Assembly: GCA_001871435.1 (NCBI GenBank) | Contig: MNVC01000014.1 | Coordinates: 1 to 59,118 of the forward strand | Direction: 5' to 3' | Source: Candidatus Magasanikbacteria bacterium CG1_02_32_51 | GTDB lineage: Bacteria; Patescibacteriota; Patescibacteriia; Magasanikbacterales; UBA922 | DNA: 59,118 bases | Shown here: positions 1 through 59,118 of the stretch, piece by piece | Numbering within the stretch: position 1 is the first letter of the stretch | Layout: each line of letters opens with the position of its first letter | Notes under the pieces: generated by a model | Told to the model about the DNA's origin: nothing | The model's database searches: none | What the model saw: the letters and a program-made list of their open reading frames with translations, nothing else | Made by a program: the position numbers and the translations under genes

Positions 1-99
1 TCAAAAATGATTCATCAACAAAACTTTCCCTAATTCAATTGGCAACGATCATTTCATGACCATATTATAAAAAAGGAAAAAGAACTTGACATTATATAA
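1..99 (+). pseudogene. Decayed C-terminal fragment of a RAYT/IS200-like (Y1_Tnp) transposase
   Basis: Frame 1 reads SKMIHQQNFP*FNWQRSFHDHIIKKEKELDII*, matching SSKIIHQQ...WQRSFHDHIIKNEKEYDQI of the intact RAYT at 1400-1972, with an internal stop and lost C-terminus. Confidence 0.75.
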
Positions 100-114
100 C
101 GTATATGTTATTAT
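86..114 (+). promoter_or_regulatory. Sigma70-type promoter TTGACA-N17-TATTAT
   Basis: TTGACA 86-91, TATTAT 109-114, ATG at 123; AT-rich dyad ATATG...CATAT overlaps. Confidence 0.6.
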
Positions 115-122
115 ATATACAT

Positions 123-395
123 ATGAAATCATATCAAACACTCAAAAAAAGTCTTTTGAAAGACAAAGAAATCAAAAAAGTTTATGATGATCTTGAACCT
201 GAATTTAGGTTATCTCAGATGATTATTGCCAAGAGGATTGAAAAAGGAATGTCTCAGGCAGATTTGGCCAAAAAAATAGGTACCAAGCAACCTGCTGTAG
301 CTAGATTAGAATCTGGTACTTATAACCCTAGTGTGACTTTGTTAAAGAAGACTGCTAGAGCCTTAGGTTCTTCTTTGTATATTTCTTTTGAATAA
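123..395 (+). CDS. XRE-family helix-turn-helix regulator / antitoxin-like
   Basis: IAKRIEKGMSQADLAKKIGTKQPAVARLESGTYNPSVTLLKKTARALG is a classic HTH_XRE; start at 123 preferred over 105. Confidence 0.85.
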   Translation: MKSYQTLKKSLLKDKEIKKVYDDLEPEFRLSQMIIAKRIEKGMSQADLAKKIGTKQPAVARLESGTYNPSVTLLKKTARALGSSLYISFE

Positions 396-416
396 ATTTT
401 ATTTTGTGTTTTTTAT

Positions 417-438
417 CCACCATTTTGGTGGGTTTTTT
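417..438 (+). terminator. Intrinsic terminator
   Basis: CCACC-ATTTT-GGTGG followed by T-run. Confidence 0.65.
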
Positions 439-468
439 GTTTGAAAAAAAATTGGTTAGTCTGCAATG

Positions 469-509
469 GTAGGGATCCACCATGGGTGGACAAATAGACC
501 TGTCCCTAC
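469..509. repeat. Degenerate/nested REP-like palindrome
   Basis: GTAGGGA...GACCTGTCCCTAC shared with the palindromes at 1291-1318 and 1698-1725; inner TCCACC-ATG-GGTGGA hairpin. Confidence 0.65.
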
Positions 510-539
510 GGATGTGGTAGAAAATATAGGCATTTTTGA

Positions 540-567
540 TTGACTTATACACTTTTTGTGATATAAT
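540..567 (+). promoter_or_regulatory. Promoter TTGACT-N16-TATAAT
   Basis: TTGACT 540-545, TATAAT 562-567, 8 nt before ATG 576. Confidence 0.6.
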
Positions 568-575
568 AAAAACAT

Positions 576-869
576 ATGAAACTATCTAAAAAAGATTTGC
601 AAAAAATAATAAAGATACTAAAACAACATGAAGTAAAAAGTGCTGGTCTTTTTGGTTCATATGCTAGAGGTGAAGCCACCAAGAAAAGTGATATAGATTT
701 TTTGATAGAATTCAACAACAAAAATACCAAAAGTTTGTTGGATATTGTGGCATTGAAACTTGATTTGGAAGACAATCTGAAAAAAAAATGTGATATAGTC
801 ACCAAACGTGGACTTCATTTTCGCATTAGACCTTATGTAAAAAAAGATTTGATAAAATTGTATGACTAA
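576..869 (+). CDS. mntA: MntA-like minimal nucleotidyltransferase (antitoxin)
   Basis: [23 protein letters not shown] = GSx10DxD nucleotidyltransferase motif; overlaps HepT-like gene. Confidence 0.9.
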
Positions 870-1206
870 AAAAAATCCTCTTATTTATATTGAACATATT
901 TTGGATAGTATAGCTAAAGTAGAAGAATATCTAAAAGATTTGAAAAAAACTGAATTTTTGAAATCTACTCAAAAACAAGATGCTATTGTCAGAAGAATAG
1001 AAATAATAGGTGAAGCTGTAAAAAATATTCCAAAAAGTCTTAGAGACAAATATCCCAAAATAGAATGGAGGAAGATTGCTGGTATGAGAGATATTTTGAT
1101 ACATGAATATTTCAATGTAGAATTGAATGAAGCTTGGATTGTTGCCAAAATAGAATTACCAAAATTAGCTAGAGAATTATACAAAATTTTGGAACAGCTA
1201 CAGTAA
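862..1206 (+). CDS. hepT: HepT-like HEPN-domain toxin (DUF86)
   Basis: [22 protein letters not shown]...[16 protein letters not shown] with RX4HXY motif (RDILIHEY). Confidence 0.92.
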
Positions 1207-1233
1207 TTTTGGTATTTTATTGATTTTGTTATG

Positions 1234-1260
1234 AAACCATTTGTTAGTAATGGTTTTTTT
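1234..1260 (+). terminator. Intrinsic terminator
   Basis: AAACCATT-n7-AATGGTTT followed by T-run. Confidence 0.65.
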
Positions 1261-1283
1261 ATTTTACAAAAGATTGGTTATAA

Positions 1284-1328
1284 TGCAATGGTAGGGACAG
1301 GTCGCGACCTGTCCCTACGGACATTGCA
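1284..1328. repeat. REP-like palindrome
   Basis: Perfect 28-nt palindrome GTAGGGACAGGTCGCGACCTGTCCCTAC (1291-1318) with outer TGCAATG/CATTGCA arms, just upstream of RAYT. Confidence 0.85.
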
Positions 1329-1399
1329 AAAATAATCATTGTATAAATTTGAAATAATACCGAAATTAAGAGATAATTGTATATATTTTATACAATAAA

Positions 1400-1972
1400 A
1401 TGCTTGACAAAAAACAACGCAAGCACAACCGTCTGATAAATTTTGATTACCAAACAAATGGATTGTATTTTGTTACGATTTGTACCAGAAATCGCGAGCA
1501 TCTGTTTGGTGGTGTCTATCACGATTTCATGTGTGTAAACAGAATTGGTTCAGTTGTATACAGACAATGGGAATGGTTATTTGTACAATATCCATACATA
1601 ATAAATCACGGTTTTATCGTCATGCCCAATCATGTACATGGGATTATTGAGATTGATAGGTCATTGATTGGTGACAAAGAATGGTTAGTCAAACACGGTA
1701 GGGACAGGTCTAGACCTGTCCCTACGGATGTTGCAAACAAACTTGATATTGAAATAAATATCAAACCAACAAAAATTTTATCATTATCAAATATAATCGG
1801 TGCATTCAAAACAACCTCGTCAAAAATAATCCACCAACAATGTTTGCTACGATTTGCCTGGCAAAGATCATTTCATGACCATATCATAAAAAATGAAAAA
1901 GAATATGACCAAATATATAAATATGTCCGTATGAACCCAGTGTTATGGAATAGAGATAGAAATAATATTTGA
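1400..1972 (+). CDS. REP-associated tyrosine transposase (RAYT, Y1_Tnp/IS200-like)
   Basis: NRLINFDYQTNGLYFVTICTRNREHLFG...YIINHGFIVMPNHVHGIIEI; HxH motif in PNHVHG; C-terminal SFHDHIIKNEKEYDQIYKYVRMNP. Confidence 0.93.
   Translation: MLDKKQRKHNRLINFDYQTNGLYFVTICTRNREHLFGGVYHDFMCVNRIGSVVYRQWEWLFVQYPYIINHGFIVMPNHVHGIIEIDRSLIGDKEWLVKHGRDRSRPVPTDVANKLDIEINIKPTKILSLSNIIGAFKTTSSKIIHQQCLLRFAWQRSFHDHIIKNEKEYDQIYKYVRMNPVLWNRDRNNI
1698..1725. repeat. REP-like perfect palindrome inside RAYT CDS
   Basis: GTAGGGACAGGTCTAGACCTGTCCCTAC, 28 nt, perfect; translated in frame within GRDRSRPVPT. Confidence 0.9.
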
Positions 1973-2114
1973 GCATTTCTGTTACTTATCATTTTTGTGT
2001 ATTAAAAGAAACAAAAACATAGTACAATTTATACACAGTCAAGTTATTAACATTTGTTTGAAATGGGTGTATAATAGGTTTGTATCTCAATTTGTTATTA
2101 AAAATAATAAAGAT

Positions 2115-2717
2115 ATGATATATATTGAATTAGAAAATGGCTTAATTAAGCAAAAACCTGTATTTTCACTTCGTGATATTGAAAATGCTGGTTTTAAGGT
2201 TTATCCCTACCAATTGAATTTGTGGACTAAAAAAGGCTATCTCAAAAAATTAAAGGGTGGTTTTTATATATTTAGCAAAGCTAAGATTTCTAATGAAATT
2301 ATAGCTAATTATTTACGACAACCTTCGTACATATCTCTTGAGTATGCTTTGTATTTGTACAACTATACTGTTGATATACCTTTTCAAATAACTTCTGTAA
2401 CTACAAGGAATACGGCTAGAATACAAGTAGAAAATAATATTTTTATTTATTATCATGTGAAACCTAGTGTGTTCAATGGTTTTGTAAATAATAATAATTT
2501 TTTTCTGGCCACAGCAGAAAAAGCTTTGGTTGATCTGTTTTATTTGTATCCAAAAAAATTTAATAATAATGAAGATTTTTTTGAAGCACGTTTTCATGAA
2601 GAAATGATGAAAGAGAAATTGGATTGGGTTGGATTGTTTGACATTGCTAAATTGTATAATAATCAAAGTTTAGTAAGAAGATTGGAATCTTTTAAAAAAT
2701 ATATTTTTAATCAATAA
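2115..2717 (+). CDS. AbiEi-like transcriptional regulator/antitoxin (type IV TA)
   Basis: N-terminal winged-helix region followed by GYLKKLKGGFYIFSKAKISNEIIANYLRQPSYISLEYALYLYN; paired with AbiEii; start trimmed from 1995. Confidence 0.8.
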   Translation: MIYIELENGLIKQKPVFSLRDIENAGFKVYPYQLNLWTKKGYLKKLKGGFYIFSKAKISNEIIANYLRQPSYISLEYALYLYNYTVDIPFQITSVTTRNTARIQVENNIFIYYHVKPSVFNGFVNNNNFFLATAEKALVDLFYLYPKKFNNNEDFFEARFHEEMMKEKLDWVGLFDIAKLYNNQSLVRRLESFKKYIFNQ

Positions 2718-2720
2718 TTT

Positions 2721-3503
2721 ATGTTGAGCTTGGAACAAATTTTATTTTTTGCCAAACAACAAGGCTTGAAAGAAAGTAGTGAAAAACAGGCTATGGTTGA
2801 ATATTTGCAGACTTTGATATTGCAGTTGTTAGTCAAATATAAAGGATCAGATAAAATAAGCTTTATTGGTGGTACCAGTCTTCGTTTTTTTTATAATTTA
2901 CCTAGATTTTCGGAAGATTTGGATTTTGATAATTTTGGTTTATCAGAACAAGAATTTGACGAAATAATAAAAGAATTAGTCAAGGATTTAGTTTTGCGTG
3001 GTTTTGTAATAGATTCTCTTGTTAAGTTCAAAGGTGCTTATCATTGTTATTTACGTTTTTCAAATTTGTTGTATCAAAATAATTTGTCTACTCATGTTGA
3101 TGAAAAAATATTAGTAAAAATTGACACTACAAAGCAAGATTTTATTTTTAAGCCAGAAAGAAAATTTTTTAATCGTTATGGTATTACTGAAGAAATACAA
3201 GTAAACCCTATAGATATTTTGATGGCCCAAAAAACTATGGCACTTTTGGGTAGAAAAAGAGCCAAAGGAAGAGATTTTTTTGATTTTGTATTTTTGGATG
3301 GGATAACTAAGCCAAATTTAGAATATTTGAAAAAAGAATTAGGTATTGATTCTTTGGAGAAACTAAAGGTTTTAATTATAGAAAGATGTTCAATTTTGAA
3401 TTTTGATGATTTGGCAAAAGACGTAGAACCTTTTTTATTTAATTTTGATGATGTTGCCAAAGTAAGAAAATTCAGGCAATATATAACAGGCTGGAACGTA
3501 TAA
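2721..3503 (+). CDS. AbiEii/AbiGii-family nucleotidyltransferase toxin
   Basis: FIGGTSLRFFYNLPRFSEDLDFDNF...ILVKIDTT...DILMAQKTMALLGRKRAKGRDFFD. Confidence 0.9.
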   Translation: MLSLEQILFFAKQQGLKESSEKQAMVEYLQTLILQLLVKYKGSDKISFIGGTSLRFFYNLPRFSEDLDFDNFGLSEQEFDEIIKELVKDLVLRGFVIDSLVKFKGAYHCYLRFSNLLYQNNLSTHVDEKILVKIDTTKQDFIFKPERKFFNRYGITEEIQVNPIDILMAQKTMALLGRKRAKGRDFFDFVFLDGITKPNLEYLKKELGIDSLEKLKVLIIERCSILNFDDLAKDVEPFLFNFDDVAKVRKFRQYITGWNV

Positions 3504-3520
3504 CATTAATTTTAACACTC

Positions 3521-3538
3521 CTACCTGCCGGCAGGTAG
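3521..3538. repeat. Perfect 18-nt palindrome
   Basis: CTACCTGCCGGCAGGTAG. Confidence 0.75.
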
Positions 3539-3595
3539 AAATAAAATCATGAATATTGTAGAATAGTCTTGTCTGGCAAATGAAAAATAGGATTC

Positions 3596-3734
3596 GTCAT
3601 TTCGAGTGAAGTGAATGAGGTACGAACGAACGTAGTCGAGAAATCTCCTTTCATTTAGTAAATAAATAGATAGACAATGAGAGGAGATCCCTCGACTCCA
3701 TCCCGTACTTCGTCGGGACTACGCTCGGGATGAC
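3596..3734. repeat. Intergenic inverted-repeat element (GTCATTTCGAG...CTCGGGATGAC)
   Basis: Arms GTCATTTCGAGTGAAGTGAATGAGGTACGAACGAACGTAGTCGAGAAATCTCC and GGAGATCCCTCGACTCCATCCCGTACTTCGTCGGGACTACGCTCGGGATGAC. Confidence 0.75.
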
Positions 3735-3858
3735 GATTTGGCTAGAATATTATTTTTTAACGTTTGTCTATGTCTGTTAGTTAAGACCTTTGTAGAAATA
3801 AGAATTATTGGATAAGAAATAAAAAAATAAAGTATAATAAATCAATAAATTTCGTTTT

Positions 3859-5871
3859 ATGCAAAAAACTCTAGAAAAAATTCTAAAAATAGTCATTGGT
3901 ATTACTTTTTTTGTACCTATTTTGGTTTTACCTACAGCCTATATTTTTCCTTTTATTGTACCCAAGATTATTTATTTTCGGTCTCTAGTTTTGGTGATGC
4001 TTGACCTCTATCTTGTATTACTTTTTAGTAATTTCCAGAAATATAGACCGAGATTTTCGTGGGTCAATATTGCTGTTTTATTATTTTTTATTTCATTTAC
4101 TATTTCTACTTTTGTGGGTGTGGATTGGTACAAGAGTTTTTGGGACAATCATGAGAGAATGCTTGGTCTTTTTACTATATTTCATTATGTAGTTTATTAT
4201 TTTATCATTACAACTGTAGTGCGTGATTGGTCTGAGTGGAAGTGGCTGATGCGTACATTTTTGTTGGCTGGATCTCTAGTTATGTTTATTGGTGTGTTGC
4301 AGAGATATGTCAATCCAGAATTACTTTTGAATAGGGGAGGGACTAGAGTTTCTTCCACACTTGGTAACGCTATTTATCTTAGTGGCTATGGATTGTTTTT
4401 ATTTTTTGTAGGATCACTATTGGCTGTCAAAGAAAAATTAAAAGCCAGGAATATTAAATTTTTGTCTGTGGAAGCTAGTTGGTTTTGGCTAGAAATTTTA
4501 GCTTCTTTGCTTGGACTTTGGGGTGTATTTTTGGGTAGTACTCGTGGAGCTTTAGTAGCCTTGATTGTTAGCTTGTTTGTTTTGTTAGCTATATACTTTT
4601 TTACTCTGAAAGGACAAAAGAAATTAAAACAGATTACAATGATTATTGTTTTGGTGGGTACTGTCCTTCTTGGTGTTTTGTATATGAACAGATCGGATGC
4701 TTTTGTGAGTAACTTACCAGCTTTTGGACGTCTTTTGAATACTAGTTTTTCACAAAAAGACACTAGAGTAATGGCTTGGGGAGTAGCGCTCGATGCTTGG
4801 ACAGAAAAACCTATTTTTGGTTGGGGACCAAACAACTACTACTATGCTTTCAACAAATATTATCGTGCGGAATTTTTGGAATATGGTTTTGGTGAAACTT
4901 GGTTTGATAATGCTCATAGTGTCATTATGAATACTTTGGCTGTACAGGGTATTGTTGGTTTACTTTTGTATATCAATATTTTTGTGTTAGCTACCATTTA
5001 TTTGTTGAAAAGATATAGAGAAGGTAAAGTGGATATTCATATTTTGGCCTTTGGTATAGCTTTTATCTGGGCACATTTTATTAGTGTGGCGACTGTTTTT
5101 GATAATCCTACTTCTTATCTTTATTTTTTCTTTTTTCTCGCTCTAGTTTCTGGTTTTACTGAGAAATCAAAACAAGAAAATACAACTAAGAGTAATAGGG
5201 AAGTCTCTATGCCTTGGGCGGTATTTGTTTCTTTGTTGATGCTTCTTTTCATCTATAGTACTGATGTCAATTCAGCACGAGCCAACAAATCAGCTCTTTT
5301 GGCTATTAGGGATTTGAATGCTGGAAAGGATTATACCAAAGACTACAAAGATGCTACCTCTATTCCTTCACCACATGTTGATGATATTAGGAATGACACT
5401 GCCCGTATCTTTAGTGATATTGTCTCTCAGATATTAAAGGATCCAAAAGTAAAAGAAAAAGATAAATGGCAAATACTTGAACCTTTTTATAATCAAGCTG
5501 TAGGAAATTTGAACAAAAATATTGAATTACATCCAAATGATATTAGAGTAAGTTTACAATTGGCTCAAATACAAATTTATGGGGCTGTAGCAAAACAAGA
5601 TGTCAATCTTTTACTTGAAGCAGAAAAGACACTAGAAGGCACTTTGCTTTTGTCACCAAAAAGACAACAGATACAGTATATGTTGGCTGGTGTCAAACAA
5701 AATTTGCAAAAAACTGACGAAGCTATCAAGCTTTTGCGAGATAGTATTGATAATGACCCAAATATTCCTAATGGTTGGCAACAATTGGAAAGTTTGTATA
5801 ATGGATTGGGAGATATTGAAAAAGCCAAGGCGTTGCGGGCGGAGGCGTTGGAAAAGGGGATTACTTTTTAG
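3859..5871 (+). CDS. O-antigen ligase/polymerase-like membrane protein with C-terminal TPR-like region
   Basis: Many TM segments; STRGALVALIVSLFVLL, GWGPNNYYYAFNKYY, WFDNAHSVIMNTLAVQGIVGLLLY; C-terminal helical repeat region. Confidence 0.85.
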   Translation: MQKTLEKILKIVIGITFFVPILVLPTAYIFPFIVPKIIYFRSLVLVMLDLYLVLLFSNFQKYRPRFSWVNIAVLLFFISFTISTFVGVDWYKSFWDNHERMLGLFTIFHYVVYYFIITTVVRDWSEWKWLMRTFLLAGSLVMFIGVLQRYVNPELLLNRGGTRVSSTLGNAIYLSGYGLFLFFVGSLLAVKEKLKARNIKFLSVEASWFWLEILASLLGLWGVFLGSTRGALVALIVSLFVLLAIYFFTLKGQKKLKQITMIIVLVGTVLLGVLYMNRSDAFVSNLPAFGRLLNTSFSQKDTRVMAWGVALDAWTEKPIFGWGPNNYYYAFNKYYRAEFLEYGFGETWFDNAHSVIMNTLAVQGIVGLLLYINIFVLATIYLLKRYREGKVDIHILAFGIAFIWAHFISVATVFDNPTSYLYFFFFLALVSGFTEKSKQENTTKSNREVSMPWAVFVSLLMLLFIYSTDVNSARANKSALLAIRDLNAGKDYTKDYKDATSIPSPHVDDIRNDTARIFSDIVSQILKDPKVKEKDKWQILEPFYNQAVGNLNKNIELHPNDIRVSLQLAQIQIYGAVAKQDVNLLLEAEKTLEGTLLLSPKRQQIQYMLAGVKQNLQKTDEAIKLLRDSIDNDPNIPNGWQQLESLYNGLGDIEKAKALRAEALEKGITF

Positions 5872-5918
5872 TAAGATTTATTTTGTGAATAGGTATACTC
5901 TATTTTTTTGAAATGAAT

Positions 5919-5950
5919 CATTGTCTCATTGTGCCATTGTGCCATTGACT
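5919..5950. repeat. Left arm of imperfect inverted repeat around four-helix-bundle gene (locus A)
   Basis: attgtctcattgtgccattgtgccattgact vs reverse complement of 6359-6391. Confidence 0.65.
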
Positions 5951-5968
5951 TTTTTTACATTATTTTTT

Positions 5969-6346
5969 ATGATAAAGAAGTTTTTGAGTTTAAAAGATAT
6001 TGACTGTTATTTCTTGTCCTATAATCTTAGTAATTATGTTTGGAATATTGTTATACAGTGGAATTACTTTGAAAAGAATAGTCTTGGTTCACAATTTGCT
6101 CGGGCAATTGATTCAATATCATCAAATATAGCAGAAGGATTTGGTAGATATAATAAAAAAGATAAGGTAAAATTTTATAGATACTCCATGGGTTCACTTT
6201 ACGAATGTTTGGACTGGAATCAAAAATCTATGAAAAGAGATTTGATAACAAAAGAAGATTATAATTTTATTTTTGAAAATTTACAAAAAATTAAACCAGA
6301 GATTTATTCACTGATAAATTATACTAACTTAAAATTAAAATTTTAA
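5969..6346 (+). CDS. Four-helix-bundle protein (S23/23S rRNA IVS family)
   Basis: GSQFARAIDSISSNIAEGFGRYNKKDKVKFYRYSMGSLYECLDW; start trimmed from 5921. Confidence 0.85.
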   Translation: MIKKFLSLKDIDCYFLSYNLSNYVWNIVIQWNYFEKNSLGSQFARAIDSISSNIAEGFGRYNKKDKVKFYRYSMGSLYECLDWNQKSMKRDLITKEDYNFIFENLQKIKPEIYSLINYTNLKLKF

Positions 6347-6358
6347 CATCTTAGTAAA

Positions 6359-6391
6359 GTCACAATGGGTCAGTGACACAATGAAACAATT
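6359..6391. repeat. Right arm of inverted repeat around locus A
   Basis: gtcacaatgggtcagtgacacaatgaaacaat. Confidence 0.65.
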
Positions 6392-6438
6392 TATTATGGG
6401 TATATTTATTATGTATATTAACACTAAGTGATTTTTTT

Positions 6439-7455
6439 ATGAATAAAAAAGCATTGATTACAGGCATCACTGGCCAAGACGGCTCATATTTGGCTGAATT
6501 TTTGTTGGACAAAGGATATGAAGTACACGGTATTATGAGACGTTCTAGTAGTTTCAATACTGAAAGAATTGATCACTTATATCGTGATCGACATGGTAAG
6601 GATGTGAAGTTATTTTTACATTACGGAGATTTGACAGATAGCAGTAATATTAGTCGTATTTTGGATGAAGTAGTGCCTGATGAAATTTACAATCTTGGTG
6701 CTCAGAGTCATGTGCGTGTTAGTTTTGATTTGCCTGAATATACGGCTGATGCTGATGGGCTAGGAACACTGCGTTTGTTAGATGCTATTCGTGACAAGGG
6801 GATGAAAGTGAAGTTTTATCAAGCTGGTAGCTCAGAAATGTTTGGTAAGGTATTGGAAACTCCCCAAAAAGAAACTACACCTTTTTATCCACGTAGTCCT
6901 TATGGCTGTGCCAAAGTCTATGCCCATAACATCTCAGTCAATTATCGTGAGAGTTATAATATGTTTGTGTGTAACGGCATACTTTTCAATCACGAATCTC
7001 CTCGTCGTGGTGGTACTTTTGTGACCAAGAAAATTGTTGATGCTTTCAAAAATATCAAAGAAGGAAAACAAGAGAAATTATATTTGGGAAATCTAGAAGC
7101 CAAACGCGATTGGGGCTATGCCAAAGATTATGTGGAAGCTATGTGGCTTATGCTTCAGCAACCAGAACCAGATGATTATGTGGTAGCCACAGGTGAAACT
7201 CACAGTGTTCGCGAGTTTGTGGAAGAGGCTGCCCCGTACTTTGGTTTTGATATAGAATGGCAAGGTAATGGACTAAAAGAAAAAGGTATAGATAAGAAGA
7301 CTGGTAAAACTTTGATTGAGATAGATGAAAAATATTTTCGTCCAGCTGAAGTGGATATATTATTGGGAGATGCTACCAAAGCCAAAGAAAAATTAGGTTG
7401 GGAACCAAAGACAAGATTCAAAGAGTTGGTGAAGATAATGTGTGAGGAAGAATAG
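6439..7455 (+). CDS. gmd: GDP-mannose 4,6-dehydratase
   Basis: [61 protein letters not shown]. Confidence 0.97.
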
Positions 7456-7527
7456 TTTTTTGGTGTTTGTTGATATTTGTTTTATTTTGTTATAGACAAG
7501 GATAGAGGTAAGATGAAAATAATTTAG

Positions 7528-7648
7528 GAATTTTAAATTTTGAATTTTAAAACAATTTTTAATGACTCAATTTTTAATATAGTTTAAAAATTAGTTCATT
7601 TATAAATTTGAAATTGTTTTAAAATTCAAAATTCAAAATTCAAAATTC
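7528..7648. repeat. Inverted repeat of the (AATTTTG)n-AATTTTAAAACAATTT family, no ORF inside
   Basis: Left arm 7528-7558, right arm 7611-7648; same sequence family as the arms at 34281-34316 / 34709-34744. Confidence 0.8.
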
Positions 7649-7651
7649 TTT

Positions 7652-8608
7652 ATGGACTATTCTTCAAAAATATACATCGCCGGTCATAATGGTATGGTTG
7701 GATCAGCGATATTTCGTTTACTCAAGAAACAAGGTTATACAAATCTGTTGACACGTACACATCAGGAGTTGGATCTATTAGACGCCAAAGCTGTGGCAGA
7801 TTTTTTTGTATCAGAAAAACCAGAATATGTTATTTTGGCGGCTGCTAAAGTTGGGGGAATTCTGGCTAATAATATTTACCCGGCAGATTTTTTGTATCAA
7901 AATTTGCAAATTCAAAGTAATGTTATTCATAATGCTTATTTGTCTGGAGTAAAGAAATTATTGTTTTTGGGTTCGTCTTGCATCTATCCAAAAGATTGTC
8001 CGCAACCAATAAAAGAAGAATATTTGTTGACAGGATTACTTGAGCCAACTAATGAAGCCTATGCTATTGCTAAAATTGTTGGTATAAAGATGTGTCAAAG
8101 TTATAATAGACAGTATGGGACTAATTTTATAGCCGTCATGCCGACTAATCTTTATGGGCCAAATGATAATTTTGATTTGGAGAATTCTCATGTTTTACCG
8201 GCTTTACTTCGTAAATTTCATGAAGCAAAAGTAAATAATTTGTTAGAAGTAGAAGTCTGGGGAACAGGCAGACCTAGAAGAGAATTTTTACACGTGGATG
8301 ATATGGCGAAAGCTTGTCTTTTTGTCTTACAAAATTTTGATCCTAGTAAAGAAGAAAATGAAAACGGAGAAATATTTTTTAATATTGGTACTGGGATTGA
8401 TTTGACTATTTTAGAATTAGCAGAAATGATCAGGAGTGTGGTTGGTTTTGAAGGTAAAATTGTCTTTGACAGTAGTAAGCCAGATGGAACGATGCAAAAA
8501 CTTTTGGATGTATCAAAAATAAATAATTTAGGTTGGAAAGATGAAATTGGTCTGAAAGAGGGGGTAAAGCAGATATATGAGTGGTATTTGAACTCTATTG
8601 ACACCTAG
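7652..8608 (+). CDS. fcl: GDP-L-fucose synthase
   Basis: KIYIAGHNGMVGSAIFRLLKKQGY...FLGSSCIYPKDCPQPIKEEYLLTGLLEPTNEAYAIAKI. Confidence 0.97.
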   Translation: MDYSSKIYIAGHNGMVGSAIFRLLKKQGYTNLLTRTHQELDLLDAKAVADFFVSEKPEYVILAAAKVGGILANNIYPADFLYQNLQIQSNVIHNAYLSGVKKLLFLGSSCIYPKDCPQPIKEEYLLTGLLEPTNEAYAIAKIVGIKMCQSYNRQYGTNFIAVMPTNLYGPNDNFDLENSHVLPALLRKFHEAKVNNLLEVEVWGTGRPRREFLHVDDMAKACLFVLQNFDPSKEENENGEIFFNIGTGIDLTILELAEMIRSVVGFEGKIVFDSSKPDGTMQKLLDVSKINNLGWKDEIGLKEGVKQIYEWYLNSIDT

Positions 8609-8670
8609 TGATACTATATGTTAAAATTGTTTTAGTTGTTGAATCACTACGTTTGTTATAATTAATTTTT

Positions 8671-8742
8671 CAACTACAACAACTACAACAACTACAACAA
8701 CTACAACAACTACAACAACTACAACATTTACAACATCTAGAA
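8671..8742 (+). repeat. 9-bp tandem repeat (CAACTACAA)6 plus two degenerate units
   Basis: Six exact copies 8671-8724, then catttacaa and catctagaa; ends 4 nt before ATG 8747. Confidence 0.95.
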
Positions 8743-8746
8743 CATT

Positions 8747-8992
8747 ATGTCTGAAATCAAACCTAACGAAGTATATACAACTGTTGAAGCTCAAGATCTG
8801 CTTAAAGTGAGTGCAAGTACCATGAAGCGTCTACTCAAAAAAGGTCTTATTAGAGCTAATAAGATTGGTAAACAATACCGTTTTTTGGGTCATGAACTAC
8901 TCAAAATGTTGTCTCCGGAAATTGATGTAAAAGCAACTGATCTTTATCAAAAAGTAAAAATAGAGACTATTAAAAAAACTAAAAGTTGGTAA
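8747..8992 (+). CDS. MerR/excisionase-type helix-turn-helix protein
   Basis: VYTTVEAQDLLKVSASTMKRLLKKGLIRANKIGKQYRFLGHELLKML. Confidence 0.85.
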   Translation: MSEIKPNEVYTTVEAQDLLKVSASTMKRLLKKGLIRANKIGKQYRFLGHELLKMLSPEIDVKATDLYQKVKIETIKKTKSW

Positions 8993-9032
8993 AATATAAT
9001 CAAATAAAAATTTTCAATATATCATAAATTTT

Positions 9033-10145
9033 ATGAATAATAATAACTTTTGGCATGGAAAAAGGGTATTAATCACTGGTGGCGATGGTTTTGTTGCTTC
9101 TAATTTAGCAATTAAATTGTCGCAAGAAGGTGCTGTGGTGGTTTTAATTATGCGCCATCATCGTCCAATTTTAACTATTGATTTAGTTGGTGCTAGTGAT
9201 GAAGTAAAGTCAGCAATATATATTGAACAAACAAATTTATTGGATTTAAGCGCATTAAGAAGAATTTGTGATCGTCATCAAGTTGATACGATTTTTCATC
9301 TGGCAGCCTCTGTTATAGTGTCTGATGCTGCAAATTCACCATATTCTACTATTGAGAATAATATTATAGGAACACTTAATATTTTAGAAGTAGCTAGAAT
9401 TAATAAAATATCTCGTGTTTTATCAGTTTCTACTGATAAATCATATGGTGACCATTTGAATGATACTTCAGAGCCTTTGCCATATAAAGAAAATTATGCT
9501 TTACGTGGTTTGGATGTGTATAGTTCATCAAAAGTATGTTCTGATATGTTAGCTCAAACGTATTCGTATCAGTATAAAGTGCCAGTTTTGGTGGCTAGAG
9601 CTTGCAATATTTATGGAGTAGGAGATCTAAACTTTTCTCGCTTAATTCCAAAAACTATTATGTGTCTTTTGTCAAAAAAATCACCAATTATTAATGCTGG
9701 TAATAGTTCTGTGTTGCGTGAATATATTTATGTTAGTGATGTAGTTGATGCATACTTATTACTTATGGAAAAAGTAGGTGATTATTATGGTAAAAATAAT
9801 TGTAATATGCCAAAAAATGGTAAAGAAACATATGGTTGGGCCTCATTTAATGTTGGTACCTGTGCTAAGCTTGACCATAATAATGAGAAAAAATTAGATA
9901 ACGTTAAGAGTGTCGTTGAGGTAATTGGATTATTGCAAAATAGAATTGAAAATATTGATTCAGTAGAAAGGGAAAAAGCTTTAAATTTTATTGAGATTCC
10001 AGATCAATATTTGGATTCTACTAAGATAAATAACCTTGGTTTTAAATCAAAGGTATCTTTTGAAGAAGGTTTGGAGAAAACAGTTAAGTGGTATCAAGAT
10101 AATTATGATTATTTAATTCGTTTAGCTCATAAATATATCCAATAG
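9033..10145 (+). CDS. NAD-dependent epimerase/dehydratase (CDP-glucose 4,6-dehydratase-like SDR)
   Basis: KRVLITGGDGFVASNLAIKLSQEGAVVVLIMR; VSTDKSYGDH; YSSSKVCSD. Confidence 0.85.
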   Translation: MNNNNFWHGKRVLITGGDGFVASNLAIKLSQEGAVVVLIMRHHRPILTIDLVGASDEVKSAIYIEQTNLLDLSALRRICDRHQVDTIFHLAASVIVSDAANSPYSTIENNIIGTLNILEVARINKISRVLSVSTDKSYGDHLNDTSEPLPYKENYALRGLDVYSSSKVCSDMLAQTYSYQYKVPVLVARACNIYGVGDLNFSRLIPKTIMCLLSKKSPIINAGNSSVLREYIYVSDVVDAYLLLMEKVGDYYGKNNCNMPKNGKETYGWASFNVGTCAKLDHNNEKKLDNVKSVVEVIGLLQNRIENIDSVEREKALNFIEIPDQYLDSTKINNLGFKSKVSFEEGLEKTVKWYQDNYDYLIRLAHKYIQ

Positions 10146-10169
10146 GTTATTTTAGTTATTTGTTTTTTT

Positions 10170-11801
10170 ATGTCAAATGGTATAAAAAAAAATGTAGTTG
10201 CGGTTATACCAGCTTCGGGTAAGCCGACTAATAAGATTCAGATTGGTACTGATACTCCAGACACAATGCTTCCTATAAATGGTAAGCCAGTGATTGGTTA
10301 TATTTTTGATGATTTGCTAGGGCGTGGTATTACTCAGATGGTGGTTGTCTTAAATAGTAATGACCGTCATACTGAAAAATATTTGAAGCAAAAATTTTCT
10401 ACAAAATGTAATTTTAATATTATTTATAATCATGAAGTTTTTAAAGGAATTGGATATTCAATTTATCTTGGCGTTTCGCAGGTGGATGAAAATAAAAGTA
10501 TTCTAGTGTATCTTGGTGATACCATATACAGAGGTAGTTTAAATTTTACAAATGATTTTGTAGTAGTTTCTGATAAATACGAAGTTAGTAATAAGTGGTG
10601 TTTTATTGAAAAAAGGGGAGAGTCTTTTATTTATTACAATAAACCTAAAGATTATTTAGGTGGTGGCAAAGTATTGGTGGGTTTGTATTTTTTTAAGGAC
10701 GGCAAAAAAATTATAAATACTTGTCGGGAATTATCTATTTCCAAGAAAAAAATTGAATTATTTAATATTTTAAAAAAATATGATGGATCATATAGACTGA
10801 TAAAAAATGGTAAGTGGTACGATTGTGGTAATATTGAAAATTATTACAGAGCTAAAATAGATTTTTTGAAATTACGAAGTTTTAACTCTCTTAAATATAA
10901 TGATTTGTATGGTTATATAACTAAAATTAGTAAAAAAAAAGATAAATTAATTGATGAAATAAATTGGTACAAAAATATTCCTCAGGATTTACAGATTTTC
11001 TCACCGCGCTTAATTAATAGCGAAATTGGTCTTGATAAAGTTTCTTATTCTTTAGAATATTACGGTTATCAGTCTTTGGCAGATTATTATGTTTATAATA
11101 ATTTTGATAAAAAAATTTGGTATCTGATAATTGATAGAATTTTTTTAATTACTAATTTATTCAAAAAACATTATTCTAAAGTTTCAAAAAAATATTATTA
11201 CCAGATGTATTTAGAAAAAACTAAACAACGTTTAACTGAACTAAGTAAAAATATTTATTGGCGAAACTTATTAAACAGAAAAAATATTACAATAAATAGT
11301 CAGTGTTTAAATGGTTGGCCATACTATGTTGATAAAATAAAAGATATTGTGCCAATTTTTTGTCGTAAAAAAGAAATGGGATTTTTACACGGTGATTTAT
11401 GTTTGAGTAATATTTTATTTGATCCGACTAATAAAATTTTTAAATTTATTGATCCACGCGGAAGCTTTGGTAGTTCCTCTCTTTTTGGAGATATTAAGTA
11501 TGATATTGCAAAACTTAGACACAGTTTTTCTTCTTATTATGATTTTATTGTAAGTGATCTTTTTGTTTTAGAAGAGAAAGGTGAAAATTTTGAATTAAAA
11601 ATTTTTACTGAACCGCTACATGGTAATGTTAAAAAATATTTTGATATTTCTTTAAAAAAATACGGTTATGATCTTAAAGAGATTAAATTAATTGAGGCAC
11701 TTTTATTTTTATCGATGATACCTCTACATAGTGATAATAAAATAAGACAGAAAGCCATGTTTCTTGTGGGTATTAAGTTATTAAATAGTATAAATATATG
11801 A
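10170..11801 (+). CDS. Fusion: NTP-transferase (N-term) + aminoglycoside/choline kinase-like phosphotransferase (C-term)
   Basis: N-term VVAVIPASGKPTNK...DTMLPINGKPVIGYIFDDLLGRGI; C-term MGFLHGDLCLSNILFDPTNKIFKFIDPRGSFG. Confidence 0.82.
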   Translation: MSNGIKKNVVAVIPASGKPTNKIQIGTDTPDTMLPINGKPVIGYIFDDLLGRGITQMVVVLNSNDRHTEKYLKQKFSTKCNFNIIYNHEVFKGIGYSIYLGVSQVDENKSILVYLGDTIYRGSLNFTNDFVVVSDKYEVSNKWCFIEKRGESFIYYNKPKDYLGGGKVLVGLYFFKDGKKIINTCRELSISKKKIELFNILKKYDGSYRLIKNGKWYDCGNIENYYRAKIDFLKLRSFNSLKYNDLYGYITKISKKKDKLIDEINWYKNIPQDLQIFSPRLINSEIGLDKVSYSLEYYGYQSLADYYVYNNFDKKIWYLIIDRIFLITNLFKKHYSKVSKKYYYQMYLEKTKQRLTELSKNIYWRNLLNRKNITINSQCLNGWPYYVDKIKDIVPIFCRKKEMGFLHGDLCLSNILFDPTNKIFKFIDPRGSFGSSSLFGDIKYDIAKLRHSFSSYYDFIVSDLFVLEEKGENFELKIFTEPLHGNVKKYFDISLKKYGYDLKEIKLIEALLFLSMIPLHSDNKIRQKAMFLVGIKLLNSINI

Positions 11802-12880
11802 GAATAGTTATTGATTTGGACGGTGTGATTGCAGAACTTAAAAAAAATGGTCAGGATTATACTGATTTAAGAGTTAATGTTGGGGTAGTAGAAAAGATTA
11901 ATCAGTTAAAAAATTCTGGACATTATATTATTTTACAAACCGCACGTCATATGAAAACATGTGGAGGAAATCAAGGACAAGTTTTGGCAAAAATAGGTCA
12001 AAAAACACTTGACTGGTTAAAAAAAAATAATATCATGTATGACGAAATATATTTTGGTAAGCCATATGCTGATTTATATATTGACGATTTGGCTTATAAG
12101 TTTACTGGTTGGGATAATATATCTACCGAAGAATTAAATGAAGACATTGTTAACATTATTATTCCTATGGCTGGAGCTGGGTTGCGTTTTTTAAATACTG
12201 GTTTTAATAAACCAAAACCATTAATTGATGTTTTTGGACAGCCTATGATTAGTTGGGCAATGAAATCTTTTGATTTTTTGGATAAGATAAGCAAATATAA
12301 TTTGTTTTTTATTATTTTAGCTCAACATGATAAGGAGTTTGGTTTGGAAAATGAATTAAAAAAAATATTTGGAAAAAATTCTAAAGTAATAAAAATAGAT
12401 CAGATCACTCGTGGACAAGCTGAAACTTGTTTAGCAGCTAAAAATTATATAAATAATTATAATAAGCTTTTTATTTATAATTGTGACACTTATTCTACAT
12501 CAAAAATTTGGGAGATGGTGACTAATGAAAATCCTGATGGAATTTTATCGTGCTTCCAATCTACTGATCCAAAATATAGTTTTGCCAAAAATGATGAATA
12601 TGGCTATGTGTCTGAAACTGCTGAAAAGAAAGTAATTTCAAATTTAGCCACTAGTGGTATGTACTATTTTAAAAGAGGAGCTGATTTTGTTTCGGCAGTG
12701 GAAACAATGATAACAAATATACAAATGAGTAAAGGTGAATTTTACGTTGCACCTTGTTACAACGAGTTATTAAAATCTGGAAAAAAAATTAAGACTATTT
12801 TAGTGGATAAAAATCATGTTTTAGGGACGCCAGAAGAGTTGAAAGAGTTTATTAAAAACTATTCAGCTAAAATAGTATAA
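11798..12880 (+). CDS. Fusion: HAD-like capsule-type phosphatase (N-term) + NTP-transferase (C-term)
   Basis: MRIVIDLDGVIAE...HYIILQTARHMKTCGGN then VNIIIPMAGAGLRFLNTGFNKPKPLIDVFGQPMISWA; ATGA overlap with previous gene. Confidence 0.85.
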   Translation: MRIVIDLDGVIAELKKNGQDYTDLRVNVGVVEKINQLKNSGHYIILQTARHMKTCGGNQGQVLAKIGQKTLDWLKKNNIMYDEIYFGKPYADLYIDDLAYKFTGWDNISTEELNEDIVNIIIPMAGAGLRFLNTGFNKPKPLIDVFGQPMISWAMKSFDFLDKISKYNLFFIILAQHDKEFGLENELKKIFGKNSKVIKIDQITRGQAETCLAAKNYINNYNKLFIYNCDTYSTSKIWEMVTNENPDGILSCFQSTDPKYSFAKNDEYGYVSETAEKKVISNLATSGMYYFKRGADFVSAVETMITNIQMSKGEFYVAPCYNELLKSGKKIKTILVDKNHVLGTPEELKEFIKNYSAKIV

Positions 12881-14430
12881 TGATGCAACATAATATGTTA
12901 GACAATTCTTTGACTAATAAAACATTAAAAAATATTTCTTATAACATGATTGGTTTTTTCTTACCCATGTTTTTTTTGCTGGTTATTACTCCAAAGATAA
13001 TTACCAACTTAGGAACAAAAAATTATGGTGTTTATATGTATGTGTTGGCAGTTAGTAGTTTAATGGGTTTGTTCGATTTTGGACTAGGGCATACACTAAT
13101 TAAATATATTGCTGAATACAAAGAAAAAAATGATCACGAAAGAATAAAAAAATTGATTTCCACGTTTAATATAATTTTATTTCTTTTAGGATTTTTTGGC
13201 TTAATTATTTATGTTGTAATGGGTTTTTTTGCAACGTATTTTTTTTTAAGTATGAATGATGCTGGACATTATTATATTTGGTTATTTTTTATTTCAGGAT
13301 TAACATTTTTTATTAGTACTCTTAGTACAACTTATACAATTGTTCCTGTTGCTTTGCAAAGATTTGATATAAGTACTAAAATAGGTTTGATTAATTTATT
13401 TCTTTCAAATATATCTATTCTAATTTTAGTACTTTTCCATTTTGGATTAAGGGCTATTTTTATTTCCCAATTGTTTTTTGCTGTTTTGCTTTTTTTTGAG
13501 TATAGATTTTTTTCGCAGCGATTACTGCCAGAAGCAAAACTTAATTACAAATGGCATAAAAATGAGATTACCACTGTGTTTAAATTTAGTTTAGCTACTT
13601 ATATAAGTAACGCTGCTAATTCTGCTTTGACATACCTTGATAGGTTGTTAATACCAATTTATCTTGGACCAACTGCGTTGTCATATTATAGTGTACCTGG
13701 TAATATAAATACAAAGACTCCAAATTTAATAAATAATGTTTCAGCTGTCATGTTTCCGATGATAAGTAGTTTGAATAGTATAAAAAATATAGATAAGATA
13801 AAAAATATTTATTGTAGGGTGTTTAATTTAATTACAGTTATTACTTTTGCTATTTCAATTTCAATCATTTTGTTTGCAAATAAAATTTTGTTGTACTGGC
13901 TGAATGCTGATTTTGCAGAGAAGTCAACTGGAATTTTAATAATTTTGTCAGTCACATATTATTTTCTATCTTTAGCTGGTGTGTTGAATAGTTTTTTAAT
14001 GGGTTTAAGTAAAACAGGTTTTTTGTTAAAAACTTCTGTTATTATGACTATAATAAACGTTATTTTATTAGTAGTATTTTTGCCTTTTTGGGGCATAGAA
14101 GGTGCTGCTTATGCGTATCTTATTTCGGTTTTACCTGTAATATACATGTTTTATTATACTGAGAAAAAATATTTAAATCTAACTGGTCGTTGGAAATTTT
14201 ATTTAAAGTTATACTTTAAGTTATTTATAGTCTTATCTTTTTTTAGTATAATTGTTGTATACTTGATATTACCATTTGTAAATAATTTACAGTCAGTTGT
14301 CATTGCTGGCCCACTGTCTGTATTGTTATTTATTTTTTTGTATGGTATATTTGGTTTCTTTGAAAAAGAAGATATCGATCTATTAAATAAATATTTTAAA
14401 TTAGTTCTTAAAAAAATAAAATTAATATGA
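12880..14430 (+). CDS. Wzx-like oligosaccharide flippase
   Basis: MATE/PST-type polytopic protein; NLGTKNYGVYMYVLAVSSLMGLFDFGLGHTLIKYIAEY. Confidence 0.9.
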   Translation: MMQHNMLDNSLTNKTLKNISYNMIGFFLPMFFLLVITPKIITNLGTKNYGVYMYVLAVSSLMGLFDFGLGHTLIKYIAEYKEKNDHERIKKLISTFNIILFLLGFFGLIIYVVMGFFATYFFLSMNDAGHYYIWLFFISGLTFFISTLSTTYTIVPVALQRFDISTKIGLINLFLSNISILILVLFHFGLRAIFISQLFFAVLLFFEYRFFSQRLLPEAKLNYKWHKNEITTVFKFSLATYISNAANSALTYLDRLLIPIYLGPTALSYYSVPGNINTKTPNLINNVSAVMFPMISSLNSIKNIDKIKNIYCRVFNLITVITFAISISIILFANKILLYWLNADFAEKSTGILIILSVTYYFLSLAGVLNSFLMGLSKTGFLLKTSVIMTIINVILLVVFLPFWGIEGAAYAYLISVLPVIYMFYYTEKKYLNLTGRWKFYLKLYFKLFIVLSFFSIIVVYLILPFVNNLQSVVIAGPLSVLLFIFLYGIFGFFEKEDIDLLNKYFKLVLKKIKLI

Positions 14431-15044
14431 TTAAAAAAATTTTAAAAAAATTTATAAGTGGAAATACAAGAGGGAAGATGCGTGAGATGGAAAAGGTTGT
14501 CAGATGGTATTTAAGCGGTAAGAGTGTGAGTACTCCCGGTTTGATAAAGCAAAGAACTTTGAAAAAAATTGGGATTAAACATAATATAAGAATATTTGTT
14601 GAGACTGGTACGGCAGGTGGTGGAACAGTTGATGCCTTAAAAAAATATTTTACCAAAGTTTATTCTATTGAAATTGATGATAGATTATTCAATAATGCAA
14701 AGAATAAATTTTTTAATGATAAAAATGTTGAGATTTTACACGGTGATAGTGGTGTTGTTTTGACAAAATTAATGCAACAAATAAATGAACCAGCACTATT
14801 TTGGCTTGATGGTCATTATTCTGGTGAGAATACTGGCAGAGGTTCTTTGGAAACACCTATTATGAGTGAATTAAATGCTATTTTTGAACATAATATAAAA
14901 AATCATATTATATTGATAGATGACGCCAGGTGTTTTGATGGTACAAATGATTACCCAAAAATAGAAGAGTTAAAAGATTTCATAAAGCAAAAAAATCCTA
15001 ATTTCAACATAGAAATTAAGAATGATATTTTAATTATTAAATAA
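14427..15044 (+). CDS. SAM-dependent methyltransferase-like protein
   Basis: IRIFVETGTAGGGTVDALKKYFTKVYSIEIDDRLFNNAKNKF...HGDSG...FWLDGHYSG. Confidence 0.75.
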   Translation: MIKKILKKFISGNTRGKMREMEKVVRWYLSGKSVSTPGLIKQRTLKKIGIKHNIRIFVETGTAGGGTVDALKKYFTKVYSIEIDDRLFNNAKNKFFNDKNVEILHGDSGVVLTKLMQQINEPALFWLDGHYSGENTGRGSLETPIMSELNAIFEHNIKNHIILIDDARCFDGTNDYPKIEELKDFIKQKNPNFNIEIKNDILIIK

Positions 15045-15060
15045 ATTTGTCTAATTTTTT

Positions 15061-16005
15061 ATGAGGCAGCTAAAACAAATAATTTTGAATTTAAAGTTTT
15101 TTCTATTGGATTATTGGGATCTTGAAATTGGAGATAAAAAATTATCACCTCCCACAAGTCGAGAGAAAGAGTTGATTGAGGAATTTCGTCGAAAAATGAA
15201 AGTATTACAACATTCTGCTTCTGCTGGGAACTCTTGGGCTGATTTTATTACAAAAATGAAACTATATTCAAAATATTTTGATCCAAGAAATTTCTTGCAT
15301 TGGGAAGTTATTAAATTAACTATGACAATGGCGGATTGTCCTCCTAATGCACTAGAAGAAATGGCGAGTTCTAGTTATTGGGAAAAAAGTTTCAAACAGG
15401 CCGTAATTGATCACCCTCTAGGAAATCATCCTGCGCATCCTATATTGAGTAATAGTAGTGGCACATCATTGGTCCATGCCTGGCATTTATATAATTTAAA
15501 AAAAGAAACAGGAATAAATTTTGAAGAATTAGATTTGATTGTTGAATTTGGTGGTGGTTATGGTAATATGTTAAAGCTTATCAGGAATTTGGGGTTTAAG
15601 GGTAACTATGTTATTTATGATTTATCAGCGTTTTCTTTGTTGCAGAATTTTTATTTACAAAATATTGGTTTTAAAACAACTTTCAATAAGTTTTCAGATA
15701 ATGAAACAGATCAGAATATCTTAATTGATAATCTGGATGATTTTGAAAATATTCTTAAAAATATAACCAGAAAGCAGAACCTATTTATAGCTACTTGGTC
15801 CATATCAGAAACTCCTTTGGAATTAAGAAAAATATTTTTTGATAAAGCAGGACAATATAATTATTACCTATTTGGGTATCAGGAAGAATTTGATGAAATT
15901 AATAATGTTAAATATTTTGTAGATTTTTCAGCTAATAATAAAAATATCCAGTGGATTGATAGGATAAACCATTGGCAAGGTCATTATTTATTTGGTAAAA
16001 AATAA
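15061..16005 (+). CDS. Putative sugar O-methyltransferase
   Basis: LDLIVEFGGGYGNMLKLIRNLGFKGNYVIYDLSAFSLLQNFYL; WSISETPLELR. Confidence 0.75.
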   Translation: MRQLKQIILNLKFFLLDYWDLEIGDKKLSPPTSREKELIEEFRRKMKVLQHSASAGNSWADFITKMKLYSKYFDPRNFLHWEVIKLTMTMADCPPNALEEMASSSYWEKSFKQAVIDHPLGNHPAHPILSNSSGTSLVHAWHLYNLKKETGINFEELDLIVEFGGGYGNMLKLIRNLGFKGNYVIYDLSAFSLLQNFYLQNIGFKTTFNKFSDNETDQNILIDNLDDFENILKNITRKQNLFIATWSISETPLELRKIFFDKAGQYNYYLFGYQEEFDEINNVKYFVDFSANNKNIQWIDRINHWQGHYLFGKK

Positions 16006-16010
16006 AACAT

Positions 16011-16952
16011 ATGGATATAGGATTAAATAAATACAAGAAAATTATAAATTCTCAATGGGGGGAAGATGGTATTTTAGAAGAGATTTTTAAGCGAATTGGA
16101 ACCAAAAATAAGATATGTGTGGAGTTTGGGGCTGGTAATGGTAAGGAGCTAAGCAATATTTGGTATCTTATTAAAGATTTGGGTTGGCATGGTTTATTAA
16201 TGGAACCAAACGAAAAAAATTTTAATAAATGGGAAGAGTTAAAAAAAGAATCGGATAATTTTAAGGTACTTAAAAAATTTGTTTCAATAGATGGTGAAAA
16301 TTGTTTGGATAGTATCTTAGAGAATAACAATATCGACAAAGATTTAGATTTACTCTCTATTGATATTGATTCTAATGATTATCATATTTTTGAAAGTTTG
16401 AAAAAATATGATCCACGAGTTGTTATTATAGAACACAACCCTACTATTCCACCCGAATTTGAAGCAGTACAAGCTCCCAACGAAGAGGAAAATTATGGGG
16501 CGTCAGCAAAATCATTGGTAAAATTAGCAAACAAAAAAGGTTATAAATTGGTAGCGGCGACACATACTAATTGTATATTTGTTCACCAAAAATATTTCGT
16601 GGATTTGAATATACAAGAGCCAAAATTAGAAGACGTATTTGATAGATCAGCAATATCATACCTGGTATCAGCAGTGAATGGTAGTACATATTTAGCTTGT
16701 AGTAATGATTACCCTAGTTTTACCTATCTCTACGATTCATATAACCTATACGCGAAAAAAGGATCGTTACATACATTGTCTTGTGGTTTGTCAATAAATA
16801 AGAATAATTCTAAGACACTATCAAGACAATTCAAACCGGTCAAAATATTTTGGAATAGGCAGGAGAATACGGTGAATTTATTGCATTTTATAATTAACAT
16901 TTTTAATAATTTAATAAAATTAATTAGAAAAAAATATGGAAAAAGGAAATAA
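16011..16952 (+). CDS. FkbM-like methyltransferase
   Basis: ICVEFGAGNGKELSNIWYLIKDLGWHGLLMEPNEKNFNK...LDLLSIDIDSNDYHIFESLKKYDPRVVIIEHN. Confidence 0.75.
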   Translation: MDIGLNKYKKIINSQWGEDGILEEIFKRIGTKNKICVEFGAGNGKELSNIWYLIKDLGWHGLLMEPNEKNFNKWEELKKESDNFKVLKKFVSIDGENCLDSILENNNIDKDLDLLSIDIDSNDYHIFESLKKYDPRVVIIEHNPTIPPEFEAVQAPNEEENYGASAKSLVKLANKKGYKLVAATHTNCIFVHQKYFVDLNIQEPKLEDVFDRSAISYLVSAVNGSTYLACSNDYPSFTYLYDSYNLYAKKGSLHTLSCGLSINKNNSKTLSRQFKPVKIFWNRQENTVNLLHFIINIFNNLIKLIRKKYGKRK

Positions 16953-17916
16953 AACCGCATTAGTGTGTGGGGCAGGTGGTTTCATTGGTAGTCATTTGGT
17001 AAAGAAATTAAAAAAAGAAGGTTTCTGGGTTAGGGGTGTGGATTTAAAATATCCAGAATATTCTTCTACAGAGGCTGATGAATTCATAATTGGTGATTTG
17101 CGTGATCCATTGTTAGTGTCAAAAGTTATAGACATGCCTTTTGATGAAGTTTATCAATTGGCTGCAGATATGGGTGGGGCTGGATATATCTTTTCAGGAT
17201 TACATGATGCTGATGTAATGCATAATTCAGCTATGTGTAATTTAAATGTCGTGTATCAAAGTAGTAAAGTTTCAGTAAAAAAAATATTTTATTCATCATC
17301 AGCTTGTATTTATCCTGAGTATAATCAAACTGATCCAAACAATCCCAAGTGTTCAGAATCTTCTGCTTATCCAGCTGCGCCGGATAGTGAATATGGTTGG
17401 GAAAAGTTATTTAGCGAAAGAATGTATCTATCATATAAAAGAAATTATGGCTTGGAAGTTAGGATAGCTCGTTTTCATAATATCTTTGGTCCAGAGGGAG
17501 CTTGGAACAATGGTAAAGAAAAATCTCCTGCTGCTATTTGTCGGAAGGTTGCAGAAAAACAAGATGGTGAAGAAATCGAGATTTGGGGAGATGGTGAACA
17601 AACTAGGTCGTTTTTATATATTGATGAATGTTTAGAAGCTGTGAGGAGATTTATGGACTCAGAATTTGCTGGACCAATTAACATTGGTTCAGAAGAAATT
17701 ATTTCTATAAATGATTTAGCTCGTATGGTAATGTCTATTGCTGGAAAAGAGTTAACTATAAAACACATTGATGGTCCTCTGGGAGTTCGTGGTCGCAAAT
17801 CTGATAATGATTTAATTATGGATGTTCTAAAGTGGGCACCAAGCCTACCTTTGAAAGAGGGCATGGAAAAAACATTTAATTGGATTAATGAACAGGTAAC
17901 CAATACTAAAAAATAA
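16936..17916 (+). CDS. NAD-dependent epimerase closely resembling GDP-mannose 3,5-epimerase (GME)
   Basis: YQLAADMGGAGYIFSGLHDADVMHNSAMCNLNV, FYSSSACIYPEYNQ, RIARFHNIFGPEGAWNNGKEKSPAAICRKVAE, EIWGDGEQTRSFLYIDECLEAVRRFM, GVRGRKSDN. Confidence 0.85.
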   Translation: MEKGNKTALVCGAGGFIGSHLVKKLKKEGFWVRGVDLKYPEYSSTEADEFIIGDLRDPLLVSKVIDMPFDEVYQLAADMGGAGYIFSGLHDADVMHNSAMCNLNVVYQSSKVSVKKIFYSSSACIYPEYNQTDPNNPKCSESSAYPAAPDSEYGWEKLFSERMYLSYKRNYGLEVRIARFHNIFGPEGAWNNGKEKSPAAICRKVAEKQDGEEIEIWGDGEQTRSFLYIDECLEAVRRFMDSEFAGPINIGSEEIISINDLARMVMSIAGKELTIKHIDGPLGVRGRKSDNDLIMDVLKWAPSLPLKEGMEKTFNWINEQVTNTKK

Positions 17917-17925
17917 TAATCCACT

Positions 17926-18837
17926 ATGTTAGTTGTCAAGTTAACGGGAGGTTTAGGTAATCAGATGTTCCAGTATGCTATTGGACGATATTTGGCTATC
18001 AAAAACAACCAGGTTTTAAAACTCGATATAAGGGGTTATTCTGGTAACGTAGCTGATCCAATGAGGGGCATTAGAGAATATGGTTTGAATAACTTTAATA
18101 TCAAATCCGAGATTGCAAATGATATTGATTTGATGCAATTTGATTCGTACTTTAAAAATAATCTGATTAATAAAATCATTCGTAAAATATTTACATTCTA
18201 CCATGGTAATTATTTTAAAAGAAGATATATATTGGAACCGATAACAAATTATTTTAAATTTGATAAGAATTTATTAAATATCAATATTGTTGGTGATATT
18301 TATCTAGAAGGATATTGGCAATCAGAAAAATATTTTTTAGGTATTGAAGAAGTTATTAGACATGACTTGACTGTAAAAGATGAACCTAGCGACTTTAATA
18401 AAGTAATTATTGACCAGATGAGTAATACAGAATCTGTCAGTATTCATATTAGACATGGTGATAATGCTAATGCCTCTGCAAAAAAACATGGTGTATTGTC
18501 TTTAGATTATTATCATAAGGCAATAAAAGAATTAAGTAAAAAAGTGTACAACCCTGTTTTTTATGTTTTTTCCGATGATCCTGAGTGGGCAAAGAATAAT
18601 CTTAAAATTAACTACAAAACAGTTTATATATCGCACAACAGTGATCAAAAGAATTATGAGGATTTACGTTTGATGACAAATTGTCATTATCACATTATTG
18701 GTAATAGCACCTTTAGTTGGTGGGGTGCTTGGTTGTCACCATACAAAGATAAAATTATTTTTGCTCCAAAGGTATATCATGTTGATAAGGACATCTCTAA
18801 TTCTGATTTTTTTCCGAACGATTGGTTTTTGATTTGA
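17926..18837 (+). CDS. Alpha-1,2-fucosyltransferase (GT11)
   Basis: LTGGLGNQMFQYAIGRYLA; SVSIHIRHGDN; HIIGNSTFSWWGAWLSPYKDKIIFAPK. Confidence 0.93.
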   Translation: MLVVKLTGGLGNQMFQYAIGRYLAIKNNQVLKLDIRGYSGNVADPMRGIREYGLNNFNIKSEIANDIDLMQFDSYFKNNLINKIIRKIFTFYHGNYFKRRYILEPITNYFKFDKNLLNINIVGDIYLEGYWQSEKYFLGIEEVIRHDLTVKDEPSDFNKVIIDQMSNTESVSIHIRHGDNANASAKKHGVLSLDYYHKAIKELSKKVYNPVFYVFSDDPEWAKNNLKINYKTVYISHNSDQKNYEDLRLMTNCHYHIIGNSTFSWWGAWLSPYKDKIIFAPKVYHVDKDISNSDFFPNDWFLI

Positions 18838-18952
18838 ATTAACTTCCTTGTAGTTTTATCTATTTATAGAGGTATTATATGTCTGTGATTGTTGGTTATT
18901 TGATTATTATAATAAGTGAGGTTACTTGTAATATTATGTATAAAATATAAAT

Positions 18953-19894
18953 ATGTTTTTAAATAAAAAAGCATTAAAAAAATTTATAAAAACAATCTTT
19001 TGGAGTTTTGGTTACAGAATTGATAGAGTTCCTTTTGTAAAAAAGTCTAAAGATGAATTGCTAAACTCTTTGGTTGGTAAGTATCACATTTTTTTAACTG
19101 GTGATTCTCAACTACCACTCTACTTGCGTAATCCGATGTATTCTACTAATCTACCAAGATTGGTCAAGGTTCTTAATCAAAAATATCAAGATCTAATTAT
19201 GATTGATGTTGGTGCTAATGTTGGTGATACGGTTGCTCTAACAAAAAGTGTGTGTGATATACCTATTGTGTGTATTGAGGGTGGGCAAGATTATTTTAAT
19301 ATACTAAAAAAGAATATAGTACAATTTAAAAACATATATGCTTTTCAGTATTTTTTTGGGGATAAAAATGGTAGTATTGGATCTAAATTAGTAAAGAATA
19401 ACGAAACTGCTAGAATTATAAATAGTGATCCTAGGGATAAAGGCACTGCTATCCAGGTGATTACTTTAGATAATTTTTTGGAATTAAATAGTAAATTTAA
19501 AAATGCTAAAATTTTAAAAATAGATACAGATGGTTATGATCTTAAGATACTTCGAGGTGGTATAAATTATATTGGAGAAACAAAACCTGTTTTATTTTTT
19601 GAGTATGATACTGTATATTTTTTAGAACAAAAAGATAGTGGAATTGATATGTTTAAAAGATTAGAGAGTTTAGGATATTCAGATATCATCTTTTATGATA
19701 ATGGAGGAAAAATAATAATATCTTGTAAGTTGGGTGACCATCTCCTTCTTCGGCAGTTGGATAATTATATTGACAAAGATTTTCGCACACCTTTTCCATA
19801 TTACGATGTGGCAGTCTTTCACGAAGAAGATACTGATATTGCTGATTTATTTGTTAAAAATGAAATGATGTTTTTTTACAATAATTATGAATAA
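18953..19894 (+). CDS. FkbM-family methyltransferase
   Basis: LIMIDVGANVGDTVALTKSVCDIPIVCIEGGQDYFNILKKN...KILKIDTDGYDLKILRGG. Confidence 0.88.
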   Translation: MFLNKKALKKFIKTIFWSFGYRIDRVPFVKKSKDELLNSLVGKYHIFLTGDSQLPLYLRNPMYSTNLPRLVKVLNQKYQDLIMIDVGANVGDTVALTKSVCDIPIVCIEGGQDYFNILKKNIVQFKNIYAFQYFFGDKNGSIGSKLVKNNETARIINSDPRDKGTAIQVITLDNFLELNSKFKNAKILKIDTDGYDLKILRGGINYIGETKPVLFFEYDTVYFLEQKDSGIDMFKRLESLGYSDIIFYDNGGKIIISCKLGDHLLLRQLDNYIDKDFRTPFPYYDVAVFHEEDTDIADLFVKNEMMFFYNNYE

Positions 19895-20780
19895 ACACTT
19901 GAGTAATTTTATATTCAAAATTTATAGAATAATAGGCCGATTGTTAATTAAATATTCTTTTAATAGTCGTCCATCCTCATTACCATTTATAACTGGTGAC
20001 GGTTTTAGAAACATTGCCGATTATATTTTTGATGATACATTAAAAAATGTAGTTCCAGAAAAAGTCAAAGAAGGACAAATAATTTTTGTTGGTGACAGTA
20101 ATATCAAAAGATATTTTAGAGAAATACATAATTTGATTAAAGTAAAGTATATTATTATAACCCATAATGGAGATGAATTTGTTGATAAAGATATTATCAA
20201 AATGATGGATGAAAAGATAATACATTGGTATGGTATTAATATTGACATTTGTAATGATCTTGTTACACCACTTCCTATTGGTATAGGTAATAAACATTTT
20301 TTTGTTACTGGTATACCTCTAATCTTTAAAAGAGTTATATTAAAAAATTATTTTAAAAAAAATAAAATATTTTATTTATTTACTGTTGCAACAAATCGTA
20401 CAGAAAGAGAGAATGCTTTAGAGTGTTTAAAAAAAAATTATTTTGCTGAAACTATTGATAAAATGATAAATTTCAATGAATACCTTCATCTTTCATCGAA
20501 GTATAAATTTATTGCTTCGCCTCCTGGGAGCTGTGTTGAGGGTCATCGAACATGGGAGGCAATTTACACAAAATCTATACCAATTGTGAAAAGATCTATT
20601 ACTACTGAATACTTTGAAAAAATTGGGTTGCCGATTTGGGTGATTAACGATTGGTCTGAAATAGACCAATTCGACGAAACTGGCTTAGCAAAAAAATATG
20701 ATGAAATTATGACCTCATCAGATTTAACTGCTATATATATAGATTATTGGTTTGATAAAATTTATAAATCAAAATTATAA
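19887..20780 (+). CDS. Exostosin/GT47-like putative glycosyltransferase
   Basis: YKFIASPPGSCVEGHRTWEAIYTKSIPIVKRSITTEYFEKIGLPIWVINDWSEI. Confidence 0.6.
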   Translation: MNKHLSNFIFKIYRIIGRLLIKYSFNSRPSSLPFITGDGFRNIADYIFDDTLKNVVPEKVKEGQIIFVGDSNIKRYFREIHNLIKVKYIIITHNGDEFVDKDIIKMMDEKIIHWYGINIDICNDLVTPLPIGIGNKHFFVTGIPLIFKRVILKNYFKKNKIFYLFTVATNRTERENALECLKKNYFAETIDKMINFNEYLHLSSKYKFIASPPGSCVEGHRTWEAIYTKSIPIVKRSITTEYFEKIGLPIWVINDWSEIDQFDETGLAKKYDEIMTSSDLTAIYIDYWFDKIYKSKL

Positions 20781-20784
20781 TTGT

Positions 20785-21951
20785 ATGTTCAATAAATTAT
20801 CAATAATTATCCCATGCTATAACTCAGAGAAGACTCTTTCAGAAGCAGTTAGCTCTATCTATCGTCAAAATATTCTTATTGATTTTGAAATTATTTTAGT
20901 TGATGATTATTCTTTAGACAGAACAAAAAAAATAATGGTTGAATTATCAGATCGATATTATCAGATAAAATGTTTTTTTCATGAAAAGAATTTAGGTGGT
21001 GGTGCTGCTAGGAATACCGGTGTTAAATTTAGTGATGGAGATTGTATATTTTGTTTGGACAGTGATGATGTTCTTGGTGATAATTCGTTGTCTAGAATGA
21101 TTTCTTTTTTGGATGAAAAAAAGTGTGATGGTGTTTTATTTGAGAAAAATATTTATTTTAAAAGAAAAATAAATAATGTTATTTCTGTTGTTAACAATAA
21201 ATTTTCAAATAAAGCCGTGATTATTGATGATTTATTTGATGAAAAAAAAACTTTTTTAACTTTAGTTAATTTTTTATATACTAGAAAGGCTTATTTAGAA
21301 GTTGGTGGTTATCCAGAACATCATGATTTTGATACTCAACATTTTGGTTATAAATTTCTTTCAAAAGATTTAGAGGCGTTTGTTTGTCAGGGCGCTATAT
21401 ATTACCAACGTATCAATAATTATAAATCGTATTTTCAACGTGTTTATGAAAAAGGTGAAATGTCTTTAAATATGTACTATATTTATGAAGACATTATCGA
21501 TAGATTTTCTAGCGGTGTTATTTCAGAAATTTATGATTATGATATTTTTGGTAAGAATAAATTATGTGTCGATGAGTTGGGTGCCCATATTAATGCACTA
21601 TATCTAAATAATAAATTAAACTTTTTTAAAAGAAAGAATGGTACTTATGTGGACAGGAATGAGTGGACAGACCTTTTCGTTCAGGCTATAAAATCATACA
21701 AAGAAGGGAAATATGCTGAGTCAATAGATATCTATAAAAAGATTGCTTTTTTGCATGGTTGTGGTAAAATCATGGTTATGAATTTGGTTAGAAATTATTT
21801 AGCATTATCAAATATTTACGACATAAATGTTGTTGAAAAAGTAGCTATAAAAACGCTCGAAGAGATGAAAATAAAAAAACAAAAAATCAAAAATTTGTAT
21901 CCATTTTTAGTAAAAATATTTAATTTTTTTAAAAAGTATTATGATAAATAA
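20785..21951 (+). CDS. Glycosyltransferase family 2
   Basis: LSIIIPCYNSEKTLSEAVSSIYRQNILIDFEIILVDDYSLD...GGGAARNTGVKFSDGDCIFCLDSDD; start trimmed from 20752. Confidence 0.92.
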   Translation: MFNKLSIIIPCYNSEKTLSEAVSSIYRQNILIDFEIILVDDYSLDRTKKIMVELSDRYYQIKCFFHEKNLGGGAARNTGVKFSDGDCIFCLDSDDVLGDNSLSRMISFLDEKKCDGVLFEKNIYFKRKINNVISVVNNKFSNKAVIIDDLFDEKKTFLTLVNFLYTRKAYLEVGGYPEHHDFDTQHFGYKFLSKDLEAFVCQGAIYYQRINNYKSYFQRVYEKGEMSLNMYYIYEDIIDRFSSGVISEIYDYDIFGKNKLCVDELGAHINALYLNNKLNFFKRKNGTYVDRNEWTDLFVQAIKSYKEGKYAESIDIYKKIAFLHGCGKIMVMNLVRNYLALSNIYDINVVEKVAIKTLEEMKIKKQKIKNLYPFLVKIFNFFKKYYDK

Positions 21952-22723
21952 GAAAAAGATACGTAGTTATATTGCTAGAATACCCTTTGCTGTGAAAATA
22001 TATTTTTTGGTTATATCCATAATAAATTTTCCAAGATTTGTTATTGATTATTGGAGGTTCAAAAAAAAATCAAAAAATGAACGCTTTCCTTCTTTGAGAT
22101 TGAGGGATCTTTATCCATGTTTGACGGATAGAACTATCGATACACCTATTGAACCACACTATACTTACCATCCAGCTTGGGCTGCTAGAGTGGTATCCAA
22201 AATTAAGCCTGAGTTTCATGTTGATATTTCATCTTTCATACATTTTTCTACTATAGTTTCTGCATTTGTCCCTGTTAAATTTTATGATTATCGACCGGTA
22301 AAATTGAATTTATCTGGTTTGCAAAGTGAAAAAGGTGACCTAATGGCACTACCATTTGGGGATAGTTCTCTTCAGTCCATTTCGTGTATGCATACGATTG
22401 AGCATATTGGGTTGGGGCGTTATGGTGATATACTAGATTACGATGGTGATCTAAAGGCTATAGGGGAGTTGAAAAGGGTTGTGGCAACGGGTGGATCTCT
22501 AATATTTGTTGTGCCAATGAGTGGAAAACCTAGAATAGAGTACAATGCTCACAGACTGTATTCATATGACCAAGTATCGTCAATGTTTTCTGACATGGAG
22601 TTAAGGGAGTTTTCGTTAATTCCTGATAATCATAAAGAAACTGGTATGATTTATAATGCGACTAAAGAAATGGCTGATTTACAAAATATGGGTTGTGGAT
22701 GTTTTTGGTTTGTTAAAAAATAA
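21941..22723 (+). CDS. DUF268-like/SAM-methyltransferase-fold protein
   Basis: HPAWAARVVSKIKPEFHVDISSFIHFSTIVSAF...SISCMHTIEHIGLGRYGD. Confidence 0.7.
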   Translation: MINKKKIRSYIARIPFAVKIYFLVISIINFPRFVIDYWRFKKKSKNERFPSLRLRDLYPCLTDRTIDTPIEPHYTYHPAWAARVVSKIKPEFHVDISSFIHFSTIVSAFVPVKFYDYRPVKLNLSGLQSEKGDLMALPFGDSSLQSISCMHTIEHIGLGRYGDILDYDGDLKAIGELKRVVATGGSLIFVVPMSGKPRIEYNAHRLYSYDQVSSMFSDMELREFSLIPDNHKETGMIYNATKEMADLQNMGCGCFWFVKK

Positions 22724-22724
22724 T

Positions 22725-23633
22725 ATGTCAATGTATAAAGTACCAATTTTATTATTACTCTTTAATCGTATTGAAACGGCCCAAAAGGTTTTTTCTAAAG
22801 TCAGATTAGTAAAACCAGAAAGATTATTTATTGCTGTAGATGGTCCACGAGAAGGTGTGGCAGATGATGTATACAATTGTCAATCTGTTAGAGACATTGT
22901 AAATCAAATTGATTGGCCGTGTGAGGTAAAGACATTATTTCAAGAAAAGAATAAGGGTCTTCTGTATGGTCCAGCTGAAGCTATAACCTGGTTTTTTAGT
23001 TATGTCGAAGAGGGGGTAATTTTGGAAGATGATTGTGTACCATCAGATTCATTTTTTAAATTTTGTGAAATATTACTTGAAAAATATAGATTTGACGAAA
23101 GGGTGATGCATATTGGTGGAAGTAATTTTAATCAAGGTAGAAGATTTGGTGACAGCAGTTATTATTTTTCAAAATTTAATTTACTTTGGGGATGGGCAAG
23201 TTGGCGTAGGGCTTGGAAATATTATGATACTGAAATGAAGAACTTTCCAGAGTTTAAAAGAACTCACATGATTGACGGCGTATGGTTTGATAAAAAACGT
23301 GGGCGATCTTTTAATAAAATATTTGAAAAAATATACAATAAAAAAGTTATGGTTTGGGATTATATCTGGACATATACTGTTTGGTCCCAAAATGGTCTAT
23401 CAGCCTTACCAAATGTTAATCTAATTTCAAATATTGGATCTGGACCTTTTGCAACAAACACAAAAGATGAGAGTGATCTGATGTTTCAGGATGTCTCAGA
23501 AATCTCGGAGTACAGTCACCCAAGTTTTGTGTTGTCTAATAATCTTGTAGATGAATTTATTTACAATCGTATTTTTAAAACTAATATTTTTAAAATAGTA
23601 AAAAATCGTCTTTATAAATTATTAAAACGTTAG
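22725..23633 (+). CDS. Nucleotide-diphospho-sugar glycosyltransferase (GT2-like)
   Basis: VPILLLLFNRIETAQKVFSKVRLVKPERLFIAVDGPREG...VILEDDCVPSDSFFKFCEILLEKY; start trimmed from 22656. Confidence 0.8.
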   Translation: MSMYKVPILLLLFNRIETAQKVFSKVRLVKPERLFIAVDGPREGVADDVYNCQSVRDIVNQIDWPCEVKTLFQEKNKGLLYGPAEAITWFFSYVEEGVILEDDCVPSDSFFKFCEILLEKYRFDERVMHIGGSNFNQGRRFGDSSYYFSKFNLLWGWASWRRAWKYYDTEMKNFPEFKRTHMIDGVWFDKKRGRSFNKIFEKIYNKKVMVWDYIWTYTVWSQNGLSALPNVNLISNIGSGPFATNTKDESDLMFQDVSEISEYSHPSFVLSNNLVDEFIYNRIFKTNIFKIVKNRLYKLLKR

Positions 23634-23636
23634 TCT

Positions 23637-24725
23637 ATGTCAATAATAAATTTAATAAGACGGTATAGGTATGATAGGGCGGATTTCCGTTTACAGCTTG
23701 GTATGGTAATAAATCGTTATCGTGTAAATATCATCAAATTTTTTTGTAGCATAGTTTCGTCTATAAACAATAGCTTTTTTACATTTCATTTTAGGCCTAT
23801 TAATTCGGAAGATTATAATTTATGGTCCGATCCTGTGTATAGTACACCTTTGATGGCATTAATAATGCAAGGACCGTTAAAAAAAGAAAATAATTTTACT
23901 TTAGAGTCTATAAGAATCTATAAAAAGATATTCCCTAATACGCACATAATTGTTTCTACTTGGGAAGATGAAAAAGAGAAGTATATAGAACAAATAAAAG
24001 AAGAGGGTGTATTTGTTGTTTTAAATAAGAAACCTCTTGTTAGTGGTTTTGGTAATGTAAATTTTCAAATAATATCTACAATTAATGGCCTTTATAAGGC
24101 AAAAGAGCTGGGTGTTGAATATGTATACAAGACAAGGTGCGACCAAAGGATTAACGGTATAAATTTAAATGAATACTTTGTAAATTTGTTAAATTATTTC
24201 CCATCAGCCGGTGGCTTTAAACAAAAAAAAAGGATTATAGCATCCAGTTATATTTCTTTAAAGTTTGTACCTTATTTGTTGACTGATATGTTTCAATTTG
24301 GCAATGTTGATGACATGATTAATTATTGGAGTTGTGAGTTGGATAGTAGATCTAAATCTAATAGATTGATAAAGTCTATTCGGGATTTGCTTGACGTTAA
24401 GATGTCAGAGGTTTTGCTTTGTTCTTCATATTTGGAGAAAATTGGGAGAAAAAATAAGTGGACAATAGAAGATTCATGGCATGCTTTTGCGGACCATTTT
24501 TTAATTGTTGATCGTCATATTATCGATCAATTTTTTTATAAATATGACTATTATAATGAATTTGGTGGACATATTTATAGAAATATTACTAATAATCAAT
24601 ATATTACTTTTTTGGATTGGTTTAATTTGTATACAAATTTTTCAAATAAAAAAAATAATAAATTAGAATCAGTTATTGATTTACCAACTAGAAGTACTAT
24701 AATTAACAAAAACTATGAATATTAA
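23637..24725 (+). CDS. WavE-like LPS-synthesis glycosyltransferase
   Basis: LMALIMQGPLKKENNFTLESIRIYKKIFPNTHIIVSTWEDE...YKTRCDQRI. Confidence 0.8.
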   Translation: MSIINLIRRYRYDRADFRLQLGMVINRYRVNIIKFFCSIVSSINNSFFTFHFRPINSEDYNLWSDPVYSTPLMALIMQGPLKKENNFTLESIRIYKKIFPNTHIIVSTWEDEKEKYIEQIKEEGVFVVLNKKPLVSGFGNVNFQIISTINGLYKAKELGVEYVYKTRCDQRINGINLNEYFVNLLNYFPSAGGFKQKKRIIASSYISLKFVPYLLTDMFQFGNVDDMINYWSCELDSRSKSNRLIKSIRDLLDVKMSEVLLCSSYLEKIGRKNKWTIEDSWHAFADHFLIVDRHIIDQFFYKYDYYNEFGGHIYRNITNNQYITFLDWFNLYTNFSNKKNNKLESVIDLPTRSTIINKNYEY

Positions 24726-25635
24726 TTCTCCAATCACAAATACATCAAATGTTTCAATAATTAAGAAAATTCCCACAAAAGAATTAATCTATTATTATAA
24801 AAAAGATTTAAATATTGATGTTACAAAATATTACTCAAACTTACAAGAAATATATGTGTGTATTTGTGAAGAGACTGGATATAAATTTTATTACCCATTA
24901 GATCTGGGTGGTGATAGTGATTTTTATGGCCATTTTAGAAAATATCCTTGGTATTACATGCCGTGGAAATGGGAACATAAAGAGGCCATCAGGTATGTAA
25001 AAAAAGGAATGTCAGTTTTAGAAATTGGTTGTGCAGAAGGGGATTTTTTAAGTAGGGTAAAAAATATTAAAGATGTTAAAGCTACTGGTTTAGAATTGAG
25101 TCATGACGCTGCTATTGTTTCTCGTAAAAAAAATATTGAAGTATATGAAGAATTAATTGAGGTTCATGCCACAAAAAATTTAGAAAAATATGACATAGTA
25201 GTGATGTTTCAGGTTTTGGAGCATATTAGTAATATTCGTGAGTTTATATTATCTTGTTTATCAGTATTAAAACCAGGAGGTTTTTTGCTTATTAGTGTGC
25301 CAAATAATGATTCTTTTATTAAATTAGATGAAAAACCTGTTTTAAACGCCCCACCGCATCATCTTGGTCTTTGGAATGTTAGGTCTCTAATTAGTTTTAG
25401 TTCAATCTTTAATCTTGAAATTGTTAGTCTTCTTTTTGAACCAATGCAAAAGTATCATTTACCATATTTTTATCAAATTTTATATGGTAATAGTATAAAA
25501 AATATTTTTGGAAATGTAGTTGGAAAAATTTTGAATAAAATTTTAAGAAGTATATTCGTTTTTTTTGTTAGCTTTATTAGAGATTATATAACTGGACATA
25601 CTATAATGGGGGTGTATAAGAAGAAAAAGTTATGA
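24715..25635 (+). CDS. Class I SAM-dependent methyltransferase
   Basis: MSVLEIGCAEGDFLSRVKNIKDVKATGLELS...VVMFQVLEHISNIREFILSCLSVLKPGGFLLISVPNND. Confidence 0.88.
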   Translation: MNINSPITNTSNVSIIKKIPTKELIYYYKKDLNIDVTKYYSNLQEIYVCICEETGYKFYYPLDLGGDSDFYGHFRKYPWYYMPWKWEHKEAIRYVKKGMSVLEIGCAEGDFLSRVKNIKDVKATGLELSHDAAIVSRKKNIEVYEELIEVHATKNLEKYDIVVMFQVLEHISNIREFILSCLSVLKPGGFLLISVPNNDSFIKLDEKPVLNAPPHHLGLWNVRSLISFSSIFNLEIVSLLFEPMQKYHLPYFYQILYGNSIKNIFGNVVGKILNKILRSIFVFFVSFIRDYITGHTIMGVYKKKKL

Positions 25636-26816
25636 AAATTCTCCAGATTTCTCCAACCGATAATGTAATAGGTGGAGCTACAGGATTGGCCATGGATTTG
25701 AAATCATGTTTAGAAAAAAATAATATTCAGTCACCAATGTTTGTGGGTAAAAAATTTTCAGATTTGATTGATATCAAAGAAATTCCAAAAAATATCTTTA
25801 ATAAAGCTGTCAGTTTTTTACTTGCAAGTGATCTAGATTATTTTCAGTCAGATATTATATTAAGTTCCAAAGATTTTTATGAAGCAAATTTAGTGCATTG
25901 TCATAATTTACATGGTTGGTACTTTAAATTAGAAACACTAAGAAAAATTGCTCAGTTAAAACCAGTTGTTTGGACATTGCATGATATGTGGGCAATAACA
26001 CCACATTGCAGTCATAGTTTTAGCGATAAACAAAAAGATGGTTTTTATTTGTGTTCAAATAAGAATATTTACCCAGGGATTCTTTGGCACAATGAACGTT
26101 ACCTAATGAAAAAAAAGAGGTTTATCTATGAGAATAATAAGTTTAATATTGTAGTTCCTTCTTTGTGGCTTAAGGAAAAAGTTGAAAAAAGTGTTTTAAA
26201 AGATCAAAAAATTACATTAATAAATAATGGTGTTGATGTTGACATATTTAAAAAATATAATACAAAAGACGTACGTCGGGAGTTTAATTTGCCATTTGAA
26301 AAGAAGATAGTTTTAGTTATGTCTTTTGCCGGTAAGGATAACCCTTTTAAGGGTTGGTCATATGTGGAGAAGATTATTGAGCGTTTTATAAATAATAAAG
26401 ATGTTACTTTTGTTTGTATAGGTGATGGCTTAGATTCCGAAAGGGTAAAATATTTACCATTGACCAGAGATAGAAATGTAATGTCTAAATATTATTCTTT
26501 GGCAAATGTCTTGCTTTATACTTCATTAGCAGAAAATTTTCCACTGGTTATACTCGAAGCAATGAGTTGTGGTTTACCAATTGTTAGTTTTGATGTGGGA
26601 GGTATTGGCGAGGTTTTAATTGATAGAGTCAACGGATATTTAGCAGATTATAAATCATTGAGTGATTTAGAAAATGGTCTCATGTTTATTTTGAATATGC
26701 CTTTAATGAGATTAGATAAGATGGTAAATAATTCTGAAGAGGTAATTAGAGAGAAGTATACTTTGCAAATTATGACTCAGAAATATATAGATCTGTATAA
26801 ATCTTGTCTTAATTAA
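25632..26816 (+). CDS. Glycosyltransferase family 4
   Basis: GGATGLAMDLKSCLEK...LHDMWAITPHCSHS...LYTSLAENFPLVILEAMSCGLPIVSFDVGGIGEVL. Confidence 0.93.
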   Translation: MKILQISPTDNVIGGATGLAMDLKSCLEKNNIQSPMFVGKKFSDLIDIKEIPKNIFNKAVSFLLASDLDYFQSDIILSSKDFYEANLVHCHNLHGWYFKLETLRKIAQLKPVVWTLHDMWAITPHCSHSFSDKQKDGFYLCSNKNIYPGILWHNERYLMKKKRFIYENNKFNIVVPSLWLKEKVEKSVLKDQKITLINNGVDVDIFKKYNTKDVRREFNLPFEKKIVLVMSFAGKDNPFKGWSYVEKIIERFINNKDVTFVCIGDGLDSERVKYLPLTRDRNVMSKYYSLANVLLYTSLAENFPLVILEAMSCGLPIVSFDVGGIGEVLIDRVNGYLADYKSLSDLENGLMFILNMPLMRLDKMVNNSEEVIREKYTLQIMTQKYIDLYKSCLN

Positions 26817-26822
26817 TCTTGT

Positions 26823-27656
26823 ATGATTTTTGATAAATTATCAGGTGGTTTGGGAAATCAAATGTTCCAATATGCTGCAGGCTATAGTTTGTCACTTAAT
26901 AATAGAATACCCTTAAATTTGGATTTGTCTTCATTTGAACATAAAAAAACCGGTATCACACATAGATATTTTCTTTTGAATAAATTTAATATTGATAGAA
27001 ATATTTTAATAAATCATATGGAAAAAATTAGTGGTTATAGAAAATTTTTATCTAAATTTATTACAAAGTTTTTTGGAGAAAATTTTTATTACAATATTAC
27101 ATTTTTAAGTAGCAAGTATCTTGATGGCTACTTCCAAAGTGAAAAATATTTCAAAAATATTGAAGACATCCTTAGAAAAGAATTTACCTTGAAAAATGAA
27201 ATGAGTGTGGTTGCTAGACAAGTAGAAAGTAAAATTTCTAATAGTATCAATTCTGTTTCTTTACATATTCGTCGTGGGGATTATGTACTTGATAATAAGA
27301 CTAACTCATATCACGGTATTTGTGATTTGGATTATTACAAAAAAGCTGTGGAATATTTCAAAAATAAATTAGGTGAGTTGAATATTTTTGTTTTTTCTGA
27401 TGATATAGTTTGGGTTAAAGAAAATTTGAGATTTGAAAACCTGTACTTTGTTTCTAGTCCTGATATAAAAGACTATGAAGAATTGATTCTCATGAGTAGA
27501 TGTAAGCATAATATTATTGCCAATAGTAGCTTTAGTTGGTGGGGGGCTTGGTTGAATGCTAACAAAAATAAGACAGTGATAACACCAAAAAAATGGTTTC
27601 AAAAATATAATATCAATCAAAAACATATTGTACCTAAATCTTGGATAAGATTATGA
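26823..27656 (+). CDS. Alpha-1,2-fucosyltransferase (GT11), second copy
   Basis: LSGGLGNQMFQYAAGYSLS; SVSLHIRRGDYV; HNIIANSSFSWWGAWLNANKNKTVITPKKWF. Confidence 0.93.
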   Translation: MIFDKLSGGLGNQMFQYAAGYSLSLNNRIPLNLDLSSFEHKKTGITHRYFLLNKFNIDRNILINHMEKISGYRKFLSKFITKFFGENFYYNITFLSSKYLDGYFQSEKYFKNIEDILRKEFTLKNEMSVVARQVESKISNSINSVSLHIRRGDYVLDNKTNSYHGICDLDYYKKAVEYFKNKLGELNIFVFSDDIVWVKENLRFENLYFVSSPDIKDYEELILMSRCKHNIIANSSFSWWGAWLNANKNKTVITPKKWFQKYNINQKHIVPKSWIRL

Positions 27657-27769
27657 TAGAAGTAGTCAAACCAAAAAATAGTATTGACATGGATATTTGT
27701 AGTCGTACTAGATATACTGTTGAAGAAATTTATAGTGATTCGTTACGAGACTTAATAATAGGATTTTAG
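27653..27769 (+). pseudogene. Short 38-aa ORF, possible truncated gene remnant
   Basis: ATGA overlap with previous stop; MIEVVKPKNSIDMDICSRTRYTVEEIYSDSLRDLIIGF. Confidence 0.35.
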
Positions 27770-27788
27770 TTTTTATTTCGCATTGTAT

Positions 27789-28565
27789 ATGAAAGTTTTG
27801 ATTTTAGCTGGCGGGCAGGGAACTCGTTTGGGTGAACTCGGAAAACAGATTGCCAAGCCCATGATCAAGGTATGTGGTAAGCCTGTTTTGGAATACCAAA
27901 TAGAATTATTGTCTAGATATGATTTTAGTAATATAGTATTAGTGGTAGGACATTTACAAGAACAAATTATGGAATATTTTGGTAACGGGGATAAATGGGG
28001 TGTTAAAATTCAATATGATAACCAGAATATTGAGATGGGAACAGCTGGAAGAATAAAAAATTTACAAGTTGATTTAGAAGACGATTTTTTTGTGCTTTAT
28101 GGTGATTTGATGTTTAATGTTAATTTGGTAAAAATGTTGAAGGCACATAATCAATACAAATTAACCTTTGGTAATCAATTGTTGGGTACTCTACTTGTTC
28201 AACCCACTAATCATCCACATGATTGTGATTTGCTGGAAGTGAATGATGGTGGTGTGATTAATAAGATTTTTTCTAAACCACATCCTGTTGGCAGGACATG
28301 TCGAAATTTGAATAATGCAGCTATTTACATATTCACTCCTCAAATTTTTAGAACAATTGAGTCTAATCGTGCATTAGACTTTGGTAGAGATATTTTTCCC
28401 ACGATTGTTGAAGAAAGAAAGGGAATATTATGTGCATATAAAAGTGATGAATATTTGCAGGATATGGGCACACCTGAGCGTTTGAAAGAGGTTGAGTTAG
28501 ATGTTATGTCAGGACGATATGAAAAAGGCATGTTGTGTGTCGAAGAGAAAGATTTTTTGAATTAA
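27789..28565 (+). CDS. hddC: Nucleotidyltransferase, HddC-like (D-glycero-D-manno-heptose-1-P guanylyltransferase-like)
   Basis: MKVLILAGGQGTRLGELGKQIAKPMIKVCGKPVLEYQIELL; context with HddA/GmhA. Confidence 0.75.
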   Translation: MKVLILAGGQGTRLGELGKQIAKPMIKVCGKPVLEYQIELLSRYDFSNIVLVVGHLQEQIMEYFGNGDKWGVKIQYDNQNIEMGTAGRIKNLQVDLEDDFFVLYGDLMFNVNLVKMLKAHNQYKLTFGNQLLGTLLVQPTNHPHDCDLLEVNDGGVINKIFSKPHPVGRTCRNLNNAAIYIFTPQIFRTIESNRALDFGRDIFPTIVEERKGILCAYKSDEYLQDMGTPERLKEVELDVMSGRYEKGMLCVEEKDFLN

Positions 28566-28571
28566 ATATTA

Positions 28572-29282
28572 GTGATTTGTATGAATAAAAAAATTGGAGT
28601 AGCTTTTGATTTGGAAGGTACAGTGATAGATGTGGAAGAATGTCACCATCTAGCACATCTTAAAATTGCCAAACAATTAGGGCTTAATTTATCAGTGTCG
28701 GATGCTATCGAAAAGATAGAACACTTCATAGGTGGTCCAGACATTTTGATTATGGAAGAAATTTTAGTATTGAGTGGTAAATCTGGTAATTCAGAACAGT
28801 TGCTTCAAGAAGACAATAAACTATATAAAGAATTTTTATCTACTGCAGTAATTAAAACTAGAGAAGGTTTTAGGGAGTGTTTGGAAGAGCTTAAAAAAAA
28901 TGAGATTGCGCTATCTGTTGGTTCTTTGTCCTCTAAAGATGAAGCTACTTATTTGATGAGGTGTTCAGGTTTAAATAAATTAATTCCTTCTGCTAACATT
29001 GTATATCGTGAAAGTGTAAAACATCTTAAGCCAGCGCAGGATGTATTTCTGGAAACAGCTCAAAGAATGGGGATTGATTTAGCAAATCAAATTGTTTTTG
29101 AAGACTCACCACGAGGTGTTATGTCAGCGGTGAATGCGGGTTCAAAAATGGTGATTGGTATGCCGGTTTATAACTGGCCTGCCACCAGGAATGCTTTACA
29201 AATTGCAGGTGCAAAGTATATATTTGGGAGCTGGAAAGAAGTAAATATATATGCTATTATAAAAGAGTTAAATAGCCTATGA
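28572..29282 (+). CDS. HAD-family hydrolase (beta-PGM-like)
   Basis: IGVAFDLEGTVID...VFEDSPRGVMSAVNAGSKMVIGMP. Confidence 0.82.
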   Translation: MICMNKKIGVAFDLEGTVIDVEECHHLAHLKIAKQLGLNLSVSDAIEKIEHFIGGPDILIMEEILVLSGKSGNSEQLLQEDNKLYKEFLSTAVIKTREGFRECLEELKKNEIALSVGSLSSKDEATYLMRCSGLNKLIPSANIVYRESVKHLKPAQDVFLETAQRMGIDLANQIVFEDSPRGVMSAVNAGSKMVIGMPVYNWPATRNALQIAGAKYIFGSWKEVNIYAIIKELNSL

Positions 29283-30277
29283 TTATAGTAAAAGCCCCTT
29301 TGCGAATTACATTTGTTGGTGATGCAACCGATTTGCCTGGTTTTTGTAGTGTCTACCCTGGTCAATTGATTTCGACTACCATAAATAAATATGTTTATAT
29401 TGCTATTAATAATAGCTATCAGTTAAAAAAGTATATTATTAAATATAATATTACTGAGGAAGTGGAATTGGTTAGTGATATCAAGCATGACAGATTTAGG
29501 ACAATGCTGTCTGATTTGGGTATTAATGGTGGTATTGAAATTGGGGTATTTTCTGATTTGCCTGGTAATACTGGTCTAGGATCGTCGTCTGCTTTTTCTG
29601 TAGCCTTAATAAAGGCTTTATATAAACATCTAGGTAAAGATATTGATTCCCGAGGGGTGGCTGAAGAAGCATCAAGACTAGAGATTGATTTATTAAAAGA
29701 ACCTATCGGTAAACAGGATCAATATGCGACTGCGTTTGGAGGTTTTAATCATTTGCAGTTTAATCTAGATGGTAGTGTAGATGTTTTTCCACTTAAAATA
29801 GATTCCAATAAGATTAAAAAATTAGAGGACTATTCAATGTTATTTTTTACTGGTATTACTCGTCACGCCTCTAGTATACTGACAGAGCAAGTGAAAAAAA
29901 TAAAAGAAAATTTTGATACTTATAAAAATATGGCAGATTCTGTAACAGAATTTGAGAAAGCTTTGTTGGATGAAAATATGAATAAAATTGGGGAAATGAT
30001 AGACAGAGAGTGGCAGTGGAAAAAAACTTTAGCATCCAATGTGAGTAATGATTTGATAGACAAATTACATCAAATAGCTAAAAATGCTGGTGTTTTGGGA
30101 GGACGATTGATTGGAGCTGGTTCTGGTGGTTGCTTGTATTGTGTTGTGGAACCAAGTAAAAGAGATATTGTTTCGCAAGCTTTAATGGCACAGGCCAAAA
30201 TAGAAGGTCTGTTAGATTTTGCAGAAGTGCCAATAAAATTTGTTACTAAAGGATCGGATTTAATTTTTAATGAATAA
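29279..30277 (+). CDS. hddA: GHMP kinase, HddA-like (D-glycero-alpha-D-manno-heptose-7-P kinase)
   Basis: VKAPLRITFVGDATDLPGF...LPGNTGLGSSSAFSVALIKAL...GGRLIGAGSGGCLYC. Confidence 0.85.
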   Translation: MIIVKAPLRITFVGDATDLPGFCSVYPGQLISTTINKYVYIAINNSYQLKKYIIKYNITEEVELVSDIKHDRFRTMLSDLGINGGIEIGVFSDLPGNTGLGSSSAFSVALIKALYKHLGKDIDSRGVAEEASRLEIDLLKEPIGKQDQYATAFGGFNHLQFNLDGSVDVFPLKIDSNKIKKLEDYSMLFFTGITRHASSILTEQVKKIKENFDTYKNMADSVTEFEKALLDENMNKIGEMIDREWQWKKTLASNVSNDLIDKLHQIAKNAGVLGGRLIGAGSGGCLYCVVEPSKRDIVSQALMAQAKIEGLLDFAEVPIKFVTKGSDLIFNE

Positions 30278-30280
30278 TAT

Positions 30281-30868
30281 ATGGAAGAAGATTTGAAATT
30301 AGTTGAACATTCTCATGATTATTTTGATCGTCTAAAAAAAGCCTTAGATGATTTTGACCATTCTGGATTGCATCGATTAATCAAAAAAATTGAACCATTG
30401 CGCGGTACAGAAAAAACTATTATTGTGGCTGGTAATGGTGGTAGTTCTTCTACCTGTTCTCATATGGTTACTGATATTGCTAAAACTATTTTAGGTAAGA
30501 ATGCTAAAGAAAAAGGAAATCGTTTTAGAATAATGTCACTAAATGATAATACACCTATTGTGACTGCCTGGGCTAACGATGAAGGGTATGAACATATTTT
30601 TTCTCAGCAGTTAAAAAATATGGGTCGATCTGGAGATTTATTGATTGTTCTTACTGGTAGTGGTCAATCTCCTAATATTATTGAGCTTGTTAAAATGGCA
30701 AAAACTATGGGAATATATAGTTTTGGTATTTCTGGATTTGATGGGGGTCTATTGAAGGAGTTGTGTGATGATTATTTACTTGCTGTTTCGAACGACTATG
30801 GAATTATTGAAGATTTTCATATGATAGTAGTTCATTTGATTACTGATTGGTTTAAAAAGATGGCATAA
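30281..30868 (+). CDS. gmhA: SIS-domain phosphoheptose isomerase
   Basis: TIIVAGNGGSSSTCSHMVTDIAKTIL...DLLIVLTGSGQSPNIIELVKMAKTMGI. Confidence 0.88.
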   Translation: MEEDLKLVEHSHDYFDRLKKALDDFDHSGLHRLIKKIEPLRGTEKTIIVAGNGGSSSTCSHMVTDIAKTILGKNAKEKGNRFRIMSLNDNTPIVTAWANDEGYEHIFSQQLKNMGRSGDLLIVLTGSGQSPNIIELVKMAKTMGIYSFGISGFDGGLLKELCDDYLLAVSNDYGIIEDFHMIVVHLITDWFKKMA

Positions 30869-30871
30869 AAT

Positions 30872-31660
30872 ATGGCTATAAAAATTAGTATAATAATGTT
30901 GACTTATAATCGGGCGCATTATTTGCCTATGGCGATTGATAGTGTTTTTAGTCAATCTTTTTCAGATTGGGAATTAATTGTTGTTGATGGAGGGTCGACA
31001 GATGATACTGAAAATTTGATTAAAAATTATCAAGATAAGGATAGTAGAATTGTTTATATTAGAAAAGACAAGGTACTCGGCATTTCTAAATGCCGTAACG
31101 TAGGTTTGAATCTGGCCAAAGGTGAATATATCGCAGTGCTGGACAGTGATGATATTTGGTGTGATAAAGAAAAATTAGCTAAGCAATTAGATTTTTTGCT
31201 GAAAAATAGTGATTGTTTTTTGGTTGGTGGTGGAGTAATTGTAATAGATGAACATGGTGTGGAGAAGAGTCGGTATTTACATGCCATAACAGATGAAGAA
31301 ATTAAGAAACAAATTTTATTACGAAATCAGTTTGCTCATTCAGCAGTTTTGTATCGGAGAGACAAAGCTCAGGCAGTTGGTGGTTATGCTTTGGACGTAA
31401 AAATTGGAGAAGAGTATGATTTGTGGTTGCGTATGGGTCGCTTTGGCACATTTTATAATCTCAAAGATTATGTTGTAAATTATAGAATCCATAATCAAGG
31501 TGCCTGTGTGGTTGATAGATTGGGTGGGGCACTAGACACTCTTAAAATTATAAAAAAATATCGTCATAATTATCCAAATTATTTTTTAGCTTGGATAAAA
31601 GCTATTTTAAGAATGGGATATTATTTATGGCTTAAATTCACTGATCGATTCAGATTTTGA
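30872..31660 (+). CDS. Glycosyltransferase family 2
   Basis: ISIIMLTYNRAHYLPMAIDSVFSQSFSDWELIVVDGGSTDDTENLI...CRNVGLNLAKGEYIAVLDSDD. Confidence 0.94.
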   Translation: MAIKISIIMLTYNRAHYLPMAIDSVFSQSFSDWELIVVDGGSTDDTENLIKNYQDKDSRIVYIRKDKVLGISKCRNVGLNLAKGEYIAVLDSDDIWCDKEKLAKQLDFLLKNSDCFLVGGGVIVIDEHGVEKSRYLHAITDEEIKKQILLRNQFAHSAVLYRRDKAQAVGGYALDVKIGEEYDLWLRMGRFGTFYNLKDYVVNYRIHNQGACVVDRLGGALDTLKIIKKYRHNYPNYFLAWIKAILRMGYYLWLKFTDRFRF

Positions 31661-31663
31661 GTT

Positions 31664-32755
31664 ATGAAAATCCTTTATCTCATAACAAAATCCGAAGCCG
31701 GTGGAGCACAAACTCACGTATTAGAACTTTGTAATTATTTTGTTAAACAAAACGAAGTAGTTGTGATGGCTAATGGCATTGGTTGGTTAAAATATAAATG
31801 TGAAGATTTAAAAATAAGTTATGTAGAAAATCAATATTTTTCCAATAGTAGTAATCCTATTAGAATTTGGAAAGCTATCAAAGAAATAAAAAAAATAGCA
31901 AAAGATTTTCAACCAGACATTGTTCATTGTCATAGTTCGGCCGCAGCTTTTTTTACTAGATTGGCAATACAAGGTAAATACAAAACAATATATACTGCCC
32001 ATGGTTGGGGGTTCAACATTGGTATGAATTCTATTGTGAGATTTTTGGTTTTGTTGACAGAAAAGTTTAATGCTAAATATACAGACAAGTACATTTGTGT
32101 TTCAAAATTTGTAAAAAAATTAGGAATGAAATATAAATTAGCAAAGGAAGATAAATTTGTAGTAATTTATAATGGAATCAATAAGACAACAGACAACAGA
32201 CAACAGACAACAGACAATTCAAAAATTAGACTTATGTTTGTGGGTCGTTTGGCTGAGCCAAAAAGACCAGAGATGATTATTGAAGTGATTGGTAATTTTG
32301 AAAAGGAAATTCAAGATAAGATACAGCTGACAATTATAGGAGATGGGAAGAAAAAAGAATTTTTACAAAATTTAGCTAAAGAAAAAAAAGTAGATGTTAT
32401 TTTTGCTGGAAATTTGGAACGTAATAAAGTAATTGATGAACTAGTAAAAAGTGACATCTTTGTTTTTGTCTCAGCGTGGGAGGGTTTTCCTTATACTATT
32501 CTTGAAGCTATGTCAGTTGGTTTGCCAGTTATAGCTAGTAACGTTGGAGGGATATCAGAAGTAGTGGATAATACAGTGGGACGTCTGGTGGAAAATGGGT
32601 CTATCCAAATAGCTCAAGCTTTGTTAGAATTGATAAACAATCCTGAATTGAGGTGGAAGCTAGGTAAAAATGGACGAAAACTGATAGAGAATAAGTTTAG
32701 CCTAGAAAAAATGTTGAAAGAAACAGAAAAAATTTATAAAGAAGTTTTAAGTTAA
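31664..32755 (+). CDS. Glycosyltransferase family 4
   Basis: LITKSEAGGAQTHVLELCNYF...DIVHCHSSAAAFFTRLA...FVSAWEGFPYTILEAMSVGLPVIASNVGGISEVV. Confidence 0.94.
   Translation: MKILYLITKSEAGGAQTHVLELCNYFVKQNEVVVMANGIGWLKYKCEDLKISYVENQYFSNSSNPIRIWKAIKEIKKIAKDFQPDIVHCHSSAAAFFTRLAIQGKYKTIYTAHGWGFNIGMNSIVRFLVLLTEKFNAKYTDKYICVSKFVKKLGMKYKLAKEDKFVVIYNGINKTTDNRQQTTDNSKIRLMFVGRLAEPKRPEMIIEVIGNFEKEIQDKIQLTIIGDGKKKEFLQNLAKEKKVDVIFAGNLERNKVIDELVKSDIFVFVSAWEGFPYTILEAMSVGLPVIASNVGGISEVVDNTVGRLVENGSIQIAQALLELINNPELRWKLGKNGRKLIENKFSLEKMLKETEKIYKEVLS
32185..32219 (+). repeat. 7-bp tandem repeat (GACAACA)4 + partial copy inside GT4 CDS
   Basis: gacaaca x4 then gacaatt, encoding KTTDNRQQTTDN in the inter-domain linker. 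Confidence 0.95.
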
Positions 32756-32891
32756 AAGTTTGTAAAGTTCTTAAAGTTTATAAAGTAACTTTTGTTAAAT
32801 TACTAAGCAGTTCAATTATCCAATAAACCAATTAACTAATTATCTACATTTTTTTAAATAAAATTTACATGATTTATTATAATCATGGTTA

Positions 32892-34274
32892 ATGAAAAAA
32901 CCTATGAAACTCCTCTATATTGGTGCCGGATATGTTGGTACTTGTTCAGCAGCTGTCTCTGCCTCAAGTGGGCATGATGTTTTGGTGTATGACATTGATG
33001 AAAAGAAGATAAGTATGTTGTCTTCAGGTGACCGTGACCAGATAGAAGCTTGTCTTTTCGAAGAAGGTCTTAGTGATTTGTTGGTTCGTAATCAAGAAAG
33101 AATAAAATTTACTTTGGATTATCGCAAAGTTGTAGATTTTTTGGATACCTGTGATGCTATTTTCATGTGTTTGCCAACTCCGGAAATTGGAGAAACAGGG
33201 GAGAGTGATCTTAGATATTACAATGAGGCGGCACAGCAATTGGCAGAAAATTTGGCCAAGAGAACTGCTGGAACACAAGAAAAATATATTGTTATAATCA
33301 ACAAAAGTACTGTACCGATAGATATGGTGGATAAGACCTCTGAGATTTTGGAAAGTATGGGTGTCAAGAATTTTGGGGTGGTTTCTAATCCAGAATTTTT
33401 GGTAGAAGGTAAAGCCATTCAAGCATCTATCAAGCCTGATAGAATTGTGGTTGGTGCTTGGACTCAAAAAGATTTTGAAATAATGAGAAAAGTCTATGAA
33501 CGATTCTACAATTCACCTCAGACAAAATATATTGAGATAAATCCCAAAGAAGCGGCAGCAAGTAAACTTCTTGCCAATTATATACTTTTCAATAAATTGG
33601 CTGTGTGTTTCGACGTGGTTGGTCGTACTTGCGAGAGTTTTGAAAATCTTCAATTTGAAAATGTTCGCAATGCTTTGGTCGCAGATCCACGTATTGGAAG
33701 TTGGGGGCTGTACAATAGCCTTTATGCTGGAGGAAGTTGTCTTATCAAAGACGCTCGTTCGCTTTCTCATCAACTCAAATATAAAAATCAAAATACTACA
33801 CTAGTTGATGAGGTTTATTTATCAAACAAAAGACAACTTAATAATTTTTTGAGTAGAATTGATCAAATAATAGATTCTAATTGGTCGAATAAGAAAGTCA
33901 CAATTTTAGGTACAGCATTCAAGCGTGATACCAATGATATTCGCAATTCAGCTAGTATAGAAATTATGAAATATTTGGAAAATAAAAGTATTTCACAAAT
34001 AAATATTTATGATCCAGCTGGGATGGATAATTTCAAAAAAATGTTTGGAGAATCAGAAAAAGTGAAGTATCATCATCACGAATTTGAAGCAATCAAGAAT
34101 TCTGATATAATAATCATAGCTACTGATTGGCCACAGTTTCGTGGTTTGGCTGATGTCATTATTTCTGAGCTTTCTAGCAAACCTTTGATTGCTGATGGGC
34201 GTCGTATGCTCCAACATCGTTATCAGGATTTGAAAGACGCGGGGTTTAAGGTGATTGCAGTAGGAAGTAGATAG
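32892..34274 (+). CDS. UDP-glucose/GDP-mannose dehydrogenase family protein
   Basis: LLYIGAGYVGTCSAAVSASSGHDVLVYDIDEKKI...NPEFLVEGKAI...GGSCLIKDARSL...LGTAFKRDTNDIRNS. Confidence 0.92.
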   Translation: MKKPMKLLYIGAGYVGTCSAAVSASSGHDVLVYDIDEKKISMLSSGDRDQIEACLFEEGLSDLLVRNQERIKFTLDYRKVVDFLDTCDAIFMCLPTPEIGETGESDLRYYNEAAQQLAENLAKRTAGTQEKYIVIINKSTVPIDMVDKTSEILESMGVKNFGVVSNPEFLVEGKAIQASIKPDRIVVGAWTQKDFEIMRKVYERFYNSPQTKYIEINPKEAAASKLLANYILFNKLAVCFDVVGRTCESFENLQFENVRNALVADPRIGSWGLYNSLYAGGSCLIKDARSLSHQLKYKNQNTTLVDEVYLSNKRQLNNFLSRIDQIIDSNWSNKKVTILGTAFKRDTNDIRNSASIEIMKYLENKSISQINIYDPAGMDNFKKMFGESEKVKYHHHEFEAIKNSDIIIIATDWPQFRGLADVIISELSSKPLIADGRRMLQHRYQDLKDAGFKVIAVGSR

Positions 34275-34280
34275 ATGAAA

Positions 34281-34316
34281 AATTTTGAATTTTGAATTTT
34301 GAATTTTAAAACAATT
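34281..34316. repeat. Left arm of 36-nt inverted repeat around locus B four-helix-bundle gene
   Basis: (AATTTTG)3AATTTTAAAACAATT; 34/36 identity to reverse complement of 34709-34744. Confidence 0.9.
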
Positions 34317-34336
34317 TTATAATTTTTTAATTTTAA

Positions 34337-34687
34337 ATGGAGGCTATGAATTATGATTTAGAAGAAAGAACGTTGAAGTTTAGTAAAGAAGTTTTAATTT
34401 TTTTATCTGGATTAACAAGTAGTCCAATAAATAATCCAATTATTTCTCAGTTAGTTCGTTCTGCAACTAGTGTTGGTGCAAATTATAGAGAAGCAAATGC
34501 GGCTAGTTCTAAAAAAGATTTCAAAAATAAAATATCAATATCAAGAAAAGAAGCTAATGAAACAAAGTATTGGATAGAATTATTAGGTAATATAGAGTAT
34601 GATAAAGAAGAGTTGCGTAAATTTTGGCAAGAAGCTCATGAATTATCATTAATTTTTGGGAAAATATTTCATAGTTTAACTAGTTAA
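34337..34687 (+). CDS. Four-helix-bundle protein (S23 family)
   Basis: NPIISQLVRSATSVGANYREANAASSKKDFKNKISISRKEANETKYWIELL. Confidence 0.93.
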   Translation: MEAMNYDLEERTLKFSKEVLIFLSGLTSSPINNPIISQLVRSATSVGANYREANAASSKKDFKNKISISRKEANETKYWIELLGNIEYDKEELRKFWQEAHELSLIFGKIFHSLTS

Positions 34688-34708
34688 TTCAAAATTTTGT
34701 AATTAGTT

Positions 34709-34744
34709 AATTGTTTTAAAATTTAAAATTCGAAATTCAAAATT
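34709..34744. repeat. Right arm of 36-nt inverted repeat (locus B)
   Basis: aattgttttaaaatttaaaattcgaaattcaaaatt. Confidence 0.9.
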
Positions 34745-34759
34745 ATAAATATATTTATT

Positions 34760-35770
34760 ATGTCCAAATATCTCATCACCGGCGGTGCTGGCTACATCGG
34801 TAGTCATGTCGTCAAACAACTTATTGAAAAGAAAAATGATATTGTCATTGTGGATAATCTTTCTACTGGTTTTCAAAAAACAGTAAATACTTTGAAAAAA
34901 TACGCTTTGACAAAAAAAGTAAAATTGGGTTTTTACAAATTAGATTTGGCTGATAGTAAAAAATTGGAAACAGTATTTGCCAAAGAAAATGTCCAAGGTG
35001 TGATACATTTTGCAGCCAGTATCGTCGTATCTGAATCAGTGCGCGATCCACTAAAATATTATAGTAACAACACTGGTAATACAATCAATCTTCTCAAAGC
35101 TTGTTTGAAATACAAAGTCAATAAATTTATTTTTAGTTCTACAGCTGCGGTTTATGGTGATCCAGACCCAAAGACTATTCCTCTAAAAGAAAGTGGAATT
35201 ACTATTCCAATAAGTCCCTATGGTTCTAGTAAATTATTTAATGAAAAAATTATTCAAGACGTAGCTTTTGCTAATACAAATTTCAAGTATGTAATTTTGC
35301 GTTATTTCAATGTGGCTGGGGCTAGTGTAGATGGAATGTTAGGACAATCTACCAAAGATGCGACACACTTAATCAAAATTGCTTTGGAAACAACTCTTGG
35401 AAAACGTGAAAAAATGTTTATCAATGGTACAGATTATAATACTCCAGATGGTACCTGTATTCGTGATTATATTTATGTTGATGATTTGGCCTCTGCTCAT
35501 ATCAAATCTTTGTATTATCTAAACAAAAACAAAGGTGGAATTTTCAACTGTGGTTATGGTAAAGGTTTTTCGGTTAAAGACGTAATTAGTATGATGAAGA
35601 AAGTGAGTGGTAATGATTTCAAAGTAGAAACAACCAAAAGACGTGAGGGTGATCCAGCGATTGTCATTGCTGATAATAGTAAAATAGTTAATGAAATGGA
35701 CTGGAAACCGAAGTATGATGATTTGAAGATTATGTGTGAGACAGCGCTGGCTTGGGAGAAAAAGTTGTAA
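34760..35770 (+). CDS. galE: UDP-glucose 4-epimerase
   Basis: KYLITGGAGYIGSHVVKQLIEKKNDIVIVDNLSTGF...LRYFNVAGA...GTCIRDYIYVDDLASAHIK. Confidence 0.95.
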   Translation: MSKYLITGGAGYIGSHVVKQLIEKKNDIVIVDNLSTGFQKTVNTLKKYALTKKVKLGFYKLDLADSKKLETVFAKENVQGVIHFAASIVVSESVRDPLKYYSNNTGNTINLLKACLKYKVNKFIFSSTAAVYGDPDPKTIPLKESGITIPISPYGSSKLFNEKIIQDVAFANTNFKYVILRYFNVAGASVDGMLGQSTKDATHLIKIALETTLGKREKMFINGTDYNTPDGTCIRDYIYVDDLASAHIKSLYYLNKNKGGIFNCGYGKGFSVKDVISMMKKVSGNDFKVETTKRREGDPAIVIADNSKIVNEMDWKPKYDDLKIMCETALAWEKKL

Positions 35771-35772
35771 AC

Positions 35773-35840
35773 TCACGTAACACGTAGCACATAACTCGTA
35801 ACGATTTTGTTACATGATATGTGTTATGTGATATGGGTTG
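35773..35840. repeat. Imperfect inverted repeat (GTAACACGTAGCACATAACTCGTAAC family)
   Basis: gtaacacgtagcacataactcgtaac / gttacatgatatgtgttatgtgatatgggtt. Confidence 0.6.
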
Positions 35841-35900
35841 TGATTTCGGTGTTTTATTTTTTTGTGTTATAATCAAAATATTATAAATTAAATAAAATTT

Positions 35901-36128
35901 ATGAATCTTAATAAAAAAAAGATTTTCTGGTTGGATATAATATTTTTTGTGGTACTGCTACTTGTTGGCGGTTATTTTTTTTATAAGAGTGCTCCGCCTG
36001 CTACAGCACCGGAAGATGATGGTGGCGTCGTGACTAGCACTGGAAAAGTTGATGTTAGTACTGGTACAGTGAGTACAAGTTTGCCAGAAGGTGTGACTGT
36101 GGAGGATTTGAGCGATGTTGAGCGTTAG
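35901..36128 (+). CDS. Small membrane-anchored hypothetical protein
   Basis: Single N-terminal TM segment FWLDIIFFVVLLLVGGYFFY, Thr/Ser/Val-rich tail. Confidence 0.6.
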   Translation: MNLNKKKIFWLDIIFFVVLLLVGGYFFYKSAPPATAPEDDGGVVTSTGKVDVSTGTVSTSLPEGVTVEDLSDVER

Positions 36129-36292
36129 TTAATAGCATAAGTATTTTATTTATAGGTTTGTATTCTCAAAAATAACTAAATTGTTTTCTATTATTAAGTG
36201 TGGTACTATATTTACATTATATAAACATGTTTTTTAAAAAATTGTATTTTTTATAATACATATTCAAAAAAGATAGAAATAAAAGTTACATT

Positions 36293-38233
36293 ATGGATAT
36301 TACACAACAAATTCTAAATAAAATCTTCAAAAACCCCGAGCAGGATTTACTAATGTTTGACGACCCACTTTCTAAATTAGACATTTATGAAAAAGATGAG
36401 GGTAAATATTATGTAAAGTCTATATCAAAAATGGAGGAGGAAAAATTAGTTTACACTGAAAAGACTGGTAAGTCTGCTCCTGAAGAAATTGTTCGTCAAC
36501 TTTATTTATTGGAACTTACAAAGAAATATAAATATCCAAAAGCACATATAGAACTTGAAAAGATAGTGCAGTTTGGTCGTGAAAAGAACGATAATAAACG
36601 TGCTGATATTGTTGTCTACACTGATGAGACTTGGCAAACAATAAAAATGATTATTGAAGTTAAAGCACCTAATGCAGAAAACGATATTCAACAGTTGAAG
36701 TCATACCTGAACGCTGAGGGTTCACCAATTGGTGTTGCCCTTAATGGTAAATATCAGTTGATACTATTCCGCCCATACCCAAAAGATTTTGATACCCTAG
36801 ACCAAATACCTGCATACGGTGAAGATGTTGCCGATGTTCTCCAAAAGAGAAAGACACTTAAAGACCTGCACGAGCAAGACCTTAAAATTATTATCAAAAC
36901 CCTTGAAGAGTTGGTGCTCGCTAATTCAGGTTTTGATAGTTTTGATGAGATATTCAAACTTATTTACGCAAAACTTTACGACGAAAAAGAGGCTATTTCT
37001 CGTAATGGTGAGGAACTCTATTTTAGAAAAAGCCCAACTGGTAAGCCTGAAGACACAATGAAAGTAATCAACGACCTTTTTGAGGACGCTAAAAAGGAAT
37101 GGCCTGAGATATTCGAAAAGACTGACAAAATAAAACTATCACCCGAGCATCTCTCTATTTGTGTTGGTGAATTACAAGATGTCCGCTTGTTTGGTTCTAA
37201 TCTCCGCATCATTGATGAGGCTTTTGAATATTTACTCCCTGATGTAGCAAAGGGTAAGAAAGGTCAATACTTTACACCTCGTATTGTGATTGATATGTGC
37301 GTGCAAATGATGAACCCAAAGAAAAAGGAGTATGTCATAGACACTGCTTGTGGCAGCGCTGGGTTCTTGGTACACGCAATGCAATATGTTGCGAAAAATG
37401 AGAATCTCTCAAAAACAGGAATGAAAGACTATGCAATGCGATACCTTTTCGGTATAGACTTTGACGAGAAATCAACGAAAATTAGTCGTGCGATTATGGT
37501 TATTGCTGGCGATGGTAAAAGTCATATTTATAAAACTACTTCACTTGATACAAAGGAATGGCCTGAGCGTTTTAAGGCAGAACTAAGAGACTATGACTTG
37601 GTACAAGAGTACGATGATTACATAAAAACTAACGATAACAAAGAAAACTTAAAGGAGTTGAAATTTGATGTATTGCTTGCAAATCCTCCATTTGCAGGTG
37701 AAGTAAAGGAAAAACATTTACTGTCTCAGTATGTACTTGGTAAGAATGCTAAGGGTAAGATGCAAAAGTCAGTAGACAGACACTTGCTTTTCATTGAAAA
37801 AAATCTTGATTTCGTAAAAGTAGGAGGTAGACTTGCAGTCGTACTCCCACAAGGTATTTTCAACAACACCAGTGAGGAATATGTCCGTAAATATATAATG
37901 CAAAAGGCTCGTATCTTGGCAGTTGTAGGACTACACGGTAATTCATTTAAGCCACACACAGGCACAAAGACATCTGTTATTTTCTTGCAGAAGTGGAATG
38001 AAAACGAAGTAGATGCTGGCGGAAGTCCAACAGTAAAGGACTATCCTATTTTCTTTGCTACGCAGAAGCAATCATTCAAAGATAACAGTGGTGACTATAT
38101 TTTTGAAAAGGAAGCAGATGGCAGTATCGTAAAAGATACAGACGGTAACCCTAAATACCTTTGCGACTTGGACGAAATCGCAGATGCGTTTGTCGCTTGG
38201 GGTAAAGAACAGAAGTTAGACTTCTTAAATTAA
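36293..38233 (+). CDS. N6-adenine DNA methyltransferase (HsdM-like) with N-terminal HsdR_N-type nuclease-like domain
   Basis: N-term RADIVVYTDETWQTIKMIIEVKAPN; KGQYFTPRIVIDMCVQMMNP, DTACGSAGFLVHAMQ, FDVLLANPPFAG (NPPF). Confidence 0.93.
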   Translation: MDITQQILNKIFKNPEQDLLMFDDPLSKLDIYEKDEGKYYVKSISKMEEEKLVYTEKTGKSAPEEIVRQLYLLELTKKYKYPKAHIELEKIVQFGREKNDNKRADIVVYTDETWQTIKMIIEVKAPNAENDIQQLKSYLNAEGSPIGVALNGKYQLILFRPYPKDFDTLDQIPAYGEDVADVLQKRKTLKDLHEQDLKIIIKTLEELVLANSGFDSFDEIFKLIYAKLYDEKEAISRNGEELYFRKSPTGKPEDTMKVINDLFEDAKKEWPEIFEKTDKIKLSPEHLSICVGELQDVRLFGSNLRIIDEAFEYLLPDVAKGKKGQYFTPRIVIDMCVQMMNPKKKEYVIDTACGSAGFLVHAMQYVAKNENLSKTGMKDYAMRYLFGIDFDEKSTKISRAIMVIAGDGKSHIYKTTSLDTKEWPERFKAELRDYDLVQEYDDYIKTNDNKENLKELKFDVLLANPPFAGEVKEKHLLSQYVLGKNAKGKMQKSVDRHLLFIEKNLDFVKVGGRLAVVLPQGIFNNTSEEYVRKYIMQKARILAVVGLHGNSFKPHTGTKTSVIFLQKWNENEVDAGGSPTVKDYPIFFATQKQSFKDNSGDYIFEKEADGSIVKDTDGNPKYLCDLDEIADAFVAWGKEQKLDFLN

Positions 38234-38237
38234 CTAT

Positions 38238-39656
38238 ATGTCTTGGCAAACAATAGTAAAGGATAATAATTTAGACGCATCAGTAACTTTTTTTAGTGAG
38301 CTTGTTGAAAGACTTGATGCAGAATATTATAAACCAGAATATCTTAATATAGATAAATTACTTGCAAAAGGCTTACCCCTTGGTGATATATCTAAGACAT
38401 TTGATTTACAATCTAATGGTTCTTTTAAACAAATATTCACAATATTGAATGACGGAAATGATAAAAATATACCATATATCAGGTCTGGCAATGTTGGAAA
38501 CTTTTTCATAAAAAAAAATGACCTATCTTTTATTTCCTCTGAAGCACACAATAAGTTAAAAAAAACACATACAAAATTGGGAGATATTTTAATGGCTAGA
38601 AAAGGTAAAATTGGAGGGGCAACAATAATTACTAAAGATGATGGAAACTATAACTCAAATGACAATGTTACTAACATTAAAATAATTGAAGGGATTAACC
38701 CATTTTATGTAACTACATTTTTAAATTGCAAATATGGACTAAATCAGGTTTTTAGACAAGCAACAGGAAATGTACAGCCTTGGCTTAGTATGAAACAAGT
38801 TAGAGGTCTAAAGATAGTATTACCAAACGAATTACTACAATTAAAAATTGAAGAAATAATTAAAAAAGCCAATCTTGCAAATAAAAAATCAGAACAAGAG
38901 TACAAAAGTGCTGAGTTAATTTTTCTTAAGGAAATTGGTCTTGATAAACATATAGCAAGTAAGTTAAGTGTATCTGTAAGAAATCTTTCGGAGTGTCTAC
39001 GAGATGACCGTTTTGATGCAGAATACTGGCAACCTGAATATGATGCAATGGAAAAAGCAGTTTCAAAAGTAATACAAAAAGAACTTGGCGAGATAGTTTC
39101 AGTATTAAAAGGTGTAGAGGTTGGAAGTGAAGCATACGACCCTGAGGGCAAACCTTTTATCCGAGTATCTGATTTTTCTATTTATGGCATTGAAGATGTA
39201 GAAAAGAAAATATCACCTGAACTTTACGAAGAGCTAAAAGATAAATACACCCCTAAAAAGGGAGATGTTCTTTTTACAAAAGACGGAACTATTGGACTTT
39301 CTTACGCTTTACACGAGGAAAAAGTTGGCATACTGAGTGGTGCTTTTTTAAGACTAAAACCAACTATCAAAATCAACACTGATTACTTAGCGTTGGTATT
39401 AAACTCGCTTTATTGTAAAACTCAAATTGAAAGAATGTCTGGTGGCGCTATAATTGCTCATTTAAAACCAGATAGTGCAAAGAAAATAAAGATACCCTTG
39501 CTATCAGATGCAAAACAGGCAGAAATTGCAGAGAAAGTATCTACGGCATTTAGAATGCGGAAGGAGGTAAAAGAACTCCTAGAAAAAGCAAAACGAGCCG
39601 TAGAAATCTTTGTTGAGCGAGATGAAAAAGAAGCTTTGAGTTATTTAATATCTTAA
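38238..39656 (+). CDS. hsdS: Type I-like restriction specificity subunit (HsdS)
   Basis: Two target-recognition-like halves; GDILMARKGKIGGATII and GDVLFTKDGTIGLSYAL; LKPDSAKKIKIPLLSDAKQAEIAEKV. Confidence 0.92.
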   Translation: MSWQTIVKDNNLDASVTFFSELVERLDAEYYKPEYLNIDKLLAKGLPLGDISKTFDLQSNGSFKQIFTILNDGNDKNIPYIRSGNVGNFFIKKNDLSFISSEAHNKLKKTHTKLGDILMARKGKIGGATIITKDDGNYNSNDNVTNIKIIEGINPFYVTTFLNCKYGLNQVFRQATGNVQPWLSMKQVRGLKIVLPNELLQLKIEEIIKKANLANKKSEQEYKSAELIFLKEIGLDKHIASKLSVSVRNLSECLRDDRFDAEYWQPEYDAMEKAVSKVIQKELGEIVSVLKGVEVGSEAYDPEGKPFIRVSDFSIYGIEDVEKKISPELYEELKDKYTPKKGDVLFTKDGTIGLSYALHEEKVGILSGAFLRLKPTIKINTDYLALVLNSLYCKTQIERMSGGAIIAHLKPDSAKKIKIPLLSDAKQAEIAEKVSTAFRMRKEVKELLEKAKRAVEIFVERDEKEALSYLIS

Positions 39657-39658
39657 AT

Positions 39659-40009
39659 ATGAACAAAAAGAAAGAACCTTGGCAAATTGTAGCCGCTCGA
39701 TATTGTGTAGAAAATTCTGAAAAAGGTTTTGAAGAAAAAAATTTAAAGAGCTATATTCAATCTATTTATTCTGTAAGCGATGGGCATGTCAGTCAATTTA
39801 TAGAAGAAGATCTTCAGTTTCCTCTTGGTAGTAAATATCCCAGAAAGGAAAGAGGTGGATTTTGGATTCCATCGCTAGATTTGGTTTCAAAGGTAACTGA
39901 TTATGACGAGCTTAAAGAAGCACGTGAGAATTCAAAAAATGCATTTTGTTTATCAATTATTGCAATCATAATTTCAGCTCTAACATTAATTATTCAGCTT
40001 TTACAATAA
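39659..40009 (+). CDS. Hypothetical protein with C-terminal TM segment, third gene of RM operon
   Basis: 2 nt after hsdS stop; AFCLSIIAIIISALTLIIQLL. Confidence 0.6.
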   Translation: MNKKKEPWQIVAARYCVENSEKGFEEKNLKSYIQSIYSVSDGHVSQFIEEDLQFPLGSKYPRKERGGFWIPSLDLVSKVTDYDELKEARENSKNAFCLSIIAIIISALTLIIQLLQ

Positions 40010-40168
40010 ACTATTTATAAATAGCTGTATTGTAATTAAATAAAATTGTCAGGCTGGTAATTTCATAGATATGTATCCTATGGGCTTTAACAAAAATTGG
40101 TACCCAAATAGTATCTTTGCTTTTTAGTTATTTATCTTTTTCCTCAATAATAAGCCCAAAAAATTAGC

Positions 40169-40197
40169 TTGAAGCTATCTTATTTTTGGAGTATAAT
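40169..40197 (+). promoter_or_regulatory. Promoter TTGAAG-N17-TATAAT upstream of pyk
   Basis: TTGAAG 40169-40174; TATAAT 40192-40197. Confidence 0.55.
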
Positions 40198-40234
40198 ACG
40201 AGCTATAGTTATTTATCTAAAAAATGAGTTTTTT

Positions 40235-41671
40235 ATGGAAAAACAAACCAAAATTGTCTGTACTATTGGACCTTCTTGCGAAGATGTAGATACATTGGAA
40301 AAGATGGTTAAGGCGGGGATGAATATCGCTAGACTAAACTTCTCTCACGGCACTTACGAAAATCACAAAATGCTTATTGCCAATATTCGTAAAGTAGAAG
40401 AAAAGACTGGTGAACCAATTGCTATTTTACAAGATTTGCAAGGACCAAAAATTAGAATCGGCAAAGTCGCTAATGAAGGTGTGGCTTTGTTGGCTGGTGA
40501 AGAAGTAATATTTTCTACCGATCCTAAAGATACTAATTATATTCCTTTGGGTTATCCTGAGTTGCATAATTTTGTGAAGCAAGGAGAAATAATGTTGCTT
40601 GATGATGGTAAAATGCAAGTAAAAATAGAAAGAGTAGTTGATAAAAAAATAATTACCAAAGTCATCGTGCCAGGCATACTTACTTCCAACAAAGGTATAA
40701 ATATTCCCCAAACCGATTTGTCAGGTCTAGTTGTTTTGACTGAAAAAGATAAACAAGATGTACGTTTTGGTATTGAAGCTGGAGTAGATATGGTAGCTTT
40801 GTCTTTTGTTATGAGACCAGACGATATTATTGATTTGCGTTATGAGATTGCAAAATGTGAAAAAGAATTAAACAAACCAGAACATTATCCAATACGTCTA
40901 ATTGCCAAAATAGAAAAAGCTGAAGCTGTAAAAAGAATAAAAGAAATATTGGATGTGGCTGATGGTATTATGGTAGCTAGAGGAGATTTGGGTATAGAGA
41001 TTCCTGCTGAAGAAGTACCTATTGTTCAGAAAAAATTGATAGATGTTGCGTTAGAACATGCCAAACCAGTAATTGTGGCTACACAAATGTTGGACTCTAT
41101 GCAAAACAATCCACGTCCGACACGAGCTGAAGTTTCTGATGTTGCTAATGCTGTGACTGATCATACTGATGCTGTGATGCTTTCCAATGAAACTGCTAGT
41201 GGTAAATATCCAGTAGAAGCTGTCACTATGATGACTAAGATTATCAAAGAAACAGAGAAGTCCGAATATACCAAATTATTTTTTCATCAACCAAAAGACA
41301 AAGTAAATAGGATTGATGATACTATTAGTGGTTTATCTAGACTTGTTGCGGAAGATGTAGGTGCCAATCTTATTTTGGCCGCTTCTTTGTCTGGTGAAAC
41401 TGGTCGTCTAATTTCTCGTTATCGTCCCAAATTTCCTATTGCTGTGGCTACTAGTAGCAAATTGGTTTTGCACCAGCTAAATCTTTCTTGGGGAGTTTTC
41501 CCATTTGAGATTGTTGAGTGTCAAAGTATTGAAGAGTTGGTAGAAAGATCTATGACTCATCTGAAAGAAAAAAAAGTTATCAAAAATGGTGATAGAATTA
41601 TTGTCGTTGCTGGTGAACCTGTAGGTCATGCTGGCCATGTAAATTTACTTGAAGTGAGAGAAGTGAAGTAA
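40235..41671 (+). CDS. pyk: Pyruvate kinase
   Basis: TKIVCTIGPSCEDVDTLEKMVKAGMNIARLNFSHG...VMVARGDLGIEIPAEEVP...TQMLDSMQNNPRPTRAEVSDVANAV. Confidence 0.97.
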   Translation: MEKQTKIVCTIGPSCEDVDTLEKMVKAGMNIARLNFSHGTYENHKMLIANIRKVEEKTGEPIAILQDLQGPKIRIGKVANEGVALLAGEEVIFSTDPKDTNYIPLGYPELHNFVKQGEIMLLDDGKMQVKIERVVDKKIITKVIVPGILTSNKGINIPQTDLSGLVVLTEKDKQDVRFGIEAGVDMVALSFVMRPDDIIDLRYEIAKCEKELNKPEHYPIRLIAKIEKAEAVKRIKEILDVADGIMVARGDLGIEIPAEEVPIVQKKLIDVALEHAKPVIVATQMLDSMQNNPRPTRAEVSDVANAVTDHTDAVMLSNETASGKYPVEAVTMMTKIIKETEKSEYTKLFFHQPKDKVNRIDDTISGLSRLVAEDVGANLILAASLSGETGRLISRYRPKFPIAVATSSKLVLHQLNLSWGVFPFEIVECQSIEELVERSMTHLKEKKVIKNGDRIIVVAGEPVGHAGHVNLLEVREVK

Positions 41672-41729
41672 AAGGCTCGAAAGGCCTAAGATGCTTGAAA
41701 TGCCAGAAAGGTCTAAAAGCTATGAGTAA

Positions 41730-41850
41730 TAATTTCAAATTTCAAAATCCAAATTTCAAATCAATTACAAATGACTTAATTCCAAAATTTTATATTTGAA
41801 ATTAGGATTTGATTTGAAATTTGGGCTTTGTAATTTGTCATTTAATACTA
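41730..41850. repeat. Inner AT-rich inverted repeat (CCAAATTTCAAATCAA family)
   Basis: caaaatccaaatttcaaatcaa / ttgatttgaaatttgggctttg arms with further flanking complementarity. Confidence 0.75.
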
Positions 41851-41862
41851 CTATTTTTGTAT

Positions 41863-42024
41863 ATTTCCAAAGGTTCATTAAATGAGTGTCAGTGTTATTT
41901 TGAATTAGTTAAAGAATTAGATTTTATAAATCAAAAACAATTTGACTATATAGAAAACAAGTGTGGTGAAGTTGGTTTCTTACTTTTTAAATTAATCAAA
42001 TCCTTGGAAAATTCAAAAGCCTAA
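41863..42024 (+). pseudogene. C-terminal remnant of an S23-type four-helix-bundle protein
   Basis: SKGSLNECQCYFELVKELDFINQKQFDYIENKCGEVGFLLFKLIKSLENSKA resembles the S23 C-terminal half; N-terminal half absent. Confidence 0.7.
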
Positions 42025-42136
42025 TTGAGCTCGTCAAGAGCCTTTTGAGCTTTTCAAGCTTTTTAGGCCTTTCAGGCTTTTTCCAATTTTGTTATTTTAA
42101 CAAAAATGTGTTATAATATTTTCAACTAACTTTAAC

Positions 42137-42223
42137 GTCATTCTGTCCCGATTTATCGGGATCAGAATCTTTTTCAAAAAAATTTTATATTTTTGAAAGA
42201 CCCTGAACTAAATTCAGGGTGAC
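42137..42223. repeat. GTCATTCTG...CAGGGTGAC inverted-repeat element
   Basis: gtcattctgtcccgatttatcgggatcagaatctttttcaaaaa / tttttgaaagaccctgaactaaattcagggtgac. Confidence 0.75.
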
Positions 42224-42240
42224 AATTAACTAAATTTCTT

Positions 42241-45200
42241 ATGAAAAAAGACCGCGAAAAATCTTTCGGTCTCGCGGGTAAGGAGAGGAAAGAAAAACAA
42301 AAAATAGACGCTACCAAAAAAGAAAAGCGTATTTTGTGGTTTGATGAAATAAATATAAAAGACATTCCTCTAGTTGGTGGCAAAAATGCGAGTCTTGGAG
42401 AAATGTATAACAATCTTACTGAAAAAGGTATCAGTGTGCCAAATGGTTTTGCGGTAACTTCTTTTAGTTATTGGGAATTTTTGGAAAAAAGTGGTTTGAA
42501 GAAAAAAATAAAAGAAGCAGTCAAAAATTTGGATATTAATGATATCAAAAATTTATCACAAGTGGGTGCAAAAGTTCGTCATCTTATTTTGGAAGCCAAG
42601 TTTCCAGCTGAATTGTCCAAAGAAATTGAAGAATCTTATAACAAATTATCCAAATTACAAAATCTCCAAAATGTTTCTGTGGCTGTACGTTCTTCAGCTA
42701 CTGCTGAAGATTTACCAGATGCTAGTTTTGCTGGACAACAAGAGACTTATTTGAATGTTGTTGGCAAAAAAGATTTACAATTGGCTGTGAAGAAATGTGT
42801 CGCTTCACTATTTACTGATCGGGCTATTTCTTATCGTGAAACAAAAGGATTTGATCATCTTGAAATTGCTTTGTCGGTGACTGTGCAGATTATGGTTGGT
42901 TCAGAATCTGGTGCTAGTGGTGTAATGTTTACACTTGATACTGAATCAGGTTTTGCTGGCGTAGTGCTTATCAATGCTTCTTATGGTCTTGGTGAATACG
43001 TTGTCAAAGGACGTGTGACCCCAGATCAATATTATGTTTTCAAAGAAGGTTTAAAATTAGGCAAGAAGTCAGTGATTAGCAAAATTTTGGGTACCAAAGA
43101 AGTCAAATTAGTTTATGGTAAAGTAGGTACAAAGCAAATGATCGTACCAAAAGCTCAACAAGACAAATTTGCTATTAGTGAAGATGATGTTTTACAGCTT
43201 GCCAAATGGGGTGTACAAATAGAAGATTATTATGGCAGACATCAAGATATTGAATGGGCAAAGGATGGTAAAACTGGCAAATTGTATATTGTTCAAGCTC
43301 GTCCCGAAACTGTCAAAGCCAACAATGACAAAGCAATCATTGAAACATATATTTTAAATAAAAAAGGCCAAGTAATACTCACAGGTACTTCGGTTGGTCA
43401 AAAGATTGGGGCTGGTAAAGTTCGAGTTATTGACAATCCAAAACAAATGAAGCTTTTCAAAAAAGGTGAAGTTTTGGTAACTAGAATTACTGATCCAGAT
43501 TGGGAACCTATTATGCGTATTGCTTCAGCTATTGTGACCGAGCAAGGTGGTAAGACTTCTCATGCTGCGATTGTTTCTCGTGAACTTGGTGTACCTTGTA
43601 TTGTAGGTGCCAAGAATGCTCGCAAAGTTCTCAAAACTGGAGAGCAAGTTACAATAAGTTGTACAGGTGGAGATGAGGGTTTTATCTACAAAGATATTCT
43701 TCCTTTTGAAGTACAAAAGACTCCTATCAAACAAGTAAGCAAAACCAATACCAAAATAATGATGAATGTTGGTGATCCTGATCATGCTTTTTCATTGTCA
43801 TTTTTGCCAAACGATGGTGTTGGATTGGCTCGTGAAGAATTTATTTTTAGTAATTTTATTCGTATTCATCCACTGGCTCTTATCAACTATGACAAATTGA
43901 AAGATAAAAAAGCCAAACAACAAATTGCGGAAATTACTCGTGGTTACACTAAAAAAACTGACTATGCTGTGGATAAGTTATCTGAAGGTATTGCTCGTAT
44001 TGCTACTTCATTTTATCCAAAAGATGTTATTGTTCGTCTGTCAGATTTCAAAACCAATGAATATGCTACTTTGATTGGTGGAAAAGAATTTGAACCAAAA
44101 GAAGAAAATCCTATGCTTGGTTGGCGTGGAGCAAGTAGATATTATTCCAAAGAATACAAACCTGGTTTCAAACTTGAGTGTGAAGCAATCAAAAAAGTGC
44201 GTGAAGAATGGGGACTAAAAAATCTGATTGTCATGATTCCATTTTGTCGTACTCCTGAAGAAGGTCAAAAAGTTTTGGATACTATGAAAGAGTTTGGATT
44301 AGAAAGAGGCAAAGAAGGTCTGCAAGTTTATGTTATGTGTGAAATACCATCCAATGTTATTTTGGCTGAAGATTTTGCCAAATTGTTTGATGGTTTTAGT
44401 ATTGGTTCCAATGATCTTACCCAATTGACTCTAGGAATTGATCGGGATTCTGCACTTGTCAGTCATATCTATAGTGAAAAAAATCAGGCTGTGGTGAAAC
44501 TCATTCAAGATGTCATTAGGACTGCTCATAAATACAAACGTAAAGTTGGTATCTGTGGACAAGCTCCTAGTGATTATCCAGAGTTTGCGGAGATGCTTGT
44601 GCGTGAAGGAATTGATAGTATTTCTCTAAATCCTGATACTGTTATCTCTACTCGAGAACGTATTGCTTTTACTGAAAAAACTTTAGGTAGAAAAGGTCAC
44701 AAAACACACAAGACTTATCTTGGCTTGGTGACTTTGCTTGGTATTATTTCAGCCTTTACTATGACCCTTGGCGCTGGTTGCAATCTCTCTACCAACGTTA
44801 GTAACATTGCTAACCCTGTAGTACAAGAAGCTACCCCAGCCAAAATTCGTCAAAATGCTGAACAAAAGATGCAAGAATCACAACAACAAGACAAAACCAA
44901 GCTGACGCAAACTCTAAATGTTTCAGATTTTGCTAATTTTAGTATCAAGTATCCTCAAGATTGGATGGTGAATTATTGGAATGGTGGTGTTACTATCCTC
45001 AATACAGAAACCAAAGAATATTTGAGTATTTTCAAACAATTGGCTAGTCATCCAGTTGTTGATAATCAAAAAGAAAAGATCACTATTTCAGGCAAAGAAG
45101 CTTTTAAATATAGTCAAAATACTAATGTAGATATTACAGGGAAACCTATAACTATTGTCGAAATAAAAATTAGCGATTATATATTAGAAATGAATAGTAA

Positions 45201-45405
45201 TGTAGATAGTTTGATTGATTTTTTAAGTTCAATTGCTTTTGTTGATTCTACTAGTACAGCTGGTGGTGTTCCTAGTAAGCCTTTGTGTGTTCAGATGATA
45301 ACTTATGCCAAAGAGAATGCCGAAGCTTCTTGTAAAGCTTTTCCAACACCTTGTGAAGTGCCAGCAGGTTGGAGCGTTTGTGATACAACTAGCTTGCCAA
45401 TTTAG
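42241..45405 (+). CDS. ppsA: Phosphoenolpyruvate synthase with C-terminal TM + extracytoplasmic extension
   Basis: ILWFDEINIKDIPLVGGKNASLGEM; EQGGKTSHAAIVSRELGVPCIVGA; CGQAPSDYPEFAEMLVREGIDSISLNPDT; extension from ~44693 with TYLGLVTLLGIISAFTMTLGAGC and FSIKYPQDWMVNYWNGGVTIL. Confidence 0.95.
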   Translation: MKKDREKSFGLAGKERKEKQKIDATKKEKRILWFDEINIKDIPLVGGKNASLGEMYNNLTEKGISVPNGFAVTSFSYWEFLEKSGLKKKIKEAVKNLDINDIKNLSQVGAKVRHLILEAKFPAELSKEIEESYNKLSKLQNLQNVSVAVRSSATAEDLPDASFAGQQETYLNVVGKKDLQLAVKKCVASLFTDRAISYRETKGFDHLEIALSVTVQIMVGSESGASGVMFTLDTESGFAGVVLINASYGLGEYVVKGRVTPDQYYVFKEGLKLGKKSVISKILGTKEVKLVYGKVGTKQMIVPKAQQDKFAISEDDVLQLAKWGVQIEDYYGRHQDIEWAKDGKTGKLYIVQARPETVKANNDKAIIETYILNKKGQVILTGTSVGQKIGAGKVRVIDNPKQMKLFKKGEVLVTRITDPDWEPIMRIASAIVTEQGGKTSHAAIVSRELGVPCIVGAKNARKVLKTGEQVTISCTGGDEGFIYKDILPFEVQKTPIKQVSKTNTKIMMNVGDPDHAFSLSFLPNDGVGLAREEFIFSNFIRIHPLALINYDKLKDKKAKQQIAEITRGYTKKTDYAVDKLSEGIARIATSFYPKDVIVRLSDFKTNEYATLIGGKEFEPKEENPMLGWRGASRYYSKEYKPGFKLECEAIKKVREEWGLKNLIVMIPFCRTPEEGQKVLDTMKEFGLERGKEGLQVYVMCEIPSNVILAEDFAKLFDGFSIGSNDLTQLTLGIDRDSALVSHIYSEKNQAVVKLIQDVIRTAHKYKRKVGICGQAPSDYPEFAEMLVREGIDSISLNPDTVISTRERIAFTEKTLGRKGHKTHKTYLGLVTLLGIISAFTMTLGAGCNLSTNVSNIANPVVQEATPAKIRQNAEQKMQESQQQDKTKLTQTLNVSDFANFSIKYPQDWMVNYWNGGVTILNTETKEYLSIFKQLASHPVVDNQKEKITISGKEAFKYSQNTNVDITGKPITIVEIKISDYILEMNSNVDSLIDFLSSIAFVDSTSTAGGVPSKPLCVQMITYAKENAEASCKAFPTPCEVPAGWSVCDTTSLPI

Positions 45406-45426
45406 TAATTATTATAAAATATAAAA

Positions 45427-45460
45427 CAGCCCATTTCGTGAAAGGCAGGGTTGTTTTTTA
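45427..45460. terminator. Terminator-like hairpin
   Basis: cagcccatttcgtgaaaggcagggttgtttttta; near-copy of 46043-46080. Confidence 0.6.
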
Positions 45461-45467
45461 GTTAAAC

Positions 45468-45496
45468 TTGACAAAATGTTAATAAAGTACTAATGT
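45468..45496 (+). promoter_or_regulatory. Promoter TTGACA-N17-TAATGT
   Basis: TTGACA 45468-45473; TAATGT 45491-45496. Confidence 0.6.
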
Positions 45497-45519
45497 AAGA
45501 ATGTAATATATTCTTACAT
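45493..45519. promoter_or_regulatory. Operator-like perfect dyad ATGTAAGAA-N9-TTCTTACAT
   Basis: 9-bp perfect arms overlapping the -10, upstream of AbrB-like gene. Confidence 0.75.
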
Positions 45520-45529
45520 AATAAAAATT

Positions 45530-45772
45530 ATGATTACTATCGTCAAAGCTACATCCAAAGGACAAATCACTATACCTGCTTCTTGGAGGAAGCGTTTTGT
45601 TACCAATAGATATTTGGTAGAAATAAAAAATTCTCATTTAGAGATCAAACCATTTGATCTAGACAAACTAACAGAAAAACAAGAATATACAGTCTTTGAT
45701 GCTATTCGTGATAATGATGGCAAGGGAATCAAAGCTAGTGATTTACAAAAGATTTTGAAGAAAACTTATTAA
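45530..45772 (+). CDS. AbrB/MazE/SpoVT-family antitoxin-like protein
   Basis: MITIVKATSKGQITIPASWRKRFVTNRYLVEIKNSHLEIKPF. Confidence 0.88.
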   Translation: MITIVKATSKGQITIPASWRKRFVTNRYLVEIKNSHLEIKPFDLDKLTEKQEYTVFDAIRDNDGKGIKASDLQKILKKTY

Positions 45773-45782
45773 TAATTTTTCT

Positions 45783-46037
45783 ATGGATAAAATAGAAAAA
45801 TTATTGCGAAAGATAAATCAGAAAAGTAGAGAACAATTGCTTACTATTATTACTAGATTATTAGCAGGAGAAAGACATGGTCTTAATATAAAAAGATTAA
45901 TAGGTACAGATTTTTGTCGTCTACGTTCGGGACGATTTAGAATTATTTTTCATTATGAAGGAAAAAATAGAGAAATAATAATAGATAGTATTAAATTACG
46001 AGATGAAAATACTTATAATGAAAATACTTATAAATAA
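45783..46037 (+). CDS. RelE/ParE-superfamily toxin-like protein
   Basis: LLAGERHGLNIKRLIGTDFCRLRSGRFRIIFHYEGKNREIIIDSIKLRDENTY. Confidence 0.88.
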   Translation: MDKIEKLLRKINQKSREQLLTIITRLLAGERHGLNIKRLIGTDFCRLRSGRFRIIFHYEGKNREIIIDSIKLRDENTYNENTYK

Positions 46038-46042
46038 AAAAA

Positions 46043-46080
46043 TAACCCCGCTTTTCGTGAAAGGCGGGGTTGTTTTTTTA
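46043..46080 (+). terminator. Intrinsic terminator
   Basis: aaccccgcttttcgtgaaaggcggggttgttttttt. Confidence 0.85.
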
Positions 46081-46142
46081 GCGGATCGGACGAGGCTCGA
46101 ACTCGCAACTTTCCCGACTGAGTCGGGATGCTCTAACCAGTT
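46081..46142 (-). pseudogene. tRNA-like fragment (5' part missing, anticodon arm replaced by CCCGACTCAGTCGGG)
   Basis: Shares T-arm, acceptor 3' half and CTGGTTAGAGC with the tRNA-Asp at 46185-46261. Confidence 0.75.
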
Positions 46143-46184
46143 TTTGTCCAATTTTTGGTCTGAAAATAAAAAAGATAGATTACT

Positions 46185-46261
46185 TGGCGGACCGGACGAG
46201 GCTCGAACTCGCAACTTCTGCCGTGACAGGGCAGTGCTCTAACCAGTTGAACTACCGGTCC
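46185..46261 (-). tRNA. tRNA-Asp (GTC), CCA encoded
   Basis: GGACCGG TA GTTC..GAGC A CTGCC CTGTCAC GGCAG AAGTT GCGAG TTCGAGC CTCGT CCGGTCC G CCA. Confidence 0.93.
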
Positions 46262-46279
46262 GCTAAATTATCTATCAAA

Positions 46280-46525
46280 TTACCATTTTGTTCTATATAC
46301 CAAAGAACGTACTTTTTTTTTTGCTTTTTTAAGTTTTGTTTCCAAATTACAGGCTTCTTTGTTTGAATGGCATTCTATATATCCTATAAGTAACCAAGGT
46401 TCACCTTTCTTAGTATATTGCTCTTGTCCGAGGTTATGTTCGTTCAACCTTCTTTTTAAATCATTTGTTTTACCTATATAGTATTTGTTAATTTTTTTAC
46501 TATATAAGTAATATACCCTCCACAT
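46280..46525 (-). CDS. Single-domain GIY-YIG nuclease-like protein
   Basis: MWRVYYLYSKKINKYYIGKTNDLKRRLNEHNLGQEQYTKKGEPWLLIGYIECHSNKEACNLETKLKKAKKKVR. Confidence 0.92.
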   Translation of the reverse strand: MWRVYYLYSKKINKYYIGKTNDLKRRLNEHNLGQEQYTKKGEPWLLIGYIECHSNKEACNLETKLKKAKKKVRSLVYRTKW

Positions 46526-46539
46526 ATTATTTTATATTA

Positions 46540-46602
46540 GGATTCGAACTCGCAACTTTCCCGACTGAGTCGGGATGCTCTAACCAGTTGAACTACCGGT
46601 CC
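46540..46602 (-). pseudogene. tRNA-like fragment (3' acceptor half missing, same altered anticodon arm)
   Basis: GGACCGGTAGTTCAACTGGTTAGAGCATCCCGACTCAGTCGGGAAAGTTGCGAGTTCGAATCC then unrelated sequence. Confidence 0.75.
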
Positions 46603-46640
46603 GTAAATTTATAATATTTTTAGCTTTGAACTTTTTTGAA

Positions 46641-46690
46641 CCAGTTGTCCGCCAAAGGCGGATCCGCCTTTGGCGGAAACTACCGGTCCG
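46641..46690 (-). pseudogene. tRNA 5' fragment split by a 30-nt palindrome
   Basis: GGACCGGTAGTT|TCCGCCAAAGGCGGATCCGCCTTTGGCGGA|CAACTGGTT. Confidence 0.75.
46648..46677. repeat. Perfect 30-nt palindrome
   Basis: TCCGCCAAAGGCGGATCCGCCTTTGGCGGA. Confidence 0.95.
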
Positions 46691-46730
46691 TAAATTTATA
46701 TTGTTTGAAATAGAGAAATCTATTTTTGAG

Positions 46731-46802
46731 AAAGATCCTGATCCCGATAAAATCTGGACAGGATGACAAATACTGCCATTTCGGACTTAATCCAGAATCT
46801 TT
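46731..46802. repeat. Degenerate AGATCCTGAT...AGAATCTTTT inverted-repeat element
   Basis: gatcctgatcccgataaaatctggacaggatgac / gccatttcggacttaatccagaatctttt, related to 42137-42223. Confidence 0.6.
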
Positions 46803-46814
46803 TCTAAACAAAAA

Positions 46815-46943
46815 TTATTTAGCTACAGTTGCTTCTTTAGCTTTTTTGATAGCTACACGTTTTTGTTTTTTTCTGTCCCTAGTAATCTTTGCTTTGTCAC
46901 GTGCAATTTTGATTTGAGCATTGATTTTTTTTCTCATTCCCAT
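46815..46943 (-). CDS. Small highly basic protein (42 aa), unknown
   Basis: MGMRKKINAQIKIARDKAKITRDRKKQKRVAIKKAKEATVAK; below the ORF-track length cutoff. Confidence 0.5.
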   Translation of the reverse strand: MGMRKKINAQIKIARDKAKITRDRKKQKRVAIKKAKEATVAK

Positions 46944-47014
46944 ATAATTTGGTTATTTTTTAATACGGATAATATAATACCTTTTTTTGAGACAAATGTC
47001 AATATACAAGTCTG

Positions 47015-47491
47015 TTAGTAAACAAAATAGCCTAGTTTTTCTTTGATGTCTTTGAGTCGAGCATAAAAACCAGCACTGTGGATAGAATTCAGCCCTAGTT
47101 TTTGATAATCATAATGGTGTGTCCATTCATGTAGGAGAGTATCCAAAAAGGTCTTAGGGGCCAAAATTTGACCTCTAACAGCTGTCCTATTACTAATATA
47201 GATGTACTTATTACCAGGCTTGTAATAGCCATATCGTTTCATAGCTACTTTGCCATTGCGCTTTTTGTGGTATTGTTTGGTTTCGGAAATTTTTAGATTT
47301 ACAATATCTATTTTGGCTAGGTCAGCTAACTCATCTAGTAGTCCATCCCCGAGTGTTTGTCTTTCTTCTTCAATCTTACTTTTGAGGAGTAGAGAAGTAA
47401 GACGGCGTGCTTCATCTGAGATAGGGATTTTTATTGTAGTGGTGCTATTGCTTTTTTCGTAGTTGGTTTGTTTAAATAGTCGAAAGTTCAT
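47015..47491 (-). CDS. SprT-like zinc metallopeptidase-domain protein
   Basis: TFLDTLLHEWTHHYDYQKLGLNSIHSAGFYARLKDIKEKLGY (HExxH); start trimmed from 47569. Confidence 0.82.
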   Translation of the reverse strand: MNFRLFKQTNYEKSNSTTTIKIPISDEARRLTSLLLKSKIEEERQTLGDGLLDELADLAKIDIVNLKISETKQYHKKRNGKVAMKRYGYYKPGNKYIYISNRTAVRGQILAPKTFLDTLLHEWTHHYDYQKLGLNSIHSAGFYARLKDIKEKLGYFVY

Positions 47492-47724
47492 AAAGTTCAT
47501 AAAGTCAAAAGTCTTTATATAATAACAAATTTCAACTTGTCTGCCAACAGGCAGGAGCTCAAATGTCAAACCAAAATTAAATGATTAAGTATCAAAAGTT
47601 TTGAAATTGTTAATTTGTAATTGATTTGTCATTTGTATTTTGTTATTTGAAATTTGTTGTTATTTTGGTAATTACATTTTTAGTAAGTTGACTTATTATA
47701 GTATACAGTTATTGTAGAAAACAA

Positions 47725-47817
47725 AAAAGACCCTTTTAGTGTTTGACGCGACATGAGGAGCAAAGGAGGGGGAGCTCCAGCCAACGCCAAACACTAAAAA
47801 AGTCTTTTACATTTGTA
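47725..47817 (-). ncRNA. Candidate structured RNA / large-loop terminator hairpin
   Basis: Long stem AAAAGAC..TTTTAGTGTTTG/CAAACACTAAAAAAGTCTTTT enclosing a ~42-nt GC-richer loop, then T-run on the minus strand. Confidence 0.45.
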
Positions 47818-47963
47818 AATGATATCATATTTTGGGTTTTTTGTCAAGAATATTATATGTGTGGTAGTAATCTAAATTATTTTTTTAATAAAATTATTAT
47901 TAACAAAGTGGTGTCTGAAAGACTTGTTTATGTATACTCGATAATCTAGTTTCTTATAATAAA

Positions 47964-47990
47964 AAAATTCCCACATAAGTAGGAATTTTT
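47964..47990. terminator. Terminator hairpin downstream of rplT (bidirectional)
   Basis: aaaattcc-cacataagta-ggaatttt with flanking A/T runs. Confidence 0.65.
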
Positions 47991-48005
47991 TTTATTATAA
48001 AAATA

Positions 48006-48350
48006 TTATTTTACTTCTTCAAAGATTTTTGTAAATACTGCAGGATGATTTTCAGCGATTTGGGCTAGTATTTTTCTATCAATTAAGACATTGTTTTTCT
48101 TTAGTGAATTGATAAAAACACTGTATGAAGTTCCTAACGCACGAACAGCCGCATTGATTTTTACTTGCCACAGACGGCGTGTTTCTCTTTTTTTGGTTTT
48201 TCTATCGCAGTAAGCATGAGCACCAGCTTTGGTATCAGCAGTTTGAGCTAGTTTTATAAGATTTTTTCTACCAGCTTGAAAACCTTTAGTTCTTTTCATT
48301 AGAGCCTTACGGCGCTTGACGTGTTGTACACCTCGTTTTACTCTTGGCAT
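48006..48350 (-). CDS. rplT: Ribosomal protein bL20
   Basis: MPRVKRGVQHVKRRKALMKRTKGFQAGRKNLIKLAQTADTKAGAHAYCDRKTKKRETRRLWQVKINAAVRALGTSYS. Confidence 0.97.
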   Translation of the reverse strand: MPRVKRGVQHVKRRKALMKRTKGFQAGRKNLIKLAQTADTKAGAHAYCDRKTKKRETRRLWQVKINAAVRALGTSYSVFINSLKKNNVLIDRKILAQIAENHPAVFTKIFEEVK

Positions 48351-48377
48351 ATTTTTTATTGATTACAATTATTTTAT

Positions 48378-48584
48378 TTAGGAATATGGCAAAGCTTTGA
48401 TAACTATCTTTTGCAATGGCAAAGATACTGTGTTGTCAGAGCGTTTGTTACGTTTGGTATTGCCTGATTCACGAGAGTTGAAATGATCTTGGCCATCATG
48501 TCTTTTTAGGACTTTGATGCCTTTTTTGGATCTTTTGACTATGAATCTTTTGGTAGTACCTTTATGTGTCTTCATTTTTGGCAT
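48378..48584 (-). CDS. rpmI: Ribosomal protein bL35
   Basis: MPKMKTHKGTTKRFIVKRSKKGIKVLKRHDGQDHFNSRESGNTKRNKRS; between infC and rplT. Confidence 0.92.
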   Translation of the reverse strand: MPKMKTHKGTTKRFIVKRSKKGIKVLKRHDGQDHFNSRESGNTKRNKRSDNTVSLPLQKIVIKALPYS

Positions 48585-48716
48585 ATTTTTGATAATTTTA
48601 TAAAGTTTTAAGCTTCGTGATTATAGACTATTTTTGACCTTTAGTCAAGGGGAAATGTGTGTATAGGTTATAAAGTAAATTTAACAGATATAATTGAATA
48701 AAACTGAGAGTATATA

Positions 48717-48811
48717 GACAACATTGCTCCATTGTCATATTGTCCTATTGTGGTTTTTCTTTCAAAATTATTGGCAATACAGCAATAGGTCAGTGGGGCA
48801 ATGGGTCAATT
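48717..48811. repeat. CAATG-rich imperfect inverted repeat between infC and rpmI
   Basis: attgctccattgtcatattgtcctattgt / caatacagcaataggtcagtggggcaatgggtcaat. Confidence 0.6.
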
Positions 48812-48818
48812 TTAAAAT

Positions 48819-49367
48819 CTATTTTTTAACTATAACGGCTATAATGCTCTTTCCTTGTCTGCCAATTTCTTGTTCAAATCTAGTTTCAATAGTTTTTTGA
48901 ATGTTTTGAATCATTTTTTTTATTATTTCAATTCCTATTTCTGGACGGGCATTTTCACGTCCTTTCATATTTAGCTCAATTTTTACTTTGTCGCCTCTGT
49001 TTAGGAATTTTTCTGCTTGTTTTTGTTTGATGACTAAATCATGTTCACTAATACGAGCAGAAAGACGTAAACCTTTAGTTTCATTTACTTTAGAATGAGC
49101 TTTTTGTTTGCGAGCTTCTTTTTCTTTTTGATATTTGAATTCTGTAAAATCTATCAATTTAGCCACTGGAGGAGTACTTTTAGGGTTGATTTCTACCAAA
49201 TCTAGTTCTTTGTTCATAGCTAAATCTAGGGCTTCTCTTTTGGAGAGAATTCCTATTTTTTTACCTTCCTCATCCAAAACTATCAATTCTTCAGCTTCAA
49301 TTTCAGAATTTTTTTTGTATTTCGGAATTAGTGGTTTTTCTGGTCTTTTTCTTCTTGAGATACGCAT
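48819..49367 (-). CDS. infC: Translation initiation factor IF-3
   Basis: IEAEELIVLDEEGKKIGILSKREALDLAMNKELDLVEINPKSTPPVAKLIDFTEFKYQKEKEARKQK. Confidence 0.96.
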   Translation of the reverse strand: MRISRRKRPEKPLIPKYKKNSEIEAEELIVLDEEGKKIGILSKREALDLAMNKELDLVEINPKSTPPVAKLIDFTEFKYQKEKEARKQKAHSKVNETKGLRLSARISEHDLVIKQKQAEKFLNRGDKVKIELNMKGRENARPEIGIEIIKKMIQNIQKTIETRFEQEIGRQGKSIIAVIVKK

Positions 49368-49372
49368 AACGT

Positions 49373-49441
49373 AGTTGAAAGTTATAAAGTTAAAAGTTCA
49401 TAAAGTACTTTTGACTTTACGAACTTTACGAACTTTTGACT
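49373..49441. repeat. AAAGTTCATAAAGTT-family inverted repeat
   Basis: agttaaaagttcataaagt / actttacgaactttacgaacttttgact. Confidence 0.7.
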
Positions 49442-49448
49442 AATTTTG

Positions 49449-49853
49449 TGGAGATGCCGGGAATTGAACCCGGGTCTAGATGGGTTATCCCCATATTCTA
49501 CATGTATAGCTAATTTGGTATTTTGTTGGTAGCTAGAAAATTAGCAAAACCACTACCAACTATTCTGAATTGTTGTCAATTGAAACTGTCAGAAAGCCAT
49601 TTCAATTTACGCTCAATGGGGGTTGACACCGCAGATCTCAATATTGAGTATCTCGAGATGCGATGGTAGATGAGCTTATTAAGCTACTACAGATGCGAAT
49701 GATGGCATACTGAAAGCAGAAGCTACAGCAGTTCTCACTCGACTTACTAAGTTTACACTTAGGGATTCTACGCCGGTATTTACGAGGAAAGCGTAGCTCC
49801 TCGACATGCTTATGAAGGGTAACTAGGTCCAACTATCGAACCCTGTCATCCCC
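49449..49853 (-). ncRNA. ssrA: tmRNA (SsrA)
   Basis: Minus strand begins GGGGATGACAGGGTTCGATAGTTGGAC and ends GACCCGGGTTCAATTCCCGGCATCTCCA; smpB nearby; acceptor GGGGAUG/CAUCUCC. Confidence 0.93.
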
Positions 49854-50016
49854 CTTTTTTTGTCAAATGACAATTTTTAGATTACAAAGTTTTTGTAATT
49901 TAAATGGTTATCATTTTATTAAACGCTGAAAAATAAAATAGAGATACAATTGAGATAATTTTTGTTTAAAAAAGTAAAATTACAATGAAACAATGGAACA
50001 ATATAACAATGGTTTT

Positions 50017-50463
50017 TTAATAGTCACCCTTGAGGGCACGGTGCATATCACGGCTTTCTTGGCGTTCTTTTAGGATACGTTTTTTATCAAATTGTTTTTT
50101 GCCATGACCAATACCAATTTCTACCTTTATTTTACGGCCTTTAGTATATACTGACAGGGGTAGTATTGTCAAGCCTTTTTCTTGTATTTTTCCTGTTAAA
50201 TAAGCTATTTGTTTCTTGTTTAATAATATTTTACGACTTCTTTCTGGTTCATAATCCTTGATAGTAGCATATTTATATTTGGAAATATGAGTATTTAATA
50301 GATAGGCTGCCCCATCATGAATAGTTACAAAGCTACCAGTAAGCTTGATTTGTTTGCTTCTTATAGCCTTTACTTCTGATCCGGTCAATACCAAACCAGC
50401 CTCAAAGGTTTCAAGGATTTCATAATCAAATCTGGCTTTTTTGTTGATGGCGTAGGTGGGCAT
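50017..50463 (-). CDS. smpB: SsrA-binding protein
   Basis: MPTYAINKKARFDYEILETFEAGLVLTGSEVKAIRSKQIKLTGSFV...KKQFDKKRILKERQESRDMHRALK. Confidence 0.97.
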   Translation of the reverse strand: MPTYAINKKARFDYEILETFEAGLVLTGSEVKAIRSKQIKLTGSFVTIHDGAAYLLNTHISKYKYATIKDYEPERSRKILLNKKQIAYLTGKIQEKGLTILPLSVYTKGRKIKVEIGIGHGKKQFDKKRILKERQESRDMHRALKGDY

Positions 50464-50539
50464 AGTATTGCATTTATTGAAGTACTCTAATGCTAGATGT
50501 AAGATTAAAGTGTGTGATAAGTGCTTTTATATTGTTACA

Positions 50540-50593
50540 TTGTTAAATTGTTATTTTGTTATTGCTCAATTTAGCCATATAACAATTTAACAA
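50540..50593. repeat. Inverted repeat TTGTTAAATTGTTAT / ATAACAATTTAACAA
   Basis: 15-bp perfect arms (50540-50554, 50579-50593). Confidence 0.85.
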
Positions 50594-50856
50594 TTGCTAA
50601 AATTAGAAAACAATCTTCTAAAATAATGAACTCTATAGGATATTTCGTGTTTATCATAAGCTATTTAGCACTTTTTTGCAAGATTTAGTGAATTGTTGTA
50701 TAATGTTTTTAGTTTTTAGGCAAAATTTTTTGTTTAAATATATTTTGTTTATAATTAACATTTTATTTACTTTAGGGCAACAGTTGACAGCCTATAGACT
50801 TGTGATTTTTAGGTGAGCCTGTTGTCTGTAGTCCATAGTCTGTAGACTAGAAATAT

Positions 50857-51297
50857 ATGTCTGATAAAAAGAAAAAAATAGATTTTGTTTTGTTAGTTTT
50901 TGGTTCTATAGCACTTTTTGTGATTATTGCTGTTTTTATAATTTTATATTTACTTTTTAACAAGGATAACAAATCAAAAAACAATTCTCTTATAAAACAA
51001 AATGTTGATTTGAATCCAACAATTACACTTCAAGAATTATCTGATAATTATAAAAAAGATATTGAAACACAAATAAATTTTATAAAAAATACTGACAAAG
51101 ATATTGCTACTCTTTCTCAAGATCTAGAAAATAATATGCTCAAGATTCATGTACCAACAGAAGAAAGAGAAAAATTTTTGAATGTGACTTTGCAATTGGT
51201 ACGTATGCAAAAACAAGGTTTGGAAATAGATCCTAAGGCTAGTAAAGATAAAATTTTGGAATTACTAAATAGTTTATTAAATTATGAAGAAAAATAA
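50857..51297 (+). CDS. Hypothetical protein with N-terminal TM segment
   Basis: FVLLVFGSIALFVIIAVFIILYLLF; overlaps next ORF. Confidence 0.65.
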   Translation: MSDKKKKIDFVLLVFGSIALFVIIAVFIILYLLFNKDNKSKNNSLIKQNVDLNPTITLQELSDNYKKDIETQINFIKNTDKDIATLSQDLENNMLKIHVPTEEREKFLNVTLQLVRMQKQGLEIDPKASKDKILELLNSLLNYEEK

Positions 51298-52096
51298 ACC
51301 GGTTTTTGTTGCCATTTTTTCTGTTTTCATTTTGCCATTGGTTTTGTTGATAGTTAATTTTTTCCCAGGATTTGAAATTAATACTCATATAGTAGTCACG
51401 CCGGATGGTGGATTATTAAATATTAAACTGTTTTATATTTTGATGTTAATAATGAATGCTTACTTTATTTTTATTGCTTTTAGATACAATTTGGACAAAT
51501 CAGAAATTGCTCTCAACTTTATGACTTCTTGGTCGTTTATTGTACTTGTGCTTTTGGTAGAGAATGTTTGGATACGTTATGTATTTATTATATTTTCTAT
51601 GCTGGTATTTTTCTTTATTGCTTATTGGTCTAGACCTAAGACCAGCCAATCTGTTTATGTCAAAGAAAAACCTTTACGTCGGATGATGATGATGCTTTAT
51701 GTTTTCAATACTTATGCTTTTTTGATTGGTGCTTATTCTTTTCATATTTATTTTACCAATTTTTCCTTTGTTTTCATAAGTGTGGTATCATCTATATATA
51801 GTGCTTTTGCAGCTTATATGATTTGGAGTTTGTATTTCAAATCAGAATTCAAAAAACTGGTAGTTTGGTCAATTATTTTTGCGACAATTATTTTTGAATT
51901 GATGTGGGTGATGGTATATTTACCTTTTGGTTATTTGGCTTTGGGATTTTTGACTGTTTGGATTTGGTATTTGTTACAACTCTTTGTGCGTTTTCATTTG
52001 AATAAAGAAGATATTATTTGGAAACAACAAATCAATTTTTTATTAGTTAATTTAATTTTATATATTTTAGTACTTTATATTATTAGATGGGTATGA
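51284..52096 (+). CDS. Polytopic membrane protein, unknown
   Basis: Multiple TM segments; overlaps neighbouring ORFs on both sides. Confidence 0.7.
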   Translation: MKKNKPVFVAIFSVFILPLVLLIVNFFPGFEINTHIVVTPDGGLLNIKLFYILMLIMNAYFIFIAFRYNLDKSEIALNFMTSWSFIVLVLLVENVWIRYVFIIFSMLVFFFIAYWSRPKTSQSVYVKEKPLRRMMMMLYVFNTYAFLIGAYSFHIYFTNFSFVFISVVSSIYSAFAAYMIWSLYFKSEFKKLVVWSIIFATIIFELMWVMVYLPFGYLALGFLTVWIWYLLQLFVRFHLNKEDIIWKQQINFLLVNLILYILVLYIIRWV

Positions 52097-53184
52097 TGAA
52101 AATGCAGTCACCACATTTACCAGAAAGAGCTTGCTCAGTGCAAGGACATAATTTTTGGCAAAATATTCGTTTTACAATTTACGTTGTTGTTATTGCTTTG
52201 TTAGCTGGAATAACTGGCTCTTTAGTTGTCTCTGCTTGGTTTGAACCAGATTTTTATTCTACCCAAAAGATATTGTTGGTAAATAGAATTATTGGTAATA
52301 CCACAGACCAAATTGCTACTTGGAGTAAGACACCAAGTCCTTTGGCAGCCAAGAGATTGGAATATAGTACTATAAATATTTTTGACAAGAGTTTGCAAGT
52401 TGCAAAGAATTTTTATTCCAGAGAAGCTTTTTTAGGTAGAGTTGCTATGCTTAGCTCTAGTGGTTGGGGGATAATTTATTATCCAGAATTTAGTCAAGCA
52501 AAATTGTTAAATTGGTTGGCTTTGGATAATCAAGGTTTGGAATACAAAATAGAAAATACTATTTTTGATGCTGAGAGAGGAATGCTCTATGTCAAATTTG
52601 CTGGTAATAATTTTCGCGTAATGTCTTTTCCTAATTGGAATAATTTTACCAATGGAACCAAAGTTTGGGTGTCAGATTATAATGTTTGGAAAGAGAGACA
52701 ACTTGGTGATACAATTGTTGTTATCAAAAATCCTCACATAATTACTGAACAATATAGTCGTTTGCACTTGGAACCAGAAACAGCTCAGGGTGGTATAGTG
52801 ATGACTGAAGAAGGTCAATTTGTGGGTTTTGTGGATATAGATGGTATGTTGCAGACTGCGTGGTTTGCTGACTATCAGTTACCAAATTTGTTGGAAAAAG
52901 GTGAATTTATAAAAAATAATATTGATTGGAGTGGTTATTTTGTAGAGCGTCATGGTGCAAGTGAAGTCGTTGGTGCACCTGGTAGTGGTTTTTTTATAGT
53001 AAATTCTGGCAAAGTCATTACAGATCTCAAAAAAGGTGATATAATTACGAGCGTCAATGGTAGTGAAATTGATCCACACAATCTTTGGAAGACTATACTT
53101 GCTAATGTTGGTGATTTCAATTTGACTGTTTGGAGAAATGGAATAGAAGTAGATTTGAAAATTCACCTAATATCTCAGCCATAG
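52087..53184 (+). CDS. HtrA-like trypsin-fold protein with C-terminal PDZ, probably non-catalytic
   Basis: N-terminal TM; TAQGGIVMTEEGQFVGFVD in the position of the GNSGG motif; PDZ-like GSGFFIVNSGKVITDLKKGDIITSVNGSEIDPHNLWKTI. Confidence 0.7.
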   Translation: MGMMKMQSPHLPERACSVQGHNFWQNIRFTIYVVVIALLAGITGSLVVSAWFEPDFYSTQKILLVNRIIGNTTDQIATWSKTPSPLAAKRLEYSTINIFDKSLQVAKNFYSREAFLGRVAMLSSSGWGIIYYPEFSQAKLLNWLALDNQGLEYKIENTIFDAERGMLYVKFAGNNFRVMSFPNWNNFTNGTKVWVSDYNVWKERQLGDTIVVIKNPHIITEQYSRLHLEPETAQGGIVMTEEGQFVGFVDIDGMLQTAWFADYQLPNLLEKGEFIKNNIDWSGYFVERHGASEVVGAPGSGFFIVNSGKVITDLKKGDIITSVNGSEIDPHNLWKTILANVGDFNLTVWRNGIEVDLKIHLISQP

Positions 53185-53238
53185 TCTGATCCGCCTTGGG
53201 CGGATAATTAATAATTTCTAATAAAATTATAAATAAAT

Positions 53239-53658
53239 ATGGAGGGGGATACAATAATTACAAATGACAAAATCCAAATTACAAATCAAAATCAAAATAC
53301 CAATGTCAAAGTTTACGACTTAGTTGAGAGAACAGGAAAATTTGGTGAAGATATAATAGTCTTTCTGAAGACTTTGGTAAGAGATGTTATAAATAACAGG
53401 TTGATAGACCAAATAATTAGATCAGCTACTAGTATAGGTGCAAATTATATGGAAGCAGACGGTGCTGAATCAAAAAAAGATTTTATACACAAAATGGCAA
53501 TATGCAAAAAAGAAGCAAAAGAAACAGAACATTGGCTTAAAATGTTGGCCAAAGCAAATGATAGTAGAATAGACGAATGTAGGAAATTGTGGAAAGAAGT
53601 ACATGAGTTGACATTAATATTTTCAAGTATTTTAAATAAAAGTAAAAATAAGAAATAA
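53239..53658 (+). CDS. Four-helix-bundle protein (S23 family)
   Basis: VERTGKFGEDIIVFLKTLVRDVINNRLIDQIIRSATSIGANYMEADGAESKKDFIHKMAICKKEAKETEHWLKML. Confidence 0.93.
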   Translation: MEGDTIITNDKIQITNQNQNTNVKVYDLVERTGKFGEDIIVFLKTLVRDVINNRLIDQIIRSATSIGANYMEADGAESKKDFIHKMAICKKEAKETEHWLKMLAKANDSRIDECRKLWKEVHELTLIFSSILNKSKNKK

Positions 53659-53715
53659 TTTTGCATTTATTATTTGAAATTGATTTGACATTTGAACTTT
53701 GAAATTTGGTTTTAT
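53259..53715. repeat. Imperfect AT-rich inverted repeat around locus E four-helix-bundle gene
   Basis: Left arm acaaatgacaaaatccaaattacaaatc within CDS start; right arm atttgaaattgatttgacatttgaac. Confidence 0.65.
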
Positions 53716-53789
53716 ACACTGAGATAACATAGATTTTTTAAAAATATATTAATCAATTTACTAATAAACTAATTAACAAATAACACAAT

Positions 53790-54395
53790 ATGTTCAACAC
53801 TCACAATTCGCTAGAACTTCTTCGTCATCGTTTCAAATTGATTTTTTTGGTTGGTATATTGGTAGCCATTTTATCTATTGGTTTTACTTTTATTTTTCCA
53901 CTAGAGTATAGAGCTGATGCTCAGGTATTGATTATTTCCAAGTCCAATTCTGGGGTTGATCCATATACTTTGGTTCGTTCAGCTGAGCGTGTGGGTGATA
54001 ACGTTATTCAGGTTATGAAGACTGACGATTTCTATCAAAAAGTAAAAGCCCAAACAAACTATGATATAGATTGGACATATTTTGAAAGTAAAGGTGAAAG
54101 ACAAAAACGTAAATTATGGCAAAAGACTCTAGTACCTTCAGTTGTCTATGGTACAGGGGTTTTGAATATTTCTACTTTTAGTACCAATTCAGACAAGGCT
54201 GTAAAGTTGGCCGCAGCATCTGCTGATGCCCTAGTTAGTCAAGGTTGGCAATATGTGGGTGGTGATGTTACTATGAAAGTTGTCAATAATCCCATAGCCA
54301 CAAAATGGCCAATGCGACCAAATCTGGTTATGAATGCTTTGTTAGGATTTGTAGTAGGTACTTTGTTGATGGGTTTGTTGGTGGTGAGGAAGTAA
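53790..54395 (+). CDS. Wzz/YveK-like polysaccharide chain-length/co-polymerase protein
   Basis: Two TM segments; LEYRADAQVLIISKSNSGVDPYTLVRSAERVGDNVIQVM; C-terminal RPNLVMNALLGFVVGTLLMGLLVV. Confidence 0.82.
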   Translation: MFNTHNSLELLRHRFKLIFLVGILVAILSIGFTFIFPLEYRADAQVLIISKSNSGVDPYTLVRSAERVGDNVIQVMKTDDFYQKVKAQTNYDIDWTYFESKGERQKRKLWQKTLVPSVVYGTGVLNISTFSTNSDKAVKLAAASADALVSQGWQYVGGDVTMKVVNNPIATKWPMRPNLVMNALLGFVVGTLLMGLLVVRK

Positions 54396-54496
54396 CACTA
54401 ATCCTCCTTTGTTCTTATTTTATAGAACTACGGCGGACAAGTTTCACTGATTTTTATATGGTTAATTATAATTTTATCTTTTAAATAAAAATAATT

Positions 54497-54814
54497 ATGG
54501 ACAACGAAGATAAACAGGTAGCTACAGATCTTGGCAAAAAATTTGCCATAATTTTGGCACAATTGAATATTACTGATGAAACTAGACAGGCTATACTAGA
54601 TATAGTTCCAAGTTTAAATATGGCACAAATAGCCGAAATGGTAGATTTGTTTGAAAGAAAATATTTGGAAGCAGCTACAGGAGAGTTGGATGAAAAAATG
54701 AAACAAGATTTGGAAAAAATAAAAATTGGTATGAATCAGAAAAATGCAGAAATAAATGAAAGTACCATGTCAAAATTAGATGATTTGGAAAAAGAGGTTG
54801 GTAATTTGAATTAA
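54497..54814 (+). CDS. Hypothetical protein
   Basis: 105-aa helical ORF in operon-like arrangement. Confidence 0.6.
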   Translation: MDNEDKQVATDLGKKFAIILAQLNITDETRQAILDIVPSLNMAQIAEMVDLFERKYLEAATGELDEKMKQDLEKIKIGMNQKNAEINESTMSKLDDLEKEVGNLN

Positions 54815-54820
54815 ATTTTT

Positions 54821-55024
54821 ATGCCACCAAAAAAAACTATTAAGAAACAAAAAGAAATGAGTCCTGTCAGACAACAGGAAATTTTTGTTTTGTTAGATAG
54901 GATTGAAAAGATGTTTGACAAAATTACCGTAGCTTTGAAGACTGTTGATAATGATACTCGTAGGGTTTTGAAAAAAGACGAAATAAAAAACATTTTAGAA
55001 AACATTCATAATATTAAATATTAA
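54821..55024 (+). CDS. Hypothetical protein
   Basis: 67-aa ORF, 6 nt from flanking genes on both sides. Confidence 0.55.
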   Translation: MPPKKTIKKQKEMSPVRQQEIFVLLDRIEKMFDKITVALKTVDNDTRRVLKKDEIKNILENIHNIKY

Positions 55025-55029
55025 AGTAT

Positions 55030-58000
55030 ATGTCTGAGCCAACAAGAGGAAGAGGGGAAGAGTTTAGCCCTGAATTAGCCAAAGAAAGATTTGTAGAGTT
55101 GCATGACAATTTTTCTAAGAAATTCAAAGAATTGTCAACCAAAAGTGAACAGGTGACAAGACTTTCTTCAAGAGTTTTGGATTTATTAAAGAATGTATCA
55201 GATGATTTTGTTGAAAAATTAAAAAATAAAGTAGATTTGGCAAACACTTTGCAAGATATAACTTATGAATTGAATAATATTGTAGATTATCTTAAAACAG
55301 AAGGGGAAAACATAAATGTGGCTGATGTTGAACAAAAATTAGATTTTTTTGGAACAAATTTAGAATTGGCATTTAAGAATATTGAAAAAGAAAATATAGA
55401 GCATTTTGATGGTGATAAATTAGATTTTTTTGGAGGTAAATATTCAGGAAAATGTCTAAAAGGATCAGATGGAGAATTGATACCAGATGGTATTGGCAAA
55501 CTTGAGTTTGGTGACAATGTTGTGATAAATGTGTTTTGTGATAATGGTAGGTTTGTGACTGGAAATATTGAGAATGCCTCAATAGATAAATTTGATAGTA
55601 ATTTTGCAGGGTTTGTATATAAGGGTGGTGTAAATATTACTAAAGATGGTTGGATGCCAACTGGTGGCTCTTTGAAGAAAGATAACGAGACTCTGTTTGT
55701 TGAATTTAAAGATGGTAAGTTGTTTGATATAAAAAATGTTTATAATCAAAAATTAGAAAATGGAAATATTTATTCTGGAGGTTACAAAAAAGTTGGTGAT
55801 AAATTTGTATTTGATGGACCAAGTGGTCGTATGATAGTAGGAGATACCAAATTTTCAGGCGAATGGGAAGAAGGCAAATTTGTGGGTGGTAAAGTAGAAA
55901 ATTACAAATTGTTAGGTGTTTCATATACTGGAGGGTGTTTTATTGATAAAGACACTGGTGAATTGGTTATACACGGTGAAGGTGTTTTACAACAAGTTGA
56001 TGGTGCAAAAATAAATAGAACTTGGGAAAATGTTTTATTGTCTGATTATATAGCCAAATCATCAAGTAGTGATGAGGAAGAAGAGGTTGACTTAGATGAA
56101 GATCAAGAAGAACAAGAGACAGTAGAAGAGAGGGTGGTAGAAACTCCGAAGAAAAAAGGTTTTTTCCAAAGATTGTTCAACAAAGAAGATAGACAGGAAA
56201 TAAAAGAAAATATCAAAGTAGCGGGAAAAAATATGATCAAGCCTTTGCTTAATATGGCTTATAAAACAGCTACTTCTGTTTTTGGTGTGAAATTGGTTAC
56301 AGATTCTCTTGGTCTTTTGGTTGGCAAAGGTGACTATGCCAAGATGTGGAAAAATAAAAAAGAACGTGAGGAAATCAGAGAATCTTTTAGAGAAGCCTTC
56401 CAAGAAATATTATCAGAAAATTCTGAAACCGCACCAGTAGTAGAAGAAGCACCTGAGAGTGCTGTTCCTAGAGAAATTTTAGAAAAATTTGCTAAAGTGA
56501 ACGCAAAAATTGATGCTTCACAGGCTTCAGCCGAAGACAAAGCAAAATTGAAAACCCAATTGCATGAGATATTAGAGCAAGATGGTACGGCAAGAAAAGA
56601 AAACTATACTAGTGTCAAGGAAAAAGTAGCCAAAATTATTGAGACTTATACTGACAACAAACTTTCTTTGGTGACTGTTCTCAAAGATGCTTTGAATACT
56701 GTCGGTGTGGCTACAGGCTTGTTTGCTTTGCGTGGTATAGCTTATGCTGGGACTTCTGTAGTCGAAAGATTGAGAACACATAAAATAGAAAACAAAAAGA
56801 AAGATCTAGAAGGCAAAGAAAGTGAAAAAGAAAGTGCTATGAAAGATTTACTCCAAAATTCTATAGCAGAAACTTGGCGTGGTCTGACTTTTCAAGGTAT
56901 TAAGAAAGATGGAAATACATTATTTGAAACTTTTCGTGGTAACAGGAAAGATGGAAATACATCCAAACAAAGGGTTTTTGATTTTATCAAATCAGTTGGT
57001 ACAGTACTTCGTGGTTTAGGAATTTATGGTGTTGCTGTTGGAGATGGTATACCTGAAGCATTTGCTAGACTCAAAGATAATTTGGAGGTACATGATTTGG
57101 CTAGTACTGTTGGACATAATTTTGTAGACAATTTTGAAAGAGTTTTTAGTATTTTTGGTAGTAAAGATGAATCAAAAACAGAATTAGTAGAACAACGTGA
57201 AAAAGCCAAAACTCTTGCCAAGGGTATGGGCTTGGGTGCCAAAGCTTCTCCGGTTGAACAATTAGGTGGAGATCATACTAAAGTGAATCCTTTGAAAAAT
57301 GCTGTAGAAGTAATAAAACCTGAACCACAAATATTTTCTCTCACAGTCACCAAAGGTGGTAGTGCTTGGGGTACATTAGACAAGACTTTGACTAGTGATA
57401 GCGCGCCACAAGAATTCAAAAATATGTTTGCAGGTGACAAACAGGCGTTTGCACAGTGGCGTGAGAAGCAACTCTTAGATAATGGTTATAAGAAAGTGGA
57501 TGGGCACTGGGGTCATCCAATCACTGTACATGCAGGTGCCGAGATGAAAATTTCCAAAGGTGATGATGGACAGTGGCATGCTAAATATGATGAGAGTGTC
57601 AAAGGTAAGACTGAGAGTGGTAGGGTGTATGATACTATCCATAAAAACAATACTTTGCATTTTCAACAAACACAACAGGGTGAAATACCTGAGTCTAACC
57701 ATCCTATAAATACCGACGAAACTGCCAATATTGATACAAAACATAATATCTCTGATCAAGTACAAGATAGTAAAGGAGGTACTTATGTCTCAGAGGGTGT
57801 GACTGGTGGTACTAAGCCAAATCCTTATGAGAGTATGGATTCTAGTCAGGCAATAGATAGTACTACTCAAAACAATGTGGAGACAGTAGTTGCTACAGAT
57901 ACGAAAAGCAGTGTACCTGAAGCTACTGAGGTAGTAAATGACACAAAAGGAAGTATTCCAGAGACTCAGTCTGATAATAATGTAGTACAAGATAAAGTAG

Positions 58001-58758
58001 GGATTACAAAGATCAAAGAAGAAGTCGTCGTACCACAAAAAGGAGCTACAAAAGTTGTAGAACCTGTAACAGAGCCTGTAGAAACTACAAAACCAAGTGT
58101 AGAGGTGGGTATAAATGAAGGTCATACTCAAGTGGCGATAAATAGAGATGCGAAGGGTAATTATCAGATAGAAGTCACTGGGGACAAACTTAGTACACCA
58201 AAGGGTGAATTGATAAAAAAATATTTCCATCCTGAAGAGCAAGGACATGCTAGAGGAAAGGGAATTTTAGGTGACAAGGAACTCATGGAGCTAAGAAAAC
58301 TAAAAGTTTATGATGATGCGTATAGCAAGATGGTAGACAGCGGACAAAGCAATATTGGTGAAGCCAAGGCTCTCAAGTTGGAGATAAGAAAAATTTTGGA
58401 TACTCAAGCCAAACGTCTTGGTGAGGAAGGTGTACCTCAAGATTTCTTTGCTACAGATATGCTAAAGCGTTATGATTACAGAGTAGATACTATACTTGAA
58501 ACACCTCATGTAGACAATGCAACGACAACTATTCATGTAGCTGATAAAGAAATCATGATACCAATGAATCTATTTCCAGAAGAGATTATGGAAAAGTATG
58601 CACAAATGGTTACTAAATTAGCATTACAATTTGACAATTTGCCAGCAAGTCCGGCTAGAGATAATATTATAGAAGAATTTTCAAAAGCTCTCAAAGCAGG
58701 ACCTTCAGAACTGGAAAAGTTTGCTAAGCATTATGGAGTTTCCAAGAGTAGTAAATAG
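55030..58758 (+). CDS. Large (1242 aa) protein of unknown function with MORN-like Gly-rich segments
   Basis: FFGGKYSGKCLKGSDGELIPDGIGKLEFGDN..., KFSGEWEEGKFVGGKVENYKLLGVSYTGGCF; acidic linker; hydrophobic segments; Thr/Val/Pro-rich region. Confidence 0.75.
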   Translation: MSEPTRGRGEEFSPELAKERFVELHDNFSKKFKELSTKSEQVTRLSSRVLDLLKNVSDDFVEKLKNKVDLANTLQDITYELNNIVDYLKTEGENINVADVEQKLDFFGTNLELAFKNIEKENIEHFDGDKLDFFGGKYSGKCLKGSDGELIPDGIGKLEFGDNVVINVFCDNGRFVTGNIENASIDKFDSNFAGFVYKGGVNITKDGWMPTGGSLKKDNETLFVEFKDGKLFDIKNVYNQKLENGNIYSGGYKKVGDKFVFDGPSGRMIVGDTKFSGEWEEGKFVGGKVENYKLLGVSYTGGCFIDKDTGELVIHGEGVLQQVDGAKINRTWENVLLSDYIAKSSSSDEEEEVDLDEDQEEQETVEERVVETPKKKGFFQRLFNKEDRQEIKENIKVAGKNMIKPLLNMAYKTATSVFGVKLVTDSLGLLVGKGDYAKMWKNKKEREEIRESFREAFQEILSENSETAPVVEEAPESAVPREILEKFAKVNAKIDASQASAEDKAKLKTQLHEILEQDGTARKENYTSVKEKVAKIIETYTDNKLSLVTVLKDALNTVGVATGLFALRGIAYAGTSVVERLRTHKIENKKKDLEGKESEKESAMKDLLQNSIAETWRGLTFQGIKKDGNTLFETFRGNRKDGNTSKQRVFDFIKSVGTVLRGLGIYGVAVGDGIPEAFARLKDNLEVHDLASTVGHNFVDNFERVFSIFGSKDESKTELVEQREKAKTLAKGMGLGAKASPVEQLGGDHTKVNPLKNAVEVIKPEPQIFSLTVTKGGSAWGTLDKTLTSDSAPQEFKNMFAGDKQAFAQWREKQLLDNGYKKVDGHWGHPITVHAGAEMKISKGDDGQWHAKYDESVKGKTESGRVYDTIHKNNTLHFQQTQQGEIPESNHPINTDETANIDTKHNISDQVQDSKGGTYVSEGVTGGTKPNPYESMDSSQAIDSTTQNNVETVVATDTKSSVPEATEVVNDTKGSIPETQSDNNVVQDKVGITKIKEEVVVPQKGATKVVEPVTEPVETTKPSVEVGINEGHTQVAINRDAKGNYQIEVTGDKLSTPKGELIKKYFHPEEQGHARGKGILGDKELMELRKLKVYDDAYSKMVDSGQSNIGEAKALKLEIRKILDTQAKRLGEEGVPQDFFATDMLKRYDYRVDTILETPHVDNATTTIHVADKEIMIPMNLFPEEIMEKYAQMVTKLALQFDNLPASPARDNIIEEFSKALKAGPSELEKFAKHYGVSKSSK

Positions 58759-58789
58759 AAATTTTGGCAAATATAATTTATTTAGAAGA

Positions 58790-58815
58790 AATCTCCCTAA
58801 GGTAGGGAGATTTTT
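58790..58815 (+). terminator. Intrinsic terminator
   Basis: aatctccct-aaggt-agggagatt + TTT. Confidence 0.85.
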
Positions 58816-58897
58816 GTTTGCTGTGGATATGTATTAGAGTCTATATAGACAGAATATGACCCTGAATAAGATGAGATACATCGTAGACACTTTTACC

Positions 58898-58934
58898 CTA
58901 CCAAGTAGATGCCGTAAGGCATCCAAAGTGGTAG
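58898..58934. repeat. Hairpin near the left end of a putative IS
   Basis: CTACCAAGTAGATGCC-GTAA-GGCATCCAAAGTGGTAG. Confidence 0.7.
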
Positions 58935-58968
58935 AATAAAGGTGGTTAATTATATATCTCATTTAACT

Positions 58969-59118
58969 ATGGTCTACGAAAATTATTGGAAAAATAGGAA
59001 CAAAGGATTAATGGATAAATATACACGCTGGCGAAAGATTGCTAAAGGGTTGAAACTTAGTAAAGAGGCTCTCTGTAGATTAGAATGGATTATCTTTTAT
59101 GAAACTACAGCAGGGAAA
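58969..59118 (+). mobile_element. N-terminal part of a transposase (HTH region), truncated by window end
   Basis: MVYENYWKNRNKGLMDKYTRWRKIAKGLKLSKEALCRLEWIIFYETTAGK. Confidence 0.6.

Follow-up and report, generated by a model that had tools for sequence, protein, structure and literature searches.

The stretch of DNA analysed here (the window) is 59,118 nt long and comes from Candidatus Magasanikbacteria bacterium CG1_02_32_51 (contig MNVC01000014.1). One locus in it combines an intact tRNA-Asp gene, a small ORF for a GIY-YIG nuclease and broken copies of the same tRNA, with the following features:

46639..46689, minus strand: broken tRNA-Asp copy A, the 5' part (acceptor strand and D-arm), with its D-loop split at GTT^CAA by a double hairpin
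46648..46677, no strand assigned: the double hairpin TCCGCCAAAGGCGGATCCGCCTTTGGCGGA, a perfect palindrome of 30 nt in the D-loop of copy A
46540..46602, minus strand: broken tRNA-Asp copy B, which starts at the tRNA 5' end and runs to the T-loop, with a hairpin in place of the anticodon arm
46559..46575, no strand assigned: 17-nt palindrome TCCCGACTCAGTCGGGA, which substitutes for the anticodon arm of copy B
46280..46525, minus strand: GIY-YIG ORF of 81 aa, single domain (PF01541), ATG at 46525 and stop at 46280
46185..46261, minus strand: intact tRNA-Asp(gtc), the sole copy detected in the genome
46081..46142, minus strand: broken tRNA-Asp copy D, from the D-loop to the 3' end, with a hairpin anticodon arm as in copy B
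46112..46128, no strand assigned: the 17-nt palindrome TCCCGACTCAGTCGGGA in copy D

Every part of the locus described in the initial annotation was recovered at its position. The order on the minus strand, read 5' to 3', is copy A, copy B, GIY-YIG ORF, intact tRNA-Asp and copy D, with 14 nt between copy B and the ATG and 18 nt between the stop codon and the intact tRNA. The inner broken copies B and D have 46 identical nt in common, including the palindromic anticodon arm (TCCCGACT-C-AGTCGGGA, palindrome family D1). The altered anticodon arm previously noticed in both truncated copies is a palindrome and not a mutated anticodon. A UGA-decoding tRNA was rejected: what looks like a TCA anticodon in the broken copies goes with a C at position 33 and is part of the palindrome. 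The 30-mer of copy A recurs in the same genome (G000) at C30:6261 and C35:13829, and its family is dispersed there. The assembly (837 kb, 91% complete) has no second detected tRNA-Asp. A chance origin of the layout can be excluded, because the repeats are long and G017, a genome of another genus, shows the complete arrangement with other hairpins and a protein 62% identical.

The ORF product matches PF01541 with E=4.7e-16. Y, YxG, R26 and E62 are invariant in 22 relatives, and the AlphaFold model (pLDDT 87) is a bare GIY-YIG domain; the core, the conserved Arg and Glu and the alpha/beta fold of the GIY-YIG superfamily are all present. The solved structures nearest to the model are UPF0213 BH0048 and then Slx1, and the UvrC and I-TevI catalytic domains were also retrieved. 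A profile search with the protein likewise found UPF0213 and SLX1 (closest relatives 1zg2, 1ywl and SLX1 chains). UPF0213/YhbQ-like single-domain proteins and Slx1 are thus its nearest neighbours in sequence and fold; in the tree it groups outside the UPF0213/YhbQ clade, in the other clade. Slx1, for its part, acts together with Slx4 in the DNA repair of eukaryotes. No recognised DNA-binding module was found in the single 81-aa domain. SegB of phage T4 is a larger protein with a DNA-binding part. The dN/dS values of the family proteins range from 0.03 to 0.33, and these proteins are therefore maintained under purifying selection. By analogy, recognition of hairpin or branched DNA by the nuclease is plausible, because Slx1, a near fold relative, is structure-selective (PMC8287910).

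The genome under study contains eight PF01541 matches: one UvrC-like, two YhbQ-like located off tRNAs and five of the other subtype. All of these five are at tRNAs (Asp, Thr, Phe, Pro and Cys), and each has a hairpin-bearing broken copy of its own tRNA. Two of them look as if they are decaying. The Thr-associated ORF (L003 1501-1760) has an in-frame TGA where its relative L105 has Trp, and the Phe ORF is shortened and runs into tRNA-Pro.

The association was then quantified in 38 further genomes of the order together with G000, using all GIY-YIG hits except the UvrC of G000 itself. A same-strand tRNA neighbour was found for 47/53 members of the window clade, some of them with a tRNA fragment at a contig end in place of a complete tRNA, versus 0/46 members of the other small GIY-YIG clades (Fisher p=5e-22). 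These 46 are YhbQ-like or GTLYIGVTN-type, and one further low-support outlier at tRNA-Gly lies outside this count. In contrast to the window clade, the UPF0213-like clade of the same genomes, counted here together with its sister clade, is never at tRNAs. Homologues of the ORF, which a tRNA-targeting cassette would place beside tRNA genes, are indeed found there, and arrays of tRNA fragment, GIY-YIG ORF and tRNA turned out to be numerous and to occur in many CPR lineages. About 19 tRNA isotypes adjoin window-clade ORFs. Two mirror layouts occur, a 5' part followed by the ORF and the intact tRNA, or the intact tRNA followed by the ORF and a 3' part; the latter was seen for Pro, Ile, Glu, Lys, Tyr and Gly. 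At several loci, 0-5 nt separate the tRNA 3' end from the start of the ORF, and in G013 a unit of the ORF and the 3' half of tRNA-Ile is repeated in tandem. An extended acceptor stem at intact tRNAs was discarded as a general trait: it was seen for Asp in two genera, but the mean flank score was no different from the control (3.96 versus 3.85).

Comparison of the Asp locus with sister species showed an uninterrupted site in two species of the same genus. G002 and G004 (L159, L160) have a single tRNA-Asp with neither ORF nor fragments, and its sequence is identical to the intact tRNA-Asp of the window; tRNAs are too conserved for this identity to discriminate a foreign from a native origin. Occupancy also differs in both directions: G000 has elements at Pro, Phe, Cys and Thr(tgt) where the sites of G004 are empty, and Tyr and Gly(gcc) carry them in G004 but not in G000. 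A fixed site that is occupied in some species and empty in their close relatives is a trait of free-standing homing endonuclease genes, and the transfer and target specificity described next are two more. The Pro element has a dS of 0.46 (80% identity) between G000 and G009, two genomes whose UvrC genes have reached saturation (pS 0.74, 66% identity). For this one element and one control gene, the comparison therefore indicates that the Pro element moved after the genera split.

The protein also carries a signal of target choice. On a weakly resolved tree of 132 family members (83 columns), tRNA isotype needs 53 changes, versus a mean of 72 and a minimum of 66 after shuffling (0/300 as low). 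Near-copies add to this clustering, yet the Trp and Gln groups are deep: the Trp group has members in Uhr-, Falkow-, Moran- and Magasanikbacteria, the Gln group in Davies-, Collier-, Falkow- and Magasanikbacteria. Isotype switching within clades is frequent, and target specificity is therefore partial. Other structural RNAs are used as well. Relatives lie within 16S rRNA (L199) and 23S rRNA (L196, L236, L246), beside tmRNA (L215, L115, L329) and beside RNase P RNA (L335, L262); the remaining non-tRNA family members are in ordinary intergenic DNA. The ORF is nearly always on the same strand as the RNA gene. A group I or group II intron was rejected, with no Rfam intron match in 60 loci scanned among the relatives and a contiguous intact tRNA. 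A phage origin gained no support, as the viral_contigs scan gave one relative (L265) and PHROGs matches were weak only.

Judged from sequence, we consider it probable that the locus holds a mobile element with a GIY-YIG nuclease, which enters structural-RNA genes but keeps one copy of the target intact. There is good support for its mobility and for its choice of targets; the cleavage chemistry and the origin of the hairpins are what we infer. The 81-aa nuclease would cut an RNA gene still free of the element, at a loop or at the junction of a stem, and the element would be copied in while the break is repaired. The tRNA sequence would be duplicated in the process, so that one copy remains functional. 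In the window, the outcome would be a hairpin-broken tRNA-Asp, the ORF, the intact tRNA-Asp and a hairpin-broken 3' piece. The host would need the intact copy, and the broken copies, presumably unable to act as tRNAs, may be the former target or homology arms. Later decay of the ORF would leave scars. A counterpoint to the cutting model is that the donor's own intact tRNA-Asp and the tRNA at the empty sites do not differ in sequence. Free-standing GIY-YIG enzymes reportedly cut the donor allele with low efficiency (PMC13096335).

The ends of the elements bring a second explanation into play, in which the GIY-YIG protein would be a transposase-like nuclease acting on hairpin or inverted-repeat ends, as RAYT/TnpA does with REP hairpins. 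Both the palindromes scattered in the genome and the hairpins of broken copies would then be ORF-less passengers placed at the loops of structured-RNA genes. This could well be the case, although we stop short of calling it probable. At family loci away from tRNAs, inverted repeats (score 11 or more) flank the ORF in 33/43, versus 2% of random pairs, and delimit elements that measure 276-318 bp. Short versions without an ORF (63, 69 and 102 nt) share these ends, and one of them is bordered by a short direct repeat. Where the tRNA lies downstream, a copy of its 5' prefix precedes the ORF in 32/60 loci (control 2.6%), while the other 28/60 have no 5' duplicate of 7 nt or more. The prefix copies stop at tRNA nt 7, 10-12, 18-21, 23-27 or 35-36, which on the cloverleaf are mostly stem ends and loops, and 31/32 continue into a hairpin or inverted repeat starting with CC or TC. 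The form at tRNA 5' ends is tRNA nt 1-7 or 1-10/11, CCCC..., the ORF and ...GGGG running into the intact tRNA. An alien hairpin, typically GC-rich, was present in 25/37 broken tRNA copies, versus 7% expected. The insertion point is kept across genera with different hairpins, as in the Asp D-loop (GTT^CAA; other hairpins in G017, G015 and G022) and the Glu anticodon loop (TTTT^CA). The inverted-repeat ends, the ORF-less elements, the hairpins that follow the prefix copies or lie in broken copies and the recurrent insertion points are consistent with hairpin-guided movement, as is the position of the structure-selective Slx1 as the closest solved fold after UPF0213. The inverted-repeat ends and the prefix copies equally favour the element that spares an intact target, whereas the 28/60 loci lacking a prefix copy count against it.

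Several observations fit this second explanation less well. Target duplications are 7 or 10-11 bp at tRNA 5' ends but of variable length, and often missing, away from tRNAs. The ORF has no inverted-repeat ends in the window or at most tRNA loci, and the hairpins often lie inside the broken copy, away from the ORF junction. The relation between palindrome number and tRNA-type ORFs is suggestive in G000, G003, G018 and G023 but not in G010, G014 and G015, which have few palindromes of the scanned family yet several tRNA-type ORFs. The two processes may also overlap: homing by break repair, with the broken copies as homology arms, could operate together with transposition guided by hairpin ends.

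Broken tRNA copies also occur without an ORF, namely Ile(tat), His and Arg in G000, Ile(tat), Lys and Asn in G004, five isotypes in G016, and Asp in G009 and G022. Some duplication may therefore predate the ORF or be independent of it. This would suit a third scenario, in which slippage or template switching at hairpin-forming tRNA genes first yields tandem tRNA copies, palindromes then invade the spare copies, and GIY-YIG ORFs settle later where insertion is harmless. We regard it as unlikely. It leaves unexplained the isotype signal in the protein tree, the rRNA, tmRNA and RNase P RNA targets and the duplicates that abut inverted-repeat elements at nt 7 or 10-11, and G007, which has neither palindromes nor tRNA-type ORFs, has 0/20 partial tRNA copies. 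An RNA-level function, with the nuclease acting on tRNA and the broken copies serving as decoys or antitoxin-like RNAs, is very improbable. In its favour, hairpin copies partly retain a cloverleaf-like layout, two Cys copies of G003 score 27-32 bits with the tRNA model, and the short distance from tRNA to ORF start may link transcripts. Against it, broken copies persist where there is no ORF, relatives are found in rRNA and in plain intergenic stretches free of tRNAs, and to our knowledge GIY-YIG is a DNA-nuclease fold in every characterised relative.

The mobile element that spares a functional RNA gene thus remains our preferred reading. The initial annotation had proposed a tRNA-targeting mobile GIY-YIG cassette of this kind, and this part is borne out by the recurrent layout (about 19 isotypes, many CPR lineages), the empty sites in the same genus and one exchange between genera. 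Its account of the Asp locus as a single insertion with a long target duplication has to be qualified in view of the ORF-less broken copies. The palindromes as a systematic component, the inverted-repeat ends of many relatives and the tmRNA, RNase P RNA and rRNA targets had no place in that account.

A documented precedent for an endonuclease with a rescuing duplicate is provided by the mORFs of fungal mitochondria (Allomyces atp6; Glomus atp6, atp9, cox2 and nad3) (PMC3630166). Like the CPR loci, mORFs combine an endonuclease ORF in an essential gene with a partial gene duplicate, keeping a functional version and displacing the other part beyond the ORF (PMC3630166). The partial duplicate of the target beside the ORF and the single functional copy reported here correspond to this arrangement. 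In contrast, mORFs reside in mitochondrial protein genes, the Glomus atp6 example is LAGLIDADG, and no hairpins or inverted-repeat ends are described there (PMC3630166), whereas the CPR element uses bacterial tRNA, tmRNA, RNase P RNA and rRNA genes. SegB of phage T4 is a free-standing GIY-YIG homing endonuclease that cuts within tRNA genes; like the window ORF, it is an intronless GIY-YIG gene amid tRNA genes, and it drives the inheritance of the tRNA region (PMC2988022, PMC13096335). It differs in being a phage gene, for which neither broken tRNA duplicates nor hairpins are described (PMC2988022, PMC13096335).

GIY-YIG insertions in CPR rRNA are already known (PMC11270868). Tsurumaki et al. 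2024 reported GIY-YIG ORFs in CPR rRNA insertions, without intron match, at the tops or bases of stem-loops; they judged GIY-YIG outside spread by homing and did not mention tRNA (PMC11270868). L199, L196, L236 and L246 are insertions of this type in the same host group, but most members of the clade studied here are at tRNAs, and its ends are inverted repeats or hairpins. A similarity to RAYT/REP and REPIN systems (PMC3116915) is that dispersed palindromes may depend on one small enzyme. The fold of RAYTs, which are Y1 tyrosine transposases, differs from that of the window protein, and a link between dispersed palindromes and GIY-YIG would be our inference. Set against a classical insertion sequence, which has terminal inverted repeats and a target duplication of fixed length, the picture is mixed: inverted repeats are frequent at non-tRNA loci but absent around the window ORF, and duplications are 7 or 10-11 bp at tRNA 5' ends and variable or missing elsewhere. 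Within the open-licence literature searched, neither the tRNA form nor the inverted-repeat ends nor the rescue duplicates were found described. It looks like a widespread mobile element of CPR bacteria without earlier description, and a class of its own may well be warranted. Tentatively, this may be a new class of minimal bacterial transposable element, defined by a structure-selective GIY-YIG nuclease of 80-90 aa, hairpin or inverted-repeat ends, ORF-less hairpin derivatives, insertion at loops or stem junctions of RNA genes and a target-rescuing duplication, in other words a natural cleave-and-rescue element.

tRNA genes are too short and too essential to be interrupted, and a resident that duplicates its target solves this difficulty just as cleave-and-rescue drives do by design. 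If true, the model would account for the many small GIY-YIG genes of CPR bacteria and for many of their hairpin-riddled tRNA pseudogenes, and perhaps for part of the dispersed CPR palindromes. It would also offer a testable minimal mobile element with an 81-aa protein as carrier.

Some further arrangements were observed. In Ca. Falkowbacteria (L254), a tRNA-Ile lies between two GIY-YIG ORFs, of which the one on the 5' side belongs to an inverted-repeat element; a 69-nt ORF-less element with the same ends as this element lies upstream. In L130 (Ile-tat of G000) and L133 (Ile-tat of G004), an intact tRNA-Ile(tat) stands between broken copies with matching hairpins and no ORF, which is probably a scar or else a sign of ORF-independent duplication. 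In a second GIY-YIG clade (YYVYIMAS..GTLYIGVTN; L103, L081, L051 and others), several members are flanked by inverted REP-like palindromes (TGTCATTCCCGC...GCGGGAATCCAG), possibly a separate association of GIY-YIG and palindromes; flanking inverted repeats scoring 11 or more were found at 10/45 control-clade loci. The 30-mer copy at G000:C30:6261-6290 (L004, about 2709-2738) apparently lies within a protein-coding region, where 30 nt would preserve the frame. Rickettsia palindromic elements likewise keep the frame within coding regions. Near the Asp locus, two small ORFs on the plus strand of the window (45530-46037) have weak MazE-antitoxin-like and ParE-toxin-like Pfam scores, below the curated cut-offs, and may possibly form a toxin-antitoxin pair.
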